A stretch of 35,911 nt of DNA from a virus, in the IMG/VR virus record IMGVR_UViG_3300044911_000226, positions 1 through 35,911 of that record. One strand, written 5' to 3'. A program made the translations under genes and the position numbers. Positions 1 to 35,911 of this stretch are shown one piece after another; within the stretch, counting starts at the first letter, position 1, and every line of letters begins with the position of its first letter. Under the pieces are notes generated by a model that made no database searches, was not told the DNA's origin, and worked only from the letters and a program-made list of their open reading frames with translations.

Positions 1-125
1 AGGTCAAGCTCCTGCTCCTCCACCACAATGTAGTGCGGCACGCCCATCTCATGCAGCGCTCTGGTCGTGAGGCCATTGGCATGGCGGCCCTTGGAAACGA
101 TGTAGACCGGAAACTTAGGATTCAT
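1..125 (-). CDS. TAGT-like glycosyltransferase, 5' fragment at window edge
   Basis: This is the N-terminal part of the gene seen complete at 34982-35893, cut by the window edge. The translation starts MNPKFPVYIVSKGR and is identical to the full copy as far as it goes. It is not a second gene: it belongs to the end overlap. The start chosen is the ATG at 123-125. It lies 7 bases after an AAGGTG sequence, whereas the ATG at 129-131 lies too close to it. The gene overlaps the end of the upstream 78-aa gene. Confidence 0.85.
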   Translation of the reverse strand, partial: MNPKFPVYIVSKGRHANGLTTRALHEMGVPHYIVVEEQELD

Positions 126-143
126 CGACATACACCTTGCGCT
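1..143. repeat. End overlap, copy 1 (circle junction)
   Basis: These 143 bases match 35769-35911 in the same orientation. The two differences are G127 versus A35895 and G139 versus A35907. This is what an assembler leaves at the ends of a circular or circularly permuted phage genome. It implies a unit length of about 35,768 bp. Both differences are synonymous third-position changes in the 78-aa gene that spans the junction, so they look like natural variants more than sequencing errors. Confidence 0.9.
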
Positions 144-351
144 CAAGCCCCCAATGCGACTTGAACGGATGCCAAATGCTTTTTGTTTTTATGGTCAGCT
201 TTTGGTTGATAACTTTTTCAAAGTCTTTGTAGTCGGCCTCGGTATCAAACCTGACGATTAGCTCTTTAAATGGCTCTTTTTTTTCCTGAACAAACTCAGG
301 CATGCCGACCCACTCAGGGTACTCGTCAAACAAATCCTTGTCTCCGGTCAC
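115..351 (-). CDS. Hypothetical protein, 78 aa
   Basis: I do not recognise this family. The protein is charged and soluble, with no membrane segment or cysteine cluster. It contains a stretch beginning ELIVRFDTEADYKDF, which suggests a small alpha/beta fold. The start is GTG (349-351), whose GTGA overlaps the TGA of the DUF2800 nuclease gene, so the two are translationally coupled. Its 3' end overlaps the start of the TAGT glycosyltransferase gene across the circle junction. It therefore sits between a nuclease and a possible DNA-modifying enzyme in the early operon. Position suggests a role in DNA metabolism, but nothing in the sequence proves it. Confidence 0.75.
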   Translation of the reverse strand: MTGDKDLFDEYPEWVGMPEFVQEKKEPFKELIVRFDTEADYKDFEKVINQKLTIKTKSIWHPFKSHWGLERKVYVDES

Positions 352-1397
352 TGCTGCTTCTCCTTAACAAGACTAGCAGCAGCATGCTTCTCACCGATCA
401 GGTCTTCGCTGATCTGTATGTCCAGCTTGGCAATGGCCGATGGCGACTTCAGATCGAATGCCTGCGGATAGGACTTCAGAGCCTCGTAGGCCAAGGCGTC
501 ACTCTTCCAAAACTTGGTCTTGCGACCTGGTCGCAGTGTCCAGCCAATGATGTGCACACCCTCGGTGATCTGCCGCTTGGCTGACTCCAGCACTGCATCC
601 GACCACATGGCTGCAAGCTGGGCAAGCTCAATCATGTCAGGCGTAACGGCTGGCACTGCAATCGTGTCGTCCTTGTCGGCCTGCTTGACAAGATCCGCAA
701 ACTCTTTTCTGGCGTTGTCCTGCACCTTCTGCCGCATGCTCGGGCATATGGGCTTGGCCTTGCAGTAGCGGCAGGCACTGGTGGAAGGGTTGGTTGGTGC
801 GTCATCGGTCAGTGCGAGGTTGGCAGCGGCCAGCAGGTCATGGCCGTGCTTGATCAGGTCAGCGCCTGAGACTGTCCACTTGCTGTGGCCGGCGCGGGGC
901 TGGAAGATGTGCATGGTGCATTGGATGGATGCAGGCGCATTCAACATGCGCATGACGCCCAGAGCGTAGGTCAGCATCTGCTTGTTGTCCTCGGCATCAA
1001 CCAGCACCCTCCCAGTTTTTAAATCGACAATATGTAAATGGTCTTTGTCCACCAGCACGGCATCAGCAGTGCCGCCTAAGGACTGGTGCAGCGTCTTGAG
1101 GCCGGCATCCACATTGACCTCGATCATGCGCTTGCGGGGATTCTCGACCAGCGTGTTGATGAAGGTGGCGTATTCGTTGGCCATGTCAAAGTGATCGTCT
1201 GGGTGATCTTTGGGGTTGACCCCCTCGCCCCGCAGAATTTTTTCGGATAGCTCATGGATAGCCGTGCCAATTGCAGCAGCCTCACCCGCCGGCTCGTATG
1301 GCATGAGGCTTTCCAGCCGGTAAGAGCCTGGGCAGCTCATCACCCTGTCCATGCGGGATGCCGAGAGTCGGGCGTGTTTGCGGTCAGTGTGCTGCAT
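348..1397 (-). CDS. DUF2800 protein, Cas4/RecB-like PD-(D/E)XK nuclease
   Basis: This 349-aa protein fits the DUF2800 family of phage replication modules, a branch of the RecB/Cas4 PD-(D/E)XK nucleases. Visible motifs are His48 in GTAIHEL, Asp112 in GGTADAV, and Asp125/Lys127 in HIVDLKTG (motifs II and III), followed by the conserved Gln140. Cys22 together with Cys209, Cys212 and Cys218 gives the one-plus-three cysteine pattern that binds an Fe-S cluster in AddB and Cas4. The expected role is exonucleolytic processing of DNA ends during replication or recombination. Its partner in this type of module is the DUF2815 SSB-like protein, here at 3399-3965. Its ATG overlaps the end of the 52-aa gene upstream. 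Confidence 0.88.
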   Translation of the reverse strand: MQHTDRKHARLSASRMDRVMSCPGSYRLESLMPYEPAGEAAAIGTAIHELSEKILRGEGVNPKDHPDDHFDMANEYATFINTLVENPRKRMIEVNVDAGLKTLHQSLGGTADAVLVDKDHLHIVDLKTGRVLVDAEDNKQMLTYALGVMRMLNAPASIQCTMHIFQPRAGHSKWTVSGADLIKHGHDLLAAANLALTDDAPTNPSTSACRYCKAKPICPSMRQKVQDNARKEFADLVKQADKDDTIAVPAVTPDMIELAQLAAMWSDAVLESAKRQITEGVHIIGWTLRPGRKTKFWKSDALAYEALKSYPQAFDLKSPSAIAKLDIQISEDLIGEKHAAASLVKEKQQ

Positions 1398-1542
1398 GTT
1401 GTTCCTTGGTTAGCTTGGTGATGAGTGCCTTGACCTTCTCGGCCTGCGACTTGGTGAGGTAGTACTCGACCCGCACTAAGCCAGCATCCTTTCGGCGCTG
1501 GCGCAGTGCAGCCACCCTCTGGGTTGGGGTGGTGGCGGTCAT
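1384..1542 (-). CDS. Small basic protein, 52 aa, RHH-like
   Basis: A short gene from ATG 1540-1542 to TGA 1384-1386, overlapping the DUF2800 start by 14 bases and the upstream 68-aa gene by 4 bases. The product has the pattern RVAALRQRRKDAGLVRVEY, then KSQAEKVKALITKL. A basic N-terminus, a short VRVEYYL strand and a helix are typical of small phage proteins resembling ribbon-helix-helix DNA binders. The tight ATGA-type packing on both sides supports translation. Function is unproven; it could be a small regulator or an accessory to the nuclease. Confidence 0.7.
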   Translation of the reverse strand: MTATTPTQRVAALRQRRKDAGLVRVEYYLTKSQAEKVKALITKLTKEQHAAH

Positions 1543-1745
1543 TTGCAGCCCGAGCAATCGCAAGGGATGACAACCCCAGCCTTGACCTCGGCACGCAATT
1601 CTTTCATCGTGTCGTAGCCCCTGACATGGCTTCTGTCATTGGGTGAGCTTTCTTCGTCAAACCGAAAGCCTTTTGGCAGGTGGAGGATGTAAACACCTGG
1701 CTCATCAGTGTCGATGTCTTGGGTGGCGTTGAGTTTGTATTTCAT
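1539..1745 (-). CDS. Hypothetical protein, 68 aa, C-terminal Cys motif
   Basis: I do not recognise this protein. It starts MKYKLNATQDIDTDEPG and ends PCDCSGCK, a CxCxxC tail that could bind a metal. The start at 1743-1745 is chosen because GAGGTG lies 6 to 8 bases upstream. An ATG further upstream in the same frame (1863-1865) would run through the 59-aa gene and has no comparable ribosome site. The gene overlaps the 52-aa gene downstream by four bases and follows the 59-aa gene by ten bases, so it belongs to the operon that starts at the promoter near 1.97 kb. Confidence 0.72.
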   Translation of the reverse strand: MKYKLNATQDIDTDEPGVYILHLPKGFRFDEESSPNDRSHVRGYDTMKELRAEVKAGVVIPCDCSGCK

Positions 1746-1755
1746 CGCAGTCACC

Positions 1756-1935
1756 TCACAGTGGGATGCCAAGCTCAGAGCCATTGATCGGGGTGTTGAG
1801 CCGATCCCATGCAGCCAAGTCCTCCGGCCACTGCATGGCTCTCTCAAGGGCCAAGTACTCTTCAAGCGTTAACTCAATGATTTTTGCTTTGCCGTCTTGG
1901 GCAGTAGCTGTGATGCAAAATTTCGTCTGGTTCAT
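1756..1935 (-). CDS. Hypothetical protein, 59 aa
   Basis: A 59-aa open frame from ATG 1933-1935 to TGA 1756-1758. It is preceded by a strong AGGAGA ribosome site 6 bases upstream and by an extended -10 promoter. The product has a short beta-rich start (KFCITATAQDGKAKIIELT) followed by a helix with ALERAMQWPEDLAAWDRL. I do not recognise a family. As the first gene of a transcript that continues through the nuclease, the TAGT enzyme and the primase, it may be an early regulator, but this is inference from position alone. Confidence 0.72.
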   Translation of the reverse strand: MNQTKFCITATAQDGKAKIIELTLEEYLALERAMQWPEDLAAWDRLNTPINGSELGIPL

Positions 1936-1964
1936 TTCGTTGCTCTCCTGTTGTTGATGTATCT

Positions 1965-1992
1965 ATTATATCATAGTTTCCGGTAACGGCAA
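1965..1992 (-). promoter_or_regulatory. Sigma70-type promoter, extended -10
   Basis: On the minus strand a -10 of TATAAT (1965-1970) is preceded by TGA, giving the extended TGn motif. A -35 of TTGCCG (1987-1992, four of six consensus bases) lies 16 bases upstream. Transcription would start near 1958 and lead straight into the strong ribosome site of the 59-aa gene. It can drive the minus-strand early operon through the circle junction into the TAGT and primase genes. Confidence 0.7.
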
Positions 1993-2025
1993 GTCTTTTT
2001 TCAACTATTTCGTAGGTGTTTACCC

Positions 2026-3249
2026 TTAGATGATCTGATTAACGATGTTCTGCTTCTTCAGCACCTTAGCCAGCACATTGTGGTCGAGTGATGCCCTGAT
2101 CGTCAGCAGGTAGATGACCGGCTTGACCCCTGACTTGTTGATGTTCTCCACCCTGCTGGATGCCTGCTCCAGTGCAGAGGTTGACCAAGTGCATTCGACA
2201 AAGACGATGGTGTCGGCTGCACTCAGGTCAACCCCTTCACTCATGGCAGCGATATTGCCCACGATCACCTTGGTATGGCCGGACTGAAATGCCGCAATGT
2301 TCTCTGTGCGCTTGGCGGCCGGCGTGTCGCCCACCACCACCACCGGCTTGTGGTCTTTGAGTTCCTCGACCAGGCCATGCACGACATCCTTGTGGTGCGC
2401 GAACACCACCACCGGCTCACCGGATTGCAGCAGGTCGCTGATGAATTCGGACGCCGCCTTGATCTTGCGCATCCCTGCCTCACGCATGATCTCGGCCAAG
2501 CCCTCAAAAGCCATCAGAGCGTTTGGATTGGCAACCAAGGCATCGGCATCAAAGGACTGCTCGCGCTTGTCAATCGGCAGGTCAAAGGTCACCAAGCTCA
2601 CCTGTGGCTCTTTGTAGTCCATGAAGATGTCTTCCTTCTTCCGGCGCAGGACAAAGGGCTTCATCAGGGCTTTGAGTTCAGGGATGTTGGATGCACCTGA
2701 GACATCTAATCCCCAAGGTGCAGAAAAAAGTCTGGCGTACCTTGCAGCAAAGTCAAACCAGCCGCCCCTGTAAATGCCCAAGCCATGCAAGATCGGCCAG
2801 AGTTCGATGGGCCGGTTAGGGATGGGCGTGCCGGACAGGGCATAGACCCGATCAATCTTTTTCATCATCAGCATCGCCGCCTTGGTGCGGATGGCCTTAT
2901 TGTTTTTGAGCCTGTGGCACTCGTCAAACACCACAGTTTTAATTCCTGTAAAAGCCGTGACACTGGAAAGAATGTCGTAGTTCACGATGGTCACGCCAGA
3001 GCAAATAATCTCTGCCGCCTGCTTCTTTCCGGTGATGACGCGCACTGGCACTGAGGGGTCGAGCTTGTTGAATGCCGCTTCCCAAACTGTCTTGGCGATA
3101 GCTGGGCAGACCACGATGGCCGGAAGGTGTTGCAGCGCCGCGGCCGCGGCCGGCAGGGTCTTGCCCACGCGGGGCTGGTCGGCAAGGATGCAGCGCCGGT
3201 TGGCCAGCAGAAAGTCTCTGGCCTCTTCTTGATGGGGGAACAGTTTCAT
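2026..3249 (-). CDS. SNF2-like DEAD/DEAH-box helicase
   Basis: This 407-aa superfamily 2 ATPase of the SNF2-like phage type has two RecA-like domains. Visible motifs are the N-terminal FPHQ (Q-motif-like), Walker A DQPRVGKT (24-31), Walker B FDECH (108-112) and SGTP motif III (139-142). A helicase C domain contains QASSRVENINKSG, an equivalent of the arginine-finger motif VI. Such proteins translocate on duplex DNA and occur in DUF2800/DUF2815 replication modules. The ATG at 3247-3249 is chosen because GAGGAAAACG directly precedes it. A start at 3408 would add 53 residues that read through the divergent promoter region. The unusual PRVGKT replaces the common MGLGKT. Confidence 0.9.
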   Translation of the reverse strand: MKLFPHQEEARDFLLANRRCILADQPRVGKTLPAAAAALQHLPAIVVCPAIAKTVWEAAFNKLDPSVPVRVITGKKQAAEIICSGVTIVNYDILSSVTAFTGIKTVVFDECHRLKNNKAIRTKAAMLMMKKIDRVYALSGTPIPNRPIELWPILHGLGIYRGGWFDFAARYARLFSAPWGLDVSGASNIPELKALMKPFVLRRKKEDIFMDYKEPQVSLVTFDLPIDKREQSFDADALVANPNALMAFEGLAEIMREAGMRKIKAASEFISDLLQSGEPVVVFAHHKDVVHGLVEELKDHKPVVVVGDTPAAKRTENIAAFQSGHTKVIVGNIAAMSEGVDLSAADTIVFVECTWSTSALEQASSRVENINKSGVKPVIYLLTIRASLDHNVLAKVLKKQNIVNQII

Positions 3250-3398
3250 CGTTTTCCTCGTTTTCAGCGGTTTATGGAATCTTGATTGTGGCCGATAAAA
3301 AAACAACATGCAAGAAAAATTTGTGCTAAAGTGCAAATGTCTGGCCGCCTTGGTCAGGCTGAAAACCTGAAACCGATCAACCAAAAGGAAACGATCAA
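3250..3398. promoter_or_regulatory. Divergent control region, helicase / SSB
   Basis: These 149 bases separate the minus-strand helicase from the plus-strand DUF2815 gene and must hold promoters for both. An imperfect dyad (TTTGTGCTAAAGTGCAAA, about 3320-3338) could be an operator. On the minus strand TTGCAT, then 17 bases, then CACAAT is a weak promoter candidate. I see no convincing plus-strand promoter. AAGGA stands ahead of the plus-strand ATG and GAGGA ahead of the minus-strand ATG. Confidence 0.5.
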
Positions 3399-3965
3399 AT
3401 GTCAACAAGAGTCACAACCGGCGAGGTGCGCACCTCCTACTTCTCAGGCTTGCAGAGCCGCAAGAATGAAATGAATGGCAAGGATGAGTACAGCACTCAG
3501 ATCCTGATCCCCAAGACCGACAAAGAAACGCTGGCCGCTTTAAAGGCAGCAGCCAAAGAGGCACTGGTCGCCAAGTTCGGTGACAAAGTGCCGAAAAACA
3601 TCCGCAACCCATTGCGTGATGGCGACACTGAAACCAAGACAGACGGCAGTCCATTGGGCAAAGAGTACGCCGGCCATTTCTTTTGCAATGTCAAGAGCAC
3701 CGCTAAGCCTGGTGCTATTGACGCCCACGGCAATGACCTGATTGGCGCTGACGATATTGTCAGTGGCGACTATGTGCGGGTGAGTCTGAATGCCTATGCC
3801 TACAGCCAAGCTGGCAACAATGGCGTGTCCTTTGGCCTGAACAACATCTTGCTGCTCAAGAAGGGCCAGCCTCTGGGTGGCGCTAAACCAAGCGCCGCTG
3901 ATGACTTCGGCATCGGCAAGTCGGCTGCACCAGCCGCCGCTGCCGCCGAGTCTTCAGACTGGTGA
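3399..3965 (+). CDS. DUF2815 ssDNA-binding-like protein
   Basis: This 188-aa protein fits DUF2815, a phage single-strand DNA-binding family related to T7 gp2.5. The N-terminus carries the family pattern GEVRTSYFSGLQSRK, then the beta segment YSTQILIPK. The middle holds KNIRNPLRDGD and YAGHFFCNVKSTAKPG, and a region with DDIVSGDYVRVSLNAY completes the OB-like core. The tail is alanine-rich and ends in SSDW, an acidic-aromatic tip like those SSBs use to recruit partners. It would coat single strands in recombination and replication. Ribosome site AAGGA is about 9 bases upstream. Its 3' end overlaps the convergent 64-aa HTH gene by 12 bases. Confidence 0.88.
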   Translation: MSTRVTTGEVRTSYFSGLQSRKNEMNGKDEYSTQILIPKTDKETLAALKAAAKEALVAKFGDKVPKNIRNPLRDGDTETKTDGSPLGKEYAGHFFCNVKSTAKPGAIDAHGNDLIGADDIVSGDYVRVSLNAYAYSQAGNNGVSFGLNNILLLKKGQPLGGAKPSAADDFGIGKSAAPAAAAAESSDW

Positions 3966-4148
3966 TTTCTGCTCAATCAGCTTGAGCAAAGCCTGCTCAA
4001 GTTGGTTGACTGAATCCCACAGAGGTTTGACCGACCCAGACATCCAGCGGCTCACCTGCGGCTGCTGGATGCCAGCCTCACGGCATACGGCATTCATCCT
4101 GATGCCATGCTCTCTGGCCTTATCTCTGATGTCTTGTACTGATTGCAT
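3954..4148 (-). CDS. Cro/XRE-like HTH regulator, 64 aa
   Basis: A small HTH protein: the segment around NAVCREAGIQQPQVSRWMSG is a helix-turn-helix of the Cro/CI or YdaS type, with IQQPQVSRW as the recognition helix. It is the only obvious repressor-like protein of this class in the genome. It lies opposite the plus-strand block and overlaps the DUF2815 gene at their 3' ends. A candidate promoter lies at 4186-4214. No strong ribosome site precedes the ATG at 4146-4148, so its expression may be low. It could control the divergent plus-strand genes at 4245-5104. Whether it maintains lysogeny is unknown. Confidence 0.8.
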   Translation of the reverse strand: MQSVQDIRDKAREHGIRMNAVCREAGIQQPQVSRWMSGSVKPLWDSVNQLEQALLKLIEQKSPV

Positions 4149-4185
4149 AGGTGTATTTTAGCAACAACAGATCAATTTATTGACT

Positions 4186-4214
4186 ACTATGAGAATTAGT
4201 TTATTTGATGTAAA
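4186..4214 (-). promoter_or_regulatory. Candidate promoter of the HTH gene
   Basis: On the minus strand TTTACA (4209-4214, five of six consensus bases) and CATAGT (4186-4191, four of six) are 17 bases apart. The start point would be about 30 bases before the HTH ATG. The region 4149-4244 is AT-rich and divergent, so it must also drive the plus-strand genes from 4245. A plus-strand TTGACT at 4180-4185 is seen, but no good -10 box at the right spacing. Confidence 0.5.
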
Positions 4215-4244
4215 CTTCGTAACACATTAACTCAAGGGGACAAC

Positions 4245-4349
4245 ATGAACAAATTAAGCAATCGCGCTGATGCAGCGCTGGACTATCTGCTGTGCTTGGT
4301 GATCGGCTGCGGCTTGGCTGCTGCACTGGTGGCATGGTGGTCAGCATGA
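4245..4349 (+). CDS. Small membrane protein, 34 aa
   Basis: A 34-aa frame from ATG 4245 to TGA 4347-4349, with the good ribosome site AAGGGGACAAC just upstream. Residues 14 to 33 (LLCLVIGCGLAAALVAWW) form one predicted membrane helix preceded by a short charged head. The TGA overlaps the ATG of the next gene (ATGA). It opens the small plus-strand cluster opposite the HTH gene. It could be a small inner-membrane effector such as a superinfection or early host-takeover protein, but function is not shown by the sequence. Confidence 0.6.
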   Translation: MNKLSNRADAALDYLLCLVIGCGLAAALVAWWSA

Positions 4350-4546
4350 ACGATCCAGCCCTTGAGCCAGCACTTGAGGCGGCCATTGAGTTCATGGACG
4401 ATCTGCTCAGTCCTGAGGTGTACGGCCATGCGATACCGACAGACGCCCACACTCGGGCGCTGGTGGTGCGGATCATGCTCAAGCGCGAATACAACCGCCG
4501 AATGCAAAACCGGATGCAAGATGCGCGGACTAAAGCCGGTCTATAG
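4346..4546 (+). CDS. Hypothetical protein, 66 aa
   Basis: I do not recognise this protein. The start at ATG 4346 is chosen because it overlaps the stop of the 34-aa gene. The longer frame from 4292 reads through that gene. The N-terminal half is acidic and helical (ALEPALEAAIEFMDDLL) and the C-terminus is basic (REYNRRMQNRMQDARTK), suggesting a compact helical protein that could touch nucleic acid. Its 3' end overlaps the winged-HTH gene by 26 bases, so the cluster is transcribed and translated as a unit. Confidence 0.65.
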   Translation: MNDPALEPALEAAIEFMDDLLSPEVYGHAIPTDAHTRALVVRIMLKREYNRRMQNRMQDARTKAGL

Positions 4547-4901
4547 AGCCGCCATCATCCGGCTCTTGAGCATTGGCCCGTTGAGCGTGGCCGAGATCGC
4601 TGTGCGTCTGCCCTGCTCCATAAGCACTGCCTACGACAATGTTCGCGCACTGCGCAAGTCAAGGGTGGTGCGGGTGCATGGCTATGAAAAGTCCGGCAAC
4701 ATGACCACAGCCTTGCTGACGCTGGGCAGTGAGCCAGATGCACCGAGGCCGGTGTCGTTCACCGCCGCCGAGCGCATGCGCAAAAAGCGCCACAAGATGA
4801 GCGCTGACGATAAGGATTTTCTGAATGCACGCCGCCGTCAGAGGAATCGAAAGATCAAGATCGACCCGCTGACAGCGGCATTTTTTGGGGGGATGAGATG
4901 A
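4521..4901 (+). CDS. Winged-helix DNA-binding protein, 126 aa
   Basis: Residues about 8-65 form a winged helix-turn-helix: AAIIRLLSIGPLSVAEIA, then STAYDNVRALRKSRVVRV and a wing with HGYEKSG. The last 50 residues are strongly basic (AERMRKKRHKM, ARRRQRNRKIK), so it likely binds DNA tightly. The ATG at 4521 is chosen since it gives the intact domain; upstream starts in this frame run antiphase through the 66-aa gene. The next gene overlaps by ATGA. It may regulate the middle or late promoters together with the 64-aa HTH protein. This is inferred from fold only. Confidence 0.7.
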   Translation: MRGLKPVYRAAIIRLLSIGPLSVAEIAVRLPCSISTAYDNVRALRKSRVVRVHGYEKSGNMTTALLTLGSEPDAPRPVSFTAAERMRKKRHKMSADDKDFLNARRRQRNRKIKIDPLTAAFFGGMR

Positions 4902-5104
4902 AGATATCGCCGTATGTCAATGTAGAAGTAAAGATGCCTAAAGATATTCTTGAGGCACTGACACTGCATGAGTTTTATTGCATTGGATCAAAGATTAAAG
5001 AAGTCACACCACAATCTGTGCAACAGTTTTTAACGGATAGATACAATAAAAAAATGGCAGATAAATTTAAGCCAGAATATTTGTTTAATATCCTAAAGAC
5101 CTGA
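4898..5104 (+). CDS. Hypothetical protein, 68 aa
   Basis: An AT-rich small gene starting with an ATGA overlap on the winged-HTH gene. The product (MKISPYVNVEVKMPKDILEA, then KEVTPQSVQQFLTDRYNKK) looks like a small alpha/beta or helical protein. No family is recognised. It is the last plus-strand gene and overlaps the 3' end of the convergent 447-aa virion gene by 20 bases. The base composition is clearly more AT-rich than the neighbouring HTH gene, which may indicate separate acquisition. Confidence 0.65.
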   Translation: MKISPYVNVEVKMPKDILEALTLHEFYCIGSKIKEVTPQSVQQFLTDRYNKKMADKFKPEYLFNILKT

Positions 5105-6428
5105 GCAAAGATTCATCAAGCAAACCGGCATAAGGCTTCATCTCAAGTGTGCGGATATCTTTGCGGCTTGGGGCCGATGGATCAATGATGCCTCGGTTGA
5201 GTCGATGCATTAAAAGCAAATCAAATATGTTTTTGTTTTCTGGAACTGCGCCAATTCCTCTACCAGGCACGCCCAATGGGTATGCAGAATGACCTGACTG
5301 CATGATCATTGGTTGATCTGGGAATATTTGACCAACATTCAAAATGCTTGCGTCAGGTAAATTTAATTGCTTAGGGTCTGCAATAGCCAGTCTGGCTTCG
5401 CCAATACTTAAACCACCTTCATTCCTAAATTCTTTATCAAGCAATGTTTTTTTCATTGACTTGCGCTTACGATCAGGCAAATTTCTAAATTGTTCAATGC
5501 TTGCTGGATCATCAATGCCAACCCAGTCTGGAATAAATCTGTTTTTGATTTGTCGATCAAGACCTTTTTTCGTATCTTTACCCATAACTGTTTGGGCATA
5601 AGACAGCATTGTTTCGCCAGTCATGTTTGCAAAGTCACTGCCAGATGGCGACATAACCCACGGAATATATAACGGGTCTTTACCTGTTGTTTCTTTAAGT
5701 ACATTTGCCATTTTGTAAATATCACTGGCTGGCTTTGCACCTGATGCCCAGACTTGACCTGGGTTTTCGTACATATATGGTTGACCACCTTGCAAGTACA
5801 CAGGTCGATTTAATGACACGCCATCAATGTCAGTCAATAAGCCAGTCCTAGTGCGATCTGACATGCTGGTGATAAATGGATAATCTTGATAATCCGCAAG
5901 GTTGATTTTTGGTATGGTGTAGTCGTAAATCGGAACAACAGTTGTTTGTAAATTTTTAAGTCGTTCTTGCTCTAATTTTCTGGCATCAAATCTCGGATCA
6001 AAAACATTGTTGCCATATAGCATCTGGCTTTTTGTACCCTGCGCCATGCCCTGTAACAACTCAGCCGGCAAGCCGCCGCGCTGCATGATCTGAGGCACAA
6101 CCCTTTCGGCCATGCGTTCACCAGCACGGCCAAGTGCCATTGCTGGGGCTTGGAATACCTTTGCCAATGGAGCAACACCCAAGGCCGTGCCGGTAGCAAA
6201 GGCCGGTCTGGCGGTCTGCATGATGGACTCATACTGAGGATTCAGAACACTAAACCCCATTTCATCAGGGGCAGTACCAAGCAGGCCGGAGAGGGCAGCA
6301 TAGGTGCGCGGGTCGGGCAGGGTATTGACATCACGCTGCGCGGCCAAGGCTCTGGCCCTTGCACCTTGGCGCTGGATGTTGGGGTTGCCAAAGAATGGCA
6401 ACAACTCTTCGTCATCAAGCAGGGCCAT
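5085..6428 (-). CDS. Putative internal/ejected virion protein, 447 aa
   Basis: The last gene of the late operon. The N-terminal 150 residues contain an alanine/glycine-rich hydrophobic helix region (about 75-125: TALGVAPLAKVFQAPAMALG). The rest, about 300 residues, is a polar mixed domain with no catalytic motif I recognise. The part with TGKDPLYIPWVMSPSGSDFA and TGETMLSYAQTVMG resembles domains found in large polyvalent or ejected phage proteins. AGGAGTAACTC precedes the ATG. It sits just 3' of two other large glycine-rich virion proteins, so ejection with the DNA is plausible. The C-terminal half is more AT-rich than the upstream genes. No exact function can be given. Confidence 0.7.
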   Translation of the reverse strand: MALLDDEELLPFFGNPNIQRQGARARALAAQRDVNTLPDPRTYAALSGLLGTAPDEMGFSVLNPQYESIMQTARPAFATGTALGVAPLAKVFQAPAMALGRAGERMAERVVPQIMQRGGLPAELLQGMAQGTKSQMLYGNNVFDPRFDARKLEQERLKNLQTTVVPIYDYTIPKINLADYQDYPFITSMSDRTRTGLLTDIDGVSLNRPVYLQGGQPYMYENPGQVWASGAKPASDIYKMANVLKETTGKDPLYIPWVMSPSGSDFANMTGETMLSYAQTVMGKDTKKGLDRQIKNRFIPDWVGIDDPASIEQFRNLPDRKRKSMKKTLLDKEFRNEGGLSIGEARLAIADPKQLNLPDASILNVGQIFPDQPMIMQSGHSAYPLGVPGRGIGAVPENKNIFDLLLMHRLNRGIIDPSAPSRKDIRTLEMKPYAGLLDESLLRSLGY

Positions 6429-6431
6429 GAG

Positions 6432-8459
6432 TTACTCCTGTGGCCTTGGCATAGTGGCGCCAATGTAGCCGGCTCCGTATGGTACAGATTTACCAAGCAG
6501 CCTGATGGCGTTGTTCATTTGCTGCTGCAAGGCGGCCATAGCACTGTCATCCACCAAGGCATTGCGAACAATGTTGGGGTCTTGGCTGGTCAGTATCTGA
6601 GCAACCCGCTGGCGCTCGGCATCCGACAAGCCAGCATTTGAGTTCTTGAGCATTTTGGTCAGCACACTAAAGCCGGCCATAGGGTTGCCCGTCATCGCAC
6701 TGCCTAACTCATCTGCCGTGATGCTGGAGCCTGTGCGTTTTGCCTCCATCAGTGTGGCCGCTGTTGCCGACTGGCCCAGCACATAGTTTTTGGCCTCTTG
6801 CGACTGCGCAGCCGTGCCGATGCGGCTCAAGATTCCGTCCAGTTGATCGCCAGGGTAGATGCTTCGCAAGATGCCACCCTCTTTGGTATCTGGGCTGGCC
6901 AATCGGCTCATCATTGAAGTGACCCGACCCGTTCCCATTTGCTTGCGGATGGCATCCATCGTGCCAGCCCGAAATGCAGACACCAATGCTGGATTGTCTG
7001 CAATGGAGTCCATGTAAACATCCACCTCATCTGCGCTCTTGGAAAGCACTGTACGGCCTTCTTGAAAGGCTTTGCGGCCACCTCTTAGAGTCGATGCTTG
7101 CTGGCGTGCCGATGCCAATGCACTAGACGATGCGTCAATGGATTCGCGCAAAGCACCCTCAACGGGTTTTAGCGCCTCGCCAACACCGCCACGACCAGTG
7201 GTGTAGGCCGTGTTAATGCTAGATTTAATGCCGCGCCGTATGATCTCAGCGTCTTGCAAGGTTGGCGCTTTAGAAAACTTAATCTCACCAGCCTCATCAA
7301 AAGAGAAAAATGGCTTTTTGCCAGTCTGAGCAGTGTAAATTTCGTTGATGTCCTTGACCGCACCTGGAGATCGTTTCAAGGCATCTGTCAGACTACCAAG
7401 CAAATCAGCATCAATCACACCGCCAGTGCCATAAGCTTGCTCATAGTTTTGATTTTCCATTTTTTTGGCAGCGTCATCGCTCATCTTGAAATACTTCAAG
7501 ACATTCTCTGGCCGTTGGCCAAGGTTGAATGGCGTGAGATCACCCACCAAGGTTTTCTGGATGTCGGTTAAGGCATCTTTGCGCAGTTGCGCAGGCCGAG
7601 TGCCTAAAGATTTTTGTAGCGTGGTGGACGCCTGACCGCCTTGTGCATACAGGCCGCGCACCGCCCTGAGAAGGGTTTGGTTTTCGGCCAAGATTTCACC
7701 ATTGGCAATGCGCTGGACGATCTCATCAGTAGTCAAACCAGTGTCGCCAGCCAGCCGCTGAATCTCAGCCTCGACAGCCTTGCCGCCACGGCCACCCGTC
7801 AAGCGCCGCGCCGAATCTAGCGCCATGTCGGTCAGCTTACCTGCACCCATAAAACCAAGCTGCACCGCTGGCGCCAATGTAGCGCCCATCAAGGTGGACT
7901 GTGGAACACGGGCTGCACGCTGCAACAAGTCGCCTTCACCAGACAAGAACCCAGTAACGCCACCCTGGGCGCCGCCAAGCGCAGATGTGCCAAGAATGCC
8001 CTTGACCAGTGGAGCAACACTGGTGGCCACTCGTGGCAGCGTGGCTGGCGCCGAAAGACCGCCGGTAGCCAAAGTAGTTCCAGCCGCCATGCCGACACCG
8101 CCAAGACCCTCATAAGCCAGCGCTTCCAGTGGCGACTGTTTTTGATAAGCCTTCATCTTCCCTCGGATGTCTTTTAAGGCTTGGTCGTAGGTTTCTCCAG
8201 TGACAGCAGATCTCAAGCTGGCTTCCATTTCGTCAGCACCGCCAAAGGTGGCGCCCTGCGCAATAGATCGCAGACGCTGCGTAGGTGCGGGGGCTGGTGG
8301 AGTCACAGCAGCAGGCGGCGCACTAGGGGCGCCAAACACTGGGGCTTGCATGAAGATGCCGCGCAACAATTCCAGCTTTTCGGTGGACAAACCAGACAAA
8401 TCGCCCGATTTGATTTTGAGCAACTCTTCGGTTGAAAAACTTGCCAGTGCATCGCTCAT
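6432..8459 (-). CDS. Large internal virion-like protein, 675 aa
   Basis: The N-terminus FSTEELLKIKSGDLSGLSTE is a pattern of phage virion or ejection proteins. It is followed by a proline/alanine linker (about 40-60). Next comes a long glycine/alanine-rich hydrophobic zone (about 115-200, GGVGMAAGTTLATGGLSAPA) that could cross a membrane. A long helical remainder contains ALDSARRLTGG and repeated charged helices. This layout fits proteins ejected to help DNA cross the cell envelope, like T7 gp15/gp16 or P22 gp16/gp20 in role, without clear sequence identity to them. ATGA overlap with the 466-aa gene upstream shows coupling. No lytic transglycosylase motif is seen. Confidence 0.72.
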   Translation of the reverse strand: MSDALASFSTEELLKIKSGDLSGLSTEKLELLRGIFMQAPVFGAPSAPPAAVTPPAPAPTQRLRSIAQGATFGGADEMEASLRSAVTGETYDQALKDIRGKMKAYQKQSPLEALAYEGLGGVGMAAGTTLATGGLSAPATLPRVATSVAPLVKGILGTSALGGAQGGVTGFLSGEGDLLQRAARVPQSTLMGATLAPAVQLGFMGAGKLTDMALDSARRLTGGRGGKAVEAEIQRLAGDTGLTTDEIVQRIANGEILAENQTLLRAVRGLYAQGGQASTTLQKSLGTRPAQLRKDALTDIQKTLVGDLTPFNLGQRPENVLKYFKMSDDAAKKMENQNYEQAYGTGGVIDADLLGSLTDALKRSPGAVKDINEIYTAQTGKKPFFSFDEAGEIKFSKAPTLQDAEIIRRGIKSSINTAYTTGRGGVGEALKPVEGALRESIDASSSALASARQQASTLRGGRKAFQEGRTVLSKSADEVDVYMDSIADNPALVSAFRAGTMDAIRKQMGTGRVTSMMSRLASPDTKEGGILRSIYPGDQLDGILSRIGTAAQSQEAKNYVLGQSATAATLMEAKRTGSSITADELGSAMTGNPMAGFSVLTKMLKNSNAGLSDAERQRVAQILTSQDPNIVRNALVDDSAMAALQQQMNNAIRLLGKSVPYGAGYIGATMPRPQE

Positions 8460-9856
8460 CGTGTACCCCTTTGACGCTGCTGTAAAGTTTGATCAATCAA
8501 GTTTAACAAGGGGTTGCTACCGCTTGTGTATGGGGTTACTTCATACATTGGCGCAAACTGTTCAAACCCTGGCAACTTGCTTGCACGCTTCACATAGTCT
8601 TGTTGCAACTTCAAACGCGCATTGGCATTCTTTTGGGCAGCTTTTAAAGATGTTTGAATTTCTACAGCAGTCAGCGACTGATCACCAGCAGCAGCACGCC
8701 TCAATATGGCACGCTCGGCATCTGTCAAAGTTCCTTGACCCTTCATTTGTGCAGCAGCATCCAGTTCGCTTTGTGCCAATCCCTGCACCACTGTTGCAGT
8801 CTGCGCCAGAACTTCGTTTGCATTTGCCCCAGCAATACCCAATTGTTGACCCACGCGCAGCAAGGTGGTGCGGTAATCAGCGCCAGGGCCGAGAACAGCT
8901 TTGTCTAGCGCAGGCAGGATGCGGTCTACATTCGCCAAGGTTTGATTGGCAGCCGTTGCTCCAGCAGTCAAGTCGCTTAAAGTCTTGGAAATATCTGTGC
9001 CGACACCAGCCAAGAATTGTTGATTACCAGGCATCTTGATGTCTACTGTTTGCGAGGCTGCCCCAGACCTTCTGAGCTTCATAATATTTTCAAGGGTAGG
9101 AGGTGTACCCGTAGCCTCCAAAATTCTTAACTCTGATGGTGATGCCTCTGGCTTGTCAAGCAGGCGCAAGTTTGCCAAAGTAGGCTGCAAGCCCAAGGCG
9201 TTTAGAGTCCTAATGGCTTCTGGTGCTGCGTCTGGCTTGTCAAGCAGGCGCAAGTTTGCCAAAGTAGGCTGCAAGCCCAAGGCTCGTAGCGTCTTGATTG
9301 CGTCTGGTGAAGCCTCTGGCTTGGTGGCGTCCAGCGCAAACTGCAAACCTTCCTTGCGTGGCAAGCCTCGCAGCAGACCAAGTTGCTGTGGGGTCAAGCC
9401 AGCAAATGGCCCAGTTGCTGATGGCCGAGCCACTGGAGCTGTCTCTGACATAAATCTTTCAACAGGCGGCACTGCTGGGCCAGTCAATGGCTGCATTGGC
9501 TGCATTGCTGGCGCTGGCTGGCCGGCTTGGCGCAACATTTCAAAATAGTCCACATTGCGCTGACGCTCGTCTTGAGCCTCTTTGAGCTTCTCACCGACCA
9601 TTAGATCCTGCACCGACCCAGCACGCGCCTGTTGGTAGCCCTGCTGACCTGCTTGCAGTGCCGAGCCAAGGGCTTGGCCAAGGCCGATGGGGGTAGTGCT
9701 GCGGCCACTGGCTTGCAGCAGTGCAGCCGCCGCCGCCAGCGTAGCGTTGCGGCCCATGAGCTTGCGCTGGTCTTCACTCAGCAGCGCATCAAGACCTGAT
9801 GGCACGCCACCCATGCCGCCGCCAAACATTCTGCCAAAATCAAATGCTGTTGCCAT
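8456..9856 (-). CDS. Virion protein with 28-aa tandem repeats, 466 aa
   Basis: A structural-type protein with a glycine-rich start (FGRMFGGGMGGVPSGLDALL), then RNATLAAAAALLQASG and TPIGLGQALGSALQAGQQGY, a pattern common in phage internal or tail proteins. The middle (residues about 180-265) holds about three tandem units of LGLQPTLANLRLLDKP with 28-residue spacing. The C-terminal 180 residues are helical, with a segment like KAAQKNANARLKLQQDYVKR. The ribosome site AAGGGGATAAAA is strong. The repeat core could be a short helical solenoid. It is likely part of the internal virion set with its two 3' neighbours. Confidence 0.72.
   Translation of the reverse strand: MATAFDFGRMFGGGMGGVPSGLDALLSEDQRKLMGRNATLAAAAALLQASGRSTTPIGLGQALGSALQAGQQGYQQARAGSVQDLMVGEKLKEAQDERQRNVDYFEMLRQAGQPAPAMQPMQPLTGPAVPPVERFMSETAPVARPSATGPFAGLTPQQLGLLRGLPRKEGLQFALDATKPEASPDAIKTLRALGLQPTLANLRLLDKPDAAPEAIRTLNALGLQPTLANLRLLDKPEASPSELRILEATGTPPTLENIMKLRRSGAASQTVDIKMPGNQQFLAGVGTDISKTLSDLTAGATAANQTLANVDRILPALDKAVLGPGADYRTTLLRVGQQLGIAGANANEVLAQTATVVQGLAQSELDAAAQMKGQGTLTDAERAILRRAAAGDQSLTAVEIQTSLKAAQKNANARLKLQQDYVKRASKLPGFEQFAPMYEVTPYTSGSNPLLNLIDQTLQQRQRGTR
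9147..9283. repeat. 53-bp direct repeat, 84-bp period
   Basis: Bases 9147-9199 and 9231-9283 are identical over 53 bp. They sit 84 bp apart (28 codons) inside the 466-aa virion gene and encode the LGLQPTLANLRLLDKP unit. A third, diverged unit follows in the protein. DNA-level identity implies recent duplication or gene conversion. Confidence 0.9.
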
Positions 9857-9866
9857 TTTTATCCCC

Positions 9867-10595
9867 TTAACCTAGCAAGCCAAGAATGCCGCCGCCGATT
9901 GCACCGATAGGGCCAAACATTTGGCCGCCAGCCAAAGCACCACCCAAAGCACCGGATGCGGCATTGCGGGTGTACGGTGTAGATACACTGCCGCCCAAGT
10001 TGGCAGGGCTTGCACCCAAGCTCGACTGCACAATGCCAAGTTTTTGCAGGCCGATGTTGCGCAGCGCATCCAACTGCTGCTGCTCAAAAGCCTGACGCGC
10101 ACTGCCAAGTGCCATCACATTCTGACCGCCTTGTAGGTTCTGGCCACGGGCATATTGAGCCAACTGCGCAGCCTGACCATAGCCTTGACTGCGCAGATTT
10201 GCTGACAGGTCAGCGGCCTGCTTGAGTGCAGCGGCATTGGTCAGTGAAGACTGCACACCTTGGCGTGAGCCACCAAAGGCTCTGGCTTGTGTGGCAGCCT
10301 GACGATCTCTGATGTCTTGCATCTGGCGGCTCGACTCAATATCGCCGAGGCTGCGGTCAATAACCTCTTGCGTGTACGGATTCATAAACGCGCTGATGTC
10401 CCGCCCACTAAACGGGGTCAGGGACTGATTGACAATCTGTCGTTCTCCAGCCGTATACAGTGGGTTGTATCCTGCAAATTGTTGGACGGGCAATGCCCCC
10501 GCAACACCTTGAGCCTGACGAAAGTTTGTGAGAAACGCCTCTTTGATCTGTGGATCAATTGAGGTTGTTGATACTTGGTTTCCACCTTTAGACAT
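9867..10595 (-). CDS. Glycine-rich virion protein, 242 aa
   Basis: The central segment FMNPYTQEVIDRSLGDIESS, followed by QAATQARAFGGSRQG and a long alanine/glutamine-rich helix, is a recognisable phage structural signature shared by many aquatic podo- and siphophages, usually near the tail genes. The C-terminal 40 residues are almost only glycine, alanine and hydrophobics (GALGGALAGGQMFGPIGAIG), a likely membrane-interacting tail. The ribosome site AAGGGGCGAAAT is strong. It probably forms part of the tail tip or the ejected protein set. The exact role is unknown. Confidence 0.75.
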   Translation of the reverse strand: MSKGGNQVSTTSIDPQIKEAFLTNFRQAQGVAGALPVQQFAGYNPLYTAGERQIVNQSLTPFSGRDISAFMNPYTQEVIDRSLGDIESSRQMQDIRDRQAATQARAFGGSRQGVQSSLTNAAALKQAADLSANLRSQGYGQAAQLAQYARGQNLQGGQNVMALGSARQAFEQQQLDALRNIGLQKLGIVQSSLGASPANLGGSVSTPYTRNAASGALGGALAGGQMFGPIGAIGGGILGLLG

Positions 10596-10605
10596 ATTTC
10601 GCCCC

Positions 10606-11832
10606 TTAGCCGAGTAAAGATTTCATTTTTTTGGCAGGTATCTTGCCATCGTTGATCATGTCCAGCAGCCCTTGGCCGTACTTCTTGACCGCTGATTTTT
10701 TGATGACATATTCGCCAAGCTGCAACATGCCAGCACCATCATCTGGGCCTGGTGGGTTAGGGCCGCCAACTCTGTCAACTAGGCCGCCCATGTTGTAAAA
10801 CCCACCATAGGAAGAATCATTATTTCCATAACCACCTGCACCAGAATCAGCATCAGCAGGTGATCCACCATATCCACCATCAGCAGGGCCACCATAGTCA
10901 GCACCAACTGAGCCGCCGTAGCCACCCGCACCAGAGTCAGCATCAGCAGGTGACCCACCAACTCCACCGTCAGCAGGGCCACCATAGTCAGCACCAACTG
11001 AGCCGCTAGATGGCCCAAAGCCGCCGGTGTAACCTGCATTCATGTCGGCAATTTCACTGGCGCGGAAGCTCTCTTTTGCGGCTTGATATGCGGCAGGGTC
11101 AACACCCATTGCAATCAAACCCTGCTCACTGACAAAGCCTGGGTTAAAGTAATTTTGCAACATGCCAGGTGCTGTATACCCAAAAGCTTTTTGGCCAAAC
11201 TGAGTAATGCTTGCCATTGTTGGATTCGCAGCGTAGTAGGCTGCCTGTTGCGCTGGAGTCAAGTCGCTAAATGGGTTTGTAAAACCACCAGCACTGTCGC
11301 CACCACCACCACCGCCGCCGCCAAGAAGGCCGCTGAGATTTAGGCGACTGTTTGATCCCATAAATGCGTTGTTGTAGAGTCGCGGGTCGTAGCCACCTAT
11401 GGCAACACCTGCGCCCGTGTACGGATTCATGGTCGGCGTCATTTGCGCCATGATCTGTGAGTACGGGTCGCTGCCATAGCCCATCTGCCCCGTGATCTGC
11501 GAGTAGGGGTCAGCGCCGCCTTTGCCGCCGGAAGGAGGGCTAGGCATTGGGGCAAAGTCATTCCCAGGCATCGGCATGAAATCAGGCGGCAGATCACGAA
11601 TGCCGCCAGAAGGGGGCGTAGAAATTGGGCTAACGACAGGCCCAGGCAGTGGGATAAAGTCAGGCGGCAGAGTCGGATTCTGAATGCCAACATTTGAAGT
11701 GGGGTAAGGCGTGCCATCCTCACGATAGTATTGATTTACACCAGCGGCTCTTGCTAGCGCTGGGTTGCCATACACTTTCCCGTCAGGGCCATAAACAAGC
11801 TGCTGTGTAGTTACTTCACCACCTTGACTCAT
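10606..11832 (-). CDS. Repeat-rich tail-associated protein, 408 aa
   Basis: The start MSQGGEVTTQQ (ATG 11830-11832) follows AAAGGAGTTGAT. The protein has a proline-rich zone (about 50-110, with repeated PPDFIPLPG and PPSGG motifs), a poly-glycine run (about 165-172), and a glycine/aspartate-rich region with two near-identical 30-aa units containing ADYGGPADGG and SPADADSGAGGYG. The C-terminal motif GEYVIKKSAVKKYGQGLLDM is widespread in phage tail-region proteins. It probably is a flexible, extended virion component. The two repeat units are nearly identical in DNA, so the region can vary in copy number by slippage. Confidence 0.72.
   Translation of the reverse strand: MSQGGEVTTQQLVYGPDGKVYGNPALARAAGVNQYYREDGTPYPTSNVGIQNPTLPPDFIPLPGPVVSPISTPPSGGIRDLPPDFMPMPGNDFAPMPSPPSGGKGGADPYSQITGQMGYGSDPYSQIMAQMTPTMNPYTGAGVAIGGYDPRLYNNAFMGSNSRLNLSGLLGGGGGGGGDSAGGFTNPFSDLTPAQQAAYYAANPTMASITQFGQKAFGYTAPGMLQNYFNPGFVSEQGLIAMGVDPAAYQAAKESFRASEIADMNAGYTGGFGPSSGSVGADYGGPADGGVGGSPADADSGAGGYGGSVGADYGGPADGGYGGSPADADSGAGGYGNNDSSYGGFYNMGGLVDRVGGPNPPGPDDGAGMLQLGEYVIKKSAVKKYGQGLLDMINDGKIPAKKMKSLLG
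10829..11007. repeat. Two 90-bp repeats in the 408-aa gene
   Basis: The block around 10891-10917 recurs 90 bp later, at 10981-11007, and the preceding sequence is similar at the same spacing. It encodes two 30-aa Gly/Asp/Ala-rich units plus a partial third. Only a few silent or conservative changes separate them. Confidence 0.85.
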
Positions 11833-12200
11833 ATCAACTCCTTTGAAAGAATAAACCACTGAGGCTCATATCCCTCGTCTTTTAAAAATGTACGCTCCCA
11901 GCCTTTACGGCCAGCAAGCGTCACCCTTGTACATCCAACCGACTTTCCCCATGCCTCAATGTGTGGCCGCATTTTCTTGAGTTCATCAAGATTGCCACCA
12001 GCAAGAAAAAAATGTAAATTTTTTAGCTTCGGATAAACAAGAATCTCTGTCACCACCGCTGAACTTTGCCCAGGCCATAACTGGTATCGATCCGACATTA
12101 TCCCAGCCGCTATGTCATCGAGTGTGTGAGTCCCACCACTGTATTCTAAAGCCGCATCAATCCACTGGCGACATCGGTTGATCTCAAAAATTCTATCCAT
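11829..12200 (-). CDS. GNAT-like acetyltransferase fold protein, 123 aa
   Basis: A phage GNAT-like protein: the segments LWPGQSSAVVTEILVYPK, LHFFLAGGNLDEL, IEAWGKSVGC and TLAGRKGWERTFLKDEGYEP follow the order seen in the small GNAT-type proteins encoded beside tail genes of many podophages. GRKGWER is the most typical signature. The usual acetyl-CoA loop (Q/RxxGxG/A) is not clear, so catalysis is uncertain. The ATG at 12198-12200 overlaps the stop of the upstream tail gene. A longer frame from 12251 lies inside that gene. It might acetylate a host or virion protein, but no substrate is evident. Confidence 0.78.
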   Translation of the reverse strand: MDRIFEINRCRQWIDAALEYSGGTHTLDDIAAGIMSDRYQLWPGQSSAVVTEILVYPKLKNLHFFLAGGNLDELKKMRPHIEAWGKSVGCTRVTLAGRKGWERTFLKDEGYEPQWFILSKELI

Positions 12201-13678
12201 CACCGCTTGCCGCCGGCCACCGCGTCCAGCCTGAACACGCCGATTCTCCAATCAGCCAAAACCGCACCCGTCACCCTCATGTTGACCTGCCGGCCAGAAA
12301 ACCGCACAGATGTCGGGTTGGCCGCTGCAAATGGCCCGAATGTGGATTGAGTGCCTGTGGGGTAAAGACGGGTCTTGAACGACACCACTGCCTCGCCCAA
12401 GGTTTGCTCGTCTGGGATGACTTCCCTGACCTTCATCACATTGTCGCCGTTGCCAATCTGAATCGGGCCGGACTCTGCAAACAGGGTTGCGCCTTCGTAG
12501 TTAAACCCGACTTCATGCTCGTACACCAAGCCATCTGGATCGACCATCAGCGGGTATGTAAAGACTCCGGCATCAACCCCTGCTGTGCGGTCAAGTAAAC
12601 CAATGCTCCAATGGTTTTCTCGGTAGTTGTAGGTGACATAACTGTCATTCTCGTTGCTTCCACTAGATGGATAAAACCACCAGATCTCGCCAAACTCGCT
12701 GTTGTGTACGGCATAGACTTTGGACTTCTGGCCGTAGTTGATGTTTGTAAAAATGTAGTCACTCACATCACAGGGCAGCGGCTTGACATACCCGTCATAA
12801 ATCCAAAAGCCGCTGCTAGACATCCAGATCGCGGCAGTGTCGATGGCCGCCACCGACTGCGCCGAGATCAGGCCGCAGCCACTGCCGGCCTTCTCAAAGC
12901 TGTAAATAAACGGTGCGCCAATGTAAGTAGCGATATGAAGGTCTGTGTCGGTAAACAACAGGTTGACACCCTTGACGCGCTTGCCGGCCAGCAGGCTGCC
13001 AGGTGTGGTCAACTCAAAGTCCCCCGCCTGATTTGTGGACAATGGCGTCCAAACTGTATTGTCCTCTTGGTCACACCACTGCACCTTGCGGGGGTTGCCA
13101 CCAGCGCCAAGGGCAAACAGGATGCGCTCGGCAGTGACCAAAAGAGCCTTGTTGCCGGTTGGTGCGTTGGCAATCACCGCCGCCAGTGTCGGCGTGGCAA
13201 AGCCAAGCTGCCACTCGTAGAGCTTGCCGTCATGGTTTGAGCAAGCCACCAAGTACTCGCCCCAAGTGTCCAAGCTCCATGTGGTGGCCGGAATGATTGA
13301 GCCAGTGTCAGGCCGTGCCACACCATAGGCAAAGTTGCCGTAGGTGTTGCTTCCGTAGCCTACATTGATCTGTGCGCTGGCGTAGCCAGTGCTGAAACTT
13401 GTCGGCGTGATGTCTTTGAGTGTGCCGGCCTGATTCATCGCAAACAGCTTGGAGTGCGTACCCAATCCAATGAATCGGGTATTACTGTTGTCGCGCCAAG
13501 TGATGATGGCACGGCATGATCCCGTCACGGCAGACGCTGAACGGGTGCGCCAGCCCAGCACTGGCCGCAGCGTGTTCTCGTACCAGCGCACTAGGCTGGC
13601 ATCGTGCCACCGCCCAGCAGCTTGGTACTCTGTGCCGTTTCTGTAAACACCTGGTGGAATTTTTATTGGGATGTACAT
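12200..13678 (-). CDS. Tail/packaged-DNA stabilisation-like protein, 492 aa
   Basis: The N-terminus YIPIKIPPGVYRNGTEYQAA, followed by GRWHDASLVRW, is a strong phage signature found in proteins encoded between fibre/endolysin and GNAT genes in podophages. The body is rich in beta strands with aromatic repeats (WCDQEDNTVWTPL, IWMSSSGFWIYDG, WWFYPSSGS) and may form a beta-propeller. By analogy it may be a tail hub or a protein that plugs the portal after packaging, like P22 gp10, but I cannot prove homology. ATG at 13676-13678 is taken as the start; an in-frame TTG at 13684 overlaps the upstream stop. Neither has a strong ribosome site, so coupling to the upstream gene is likely. Confidence 0.78.
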   Translation of the reverse strand: MYIPIKIPPGVYRNGTEYQAAGRWHDASLVRWYENTLRPVLGWRTRSASAVTGSCRAIITWRDNSNTRFIGLGTHSKLFAMNQAGTLKDITPTSFSTGYASAQINVGYGSNTYGNFAYGVARPDTGSIIPATTWSLDTWGEYLVACSNHDGKLYEWQLGFATPTLAAVIANAPTGNKALLVTAERILFALGAGGNPRKVQWCDQEDNTVWTPLSTNQAGDFELTTPGSLLAGKRVKGVNLLFTDTDLHIATYIGAPFIYSFEKAGSGCGLISAQSVAAIDTAAIWMSSSGFWIYDGYVKPLPCDVSDYIFTNINYGQKSKVYAVHNSEFGEIWWFYPSSGSNENDSYVTYNYRENHWSIGLLDRTAGVDAGVFTYPLMVDPDGLVYEHEVGFNYEGATLFAESGPIQIGNGDNVMKVREVIPDEQTLGEAVVSFKTRLYPTGTQSTFGPFAAANPTSVRFSGRQVNMRVTGAVLADWRIGVFRLDAVAGGKR

Positions 13679-13680
13679 AA

Positions 13681-14337
13681 TCAAATTGTCGGTAGGTTGG
13701 AGACAAAAGACACTGTAGCAATGACACTTGGCACTGCTGGCCGTGTCGGGCTGGCACTGGCGGCAAAGTGCTCAATGCTGCCAGCCACATTGTCAGTGCG
13801 CCAGACAATCTGCACATAGTCATCTTTGGCCAGGCTGACAAAAAAGTTCAATGACGCTATCAAGTGACTTGGGTCGCCTGATGATTTTCTTGGGTTTAGA
13901 TGAAACCGGCTGTTAGAGTCGGCAATGTTCGTGCCGTTCTTGCGAAACCAGATGTCAATATCAACACCATCATTGTCTGTATTTTTAAGCTGCACCGAAA
14001 ACTGAATGTTAAAGATGCCGTCCATCGCCACCGCAAGCTGGCTACCGCTTTGCAGAGTAACGCCATTTGAAAAGTCTGTCGTGCTAAAGGCAATTGGGTA
14101 GGCCGTGGTGGTGTTAGCCGCCACTTGGTCGGTGTTGTCCTGAAAAGCCCCATGCGGGTTGTTCATAAACTTGCCGCCCTGTGGGCCAAACAATGCGCCC
14201 AAGGTGCTGATGAGTCTGCGAAAGTAGCTGTTTAGCGCACCATTGTTTTCGGCAAAGTACCTGCGCTCATACGCTTGGGGCGCAAAGCCCAAAGAGGGTA
14301 TAGACGGAACTTCTAACTGTTGCTTGACATTGGCCAT
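13681..14337 (-). CDS. C1q/TNF-like jelly-roll virion protein, 218 aa
   Basis: The N-terminal 50 residues look like a virion anchor (YERRYFAENNGALNSYFRRL). The C-terminal 150 residues form a beta-sandwich domain with PHGAFQDNTDQ, FNIQFSVQLKNTDNDG, DIWFRKNGTNIADS and FFVSLAKDDYVQIVWRTDN. These are features of C1q/TNF-like jelly rolls that decorate phage capsids or tail tips and often bind surfaces. It sits between the endolysin and the tail hub-like gene. A GGTGA/TCACC hairpin in its 5' leader surrounds the only AGGTG ribosome-site candidate. Role in receptor binding is inferred from the fold. Confidence 0.78.
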   Translation of the reverse strand: MANVKQQLEVPSIPSLGFAPQAYERRYFAENNGALNSYFRRLISTLGALFGPQGGKFMNNPHGAFQDNTDQVAANTTTAYPIAFSTTDFSNGVTLQSGSQLAVAMDGIFNIQFSVQLKNTDNDGVDIDIWFRKNGTNIADSNSRFHLNPRKSSGDPSHLIASLNFFVSLAKDDYVQIVWRTDNVAGSIEHFAASASPTRPAVPSVIATVSFVSNLPTI

Positions 14338-14338
14338 G

Positions 14339-14355
14339 AGGTGATTATTTCACCT
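14339..14355 (-). promoter_or_regulatory. Leader hairpin over the ribosome site
   Basis: In the 17-base gap between the endolysin stop and the next ATG, AGGTGA and TCACCT form a perfect 6-bp stem around AATAA (minus-strand sense). The 5' arm carries the only AGGTG Shine-Dalgarno candidate, 13 bases before the ATG. Folding would hide that site unless ribosomes finishing the endolysin melt it, which would couple the two genes. Confidence 0.4.
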
Positions 14356-14861
14356 TATGCCATGTCTGAGCCTACTTTGCCAACTTCGGCAACCCTGCGG
14401 CTCCAGCCTTTGCCAAAGGTCGGCCAGTGCGGCAAGTCCATCAGGAATGACAGTCTGCGCTTGCCATAATCGTCAACCAGATCGCCCTCAAATGCCGCCA
14501 CGGCCTGCAAAGTCTTTGGGCCGATGCCGCCGTCAGGATCAACACCTACGCACGCTTGCAGCCACTTAGCAGCCCGACCTGGGCCGCTGTTTACCGCCGC
14601 ATCGAACACCACATAGTCCACGCCAGCCGGTAGCTCATCGCCCTTGACCTTGTCCCAATACTTGGACTTGTACATCGGGCCGACAGTCTCAGGGGTCAGG
14701 CCGCGCATGGTTTTTTCATCCACCTCATGCCCGACCCACTCCTCCCAGACCTTCTTGGTCACGCCGAGGTTGGTCATGCCGCCAGGGTCGGATGGATGGT
14801 TTACAAAGCCGCCTTCATGGTGCAGCACTGCGGCCAGTGCGGAGTCAAAGTTTTCTTTCAT
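14355..14861 (-). CDS. Endolysin, glycoside hydrolase family 108
   Basis: A 168-aa N-acetylmuramidase of family GH108. The catalytic Glu16 lies in the conserved EGGFVNHPSDPGGMTNLGVT segment (16-35). The helical lysozyme-like domain is followed from about residue 85 by a PG_binding_3 domain with DYVVFDAAVNSGPGRAAKWL and DPDGGIGPKTLQAV. It cuts the glycan strands of peptidoglycan at the end of infection. There is no signal peptide, so it needs the adjacent holin to reach the wall. ATGA overlap with the holin gene shows tight coupling. Length is normal for the family. Confidence 0.95.
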   Translation of the reverse strand: MKENFDSALAAVLHHEGGFVNHPSDPGGMTNLGVTKKVWEEWVGHEVDEKTMRGLTPETVGPMYKSKYWDKVKGDELPAGVDYVVFDAAVNSGPGRAAKWLQACVGVDPDGGIGPKTLQAVAAFEGDLVDDYGKRRLSFLMDLPHWPTFGKGWSRRVAEVGKVGSDMA

Positions 14862-15355
14862 TTCACTGGCCCTGCCTTAGAGAGTAAATCGGTCTTGGCT
14901 TGTGAGCCAGCGGATGATCCAAAGTAATAGGCAATGATGCCCGTCCATGCCGTACCAAGGCTGCCCAGCATCATCAAGATAGCAGGGTTAGCGCTGTCCA
15001 CTTTGCCAATAAACATCATCACCATGATGCCAAAAAAGCCCACTGTGACTGTACCCGCCAGTACTGGTGGCATCAGGCTGCGGGTGGTGGCCTGCATTTC
15101 CCGCGCAGACTTCCTGTCCTCGACCTCCAACTTTTCAAAATTGAGGCCAAGCTCCTGCGCTTGTTTCTGTAACTCGATCTCAGCAATCTTGACTTGAGCA
15201 ATCTGCTCTGCTGACAGCTTGTTGTTGGAGATCAGGTCGCCCACTTTGTCTGGGTCAACACCAATCGCTTTGCTGATGGCAGACACTGCCATGCCGGCCA
15301 GTGGGCCACCCATTGCCGTGGCAATCGTTGGTGCAATTTGTTTTAGCCAGTCCAT
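14858..15355 (-). CDS. Holin, three-TM type (Holin_3TMs-like)
   Basis: A 165-aa protein with an N-terminal hydrophobic/amphipathic helix (about 7-31), a charged coiled middle (45-92, ELQKQAQELGLNFEKLEVED) and two clear membrane helices (96-116 and 125-146). This layout and its place directly before the endolysin fit the three-TM phage holin family. It forms lesions in the inner membrane that free the endolysin. A strong AAAGGAG ribosome site lies 8 bases upstream of the ATG. Another ATG two codons away in a different frame overlaps the leader, a common feature of holin timing, but I see no clear dual-start motif. Confidence 0.88.
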   Translation of the reverse strand: MDWLKQIAPTIATAMGGPLAGMAVSAISKAIGVDPDKVGDLISNNKLSAEQIAQVKIAEIELQKQAQELGLNFEKLEVEDRKSAREMQATTRSLMPPVLAGTVTVGFFGIMVMMFIGKVDSANPAILMMLGSLGTAWTGIIAYYFGSSAGSQAKTDLLSKAGPVK

Positions 15356-15359
15356 ATCA

Positions 15360-15968
15360 TTAACTCCTTTTTTTACTTAGCATCGAAGCAGCGATCTGCA
15401 ACATTGCATGAGTCTTCTGTAGATTATCTGGTGGTGATGCCCACCCGACTGTGATCTGACCGACAAAGCGACCTGCCTCTGGCTGCACTGAAATGCGGCA
15501 TGTGTAGCCCACACCCTTTTCAATGTACCAGATGCCCATCTCGCTCTGTGCGCTGGTGTACTCGCCGCATGGAATCTCATTAACCAAGAGCTTAGTTATG
15601 TCTAGGTTGTTGCTTTGGTTAGCGCTGAACAAACCTACATCCAGACCATCCATTGCTTTTTCTCGACCTTCCCGTGTGTACGCCCTATGAACAATGCGAG
15701 TGCCAAACATTGGGTTGACTTTGAACACTGCCACCACGATAGCACCAGATTGCTTGAACAGATGCGCTGCCGCATCCTCCACTCTGTCTTCTGCAATGCT
15801 GGGGATCTTCTTGGACTCCTTGTATGCGCCAATCAACAGGTCTTGGTTCGTGTAGACAAAGTACCCTGCAAAGGTTAGGACTGCCATCAGCACCAATGCG
15901 AACAGCCGGAACGGGCTGGACACATAGGCCAGAATTTTATCAACCAAGGCGAGGCGTTCATCTGCCAT
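15360..15968 (-). CDS. Single-TM lysis-cassette protein, 202 aa
   Basis: One membrane helix (about 21-40, RLFALVLMAVLTFAGYFVYT) follows a short cytoplasmic head. About 160 residues would face the periplasm. The outer domain has two cysteines (in EIPCGEYTS and GYTCRISVQ), which could pair in the oxidising periplasm, and a small alpha/beta look with GAIVVAVFKVNP. I do not recognise a family. It lies directly before the holin in the lysis cassette, so an antiholin, spanin-like or envelope-sensing role is possible. GGTGAG precedes the ATG. Confidence 0.68.
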   Translation of the reverse strand: MADERLALVDKILAYVSSPFRLFALVLMAVLTFAGYFVYTNQDLLIGAYKESKKIPSIAEDRVEDAAAHLFKQSGAIVVAVFKVNPMFGTRIVHRAYTREGREKAMDGLDVGLFSANQSNNLDITKLLVNEIPCGEYTSAQSEMGIWYIEKGVGYTCRISVQPEAGRFVGQITVGWASPPDNLQKTHAMLQIAASMLSKKRS

Positions 15969-15971
15969 AAC

Positions 15972-16442
15972 TCACCCGCGCTGCTGAAGGATGCCAAAGG
16001 TGAAATACCCAATAACCCCAAGAATCGCAAATAGGACAAGCGTCACCAGCACGATCTCAATGACCTCATCAATCTCTTTCTTGTGCTTTTCAGCAGCCTC
16101 GCGCTCACGCCGTGCATCATGTGCAGACTCCACATCCAGTGCCGCTGCTCTGGACTTGATCTTGTTCCAAACATCAATCTTGCCTGACTGCATGAACAGC
16201 AGTTGCAACTCGTCTTCAAACCGCTTGGCCTGATCCAAGGCCATCTCAATCTGAATTGCCGTACCCATGCTGGACTTAGATTTCTTGGCTTGGACAACAG
16301 CCTTGCTGGCCGTGGACTTCGCATCAAAGTACTTGCCCAAAACAGGGCCAAGAGACGACACATCATCAACAGTCTTGCTGACCTTCTTGATCAGCGCAAC
16401 TGCTGCCTGTATGCCTGCTAGGGCCGTGAGTGGATCAATCAC
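15972..16442 (-). CDS. C-tail-anchored coiled-coil protein, 156 aa
   Basis: The N-terminus IDPLTALAGIQAAVALIKKV is a pattern seen in small membrane-linked phage proteins encoded near holins. A lysine/serine stretch, a long coiled coil (about 65-125) and a C-terminal membrane helix (about 130-152, VLVTLVLFAILGVIGYFTFG) follow. The start is GTG at 16440-16442, with AAGGTAG about 9 bases upstream. It overlaps the end of the 52-aa gene. It belongs to the lysis cassette by position. A holin partner or an accessory envelope protein is the best guess; no catalytic motif is present. Confidence 0.7.
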   Translation of the reverse strand: MIDPLTALAGIQAAVALIKKVSKTVDDVSSLGPVLGKYFDAKSTASKAVVQAKKSKSSMGTAIQIEMALDQAKRFEDELQLLFMQSGKIDVWNKIKSRAAALDVESAHDARREREAAEKHKKEIDEVIEIVLVTLVLFAILGVIGYFTFGILQQRG

Positions 16443-16593
16443 TTTCCGCTACCTTCTTTGGCTCTGTCTTGCCTTTTTCCCGCCACTGCAAGCACCACAC
16501 CAACAGCCGGTCAGAAGACCATGACCACCTGACGCACTCAAAGACCGGTGCTGGGGCTTGTGCTGCTGGCGGTGAAGGCGGCAGCGCGTCCAT
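16435..16593 (-). CDS. Small hypothetical protein, 52 aa, Trp-rich
   Basis: A frame from ATG 16591-16593 to TGA 16435-16437, filling the gap between two membrane-protein genes and overlapping the downstream GTG start. The product has a proline-rich head (LPPSPPAAQAPAPVFEC), then VRWSWSSDRLLVWCLQWREK and a charged end. It has two central tryptophan-rich strands and two cysteines, and no membrane helix. I do not recognise it. The exact fit between its neighbours supports it being real. Confidence 0.55.
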   Translation of the reverse strand: MDALPPSPPAAQAPAPVFECVRWSWSSDRLLVWCLQWREKGKTEPKKVAESD

Positions 16594-16595
16594 GA

Positions 16596-16796
16596 TTACA
16601 TCAGGATTTTTTTCAACATCTCGGCAGCAAAGCCTGGCCCGAGCAGCGTGACAGCAATCAGCGCATAGAGGATGTACTCAATGCGGCTCATGCGCTTGCT
16701 GCCTGATTCAAAGCTCTTCTGGATCGCTTGGTAGCGCAGCGCACAGACTTCCTCATGCGTTGCAAGCCGAGCATCTGTTGCGTCTATCTGGTTCAT
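16596..16796 (-). CDS. Small TM protein, 66 aa
   Basis: The first 40 residues are helical and charged, with [15 protein letters not shown], a motif common in short phage proteins placed between fibre and lysis genes. Residues 41-58 ([18 protein letters not shown]) form one membrane helix, with a short cytoplasmic or periplasmic tail. ATGA overlap with the S74 fibre gene upstream shows coupling. It may be an accessory holin or antiholin subunit. The position suggests lysis control, but the sequence does not prove it. Confidence 0.72.
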
Positions 16797-17875
16797 GCTG
16801 CCTCAAGTGCGGTGATGCGGGTTGTCAGGGCTGTGATGAGGGCTTGTTGCTCTTGAATTGCCGCTGTCAGTGTGGCGACCAAGAAGCTGGTGTCGATGCC
16901 TTGGTACTTTGGCACAGTGCGCGTACCCATCACAGCCTCTGTGACTGTGTTGCCTTCTTCATCTTTAACGGCTGGTGTGACTTCGTACTCTTGTTCTTCT
17001 ACTGCGTCCTTAACGCCTGTCACACAATCAGGAACAATTTCAGCAAGTTCGTGGGCAATAAAACCTTGACCATCAGAACCGTCTGACTTCCACTTATAAG
17101 TTACCGGCTTGAGTGCAGCTACCGTTGCCAGAGCGCCAATCATGGGCGCAATGTTTTCTTTCAAACGGTAATCTGAGGATGTGTTGTAGGCAACAGCCGT
17201 TGTGCCGTTTTGAGTAACTGTGCCGATTTGAGTCCCGCTGCGCCGAAAGGAAAGAAATTCATATCCAGAACTACCAGCAGAGTTACCCTGTGATATTGAC
17301 CCATCAGCGTTAATACGGACACCAGGATTTGGACTGCCTGATGTAAGCCCCACCAGCAAGTTACCGCTGGAGTCGATACGGGCGCGTTCTGTTGCACCGT
17401 TTGAGCCATCAACACCAAACGTCAAAGCAGTACCGTTTTGTCCAATTCGACTTGCGCCATCAGCAGAATCCGTCATCTGTATAAATACAGCGGCGTTGTC
17501 TTGCAAATGCAACTTAGTCAGTGGCGAACTCGTCCCAATCCCCAAATTACCAGAACTATCAAACCTTGCAATCTCCGCACCACCTTCAGCAAAAGCGATG
17601 GTGTCTGCCGCAGGAAAGAAGATGCCGGTGTTGGTGTCGCCGGTGGCGGTGATGGTTGGCGCAGCCGCAGAACCTGCTGCATGAGATGCAATCCCGCCAA
17701 CAGTCAAAACCTTACCCGCGCCGACATTCAAGCCGACACTTGTACCAGTGCCGTTGGCGGTGAAAATGGCGTCCAGCGAGTCCAGGTCGGTGTTGATCTT
17801 CGTCCCCCAGGTGTCTGTCGATGCGCCTACCTCTGGCTTCGTCAGCAGTAGGTTGGTGGTGGTGGTATCTGCCAT
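16793..17875 (-). CDS. Tail fibre with S74 intramolecular chaperone
   Basis: The 360-aa protein starts with a virion-attachment region ([20 protein letters not shown]), a signature of phage fibres. It continues with beta-rich repeats containing [13 protein letters not shown] and [12 protein letters not shown]. From about residue 230 it carries a Peptidase_S74 domain with [10 protein letters not shown], and then [13 protein letters not shown]. Ser234 and Lys239 match the spacing of the self-cleavage dyad. The chaperone folds the fibre trimer and then cuts itself off. A short coiled coil ends the chain. It likely binds the host receptor. AGGAGCACGCA is the ribosome site. Confidence 0.9.
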
Positions 17876-17884
17876 TGCGTGCTC

Positions 17885-18526
17885 CTAAATAGGTAACCAA
17901 GTCTCTGAATTATCAACGATTGCGACCCAAGTTTCTGCACTGTCGCTGATCGGTGTGTAAGTTTCTGCGCTGTCAGGTATCGCACCCCAGCCAAAGCCAA
18001 AGATGATGCCGACAGACCCTGTGGCGCTGTTGCCTGTCAATGCAATTGTGATGACATTGCTGACACTGCCGACTGACCCCGTTGCGCCGTTGCCTGTGAT
18101 CGCTTGGAAAGTGATGACCTCACTCGGCATCGTCTCCACAGCACCTGTGGCCACATTGCCGGTGACCGCTTTCGTGCTGGTGACACTGACAGAGCCGACA
18201 GAGCCTGTGGCCGTGTTGCCGGTGACGGCAAATGAAAAACTCGGGGTAACGCTGCCAACTGCCAAAGTCGCCGCATTGCCGGTGACTGCCTTGCTGGATT
18301 CCGCCAAGACCGAGCCGACACTGCCCGTGGCCGCATTGCCGGTGATGGCAAGGGATACAGTCAGACCGACTGTGCCGACATTGCCGGTGGCAATCGTCCC
18401 GTCTTCTTGGACAGACCTATCGGCCAGCAAGTTACCAGCAGCACCAGTCGCCTGGTTGCCGCTGATGACTACATTGCCTATGCCATAAGCACCAAGGCCG
18501 TAATAGCCTGACCCATAAGCAGCCAT
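17885..18526 (-). CDS. Fibre-like protein with TGNxATGSVG repeats, 213 aa
   Basis: After a glycine/tyrosine-rich start (YGSGYYGLGAYGIG), the protein has eight units of a motif close to TGNAATGSVGSV, spaced by about 20-22 residues, from about residue 25 to 180. They differ mostly at the residue after Asn and in the spacer. The C-terminus has three 10-residue units ending in SAETYTPI, SAETWVAI and NSETWLPI. This suggests an elongated beta-structured fibre, with a Trp-rich tip. Similar terminal repeats occur in other aquatic phage fibres, in my recollection. It lies between the S74 fibre and another virion protein. No enzyme motif is present. Confidence 0.7.
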   Translation of the reverse strand: MAAYGSGYYGLGAYGIGNVVISGNQATGAAGNLLADRSVQEDGTIATGNVGTVGLTVSLAITGNAATGSVGSVLAESSKAVTGNAATLAVGSVTPSFSFAVTGNTATGSVGSVSVTSTKAVTGNVATGAVETMPSEVITFQAITGNGATGSVGSVSNVITIALTGNSATGSVGIIFGFGWGAIPDSAETYTPISDSAETWVAIVDNSETWLPI

Positions 18527-18541
18527 GCCGCTGCCCCTTGG

Positions 18542-19030
18542 TTAAGCCAGCCGAATCAGGCCGGTGCTGGCGTCATTGGTTGGCATGGTCAGCGTGAATG
18601 TTCCAGCGGTCACAGTCTGTGAGCCAAATGTGTGGACGCTGACCGCCTTGTTTGACTGAGTGCTGTTGTAGATCAGGACAGCATCAAACGCTGTGGACAG
18701 CGTGACAGCAGAGTAAGTGATGCTGGCGCTGGGGGTCACAAAGGCTGTCGTGCCGCTGGTGCTTGGCGCAGTGCCAAAGGTCACTGTGACGCCGCCGGCA
18801 GTGTAGCCAGTGCCTGTCACCTCATTGGTGGAACTGTACGCTGTGGTGGCGGCATTGACAGTGGCCGAGGCCAAGTACAGCGCAGCCTTGAAGGTGTCGG
18901 CAGTCGTTGCTGCACGAATGACGCCAGTGCCAAAGTTGTGATGACCGACAAGCAGTTCACCTTTGAAGCTGGTACAGAGGGCTTGAGTGTTAGCGATGAT
19001 AGTTCCCTTCTTGGGTTGTACCCAATTCAA
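18542..19030 (-). CDS. Beta-rich virion protein, up to 162 aa
   Basis: The body contains TADTFKAALYLASATVNAAT, then SSTNEVTGTGYTAGGVTVTF, a pattern shared by small phage virion proteins placed near tail fibres. The only canonical start in the open frame is TTG at 19028-19030, which has no good ribosome site. A better fit is an ATC codon at 18995-18997: it follows AAGAAGG with 8 bases spacing and would begin the mature-looking sequence ANTQALCTSFK. The HNH gene ends in this same region, so its insertion may have changed the start. The 3' end and body are secure; the start is not. Confidence 0.72.
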   Translation of the reverse strand: MNWVQPKKGTIIANTQALCTSFKGELLVGHHNFGTGVIRAATTADTFKAALYLASATVNAATTAYSSTNEVTGTGYTAGGVTVTFGTAPSTSGTTAFVTPSASITYSAVTLSTAFDAVLIYNSTQSNKAVSVHTFGSQTVTAGTFTLTMPTNDASTGLIRLA

Positions 19031-19484
19031 GTTTTTGACTTTGCCATTTTTTGCTGTTTTTCAAGCAACTCACATGGCTTTGCGTAATTCCAAATTCAAC
19101 AGCAATTTCTCTTTGTAGTTTATTTGATTTTCTTATGCATTGAACTTGTTCATCTGTTAATTTTGCTCTTCCGTGACGCTCACCAATGCACACTCTTCCC
19201 TTGCTCTTTGCATCTTGCATATTTTCCAGTCTAGTCCCCAGCACCAGGTGGTCGGGGTTTACACAGCTTGGTGTATCGCATTGATGCATCACATCTCTTG
19301 TGTCAAGCTGACCATTAAACAGACGATACGAAACCCTGTGAGACAACTCATGTTTAAGTGGAGTCCTAAAAAAACCATATCCACTTTTCATGCGATACGC
19401 TGTCCACAACCAGCAACCAGAATCATGTTTATGTACATGAGACATAAACCTATCAACTTCTGATTGTTTTGGTTTTCTGGCCAT
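18990..19484 (-). CDS. HNH homing endonuclease, 164 aa
   Basis: An HNH_3-type endonuclease. The active site lies in VMHQCDTPSCVNPDHLVLGT, with His67, Asn76 and His79. It is preceded by CWLWTAYRMKSGYGFFR and by a conserved SHRVSY (His49). The segment LTDEQVQCIRKS and QREIAVEFGITQSHVSCLKN forms a C-terminal HTH that reads the target DNA. The gene is more AT-rich than its neighbours and is inserted between two virion genes. It starts 2 bases after the 64-aa gene without a clear ribosome site. Its last codons overlap the ribosome site and start of the next virion gene. It is a typical free-standing selfish gene. Confidence 0.92.
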   Translation of the reverse strand: MARKPKQSEVDRFMSHVHKHDSGCWLWTAYRMKSGYGFFRTPLKHELSHRVSYRLFNGQLDTRDVMHQCDTPSCVNPDHLVLGTRLENMQDAKSKGRVCIGERHGRAKLTDEQVQCIRKSNKLQREIAVEFGITQSHVSCLKNSKKWQSQKLELGTTQEGNYHR

Positions 19485-19486
19485 GC

Positions 19487-19681
19487 TTATGCAATCGACT
19501 CGCTGATGCCATCAGCAAAAACACCGCGCTTGAGCGCCATGTGGACGGATCGATGCACCAACTCGCCATCAAGCCAGTACTCGACCCAAGTCGTTGTCTC
19601 GGTATCGTTATCCACAGACCCCTCACGCTTTTCAAGCAGTGACTCGTCCATCTCGCCTTTGGTGGTCGTAATCATATTCAT
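19487..19681 (-). CDS. Hypothetical virion-region protein, 64 aa
   Basis: A small acidic protein with a beta-type middle: TTTWVEYWLDGELVHRSVHM, followed by ALKRGVFADGIS. I do not recognise a family. The ATG overlaps the stop of the adaptor gene (ATGA), so it is translated with it. In its place within the late operon it may be a small head or neck component. The HNH gene begins immediately after its stop. One DnaA-box-like sequence (19608-19616) falls inside the gene and is probably chance. Confidence 0.7.
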   Translation of the reverse strand: MNMITTTKGEMDESLLEKREGSVDNDTETTTWVEYWLDGELVHRSVHMALKRGVFADGISESIA

Positions 19682-20301
19682 CCAAAAGTCTTTGCACGGG
19701 TTAAAAGCGCACCGCCTGATGTCGCACCTCGGTCATCAGCGACTTGCAAATCGGTCAAGGCACGCTCATACAGCGTTGCCCACACCGAGATTCTATTGTC
19801 ATCTTGCAGGTATGGCGCAGCTTGCAGCAGACTTCCGTACAAATAGGCGTCTGGGCTGGACTCCAAAATAAAGTTGGTTGCCACAGAGTTTGACAACTTT
19901 GACAACTTTGCGTAGTAAGTCAACTCAGTCGCATAGTTAGAGTCTGGTGTTGGGACAAGTCTGAATTGTTGGCCGACCACGCCAAAGAACTTGGGCCTGC
20001 CGCTGGCTGTGAATTTTGTGGCCTCTGCATCCAGTGCATCTATCGTCATAAACGACAGCGGGGTAACGGGATTAGTGCCACTCAATTTGAAGGATTTGAC
20101 TTCCAAAAAGTCATTGGGCGTTGCGCCGTACTCGGCATTGAATGAGGCATTGGCCCTGACGATCATCTGCCTGGTGCGCAGCGTGCGTTCCATCTGCGCC
20201 TCGGCCAGAGAGATGAAGTCAGGGATAGCCGCCGTCAGGTCTGACCGATTGAGCCAGTCTGCAATGGATGCCTTCAATTCGGTGTAGGTTGTCAGAGCCA
20301 T
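19678..20301 (-). CDS. Head-tail adaptor protein, 207 aa
   Basis: The N-terminus TTYTELKASIADWLNRSDLT, followed by AAIPDFISLAEAQMERTLR, is a recognisable phage adaptor signature. The rest includes DFLEVKSFKL, GQQFRLVPTP and YYAKLSKLSNS, then LYGSLLQAAPYLQDD, giving a helix-beta-helix layout like the connector proteins that bind below the portal (P22 gp4-like in role). It would link the portal to the tail. It sits in the structural operon after the capsid genes, in an order typical for this phage group, and overlaps its neighbours on both sides. Confidence 0.82.
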   Translation of the reverse strand: MALTTYTELKASIADWLNRSDLTAAIPDFISLAEAQMERTLRTRQMIVRANASFNAEYGATPNDFLEVKSFKLSGTNPVTPLSFMTIDALDAEATKFTASGRPKFFGVVGQQFRLVPTPDSNYATELTYYAKLSKLSNSVATNFILESSPDAYLYGSLLQAAPYLQDDNRISVWATLYERALTDLQVADDRGATSGGALLTRAKTFG

Positions 20302-20945
20302 CAGACTGCCTTTATTTCTTTCATCACCCAGGTGTGGTCATGCTTGAATTCAAAAGTCCCGATGTGGCCAATCTCTTTGGAGACATCGTGATCAATCCAT
20401 ATTTTAAAGCCAGCAGCCGCTGCTTTCTGACAGAAAAAGACATCCTCACCGACATAGCCTCGTTTGTCCACGCGCCAAGGCGTCTCAAACCAAGGCTCGG
20501 CCAGTGCCGCAAAGACATTGGCCTTGATCAGCATCACGCCCATACCCACAGACCCCACCTCTTGCAGGCCGGTGGACTCTGGCATTGTCCAAACCAGTTC
20601 TCTGTCGCCGTTCTCTTTGTAAAGCTGCGCTGTCGGGCCAGTGGGCATTCTACGCCGTGCGCAGTTTGTCGCCACAATGTCAAGGTCGTGCTTGAGTAGT
20701 CGCTCGATCATGTCTTGCGGAAACCGCATGTCAGAGTCAATGAACAGGATGTGGGTGCAGCCCTCGGCCATTGCATCCAGTGACAACTCTGCCCTCTGGT
20801 TGGCAATCAAAGTGCCCTGGCTAATCTTGAGGCTCACAGCGTCATTGGTGTTGATCGTGTGATACGCAACCATGTTCACCAAGTCGTAGCTGTACATGGT
20901 GTGAACCATGTCCCTTGCTGGAGTGCAGACTGCAATGTAGTTCAT
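20301..20945 (-). CDS. GT-A glycosyltransferase (GT2-like), 214 aa
   Basis: A GT2-like enzyme with the DSD metal/nucleotide-sugar motif at 70-72 (HILFIDSDMRFP) and an acceptor-side GEDV at 166-169, then His194. SQGTLIANQRAELSLDAM is typical of phage glycosyltransferases that belong to this fold. There is no membrane helix, so it acts in the cytoplasm. It is embedded between a capsid-adjacent gene and the adaptor gene, and overlaps both. A virion protein is a plausible acceptor, but a sugar or protein target cannot be read from the sequence. DNA modification is an alternative. Confidence 0.88.
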   Translation of the reverse strand: MNYIAVCTPARDMVHTMYSYDLVNMVAYHTINTNDAVSLKISQGTLIANQRAELSLDAMAEGCTHILFIDSDMRFPQDMIERLLKHDLDIVATNCARRRMPTGPTAQLYKENGDRELVWTMPESTGLQEVGSVGMGVMLIKANVFAALAEPWFETPWRVDKRGYVGEDVFFCQKAAAAGFKIWIDHDVSKEIGHIGTFEFKHDHTWVMKEIKAV

Positions 20946-21259
20946 ACTTTCCCAGGTCGTGTTCTAAAGAACTGATTTTCACTTGAGTTAAGCCACCGCT
21001 TCATGTACTCCTGATCATCGATCTTGCCTTCAGCCTTCATCTTGTAATAGAGAGCTTCGGGGATGGATGCCACCAAGTGCCACTCGCCATTCCAGTTAGC
21101 CTTGCCGTCCATAGCGTTGTAGATGGCCTTGTTGGCCTCAATGACCGCAGTCACATCTTGCGCAGTCTCAATGGTCACATCGCCAGTTTCGGCATTCTCA
21201 TGCCAGTAGCGTTTGATGCCTTGATCTTTGTTTTCGCTAAATAGTCTTTTGTGAATCAT
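20942..21259 (-). CDS. Hypothetical capsid-adjacent protein, 105 aa
   Basis: A soluble protein with KRYWHENAETGDVTIETAQD in its N-terminal third, then a helical stretch with GEWHLVASIPEALYYK and QEYMKRWLNSSENQFFRTR. Small proteins of this kind follow the capsid gene in related phages; I cannot assign a role. The ATG at 21257-21259 lies only two bases after the T-run of a terminator hairpin and has no ribosome site. Initiation must therefore be weak, leaderless-like, or at a later codon. The stop overlaps the glycosyltransferase ATG. Confidence 0.7.
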   Translation of the reverse strand: MIHKRLFSENKDQGIKRYWHENAETGDVTIETAQDVTAVIEANKAIYNAMDGKANWNGEWHLVASIPEALYYKMKAEGKIDDQEYMKRWLNSSENQFFRTRPGKV

Positions 21260-21261
21260 TT

Positions 21262-21289
21262 AAAAAAGGGCCAGATTTCTCTGGCCCTT
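21262..21289 (-). terminator. Rho-independent terminator after the capsid gene
   Basis: On the minus strand AAGGGCCAGA (21289-21280) and TCTGGCCCTT (21275-21266) form a perfect 10-bp stem with a GAAA loop, followed by six T residues. It lies 15 bases after the capsid stop codon. It would release much of the transcript there, as T7's Tphi does after gene 10, so the capsid is made in excess over the distal tail and lysis genes. Confidence 0.9.
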
Positions 21290-21303
21290 CCCGTTGCTTA
21301 CTG

Positions 21304-22269
21304 TTAGGAAGTAACCAAGTCAGCGGCCAAGCCGTGAGCATTCTCTGCCAAGATCTTCAATCCCCACTCGGCGATGAGCATTTTCTTGTCGGCATCGCCG
21401 CTTTTAGCCAAATCGATCTGCTGGTAAGGACGCAGCACAACCATCTTGGCGTAGTCAGGGTCAAGCACAAACGCATCGCGCTCACGCTGGAAGCGGTTTG
21501 CAATCACAGACACATTGCCAAAGTCAGAGACATAAATGTCAACTGCACCGATCAATGTGGCAGGTTTTGCACCGCCGTCAATGTTGAAGCGTGAAGATGC
21601 AATGCCGGTGAAACCAGAGACGCGCTGCTTGTTGACAGGGCCAACCATCAGGATCTTAGGTGTACCGCCAGCAGTCCACACTTTCTGAATCACATTCTTG
21701 AGAATGGTTTCAGTGAAGGTGCGCACAGTGCCATCTGTACGGGCAGCGGCTGGTAGCGTGGTGTAGGTCGGGCTTGCACCATTGGTGGTGTCAAAGTCAA
21801 TGTTGGTCTTCAAGAAGGCCGTCAAAGAACCCGTCTTACGCGCAGTAGTAGAGTCACCAGCAACTGCACCAGTGTTTGACAACATGATGAATTCTTGGTC
21901 ACGCTTCAACTCAGAGCCACGCTTTGCGATCTGGTAAGCCAGTTCGCTGCGGCGGCCAGCCTTGTTAACCACTTCTTCAGTAGCTGACAAGACAATAGTC
22001 TTGCGGCTGATCTGGCAGTAGTTCTGCACGCGAACAGTCGCAACTACGGCATCAAAAGTGCCGACATCATCACCCTCAAGCTGTGAGTTGGCAGCGGCTG
22101 CGGCCAATGTATCTGTTTGAAATTCAAACAGAGTATTGGTCACATTTTCGCGGCCAATGTTGGACATAAAAGGCGTTTCTTCTGGCGCAATGTTGGTGAT
22201 CACATTGCTAAGATCTTCCCGAATACCCTTTGCAGAGTAAGTCAGGAATGTATTGCTAACGATAGCCAT
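21304..22269 (-). CDS. Major capsid protein, SU10-like (DUF5309)
   Basis: The 321-aa HK97-fold capsid protein belongs to the SU10-like DUF5309 group. The N-terminal signature is IREDLSNVITNIAPEETPFM, then VQNYCQISRKTIVLSATEEV and KRGSELKRDQEFIMLSN. The C-terminal half carries the P-domain region KILMVGPVNKQRVSGF and the last strand LRPYQQIDLAKSGDADKKML. It builds the icosahedral head. The scaffold gene is directly upstream and the portal two genes before that, which is the usual order. A strong terminator follows, and AGGG precedes the start. Confidence 0.93.
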   Translation of the reverse strand: MAIVSNTFLTYSAKGIREDLSNVITNIAPEETPFMSNIGRENVTNTLFEFQTDTLAAAAANSQLEGDDVGTFDAVVATVRVQNYCQISRKTIVLSATEEVVNKAGRRSELAYQIAKRGSELKRDQEFIMLSNTGAVAGDSTTARKTGSLTAFLKTNIDFDTTNGASPTYTTLPAAARTDGTVRTFTETILKNVIQKVWTAGGTPKILMVGPVNKQRVSGFTGIASSRFNIDGGAKPATLIGAVDIYVSDFGNVSVIANRFQRERDAFVLDPDYAKMVVLRPYQQIDLAKSGDADKKMLIAEWGLKILAENAHGLAADLVTS

Positions 22270-22278
22270 GATTTTTCC

Positions 22279-23262
22279 CTATCTTAAAAGTTTGTAAATT
22301 GCATCAGCCGCATCATCGACACGGCCAGTTTTTGCAAGACGCTGTTGTGCGCGAGTAACCTCACTTGTTGTCGAAACCCGACCCGCTGCTCCTGGCTTGG
22401 CTGGTCGTGGGCCATTGTTCGTCACAGGCTTAATGCCTTGGCGTTTACTTACCATCTGGTCAAACAGCGCCGCTTTTCGCAGCAGTAAAACCAGCCGGTG
22501 ATCGTAAACACTCTTCAAGTCTTCATCAGAAAAACCGGCAGACTTGGCAGACTCAATCAGCATTGCTTTTTCGAGCTTTGCTTTCTTTGGATCTTTCCAC
22601 TCTGGCAGTGCCGCCAACAGCGCATCTTTCTGGCTTTCCAGATGCTGCTGCATAGACTGCTGCTGCTCTTGCTGACTCAACTGGTAAAGGCGCTGCTGTT
22701 CGGCCTGAATAGCGTATGCCTTTTCCTGTCGCTCCCGCAAAACCTCTTTTTGCCGCACCCACTCGATTGGGTCTTCGTTGTAAAGACGATCCAAATCAAC
22801 CTGCGGCTCTGAAGCCTGAAGCTGCGCTTGCAATGCTCCCAACAATTGAGCGTACTGTCCACGCTCGGCCCGAATTGCCTGAGACTCTGCCTCTACTTGC
22901 TTGCGCACATTGGCAACTTGCTCGGTTTTTCGGCTGTAGTCTGAGAATCGTTGGTAACCATTTTGAAGCTCATCTAGCGTCACAGATACTTTCTTGCCGT
23001 CAATTTTGACAGTGAAAGTCTGCTGCTCTTTTTGCTCCTCTGGTTCCTGATCGTCTTCTTCAGACTGCTCCTCTGAGGTTTCTTCATCTGGCGCGTCTTC
23101 CACACCAGACTCATCATCCTCAGAAGCCGCTGCCTCTAAGTCCTCTTCGGACTCTTCGGCTGACTGCGTCTCACCAACTTGCGCTTGTCCTTCTTCAGGG
23201 GCCAACATTGCTGAGATTGCACTGGCCGCATCGGCCAAATTCGTTGCTTGTATTTCTGCCAT
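22279..23262 (-). CDS. Scaffolding protein, 327 aa
   Basis: A scaffold-type protein. Residues about 20-82 are extremely acidic (EEDQEPEEQ-like runs). They are followed by a conserved KIDGKKVSVTLDELQNGYQR motif and SDYSRKTEQ, then a long glutamine-rich coiled coil (about 110-205, AEQQRLYQLSQQEQQQ). A helical C-terminus ends in ADAIYKLLR, the likely capsid-binding hook. It guides capsid assembly and leaves the mature head. It lies directly before the capsid gene, as expected. The ribosome site is weak (AAGAAAATACT). Confidence 0.9.
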   Translation of the reverse strand: MAEIQATNLADAASAISAMLAPEEGQAQVGETQSAEESEEDLEAAASEDDESGVEDAPDEETSEEQSEEDDQEPEEQKEQQTFTVKIDGKKVSVTLDELQNGYQRFSDYSRKTEQVANVRKQVEAESQAIRAERGQYAQLLGALQAQLQASEPQVDLDRLYNEDPIEWVRQKEVLRERQEKAYAIQAEQQRLYQLSQQEQQQSMQQHLESQKDALLAALPEWKDPKKAKLEKAMLIESAKSAGFSDEDLKSVYDHRLVLLLRKAALFDQMVSKRQGIKPVTNNGPRPAKPGAAGRVSTTSEVTRAQQRLAKTGRVDDAADAIYKLLR

Positions 23263-23271
23263 AGTATTTTC

Positions 23272-23535
23272 TTAAATTAGATTTTTCTGTGATTTAGTGA
23301 TAGCGCTCTGTGCAATCTTGCCGTTGTCCATGATTCTGGTCAACTCTTGCCGCAAGCCACTAATGGCTTGCAACATGCACCACGCTGTCTCTCTCTTCAC
23401 AGACTCTTCAGGTTTCGAGGATCGAAATGCCCAAAGTTGGTCGTTTTCCAATTTTTCAATCGCAGCGTTGAGGGTTTCGTCCTCAAGTAGCTGCTTGGCC
23501 TTTCGGCCTTTGTTTACCTGGTCTTCATTTGTCAC
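23272..23535 (-). CDS. Small head-region protein, 87 aa
   Basis: A helical protein with GRKAKQLLEDETLNAAIEKL, then LWAFRSSKPEESVKRE and ISGLRQELTRIMDNGKIAQ. Proteins with this pattern commonly stand between portal and scaffold genes in related phages. The function is unknown; a head-assembly accessory is likely. The start is GTG at 23533-23535, overlapping the portal TAG stop by one base, so it depends on the portal's ribosomes. No cysteine, membrane or catalytic motif is present. Confidence 0.78.
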   Translation of the reverse strand: MTNEDQVNKGRKAKQLLEDETLNAAIEKLENDQLWAFRSSKPEESVKRETAWCMLQAISGLRQELTRIMDNGKIAQSAITKSQKNLI

Positions 23536-25748
23536 TACTGGGCCATTCCATTAAAGGTTGATGGATTCATCGGCGGCATCGGGGGCTGCTGCTGCTGCTC
23601 AATAAACTGAGCCGCCTGCTGCTGGGCTAGCGCTGCCTGCTGACGAATTGCTTCACGATCAATATTCTGAGCCGCATCGATCTCAGCCGTACTGATCTGT
23701 GAGTTGTACTTTAACTCAATTTCATACTTTTTGAGATACAGATCTTGGGCCATCTGGTCGCGCTTCAAATCGTCATCCATCATCATTTGCTGGCGCTTTA
23801 GCTCCAACTCTGCAGCCTTCTTCTGGATGTCGGCCTTGATGGACTCGGCCTGCACCTGCGCCAGCAACTCCTCGGGCGTGGCCTTTGGCGCGGGTGGCGC
23901 TGGCGGCACATAGTCGGCAGGGATGTCCTGAAAGTAGCTTGACGCATCCTTGAACCCAGACAACTCCACGATCTTGCGCAGGGTATTTGAAAACTGCTGC
24001 GGCGTGACCAATGGGTTTTGAGTGCCAAGCTGCTGCAAGATCTGCTCTTGCTTTGCCATGATCATCATCAGACCCTGCAAACGCTCGTTGGTGTCGCCGT
24101 TGCCCAGCCCGATGTTGATGCTGGCGTCCATGCTGGTTTCCCAATGGCTTGGGTCGATGGTCACAAACTCGTTGCGCATCCGCACAATCCGAGCCTTGTC
24201 TTGGTGCGTGACCACCAAAAACAAAATGCCCTTAAAGAGCTTTTTCATGCCCTCGGCCAAAATTCTGGCTGTCAGTTCGATGCGGCTCTGGCTGGCCGAC
24301 ACTGTGGCGGCCACCGCCGCCTTGGTGCTTGACTGCAATGCGTCAGCGTTCAGACCCATTGACGCTTTGCTCATGCCGGTGCGGTCTTCGCGGATCTGAT
24401 CCATGTACTCCAGCATCGGGAATGCGGCTTGGCCCACAAATGGCGTGGACATGGCCTGCACCATCCCAGGCGCACGCATACGGATAATTGCGCCGGTTTC
24501 GTTGTTCAGCACATCGTCAATGTTGACCTGACCCTCGACAATCGCCGTGCGCGGGTGGATGGACTGAGCCAAGCTGTCTAGCGTGTTGCGCAGGATCTCC
24601 GACTTGATCTCTTGCAAGTCATGCGTGATGTCAAAAATTGACATCGCTTCCAATGGAGATGTGTGCGGCTCTGGGTCGCAGGGAAAGTCAGCAAACGGGA
24701 TGTAGCTGGCCGGCAGATTCCTGACCACCTTGTAGCCGCTGCCCATGCAGCAGACCTTGCGCAGTTCTGGCAGGCCATCGCCGTCATAGTCAACCCGTGA
24801 ATATGCCTCGATGTACAAAACCCGCTGCATCATCGGGTTGGCTGCATTCTCGCCAAATGTCGTACTCAGTGGCTGCCGCGCCAAGTACTCGTCATTGCTG
24901 TCCAAGTCGCTGCTGGAGATATTCTCGTCAATCTCGTCTTGGTCGTAGCCCATCGCCAGCAGGTCAGCCACTGTGGCCATCTGTCTGTGCGCAATGATGG
25001 TGGCGTCATCAAAAGACCGAGCGCGTCTGTCAAGCAGCAACTCTTCTGGCGGCACGGCCATCACAGTGATGCGGCCATCCTTGGTGACGCGCTTGACCTG
25101 CACATCGTGCAGCATTGGCGCTGGCATCGTCACCGGCTGACCCGTCATCGGGTCGATGGTGGTCATCTGCATCTCGTCAATGTCTGGGTCTGGGTATGAA
25201 ACCACAATCTTGACTTGCGCGTCAGGCTCTTGCATCACCATTTGCAGGGTCTGCTCATCCAAGCCGGTGTAATCGTCAATCTGGACTTTCTCGTCATCAG
25301 TCCAGTAAAACTTGGCAATGCCGCACTTCCTGACCAGCGCATCCTTGAAAATGGCGTAGGTGGTCAAGAAACCGCTGTTGTCGTTTTGGAAAATGTAATT
25401 GACATAGTCGGTGGCCTGCTGCGCAGACTTGACATCCTCTGGGCCTCTGGGTACAAACTCGACCACATTCTCAGAAGAGAAAAACACCTTCATCAGGCTG
25501 GGCAGCATAGCCGAGACAGTATCCCGAACCTCCATCGCCACCACCTTGCTGTTGCCCTCGACCTCGTTGCCGAACAGGTCGCCTCGGTAGTACTCAGTCC
25601 CCCGCGCACGGGTTGGCGACAGGTCGCTGTCCACATAGCTGATCGCGTCAGTCAGGTCTTGCGTGATGATCGCTTGCAGTTCCGCATCGTCCATTGGCTC
25701 GGTGGCTGCAATGTCGGTGGATAAATTGTCGGTAATGTTTTCAATCAT
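23535..25748 (-). CDS. Portal protein, P22-like, 737 aa
   Basis: A large portal protein of the P22 gp1-like type. Family segments include SYVDSDLSPTRARGTEYYRG near the start, KVVAMEVRDTVSAMLPSLMK, CCMGSGYKVVRNLPASYIPF, and SKASMGLNADALQSSTKAAV in the stem region. The C-terminus is a long glutamine-rich coiled coil (about 640-720) that fits the P22 barrel. It forms the dodecameric ring through which DNA is packed and ejected. AAAGGCACAGCC is the ribosome site. It is upstream of the scaffold and capsid genes. Its length is in the normal range for this portal type. Confidence 0.94.
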   Translation of the reverse strand: MIENITDNLSTDIAATEPMDDAELQAIITQDLTDAISYVDSDLSPTRARGTEYYRGDLFGNEVEGNSKVVAMEVRDTVSAMLPSLMKVFFSSENVVEFVPRGPEDVKSAQQATDYVNYIFQNDNSGFLTTYAIFKDALVRKCGIAKFYWTDDEKVQIDDYTGLDEQTLQMVMQEPDAQVKIVVSYPDPDIDEMQMTTIDPMTGQPVTMPAPMLHDVQVKRVTKDGRITVMAVPPEELLLDRRARSFDDATIIAHRQMATVADLLAMGYDQDEIDENISSSDLDSNDEYLARQPLSTTFGENAANPMMQRVLYIEAYSRVDYDGDGLPELRKVCCMGSGYKVVRNLPASYIPFADFPCDPEPHTSPLEAMSIFDITHDLQEIKSEILRNTLDSLAQSIHPRTAIVEGQVNIDDVLNNETGAIIRMRAPGMVQAMSTPFVGQAAFPMLEYMDQIREDRTGMSKASMGLNADALQSSTKAAVAATVSASQSRIELTARILAEGMKKLFKGILFLVVTHQDKARIVRMRNEFVTIDPSHWETSMDASINIGLGNGDTNERLQGLMMIMAKQEQILQQLGTQNPLVTPQQFSNTLRKIVELSGFKDASSYFQDIPADYVPPAPPAPKATPEELLAQVQAESIKADIQKKAAELELKRQQMMMDDDLKRDQMAQDLYLKKYEIELKYNSQISTAEIDAAQNIDREAIRQQAALAQQQAAQFIEQQQQPPMPPMNPSTFNGMAQ

Positions 25749-25790
25749 GGCTGTGCCTTTAGGTAAACCGCATTGCCTGAATTTTAGTCT

Positions 25791-26486
25791 TTAAACATCA
25801 AACCAAGCCTTTGCATATTCTGGACGATTCTCCATGAGCCACGGCAGTGCGTCCTCATGCAGTTTTTGGGCATTAAAGCCAATGGTGTTGCTGCCGATGT
25901 GGTGGACATAGCTGGCACTCACAAAATGCGAGTAGCCTTTTTCGATCAAATCCCTACAATGCACATCGTCACTGTACCAATTCAGAGGGGGAAACTTTGC
26001 CTCCTCAAATGCTTCGGCCGAGATCCACGCGAATATCGGGCTGACTTCCTCGGCCATCTTGATATGCGCCTCAGACGGGAATTTGTAAAAGTTCAGCTTC
26101 TCGGGTTTCTCAGTAACCCTCACATTTTGGCAAGGCCGTGCGGCATCAGTCCTTGACGCCACCCAGCCGGCCTTCACGCTGCGCATGGTCTTGATGATTG
26201 CCACATCCTCGATTAAGGTTTTGACGCTGGTCGGGGTCAGCACAATGTCATCGTTGGCCACTATGCAAGATGACCAATCTTTCAGCGCCGACTCAATCAC
26301 CTCGTTGTAGTCATCGCCAAAGTTCCTTGGCTGGCCGTAGATTTTGTGGTCAGCCTCAAAGTTCTCAAGCACCGACTCTGGCCCTCGCAGATAAACCGGA
26401 CACTCTGGCGCGTACTGCTTGATCGACTCCAGCAGCACCGCCAAGCCATGTCCCCTGACTGTGGCAATGACGATGGGACTGATCAT
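25791..26486 (-). CDS. GT-A glycosyltransferase, 231 aa
   Basis: A second GT2-like enzyme: the N-terminus SPIVIATVRGHGLAVLLESI is a typical sugar-nucleotide binding start. The metal-binding motif is NDD at 78-80 (CIVANDDIVLTP). The distal acidic motif is YSDDVHCRDL at 171-180, followed by His-rich SYVHHIGSNT. It is soluble and would act in the cytoplasm. It lies between a small DUF gene and the portal, with 42 bases before the portal ATG. Such enzymes may decorate a virion protein or a host sugar; the acceptor is unknown. It is distinct from the enzyme at 20301-20945. Confidence 0.86.
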   Translation of the reverse strand: MISPIVIATVRGHGLAVLLESIKQYAPECPVYLRGPESVLENFEADHKIYGQPRNFGDDYNEVIESALKDWSSCIVANDDIVLTPTSVKTLIEDVAIIKTMRSVKAGWVASRTDAARPCQNVRVTEKPEKLNFYKFPSEAHIKMAEEVSPIFAWISAEAFEEAKFPPLNWYSDDVHCRDLIEKGYSHFVSASYVHHIGSNTIGFNAQKLHEDALPWLMENRPEYAKAWFDV

Positions 26487-26779
26487 TTCTTGGCCTTGTT
26501 TCGGGCGCTGATGGCCGCAGCCTTACTTTTGGCCTCGGCCTTGGAGTTAGCGCCCCAGGCTTTCAGACTCAGCAGCAGCCTAGTCGGCTTGCCGTCTTTG
26601 TACTCTGGGCCATCGTTGCCGGCCATGCGTGCCAAGAACGATGCCCGTCTCGGGTTGTCGCCGGCCTTGACGGGTGGCTTGATGTCTTGGCCGGCAGCTT
26701 TCAGGCTGGCTCGACCCTTGGCATTCAAGCCGCCGGATGGGTTTTTGCCCTCCTTGCGCTGCCAAGCTGGGGTCTTCAT
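26483..26779 (-). CDS. DUF6321-like basic protein, 98 aa
   Basis: A basic protein with the family pattern PAWQRKEGKNPSGGLNAKGR, then GDNPRRASFLARMAGNDGP and PTRLLLSLKAWG. These match a small phage family (DUF6321, as I remember it) encoded between terminase and portal genes. The C-terminus is a lysine/alanine helix. It may bind nucleic acid or act in packaging or head assembly, but no function is established. ATGA overlaps join it to the 51-aa gene before it and the glycosyltransferase after it. Confidence 0.78.
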   Translation of the reverse strand: MKTPAWQRKEGKNPSGGLNAKGRASLKAAGQDIKPPVKAGDNPRRASFLARMAGNDGPEYKDGKPTRLLLSLKAWGANSKAEAKSKAAAISARNKAKK

Positions 26780-26931
26780 TTCTTCTTTACTGGCTTGGCG
26801 GTTTTAGCCGCTGCCTTAAAGTCAGCAGCGCTTGGTGCGCCTTTAGCACCAGGCTTGCGCATTTTCTCTTTAGATCCAGCAGCAATTCTTTCGCGTTTGG
26901 CAGCAATGTTTGCATATAGTCCAGCTTTCAT
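26776..26931 (-). CDS. Small basic protein, 51 aa
   Basis: A frame from ATG 26929-26931 to TGA 26776-26778, overlapping both neighbours in ATGA style. The product starts MKAGLYANIAAKRERIAAGS, then EKMRKPGAKGAPSAADF, and ends in lysines. This is a pattern I recognise from many phage genomes next to DUF6321 and DUF6496 genes. It is highly basic, so it may bind DNA or line the capsid, but its function is unknown. It is short and easily missed, yet the tight gene packing strongly supports it. Confidence 0.82.
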   Translation of the reverse strand: MKAGLYANIAAKRERIAAGSKEKMRKPGAKGAPSAADFKAAAKTAKPVKKK

Positions 26932-27431
26932 TTTTTAGCTCCAATCTTGATCACCAGCATCGGCTTGTCTTCCATGTCCTCACCTTCCATCGCACTATTC
27001 TCACCGCCCTCATAGTCCTCGTCCTCGTCACTCTCGGCGACCCAGGCATCGCAGGTGCGGCTGGCCGCGCACTTGAAGTCAAAGATCTCGCAGTAGCCCA
27101 GATCAGCCTTCTCAATAACCTCCTCGGCATCACCCTCGCCGCCAATGCCCTTTTCAATGCAGTCGAGCATTGATTCCTCTTGATTGAAAGCTGCGCAGTT
27201 CCCGCAGCGGCTCATCTTGGCGTCTTCAATGTCCACCTCCCACTCCTCTGCCTTTTTCTTCCAAAAGGCAGTATTGGGCAGGTCGGGATTCTCAGGGCCG
27301 TAGTTGGCGCTATTGATCGCCTTGGCCCTGTTGCGCAGATTGATGGTGATGTCTTGTGTGGCCGTGGGGCAGCTCTCACCCGCCTCATCGTCACCCATCA
27401 ATTGGGTCATGGTTTCTTTAATCGTGGCCAT
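26928..27431 (-). CDS. Cysteine-cluster phage protein, 167 aa
   Basis: A soluble protein with six central cysteines at about 76, 79, 91, 114, 121 and 127: SRCGNCAAFNQEESMLDC, then GYCEIFDFKCAASRTCDAWV. The pattern resembles Fe-S or zinc-binding modules such as the high-potential iron-sulfur fold, but the match is not exact. The C-terminus is strongly acidic (SDEDEDYEGG), and the last residues return to a beta strand (KPMLVIKIGAKK). It overlaps its neighbours by one and four bases. Members of this family sit near terminase genes in related phages. A structural or redox role is open. Confidence 0.75.
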   Translation of the reverse strand: MATIKETMTQLMGDDEAGESCPTATQDITINLRNRAKAINSANYGPENPDLPNTAFWKKKAEEWEVDIEDAKMSRCGNCAAFNQEESMLDCIEKGIGGEGDAEEVIEKADLGYCEIFDFKCAASRTCDAWVAESDEDEDYEGGENSAMEGEDMEDKPMLVIKIGAKK

Positions 27432-27622
27432 TATTTTCTCGCCTTGTTCTTTGCCGTGCGCTGACCGCGCATTGGCAGCTTGGCAGTGGACAGCGCAATG
27501 GCCATCGCCTGCTGGGGACTCTTAACAGTCTTGCCGCTGGATGTCAGCTTGCCGGACTTGAACTCGCCCATCACCTTGCCGACCTTCTTTTGTCCTTTGG
27601 TCATCATCATGGTTTTCCCCAT
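27431..27622 (-). CDS. DUF6496-like small basic protein, 63 aa
   Basis: The segment KGQKKVGKVMGEFKSGKLTS, followed by VKSPQQAMAIALSTAK, matches the small DUF6496 phage family as I remember it. It is lysine-rich, with one short helix-turn-helix-like part, and may bind DNA. The TAATG overlap with the 167-aa gene indicates coupling. It follows the large terminase gene by 18 bases and has no strong ribosome site. The function is not known. The conserved ALS...A helix is the best preserved feature. Confidence 0.8.
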   Translation of the reverse strand: MGKTMMMTKGQKKVGKVMGEFKSGKLTSSGKTVKSPQQAMAIALSTAKLPMRGQRTAKNKARK

Positions 27623-27640
27623 TTAGTTGCAAATGCCCAA

Positions 27641-29050
27641 TTATGCAGTTCTGGATAAGTTTCGGCGTAAGGGTTGACTCCACTTGCTGCTGGATACTGA
27701 CCCAAACATCCCTGCCACAGCATCGCTGGCAAAGGTCAAAACAAAGGCGTCAGCCTTGTCCGGTGACGGCAGACCCCTCTTTTTGATCTCATCCTTGCCC
27801 TCAATGGCAATTTTGCCATTGCTGGTGAAGGTGTAGCGCACTGTGGCCAACTCACTGATCAGCACCTCATCCTTGGCCAGTTTGCAGTCTCGCGCCTCCA
27901 GCCACGCCTTGGCCTTGTACCAAAGCTCAGCCTTCAGGTTGCGGTATGTCCCGCCCATCGCTGGGCTTTCTGAGACATTGATGCCCCGCGCCGGCAGGCC
28001 CAACTCCCGCAGCCGATCCACCACCCCAGCCCCCAGACCGATGCTGTCCACCAAGATCTCCCGTGGCTGCTCACTCGGGGCAAGCGCATTGAACTCGGCC
28101 ACCACCGCCCCCGTCAACTGCATCAAGTCCAAATTCTTCCAAGTGCGGATGCTCTCCGTCACCACATTGCCCTGCCGCTTGCACAGCGCTGACCTGTCCG
28201 ATCCGAACCGCGCCACATCCAGCCCCCAGACCATCGGCGCTGACTTGCTTGCCGCCACATCCCTGTGCAGCGCACTCTCCAGCAAGTCCATCGGGATCAC
28301 AGTATCGTCATCACCCCGTGGAAACTCCCCGATCACCCTGATCCGGTAGACATTGCTCTCCTCGCCATAGCGCATGGCCATCTCTTTGACATACTCATCG
28401 CTCACCCGTGGCGAGTCGGTGCATGCCACCTGAAAGGTAGTCCACTCGCCGGCCAGCCTTGTGTGCGTGTCGTAGAAAAACCCACTGCTCCTCACCGGAT
28501 TGCCCAGCAATAAAGTCACAGCGTTGTGGCCAGACATTGAGCCAGCCGCAGCTTCAAAAACTTGTTCCGGCACGCCAGACGCCTCATCGGCCACCAGCAT
28601 CACATACTCAGAGTGAATGCCCTGCAAAGCCTCGGGCTGCTCGGCGCGACTTGTCCTGGCTGAAATAAACATCTCAGTCGGCGCAGCGTTGAACTCGATC
28701 CTCTCCTGCTTGACAGTCAGCAGACCCTGCAAAGGCACGGGCATCGCGTTGATCCAGCGCTTCAACTCCGCAAACATCGCGTCATAAAGCTGGCTGCTGG
28801 TCGGCGCTGTTACCACCACTTTCACAGGTGATCTGGTCATAAAGTACCAGAGCATCGCCCATGAACTGGCCGTGGATTTCCCCACCCCGTGGCCAGATCG
28901 CACGCTGATCTTTCGATCTCCACGGGCAATCGCCCCCAAAAAACGCTCTTGCCAAGGGTCTGGGTCTACGCCCAGCACCTCCTTGACAAACAGCACGGGG
29001 TCATTGTGGTATCGCTCAACCCACTCGGCAAAGACATTTTTTTTGATCAT
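27641..29050 (-). CDS. terL: Terminase large subunit, 469 aa
   Basis: The packaging motor. The ATPase domain has Walker A SGHGVGKST (52-60) and Walker B LVADEAS with Asp155/Glu156. The C-terminal RNase H-like nuclease has acidic residues at Asp278 (WGLDVARFG), Asp335 (LVDSIGLG) and Asp431/Asp434 (PDKADAF). It would cut concatemeric or circular DNA and pump it through the portal. It resembles the headful-type terminases, but the packaging type cannot be told from this alone. It is separated from its small subunit by about 2.3 kb of other genes. ATGA overlap links it to the 104-aa gene upstream. Confidence 0.95.
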   Translation of the reverse strand: MIKKNVFAEWVERYHNDPVLFVKEVLGVDPDPWQERFLGAIARGDRKISVRSGHGVGKSTASSWAMLWYFMTRSPVKVVVTAPTSSQLYDAMFAELKRWINAMPVPLQGLLTVKQERIEFNAAPTEMFISARTSRAEQPEALQGIHSEYVMLVADEASGVPEQVFEAAAGSMSGHNAVTLLLGNPVRSSGFFYDTHTRLAGEWTTFQVACTDSPRVSDEYVKEMAMRYGEESNVYRIRVIGEFPRGDDDTVIPMDLLESALHRDVAASKSAPMVWGLDVARFGSDRSALCKRQGNVVTESIRTWKNLDLMQLTGAVVAEFNALAPSEQPREILVDSIGLGAGVVDRLRELGLPARGINVSESPAMGGTYRNLKAELWYKAKAWLEARDCKLAKDEVLISELATVRYTFTSNGKIAIEGKDEIKKRGLPSPDKADAFVLTFASDAVAGMFGSVSSSKWSQPLRRNLSRTA

Positions 29051-29361
29051 GTGGACTCTAACCCATTGTCAAAGGCCCACTGGTTGGGGTCGATCTGTGG
29101 TGCGTTCAATTCCCGCAGCTTGGCTTCAACGGCTTGAACTTCGTCTTTCCAAGTTGGGTATATCCCTTGATCAATTTTTGTTATGTCTTCATCCGTCAGC
29201 CCTACCCACCGGCGCTGCACTGGTTCTGCCAAGGCTTCTTTGATGGCGGTGATAGTGTCATCCCAATCGTGGCCCATCTTGTCTGGGCAATAATTGTTTT
29301 GAACGCAATACGCGGCATGTTCCAGTGCCTCCAGCGCCTGCTTCAGTGCTTCTTGTGTCAT
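29047..29361 (-). CDS. Hypothetical protein, 104 aa
   Basis: The ATG at 29359-29361 is chosen because AGGAGAACAC precedes it. The longer frame from 29427 runs inside the upstream gene. The N-terminus EALKQALEALEHAAYCVQNN, followed by DTITAIKEALAEP, is a helical hairpin common in small phage accessory proteins. The second half has QRRWVGLTDEDITKID. The same ALE...AIKEALA plan appears in the 66-aa protein just upstream, so the two are probably paralogues. The function is unknown. It overlaps terL, so it is expressed with the packaging genes. Confidence 0.75.
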   Translation of the reverse strand: MTQEALKQALEALEHAAYCVQNNYCPDKMGHDWDDTITAIKEALAEPVQRRWVGLTDEDITKIDQGIYPTWKDEVQAVEAKLRELNAPQIDPNQWAFDNGLEST

Positions 29362-29558
29362 GTGTTCTCCTGTGGCGGTGTGCATGTGTGAATGTAGTTC
29401 ACATCCCCACCCCTGCGCTTGCCGCACCTCGGGCAGAAGTTGCGATCCTCTGGCTGTGCCAAGGCTTCTTTAATTGCCCATCGAACATGCCTACGCTCAT
29501 GTGCATTTGTTTCAATGTACTCCAGCGCCAGCTTCAGTGCTTCTCGTTCTTTGGTCAT
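29358..29558 (-). CDS. Hypothetical zinc-ribbon protein, 66 aa
   Basis: The ATG at 29556-29558 follows GGAG at about 9-10 bases. A longer frame from 29786 reads antiphase through the 87-aa gene. The first half (EALKLALEYIETNAHERRHV, then AIKEALAQPE) is like the start of the next protein. The second half adds FCPRCGKRRGG and a distal cysteine (HTCTPP), a possible partial zinc ribbon. It probably arose by duplication of the helical unit and gain of the metal-binding end. No function can be assigned. Confidence 0.72.
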   Translation of the reverse strand: MTKEREALKLALEYIETNAHERRHVRWAIKEALAQPEDRNFCPRCGKRRGGDVNYIHTCTPPQENT

Positions 29559-29818
29559 ATCAGTAGACTCCAAATGTAAAACCCCGTAAAGAAAAACAGG
29601 GCTGCTATCACCACCAGCGCCACCAGCACAAAGCCAACGACAACACTGCCGATCACTTGCCAAGTGTCTGACACGGGTTCGATGTCGGCAGGCACGATTG
29701 GATACGGCTTGACCTTGCGCGTCTCCGGCTCCAACTCTGCCGTGGTGAAGTGGCAGTCCATTCCGCATTCCGGCTGGCGTGGGCATTCACGATACCCCGT
29801 GTCGCACATCCTTGTCAT
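29555..29818 (-). CDS. Membrane protein with Cys-rich head, 87 aa
   Basis: The N-terminal 22 residues hold four cysteines (CDTGYRECPRQPECGMDC), a possible metal-binding or disulfide knot. A proline-rich linker follows, then one long membrane segment at about 56-84 (VIGSVVVGFVLVALVVIAAL). The protein would be anchored by its C-terminus. It overlaps both neighbours by ATGA. I do not recognise it. A membrane effector such as superinfection exclusion is possible, but no evidence beyond topology supports that. Confidence 0.7.
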   Translation of the reverse strand: MTRMCDTGYRECPRQPECGMDCHFTTAELEPETRKVKPYPIVPADIEPVSDTWQVIGSVVVGFVLVALVVIAALFFFTGFYIWSLLI

Positions 29819-30024
29819 GTCGCCACCTCCTCAGTGTTGGCCAAGTACGCCTTCAGGCGCTTCACCCGATTCTTGTTGTAGGTCACCAAGGCTGTCGCGT
29901 ACTCGACCCCAGATTCAGCGGCCAGCAACTCGTGTTCCGCAATCAACAACTCATGCGCCACGGCCTGCGCCGGCGTCACTGTCTTAAGCATCAACCTCAA
30001 TTCAGTCCACAGATATTTCCACAT
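29815..30024 (-). CDS. Small helical protein, 69 aa
   Basis: The ATG at 30022-30024 follows AGGGAGAAACGATA and overlaps the stop of the HTH gene (TAATG). The product is mostly helical: VTPAQAVAHELLIAEHELLA, then AESGVEYATALVTYNKNRV and KRLKAYL. Such short helical proteins (often with LLxAExxxE repeats) are frequent in phages between recombination and packaging genes. No catalytic or metal motif is present. The function is unknown. Confidence 0.75.
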   Translation of the reverse strand: MWKYLWTELRLMLKTVTPAQAVAHELLIAEHELLAAESGVEYATALVTYNKNRVKRLKAYLANTEEVAT

Positions 30025-30200
30025 TATCGTTTCTCCCTTTTAATAATTCGACTTATTGTCGTATGACTTACTTCAAATCTAATCGCTATCTCTTTCTTAG
30101 TTACTCCCTCAGAGAATAACTTTAATACCCTGCTGACAGATATATTGGCTCTAGGTCTGCCAGCGCCTTTTCTTTTGCCGCCATGATTTAATGGCGTCAT
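30024..30200 (-). CDS. Orphan Hin-like HTH protein, 58 aa
   Basis: A short gene from ATG 30198-30200 to TAA 30024-30026, overlapping both neighbours. The product has a basic head with KRKGAGRPRANIS, then VLKLFSEGVTKKEIAIRFEV and SHTTISRIIKREKR. GRPR followed by a trihelical HTH is the layout of the DNA-binding domain of serine invertases such as Hin, where GRPR lies in the minor groove. Here the domain stands alone with no catalytic part. It is two genes downstream of the serine recombinase in the same operon. It could regulate the recombinase promoter or compete for its sites. Confidence 0.78.
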   Translation of the reverse strand: MTPLNHGGKRKGAGRPRANISVSRVLKLFSEGVTKKEIAIRFEVSHTTISRIIKREKR

Positions 30201-30433
30201 TTATATCTATCCTCTTTAATCGCAATCTCAATTACTTCCTTCATGTCATCACTGATTAACTCAAATATATCCGCGCCATTTACCCAGACCTCAACCAGAT
30301 ATACCTGTTCAGGGATAGCCGGCTCAATAACTACCCCCGCCTCTTTAACTTCAGGCTCTGCGGCCTCCCACTCGTACCAGCATTCCAGTGGCTGGCGGCA
30401 TAACCCTGTCACATGTTCATGCATCAATTTCAT
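30197..30433 (-). CDS. Hypothetical acidic protein, 78 aa
   Basis: A small acidic protein with ECWYEWEAAEPEVKEAGVVI, then EQVYLVEVWVNGADIFELIS and KEVIEIAIKEDRYK. Strands and a C-terminal helix suggest a small alpha/beta fold. I do not recognise a family. Its ATG overlaps the serine recombinase stop, and its TGA overlaps the orphan HTH start. It is thus locked between a recombinase and a DNA-binding protein. It could be a directionality or inhibitor protein for either, but that is only positional inference. Confidence 0.72.
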   Translation of the reverse strand: MKLMHEHVTGLCRQPLECWYEWEAAEPEVKEAGVVIEPAIPEQVYLVEVWVNGADIFELISDDMKEVIEIAIKEDRYK

Positions 30434-31098
30434 GCTGTCTCTCCTTGTAATGCCCTGCGGATTGCCTCATGCGAAACAATAACCCCGTGGCTGGTTTTTA
30501 AAATTGCCGATATTGCCCGAAAACTAATTCCTGTCGCCCTCATCTCCTTGGCGTACTTCAGCGCTGCCTGCTCTTCAGGTTTTTCGACCAGGACTGCCGC
30601 CTGACCCGTGCCTTGGATGGTGTACCCGAACTTGGCCGAGCCGCCCAGATGGCCGCCAGCCTTGCGCTTGGCAGCTTGCCCCTGCTTCTGGCGCTCCTTC
30701 AGCACTCTGCGCTCATGGCCGGCGAATGAGCAAAGGATCTCCAGCATCAACTGCGCGTAGATGTTGCTGCTGTCGGTGACATCCCCATGCCCGTTGATGA
30801 TCAGCTTGACACCAAGCTCCTTGCACTTCTTGATCGACTGCAAGGCATCCAGCAAATCACGGCTGAACCGATCCAGCTTGGCCACGATCACAGTGTCGCC
30901 CTGCTGGAGCGTGACTCCGTTGGCGCTGAGTCGTGCAAAGAAGGGGTCTGCGCCAGATACGCCGCCATCCTCAATAAACTGGTCAATGACCAGGTTGTGG
31001 CTCATCGCGTTGCCGCTGATTTGCCGCTTCTGCTCCTGCATGCTGGTGTTGTCAACCTGCTCCGTAGTGCTGACCCTCACATACCCGTAGACTGTCAT
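30430..31098 (-). CDS. Serine recombinase (resolvase/invertase type), 222 aa
   Basis: A small serine recombinase. The catalytic Ser10 is in YGYVRVSTTEQ, with Arg8 nearby. The second active-site set is KLDRFSRDL (74-82), which includes Arg77 and Arg80. A long helix with LEILCSFAGHERRVLKERQK follows. The C-terminal part has GGSAKFGYTIQG and an HTH (GISFRAISAILKTSHGVIVS). It would resolve or invert DNA at short paired dyads. It is too short for a large serine integrase. The ATG at 31096-31098 has GGAAGG upstream; the longer frame from 31137 reads into the promoter. A dyad array lies 160 bp upstream. Confidence 0.9.
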   Translation of the reverse strand: MTVYGYVRVSTTEQVDNTSMQEQKRQISGNAMSHNLVIDQFIEDGGVSGADPFFARLSANGVTLQQGDTVIVAKLDRFSRDLLDALQSIKKCKELGVKLIINGHGDVTDSSNIYAQLMLEILCSFAGHERRVLKERQKQGQAAKRKAGGHLGGSAKFGYTIQGTGQAAVLVEKPEEQAALKYAKEMRATGISFRAISAILKTSHGVIVSHEAIRRALQGETA

Positions 31099-31136
31099 AA
31101 GTTGCCTTCCCTGTAAATTTATTGACTGACAGCGCA

Positions 31137-31164
31137 ATTATGTAGCAGGTTGGCAGGTTGTCAA
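31137..31164 (-). promoter_or_regulatory. Strong sigma70 promoter for the late operon
   Basis: On the minus strand a perfect -35 TTGACA (31159-31164) and a -10 CATAAT (31137-31142, five of six) are 16 bases apart. This is the best consensus promoter I found. Transcription from about 31130 would enter the serine recombinase and could continue through the whole minus-strand late block to about 5.1 kb. An A/T run (31170-31189) lies upstream and may act as an UP element. Confidence 0.78.
31145..31160. promoter_or_regulatory. Tandem 8-bp repeat in the promoter spacer (operator candidate)
   Basis: GCAGGTTG occurs twice in direct tandem (31145-31152 and 31153-31160), filling the -35/-10 spacer of the late promoter and the start of its -35 box. 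A close copy, GCAGGTTGGTAGGT, lies at 31196-31209. A protein bound here would block RNA polymerase. Candidates are the serine recombinase itself or the orphan HTH protein. Confidence 0.6.
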
Positions 31165-31256
31165 GGGGTTTTTAAAAAAAATTTTTTTAGGGGATGCAGG
31201 TTGGTAGGTGATTAGTGCCGCATCAGCCGCCCCCGCCAAGGCGCGGGACGGGGGGG

Positions 31257-31319
31257 GGTTAGCGCTCACTAACCAAGGGTAAACCCTATGTTAGTGGCTA
31301 CTAATCGAGGGTTAACCCT
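31257..31319. repeat. Duplicated two-dyad array
   Basis: Four dyads follow one another: GGTTAG/CTAACC (31257-31274), AGGGT/ACCCT (31276-31287), TTAGT/ACTAA (31291-31304) and the perfect palindrome AGGGTTAACCCT (31308-31319). They form two 29-bp units (31259-31287 and 31291-31319) with 32-bp spacing, 22 of 29 bases alike. The last dyad includes the stop codon of the small terminase gene. A further GTCAAT/ATTGAC stem lies at 31333-31350. Candidate roles are a recombination site for the serine recombinase or a terminase recognition site. Confidence 0.8.
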
Positions 31320-31833
31320 TATCAATCGCACTGTCAATCGTATCATTGACAACCCCGTTTACGGGCGTGACACTTCTGTGCCTCAGTGCGTCCAGGGCCA
31401 GGCTGCCAAGGTCGATGTTCACCAAGGGCTGCTGCTTATCGCTGTACTGGTCGTTTAGCTTGCCGGCCAGCCAGCGCCGGTTATCGGTGCGCAGCTTGGC
31501 AAGCTGCACTTCCTGAATGGTTGCGGCGTCTGCAATCTCGATAGTTTGTTCTGCTAAACTTTGCCCACCACGCGCACGCGCCTGCGCGTAGGCAGAGCGG
31601 CGCGTCTCGCCGCCCCTGTCAACCCATCTATCGAATGTCGTAACCGCCACACCTAATGACTTGCACAGTGCGGAAGTCGTGCCGCCGTTTGCAATGAATT
31701 CAAATGTGGCGTCCTCACCACCGAACTTGTGGATGGCTTTGTTTGCCCCGCTGAGTTCAGCCTTTTTGCTTTGTGCTGCTGCAATGTTTGCAGCGCTTTG
31801 GTCGGCTATCTCAGCCAATGTGTCACGGCTCAT
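31312..31833 (-). CDS. terS: Terminase small subunit, 173 aa
   Basis: The sequence matches the small terminase family of the Sf6-like type. An N-terminal region with GGTTSALCKSLGVAVTTFDR and WVDRGGETRRSAYAQARARG forms the DNA-binding HTH. The central helix carries SLAEQTIEIADAAT, followed by EVQLAKLRTDNRRWLAGKLN, the oligomerisation core, and a family motif before DQYSDKQ. The protein recognises the packaging site and hands DNA to TerL. It overlaps the VRR-NUC gene upstream by ATGA. It is separated from terL by eight genes. Its 3' end runs into the dyad array, which could be the site it binds. Confidence 0.9.
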   Translation of the reverse strand: MSRDTLAEIADQSAANIAAAQSKKAELSGANKAIHKFGGEDATFEFIANGGTTSALCKSLGVAVTTFDRWVDRGGETRRSAYAQARARGGQSLAEQTIEIADAATIQEVQLAKLRTDNRRWLAGKLNDQYSDKQQPLVNIDLGSLALDALRHRSVTPVNGVVNDTIDSAIDKG

Positions 31834-32198
31834 GCCAAATACTCCTCAATGATTTTGAAACCCTCATCGGCTGATCTGGCGATAACGCACAGATAGCCCT
31901 CATCGTTCAATTGCTTTGCAATGCAATTCTGCTCCTTGCTGACAACCCCGACCCTTGTCTTCATCTCCACAAACAACCCGCCAAAGCCCTTGGATCGCTT
32001 CAGGACGCACAGATCAGGCATTCCGGCAAGTACCCCCTCGCCATGCAGCCTAACGCGCTCTTGCGGCGTTCTGTCGCCCCCATTCGGTATTGCTGCGATC
32101 AGCACATCCGGATGGAAAGCCCTGACGCGCTGCACCAGCTTGACCTGTTCGGCATGCTCAATGCTTTTCCTCTTGCGCTTTATGTCAATTCCCACCAT
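31830..32198 (-). CDS. VRR-NUC domain nuclease, 122 aa
   Basis: A single-domain VRR-NUC (PD-(D/E)XK) nuclease. Motifs are EH at 14-15 (SIEHAEQ), the conserved IPNGGDR (37-43), PD at 61-62 (AGMPDL), the ExK motif at 78-80 (LFVEMK) and Gln90. Stand-alone viral VRR-NUC proteins act on branched DNA, including Holliday junctions. It probably clears replication or recombination intermediates before packaging. It belongs to the DUF2800/DUF2815/SNF2 type of module. The ATG at 32196-32198 overlaps the upstream Cys protein by 19 bases. Confidence 0.92.
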   Translation of the reverse strand: MVGIDIKRKRKSIEHAEQVKLVQRVRAFHPDVLIAAIPNGGDRTPQERVRLHGEGVLAGMPDLCVLKRSKGFGGLFVEMKTRVGVVSKEQNCIAKQLNDEGYLCVIARSADEGFKIIEEYLA

Positions 32199-32518
32199 GC
32201 AGGTGATTCTACGGAATCGCTTGCACTTGCGGGAGTCTCATCGCTGAACATGTGGCAATGGTGTAATACTTTTTCTGGGATGCACAAGTTGTCGGTCTTT
32301 GTACAAAAGTCCTGACTGAACGAAACCTTGGCCCAGCCGTTCTTGACCAGCACGGCCTCAAACATCCATTGCCCAGGTCTTTCGTTGACCCTCCTGAACT
32401 TCTCAAACTCCTCTGCCTTGAAATTCCACTGCTGTCCCCTCGACTCCAAGTTCGAGCAGTTTTTGCACAAAACTCGCTCATCATCTTTCCATTCATCTGC
32501 CTGTGGATAACTTTTCAC
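32180..32518 (-). CDS. Hypothetical Cys-rich protein, 112 aa
   Basis: The start is GTG at 32516-32518, chosen because AAGGAG precedes it by 7 bases. The longer frame from ATG 32668 has no ribosome site and reads through the hairpin and DnaA boxes. The product has RVLCKNCSNLESRGQQWNF near the start, a CxxC pair, later cysteines in FCTKTDNLC and HHCHMF, and an acidic tail. A zinc-binding fold is likely. I do not recognise a family. It lies between the origin-like region and the VRR-NUC gene, so a role in replication or recombination is plausible. Confidence 0.72.
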   Translation of the reverse strand: MKSYPQADEWKDDERVLCKNCSNLESRGQQWNFKAEEFEKFRRVNERPGQWMFEAVLVKNGWAKVSFSQDFCTKTDNLCIPEKVLHHCHMFSDETPASASDSVESPAWWELT

Positions 32519-32660
32519 TGTCAAGCTCCTTAGTCGAGGTGACCAAGTCGAAGATACCTCCCAAAGAAAAAAACCGAGGTATCTCCGACTTGTCAAGCTC
32601 ATCAAAAATCGGTGATTAGGCTGTGGATAACCTGTGGATAACTCCACAGGGTTATCCAAC
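32502..32660. other. DnaA-box cluster, candidate origin
   Basis: Three exact DnaA boxes (TTATCCACA on the minus strand) lie at 32502-32510, 32622-32630 and 32633-32641. The last two are 11 bp apart. A related TTATCCAAC is at 32652-32660 on the opposite strand. Bases 32625-32638 and 32643-32657 also form a 14-bp inverted repeat with one bulged G. With the hairpin and 11-bp repeats beside it, and the primase-helicase gene next to it, this looks like a replication origin that uses host DnaA. Confidence 0.72.
32544..32592. repeat. 17-bp inverted repeat (hairpin)
   Basis: CAAGTCGAAGATACCTC (32544-32560) and GAGGTATCTCCGACTTG (32576-32592) are reverse complements with one mismatch in 17. The 15-base loop is A-rich on the plus strand. 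The same 10-bp direct repeat flanks both ends. It could be a single-strand initiation hairpin, an operator or a processing site. Confidence 0.88.
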
Positions 32661-32692
32661 AGCTCCATCTTTGTCGGCGGGACTGTCCCTTC

Positions 32693-32725
32693 GAGGTCGC
32701 GCCGAGGTCGCGCCGAGGTCGCGCC
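32693..32725. repeat. Three tandem 11-bp repeats
   Basis: GAGGTCGCGCC occurs three times without gaps (32693-32703, 32704-32714, 32715-32725). The period is close to one helical turn, so a bound protein would sit on the same face each time. This fits an iteron or initiator-binding array and is not a CRISPR. Confidence 0.9.
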
Positions 32726-32754
32726 GACTCCTCGACTTAGATGGAGATCTAAAT

Positions 32755-34929
32755 TCAGCCCTCATGGCGGCCACCATTGCCCAGCAAATTCCATGCATTG
32801 TTCTCTGCATCTGGTGCGAATCTTCTTAGAACTGACAGGCCAACGGAGCGTTTTACATCGCCTTTTGACGCTCCAGGCACGGCTGCATAAACTTCAGCCC
32901 ATTCCAATTTGTAGGCATTCGGATGTAACTTGCATTCCTTGGGAGCGTTTGATCCCTTGCGGATAACGACCCCTTCGGGATGCTCGTTCAGGATTGACTG
33001 CACGAATGAAGCCGCCATGTCGCACTTGTCCATGACTCTGATGGACTTGTTTTCTTCAATGCGTTGCGCGGCCTCTTGCTTTCTGGATGCTTCTGATGTC
33101 GGGTATGGGATGACTGTAATGCACTGGACATCCTGCATGTTGCCGTGACGGGTCAGGACAACCTCATTGTGAATGTGGGTCTGAAAGCTGATCTCGCGGT
33201 GGATCGGCTCGTATCGGGTCTTGATGAGCCGCATGAAGCGGTTCTTGTCATCATCCATGAACAGGATGGCGGTCAGGGTTGCGTCACCAGTGAAGGCACT
33301 TGCGCCACGGGCCAGAGCGCTGTCGTCATTCGTTTGTGCAGTCTTGGCGGTGTGGGTGATGATCTTAATCGGGGTGGAGAGTTGGGTGTAGATAGTCTGC
33401 TTGATGGCGGCCATATAACTGCCGACCTCAGAGTTATCATTCTCATTATCTATTTCTAATGTGGCATTTGAAGTATCTATTATGAGGAATGGCCGTTCAG
33501 TAGTTGTGTGTCTGATGACATTCTCTGCTAATAATAATATCTCTGGCACTTTGGAGCGTTTTGATTCAATGACGATAAACCAATGGGCGACTTCAGTCGG
33601 GTCAAGATTCCAGTATTTCACATAAGCATAAAGAGATTGCCTGACTTGATTAGCATCCTCGGTGACATAAAGAATCTTTCTACGGGATTCTGTTTTGAGT
33701 GGGGAGTCGGACAGAGTAAATCCAGCGGCGATAAGGCAGACTGAGATTATTGCTGTGGTCTTGCCCACACCAGGCTGGCCGGCGGTGACGCTGAAAGAAT
33801 GGGCGAGAAAGCCATCGATCAAATACTCGACAGGGTAGAGCTTGGTCAGGTCGAGGCTGAGTTCTTTCCAGTACGGGGCTGGCTGGTCTGTGGGTGTTAG
33901 CTGGTCACTGGCGACTTGAGCCTGCTGCGCTTGGATGTAGGTGGAGAAGTCCTCGACTGCCGACTTTCGCTCTTCGGCGCGGCTCGGCGCTGAGTAGCCG
34001 CCAAGTTTGGCATGATGGAACAGCGTGCCGATGGAGACGCCCTTGCCTTGGTGGAACGACTTCCAATGCGTGTCGATGTCCTGCTCTGACTTGTACTTCG
34101 CGCCTTGACTGCTCCAGCCGGCCCAGAGTTGATGGCCTTGAGCGCCAAAGGCCGTATGCAGCGCTTGGCCGATCTCGATCCATGTCGTGTAATCGCTGTC
34201 AGGGTTGATGAAGTACAGTGCGGCTGCAGCCTTGCTGTAGTCATCAGTGAAGCTTGACAGGGTTGGCTGGTACTCCTGCTTGGGCCTTGGCACTTCAACC
34301 GGCTGGTTGGAGTTGTCCTGCTCAATGACGCCCCACATAGTGAGCAAAGACAGCAAATTGTCATGGGTTTCGTTGGAGAGCTTGCCGTTGAGCTTCTGGC
34401 CTGACAGCAGCACCGACTTGCCTGGGCTTGTTGGCAGCCCGAACACCTCGATCTCTTGGCCGCCACCGAGTTTGTACTTGGGCTTGATCTTGTCCAGATC
34501 CTCATCAGCCACGAACAGGAAGACATGCCGACCCCTGCCGGAGACGCTTACCTCCGTCAATTGATCCTGCTGCTTGACCCACTCGGCCATGCGTTTGATG
34601 GCGATATTTGTCGCGCCTGTTGAGTGCTTCATGTCCACATCAAGGCAGACAAGGTAAGCGCCTTGGCTCATGGCCGGCGATTGCATCACGATGCCCAGAT
34701 AGTTGCCGGCTGGCGCGGCATCCATCGTCAGCACCTCTGATGCGCTGTAAAGCTGATCAGGTGGAGTGTCCCGCGCTACACCTTGGCCGGACTTTTTGTA
34801 GGGGATCTTCTTGCCGTCAAGAGTGGTGGCAAAGGTGCAGAACACTGCACTCGGATGCTGCTCGATCAGCTTGACAGCAATGGCCTGAGAGTTTGAAAAC
34901 TCTGTGTCTATTTTTGGTAAAATGCTCAT
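32755..34929 (-). CDS. Primase-helicase (PrimPol + PriCT-2 + AAA_25), 724 aa
   Basis: A replicative primase-helicase. The N-terminal PrimPol-like domain has LVCLDVDMKH with Asp97/Asp99 and SGRGRHVFLFV (130-140). A PriCT-2 domain follows (about 228-312, DYSKAAAALYFINPDSDYTT, then WIEIGQALH). The C-terminal RepA-like AAA_25 helicase has Walker A AGQPGVGKTT (383-392), YVTEDAN and Walker B FLIIDTSNA with Asp485. It would prime and unwind at the adjacent origin-like region. The ATG at 34927-34929 has only a weak ribosome site, but a minigene with a strong one overlaps it. The length fits the family. Confidence 0.93.
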   Translation of the reverse strand: MSILPKIDTEFSNSQAIAVKLIEQHPSAVFCTFATTLDGKKIPYKKSGQGVARDTPPDQLYSASEVLTMDAAPAGNYLGIVMQSPAMSQGAYLVCLDVDMKHSTGATNIAIKRMAEWVKQQDQLTEVSVSGRGRHVFLFVADEDLDKIKPKYKLGGGQEIEVFGLPTSPGKSVLLSGQKLNGKLSNETHDNLLSLLTMWGVIEQDNSNQPVEVPRPKQEYQPTLSSFTDDYSKAAAALYFINPDSDYTTWIEIGQALHTAFGAQGHQLWAGWSSQGAKYKSEQDIDTHWKSFHQGKGVSIGTLFHHAKLGGYSAPSRAEERKSAVEDFSTYIQAQQAQVASDQLTPTDQPAPYWKELSLDLTKLYPVEYLIDGFLAHSFSVTAGQPGVGKTTAIISVCLIAAGFTLSDSPLKTESRRKILYVTEDANQVRQSLYAYVKYWNLDPTEVAHWFIVIESKRSKVPEILLLAENVIRHTTTERPFLIIDTSNATLEIDNENDNSEVGSYMAAIKQTIYTQLSTPIKIITHTAKTAQTNDDSALARGASAFTGDATLTAILFMDDDKNRFMRLIKTRYEPIHREISFQTHIHNEVVLTRHGNMQDVQCITVIPYPTSEASRKQEAAQRIEENKSIRVMDKCDMAASFVQSILNEHPEGVVIRKGSNAPKECKLHPNAYKLEWAEVYAAVPGASKGDVKRSVGLSVLRRFAPDAENNAWNLLGNGGRHEG

Positions 34930-34955
34930 GTTGTTGATCTCGCGGTTGACGACAA
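34926..34955 (-). promoter_or_regulatory. Possible leader minigene coupling primase translation
   Basis: A strong AAGGAG lies 6 bases before a TTG (34953-34955) in a frame that gives nine codons and then TGA at 34926-34928. That TGA overlaps the primase-helicase ATG as ATGA. The main gene lacks a good ribosome site, so translating the minigene could be what delivers ribosomes to it. Confidence 0.4.
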
Positions 34956-34981
34956 GTTGTTCTCCTTCTGGAGTGATCCAG

Positions 34982-35893
34982 TTACCCCTGACAGTTCACG
35001 CTGTCAGGGGTTTTTCTTTGGGAGGTTGATTCTAGTGCTTGGGTCATGCCGTAGTTGTTAATCTTCGGCATGGCACTCACATCTACAGTCCTGATAAGCC
35101 TGTTGTTTTTAAATCTTGAGTAATCGACATGGTGATGCCATCGATTGAACTTAAAAACAACTTTGGCCACATCTGGATGCAGATCGGCCAGCATCTGGCT
35201 CTTGGGCAAAGTCCCTTCTGCATCGTAAAAATCTGCACTGTTGCCACCACGCATTCGCTGTGTGGTGATCTTTCCGCACAGGAATGCATTGAACTGAATA
35301 GTGCAGAGTCCATCCTTTAGTACGCGAATACTCAGGTCAGTGTCCTCGTTGTATCGCCCCCGCCAGCGGTAGCCGGAGTGGTTGTCGATCAGCAGGCATG
35401 AGTAAATGCGCGTGTTCAAGATGTACGGGGGAACGGGGTCGCCCTTCTTGCAAAAAGAGTAGTAGTTGAGGCCGGCCACTGGCACATTGGAATAGCGGCA
35501 AACAAAATCCTCTGCTGCTAAAAGGGTTGAGCCTGTCCTGACCTCAAATTTCTCGTTCCGGTTGAGGTAGTGGAAGGCATCGATGTTGTCATCCATTACC
35601 CAATGACGGGGGTGCTTCATCCAGATAGAGTGATCGATGCAGAAGTTTCGTGCGGGGCCCGGCCCTGTGCTCTTCCCCGCATACCCCAAAACATCACAGG
35701 TTTCGTACTCTGCCTTGTATATCGGCGGCAGCACCAGCAATTCCCCGTAGCACCTGCCGGCCCTGTACAGGTCAAGCTCCTGCTCCTCCACCACAATGTA
35801 GTGCGGCACGCCCATCTCATGCAGCGCTCTGGTCGTGAGGCCATTGGCATGGCGGCCCTTGGAAACGATGTAGACCGGAAACTTAGGATTCAT
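34982..35893 (-). CDS. TET-associated-type glycosyltransferase (TAGT-like), 303 aa
   Basis: The sequence fits the TAGT family, GT-A fold enzymes that in characterised phages add sugars to 5-hydroxymethylcytosine. Evidence: KFPVYIVSKGR and GVPHYIVVEEQE at the start, GPGPARNF (77-84), the metal-binding WVMDDNID (98-105), NEDTDLSIR (182-190) and RWHHHVDY (251-258). It is soluble. ATG 35891-35893 is chosen: AAGGTG is 7 bases upstream, whereas ATG 35897-35899 is too close, and the end-overlap variant there changes Ser to Leu. It lies between the DUF2800 nuclease block and the primase. No TET/JBP dioxygenase is visible, so the acceptor is unclear. Confidence 0.85.
   Translation of the reverse strand: MNPKFPVYIVSKGRHANGLTTRALHEMGVPHYIVVEEQELDLYRAGRCYGELLVLPPIYKAEYETCDVLGYAGKSTGPGPARNFCIDHSIWMKHPRHWVMDDNIDAFHYLNRNEKFEVRTGSTLLAAEDFVCRYSNVPVAGLNYYSFCKKGDPVPPYILNTRIYSCLLIDNHSGYRWRGRYNEDTDLSIRVLKDGLCTIQFNAFLCGKITTQRMRGGNSADFYDAEGTLPKSQMLADLHPDVAKVVFKFNRWHHHVDYSRFKNNRLIRTVDVSAMPKINNYGMTQALESTSQRKTPDSVNCQG
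34985..35015 (+). terminator. Terminator-like hairpin, plus-strand sense
   Basis: CCCCTGACAG (34985-34994) and CTGTCAGGGG (35001-35010) make a perfect 10-bp stem followed by TTTTT (35011-35015) on the plus strand. It lies inside the last codons of the minus-strand TAGT gene. On that strand no T-run follows. It may stop antisense transcription or be a relic of an older gene order. Confidence 0.65.
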
Positions 35894-35911
35894 CAACATA
35901 CACCTTACGCT
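35769..35911. repeat. End overlap, copy 2 (circle junction)
   Basis: Second copy of bases 1-143, with A at 35895 and 35907 in place of G. Joining the two ends restores one continuous TAGT gene and its upstream 78-aa neighbour. See copy 1 for the meaning. Confidence 0.9.

Follow-up and report, generated by a model that had tools for sequence, protein, structure and literature searches.

A TET-free TAGT-family glycosyltransferase is constantly paired with a small ParB-like tail domain in phage genomes

TAGT glycosyltransferases take their name from TET. In the TET-linked cassettes of actinophages and similar phages (L276-L279), the genes follow the order ParB-like, TET, TAGT and PIG-L-like in the loci read; the ParB-like gene was recognized there by eye, in truncated pieces without a Pfam match. 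Outside this setting, the TAGT of phage T6 is held to glucosylate already-glucosylated hmC in DNA, according to passages of two recent accounts (PMC13216743, PMC13390438), and the glucosyltransferase of the Aeromonas phages Aeh1 and 65 has been described, in wording relayed by a later paper, as an enzyme that "presumably modifies DNA, unknown base" (Iyer et al., 2013, via PMC8056088). A literature search for nucleoside data on Aeh1 and 65 found none. In the passages on TAGTs of one survey, 288 of 753 phages are reported to have TAGTs with neither an alpha- nor a beta-GT, and their enzymes are proposed as potential novel transferases (PMC13216743). Lastly, ParBc proteins recur, without a known role, in phage DNA-modification clusters (PMC12783734).

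The window analyzed here is the whole 35,911-nucleotide stretch of viral DNA recorded as IMGVR_UViG_3300044911_000226. Like the TET-linked cassettes, it encodes a PF20691 GT-A enzyme with DD and GG motifs common to both, and a ParB-like gene adjoins the enzyme in those cassettes; unlike them, it has no TET, no PIG-L-like gene and no ParB_N. The TET-linked TAGTs are just 18-19% identical to that of the window, and the profile of the window-type partner described below found no match in their loci. With the T6 enzyme, the window TAGT shares membership of PF20691 (39 bits for T6), the phrog_842 annotation and the GT-A fold attributed to T6 TAGT in a passage of PMC13216743, but identity is only 14%, the partner domain was not found with T6, and neither gp42 nor alpha-GT, after which the T6 enzyme acts, is encoded by the window phage. 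By sequence identity (14-19%), the TAGTs of T6 and of the TET-linked cassettes belong to subfamilies different from that of the window enzyme. The Aeh1/65 enzyme is directly related to that of the window (49-64% identity across the TAGT portion) and is found in phages that likewise lack TET; these differ from the window in having the partner fused to the N-terminus, a large T4-like genome and a thymidylate-synthase-family gene. Because the T4 gp42 hydroxymethylase is not listed for Aeh1 and 65 and the dCTPase gp56 is absent (Petrov et al., PMC2993671), the latter genes are probably true thymidylate synthases. The solitary TAGTs of PMC13216743 present the same general observation as the window, a TAGT without classical glucosyltransferases, and the passages on TAGTs in that account do not mention a 78-aa or ParB-tail partner. 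In CmoX-type ParBc clusters (PMC12783734), a ParB-like protein adjoins a DNA-modifying enzyme, an arrangement like that of the window, but the enzyme is a carboxymethyltransferase instead of a glycosyltransferase, and the window keeps the ParB tail alone. A literature search of partial coverage yielded no description of a ParB-tail partner of TAGT. TAGTs without alpha- and beta-GT are already known, as passages of PMC13216743 attest; for the ParB-tail partner, no priority is claimed.

The identification of the window enzyme as a TAGT, proposed in an initial annotation made from the sequence, is borne out by a match to the Pfam TAGT family PF20691 that spans the entire profile (positions 1-205 of 205) and scores 157.8 bits (cut-off 27.5; E = 4.6e-46), with no placement in an unrelated glycosyltransferase family; phrog_842, "beta-glucosyl-HMC-alpha-glucosyltransferase", also matches (E = 1.6e-48). 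The annotation had put the reading frame at 34982-35893, which is the right place, but the gene lies on the minus strand and extends to 35899 if the outer ATG is used. The start is hence either at 35899 (305 aa) or at 35893 (303 aa), and the plus strand opposite the gene is riddled with stops. Structure prediction, which the annotation had recommended, gave a confident GT-A fold (AlphaFold2 with 46 relatives; pLDDT 90.4, pTM 0.88), and both Foldseek and VIA-align place the window model and a fused homologue among GT-A glycosyltransferases, the latter reaching Z 13.7 in VIA-align. The best Foldseek PDB matches are protein- or glycan-modifying glycosyltransferases, with collagen hydroxylysine galactosyltransferase and GnT-I among the nearest, and the nearest VIA-align matches are polypeptide GalNAc-transferases; such model-based matches would neither support nor exclude a DNA acceptor. 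A PDB sequence search found no useful relative of either the TAGT or the 78-aa protein. The DDN motif is invariant in 46 aligned relatives, as are the NTR, NED and GGN motifs and RxxH, and its DD pair also aligns in the TET-linked and T6 TAGTs. Compared with locus L006, dN/dS is 0.05 for the TAGT and 0.03 for the 78-aa gene, indicating strong purifying selection on both; against remoter relatives, synonymous sites are saturated and few amino acids have changed.

The window ends in a 143-bp repeat with two mismatches, which closes the contig at about 35.77 kb (Table 1). Since its ends share this repeat, the window is taken to be a circular-type complete phage contig, and the two mismatches would reflect slight strain variation at the junction. 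The left repeat copy gives a partial TAGT match (6-113). The repeat therefore supports the circle assumed in the initial annotation, on which the 78-aa gene is the immediate upstream neighbor of the TAGT: the enzyme is flanked by a primase-helicase on one side and, across the junction, by the 78-aa gene and then a DUF2800 nuclease. The virion genes identified by Pfam (portal, capsid, adaptor) are SU10-like, and the phage that carries them also encodes a serine recombinase (30430-31137, minus strand; Resolvase domain, E 2.7e-28); no DNA polymerase gene was seen in the window. The virion module holds a GT-A-like gene at 20301-20945 (minus strand; weak Anp1 match, E 1.9e-9, phrog_1574) and another at 25791-26486 (minus strand) that has no Pfam match and resembles a GT only on visual inspection. 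As these occur in just three and two, respectively, of 21 TAGT genomes, they are placed outside the cassette defined below.

Table 1. Features of the window that bear on the TAGT locus, in order of position.
Feature	Position	Strand	Basis or remark
End repeat, left copy; holds TAGT N-terminus and end of 78-aa gene	1..143	.	141/143 identical to 35769-35911
Overlap of 78-aa stop and TAGT start (ATGTCGATGAATCCTAA), window-start copy	115..131	-	sequence
78-aa partner, ParB-like C-terminal-type domain standing alone (EWxxMPEFxQ...KTKSIWHP)	115..351	-	upstream of TAGT on circle
DUF2800 PD-(D/E)XK nuclease, upstream gene, strand as TAGT	348..1397	-	PF10926 7.8e-48, PF12705 4.9e-17
SNF2-type helicase, same replication module	2026..3408	-	PF00176 4e-20
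Enc34-type ssDNA-binding protein	3399..3965	+	PF10991 3.3e-46
PriCT-2/AAA primase-helicase, immediately downstream of TAGT	32755..34929	-	PF08707 6.4e-19, PF13481 1.1e-15
TAGT-family GT-A glycosyltransferase, 303-305 aa, intact	34982..35899	-	PF20691, AF2 model, GT-A matches, dN/dS
DDN (DxD-type) motif, residues 101-103, end of predicted core strand	35585..35593	-	alignment
End repeat, right copy	35769..35911	.	pairs with 1-143

When the neighbors of related TAGT genes are clustered, the upstream neighbor stays the same and all others vary. Its product is a domain of about 75 aa with the motif EWxxMPEFxQ...QKLTxKTKSIWHP (alignment A1). The domain adjoins or is fused with TAGT in all 80 loci retrieved starting from TAGT. 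The converse, partner-first search found TAGT beside the domain in 239 of 240 loci from viral contigs and isolates, and in 21 of 22 loci from bacterial and archaeal genome contigs, the exception lying at a contig end in either case. Furthermore, when the 53 genes of the window were compared with 21 other TAGT genomes, just two of them, TAGT and the 78-aa gene, recurred in 21/21; since these genomes were picked for TAGT, what the comparison tells is that the partner is universal and that no third gene is common to all, the next best candidate reaching 8/21. The suggestion that a neighboring small gene takes part is thus strongly supported for the 78-aa gene by constant pairing and by fusions with TAGT, and fails for the 68- and 59-aa genes, which are not conserved with TAGT in the 21 genomes. 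We here define a ParB-tail/TAGT cassette as a TAGT with an EWxxMPEFxQ...KTKSIWxP domain either next to it or fused to it, an arrangement that the window displays in gene 115-351 beside its TAGT, and we conclude with high confidence that TAGT and the 78-aa partner form a functional unit.

Partner and TAGT constitute a single protein in Vibrio phages 1.076.O and 1.124.O, Aeromonas phages avDM6 and Aeh1, Tenacibaculum phage PTm1 and Pectobacterium phage POP12, as well as in IMG/VR loci L044-L047. VIA-align of the fused model hardly covered the partner domain and gave no fold for it. Parsimony mapping of the fused and split states on the tree calls for six changes, at least three of them forced by well-supported branches. 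Among the 202 split loci measured, 141 show an overlap of 11 nt when the inner ATG is taken as the start. A programmed frameshift making the fusion is disfavored because, in spite of this common overlap, three relative frames of partner and TAGT occur in these loci (185/15/2); for the same reason, simple start-stop coupling would fit the split loci better. The cassette resides mostly among DNA replication and recombination genes, in many backbones, and in virion-gene regions of some phages, as in Vibrio phage 1.076.O, where the fused gene separates portal from head-morphogenesis genes.

The connection of the partner with ParB emerged from a broader partner alignment (A6). In 55 of 79 further loci, the partner domain forms the end of a long ParB-like protein that precedes TAGT. 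ParB_N was present in all six long partner proteins scanned (four of them above the cut-off), and Pfam gave nothing for two pieces of ParB-type partners (L187, L194). By eye, the sequences of the downstream genes in ParB-type loci resemble those of the two terminase subunits, small and large, and of portal. No ParB_N (PF02195) was found in seven small TAGT phage genomes, the window included; on this sequence evidence, the window pair is taken to retain just the ParB-like tail, devoid of ParB_N.

Several loci interpose a single gene between partner and TAGT, encoding a class I methyltransferase in L134, L136, L137, L161 and L163, and a phrog_799 DNA-methyltransferase-like protein in four others (L138, L142, L143, L146). 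These inserted enzymes suggest a pathway with optional tailoring steps, of which the window is the minimal form. An unassigned gene of 350-360 aa, GT-B-like by eye only, occupies the same place in L153 (6191-7237) and L179 (6229-7311), and in an archaeal locus (L187, 787-3459; Methanomicrobiales MAG) the partner domain ends a long protein that is followed by a radical-SAM protein and TAGT. Tandem TAGT pairs, possibly serving successive sugars, were seen in Vibrio phage Kuja (L091, 4004-6206) and in a Verrucomicrobiaceae MAG (L184, 6242-8076).

The initial annotation had noted by eye that the phage carries no TET/JBP, hydroxymethylase or nucleotide kinase, and had looked to TET as the expected partner of a TAGT. 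A Pfam scan of all other window genes, except a doubtful overlapping plus-strand ORF (3877-4161), identified virion proteins of SU10-like type, proteins of replication and a single unrelated GT-A-like gene. It revealed neither a dioxygenase nor a thymidylate synthase, no nucleotide kinase or DNA methyltransferase, and no alpha/beta-glucosyltransferase or other second DNA glucosyltransferase. Searching all six frames of the record likewise gave no match, whether with PF12851, PF00303, PF00145 or a profile of phage TETs, which upholds the reported absence; no TET missed by eye came to light. Beyond the window, the TET family PF12851 matched 0 of 43 and then 0 of 28 related TAGT records from IMG/VR and isolates (0/71), many of which are fragments (besides the window, 6 of 21 fetched genomes carry end repeats). 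The second set held, beside the 28, two controls: Mycobacterium phage Nigel, detected at 4e-8, below the curated cut-off, and cyanophage PSS2, which we take to be a TET control and which went undetected. PF12851 by itself is hence a weak control. A profile built from an alignment of seven Nigel-type TETs (A2) recovered the control Nigel at 1e-162 and matched 0 of 50 TAGT records, ruling out that TET was missed through a weak profile. Thymidylate-synthase-family genes (PF00303) were present in 2 of 43 records and in seven large phages of the second set, and the absence of PF00145 from the 43 records rules out a C5-methyltransferase as precursor maker. The expectation of a TET partner does not hold for this subfamily, given its absence from all 71 related records: in the clade to which the window TAGT belongs, going without TET is the norm, and no accident.

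On balance, we regard the cassette as a TET-independent, two-part phage glycosyltransferase, probably DNA-modifying. The 305-aa TAGT would be the catalytic part, a sugar-transferring GT-A enzyme with the invariant DDN as metal/donor motif, for which a host UDP-sugar is the most likely donor. The 78-aa protein would be its dedicated partner, docking or positioning TAGT on DNA, and the pair would mark phage DNA after replication, affording protection against host nucleases. We infer the physical interaction, the DNA target and the counter-defense role; that the pair likely acts on DNA is suggested by the ParB link, the DNA roles of the family, the inserted DNA-methyltransferase-like genes and the replication-gene neighborhoods. 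Against this reading stand the absence of a phage enzyme making a hydroxyl on the base, the reduction of the window partner to a ParB-like tail without ParB_N, and the location of the cassette among virion genes in some phages. In the main rival, a fairly unlikely one in our estimate, the acceptor would be a protein, whether of the virion or of host defense or replication, or else a glycan at the cell surface, and the ParB-like tail would be a protein-docking domain. In its favor, the phage has no base hydroxylase, the fused gene of 1.076.O is flanked by portal and head-morphogenesis genes, and the nearest structural matches (collagen hydroxylysine galactosyltransferase, GnT-I and polypeptide GalNAc-transferases) modify proteins or glycans. 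GT-A folds are, however, common to many acceptors, which makes fold matches silent on this point, and a non-DNA acceptor sits poorly with a ParB-derived partner, with neighbors that are mostly DNA-replication genes and with the ties of TET-linked and T6 PF20691 members to DNA modification.

If DNA is the target, the missing hydroxyl may be accounted for in two ways. The pair may glycosylate a DNA base without oxidation, directly on a canonical or merely methylated base (e.g., at an exocyclic amine), a tentative proposal that we deem unlikely. Alternatively, the host or an unrecognized phage enzyme may supply a hydroxymethylated or hydroxylated base, on which TAGT would act as T-even enzymes do. 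The known chemistry of PF20691 members, which requires a hydroxyl, speaks for such a supply, as does the precedent of Krischvirus SAP, which shows that hidden hmC routes exist: its DNA, according to a passage of that report, has glucosylated hmC and its genome no known hmC synthase or glucosyltransferase (PMC13390438). An unrecognized common phage enzyme is nonetheless unlikely, for no further gene is common to the 21 genomes. To our knowledge, there are no hosts with large-scale base hydroxymethylation, which argues against a host supply. With Aeh1 and 65, bearers of the fused version, also not listed with gp42 and without gp56 (PMC2993671), a supplied hydroxylated base appears quite improbable. 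Lastly, the lack of any pathway partner of known chemistry in the window could point to an inactive relic or a passenger without a role, an extremely improbable reading that is already contradicted by selection and conservation data: the catalytic-type motifs are intact, the fold is predicted with high confidence, both genes are under strong purifying selection, and overlap and pairing are conserved in about 240 loci.

With a family named for TET, members that lack it give the impression of broken pathways. What emerges from the data is a self-contained unit of two genes, widespread among unrelated small phages, whose conserved partner links TAGT to ParB-like proteins. The acceptor puzzle posed by solitary TAGTs in the TAGT passages of PMC13216743, and the "unknown base" of Aeh1 as relayed in PMC8056088, are thereby turned into a two-protein system open to expression and assay. 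If the acceptor is indeed an unmodified base, the cassette would represent new DNA chemistry and a compact counter-defense device, and direct base glycosylation, if true, would be a new and minimal way of making hypermodified phage DNA, with two genes and no need of TET or a hydroxymethylase.
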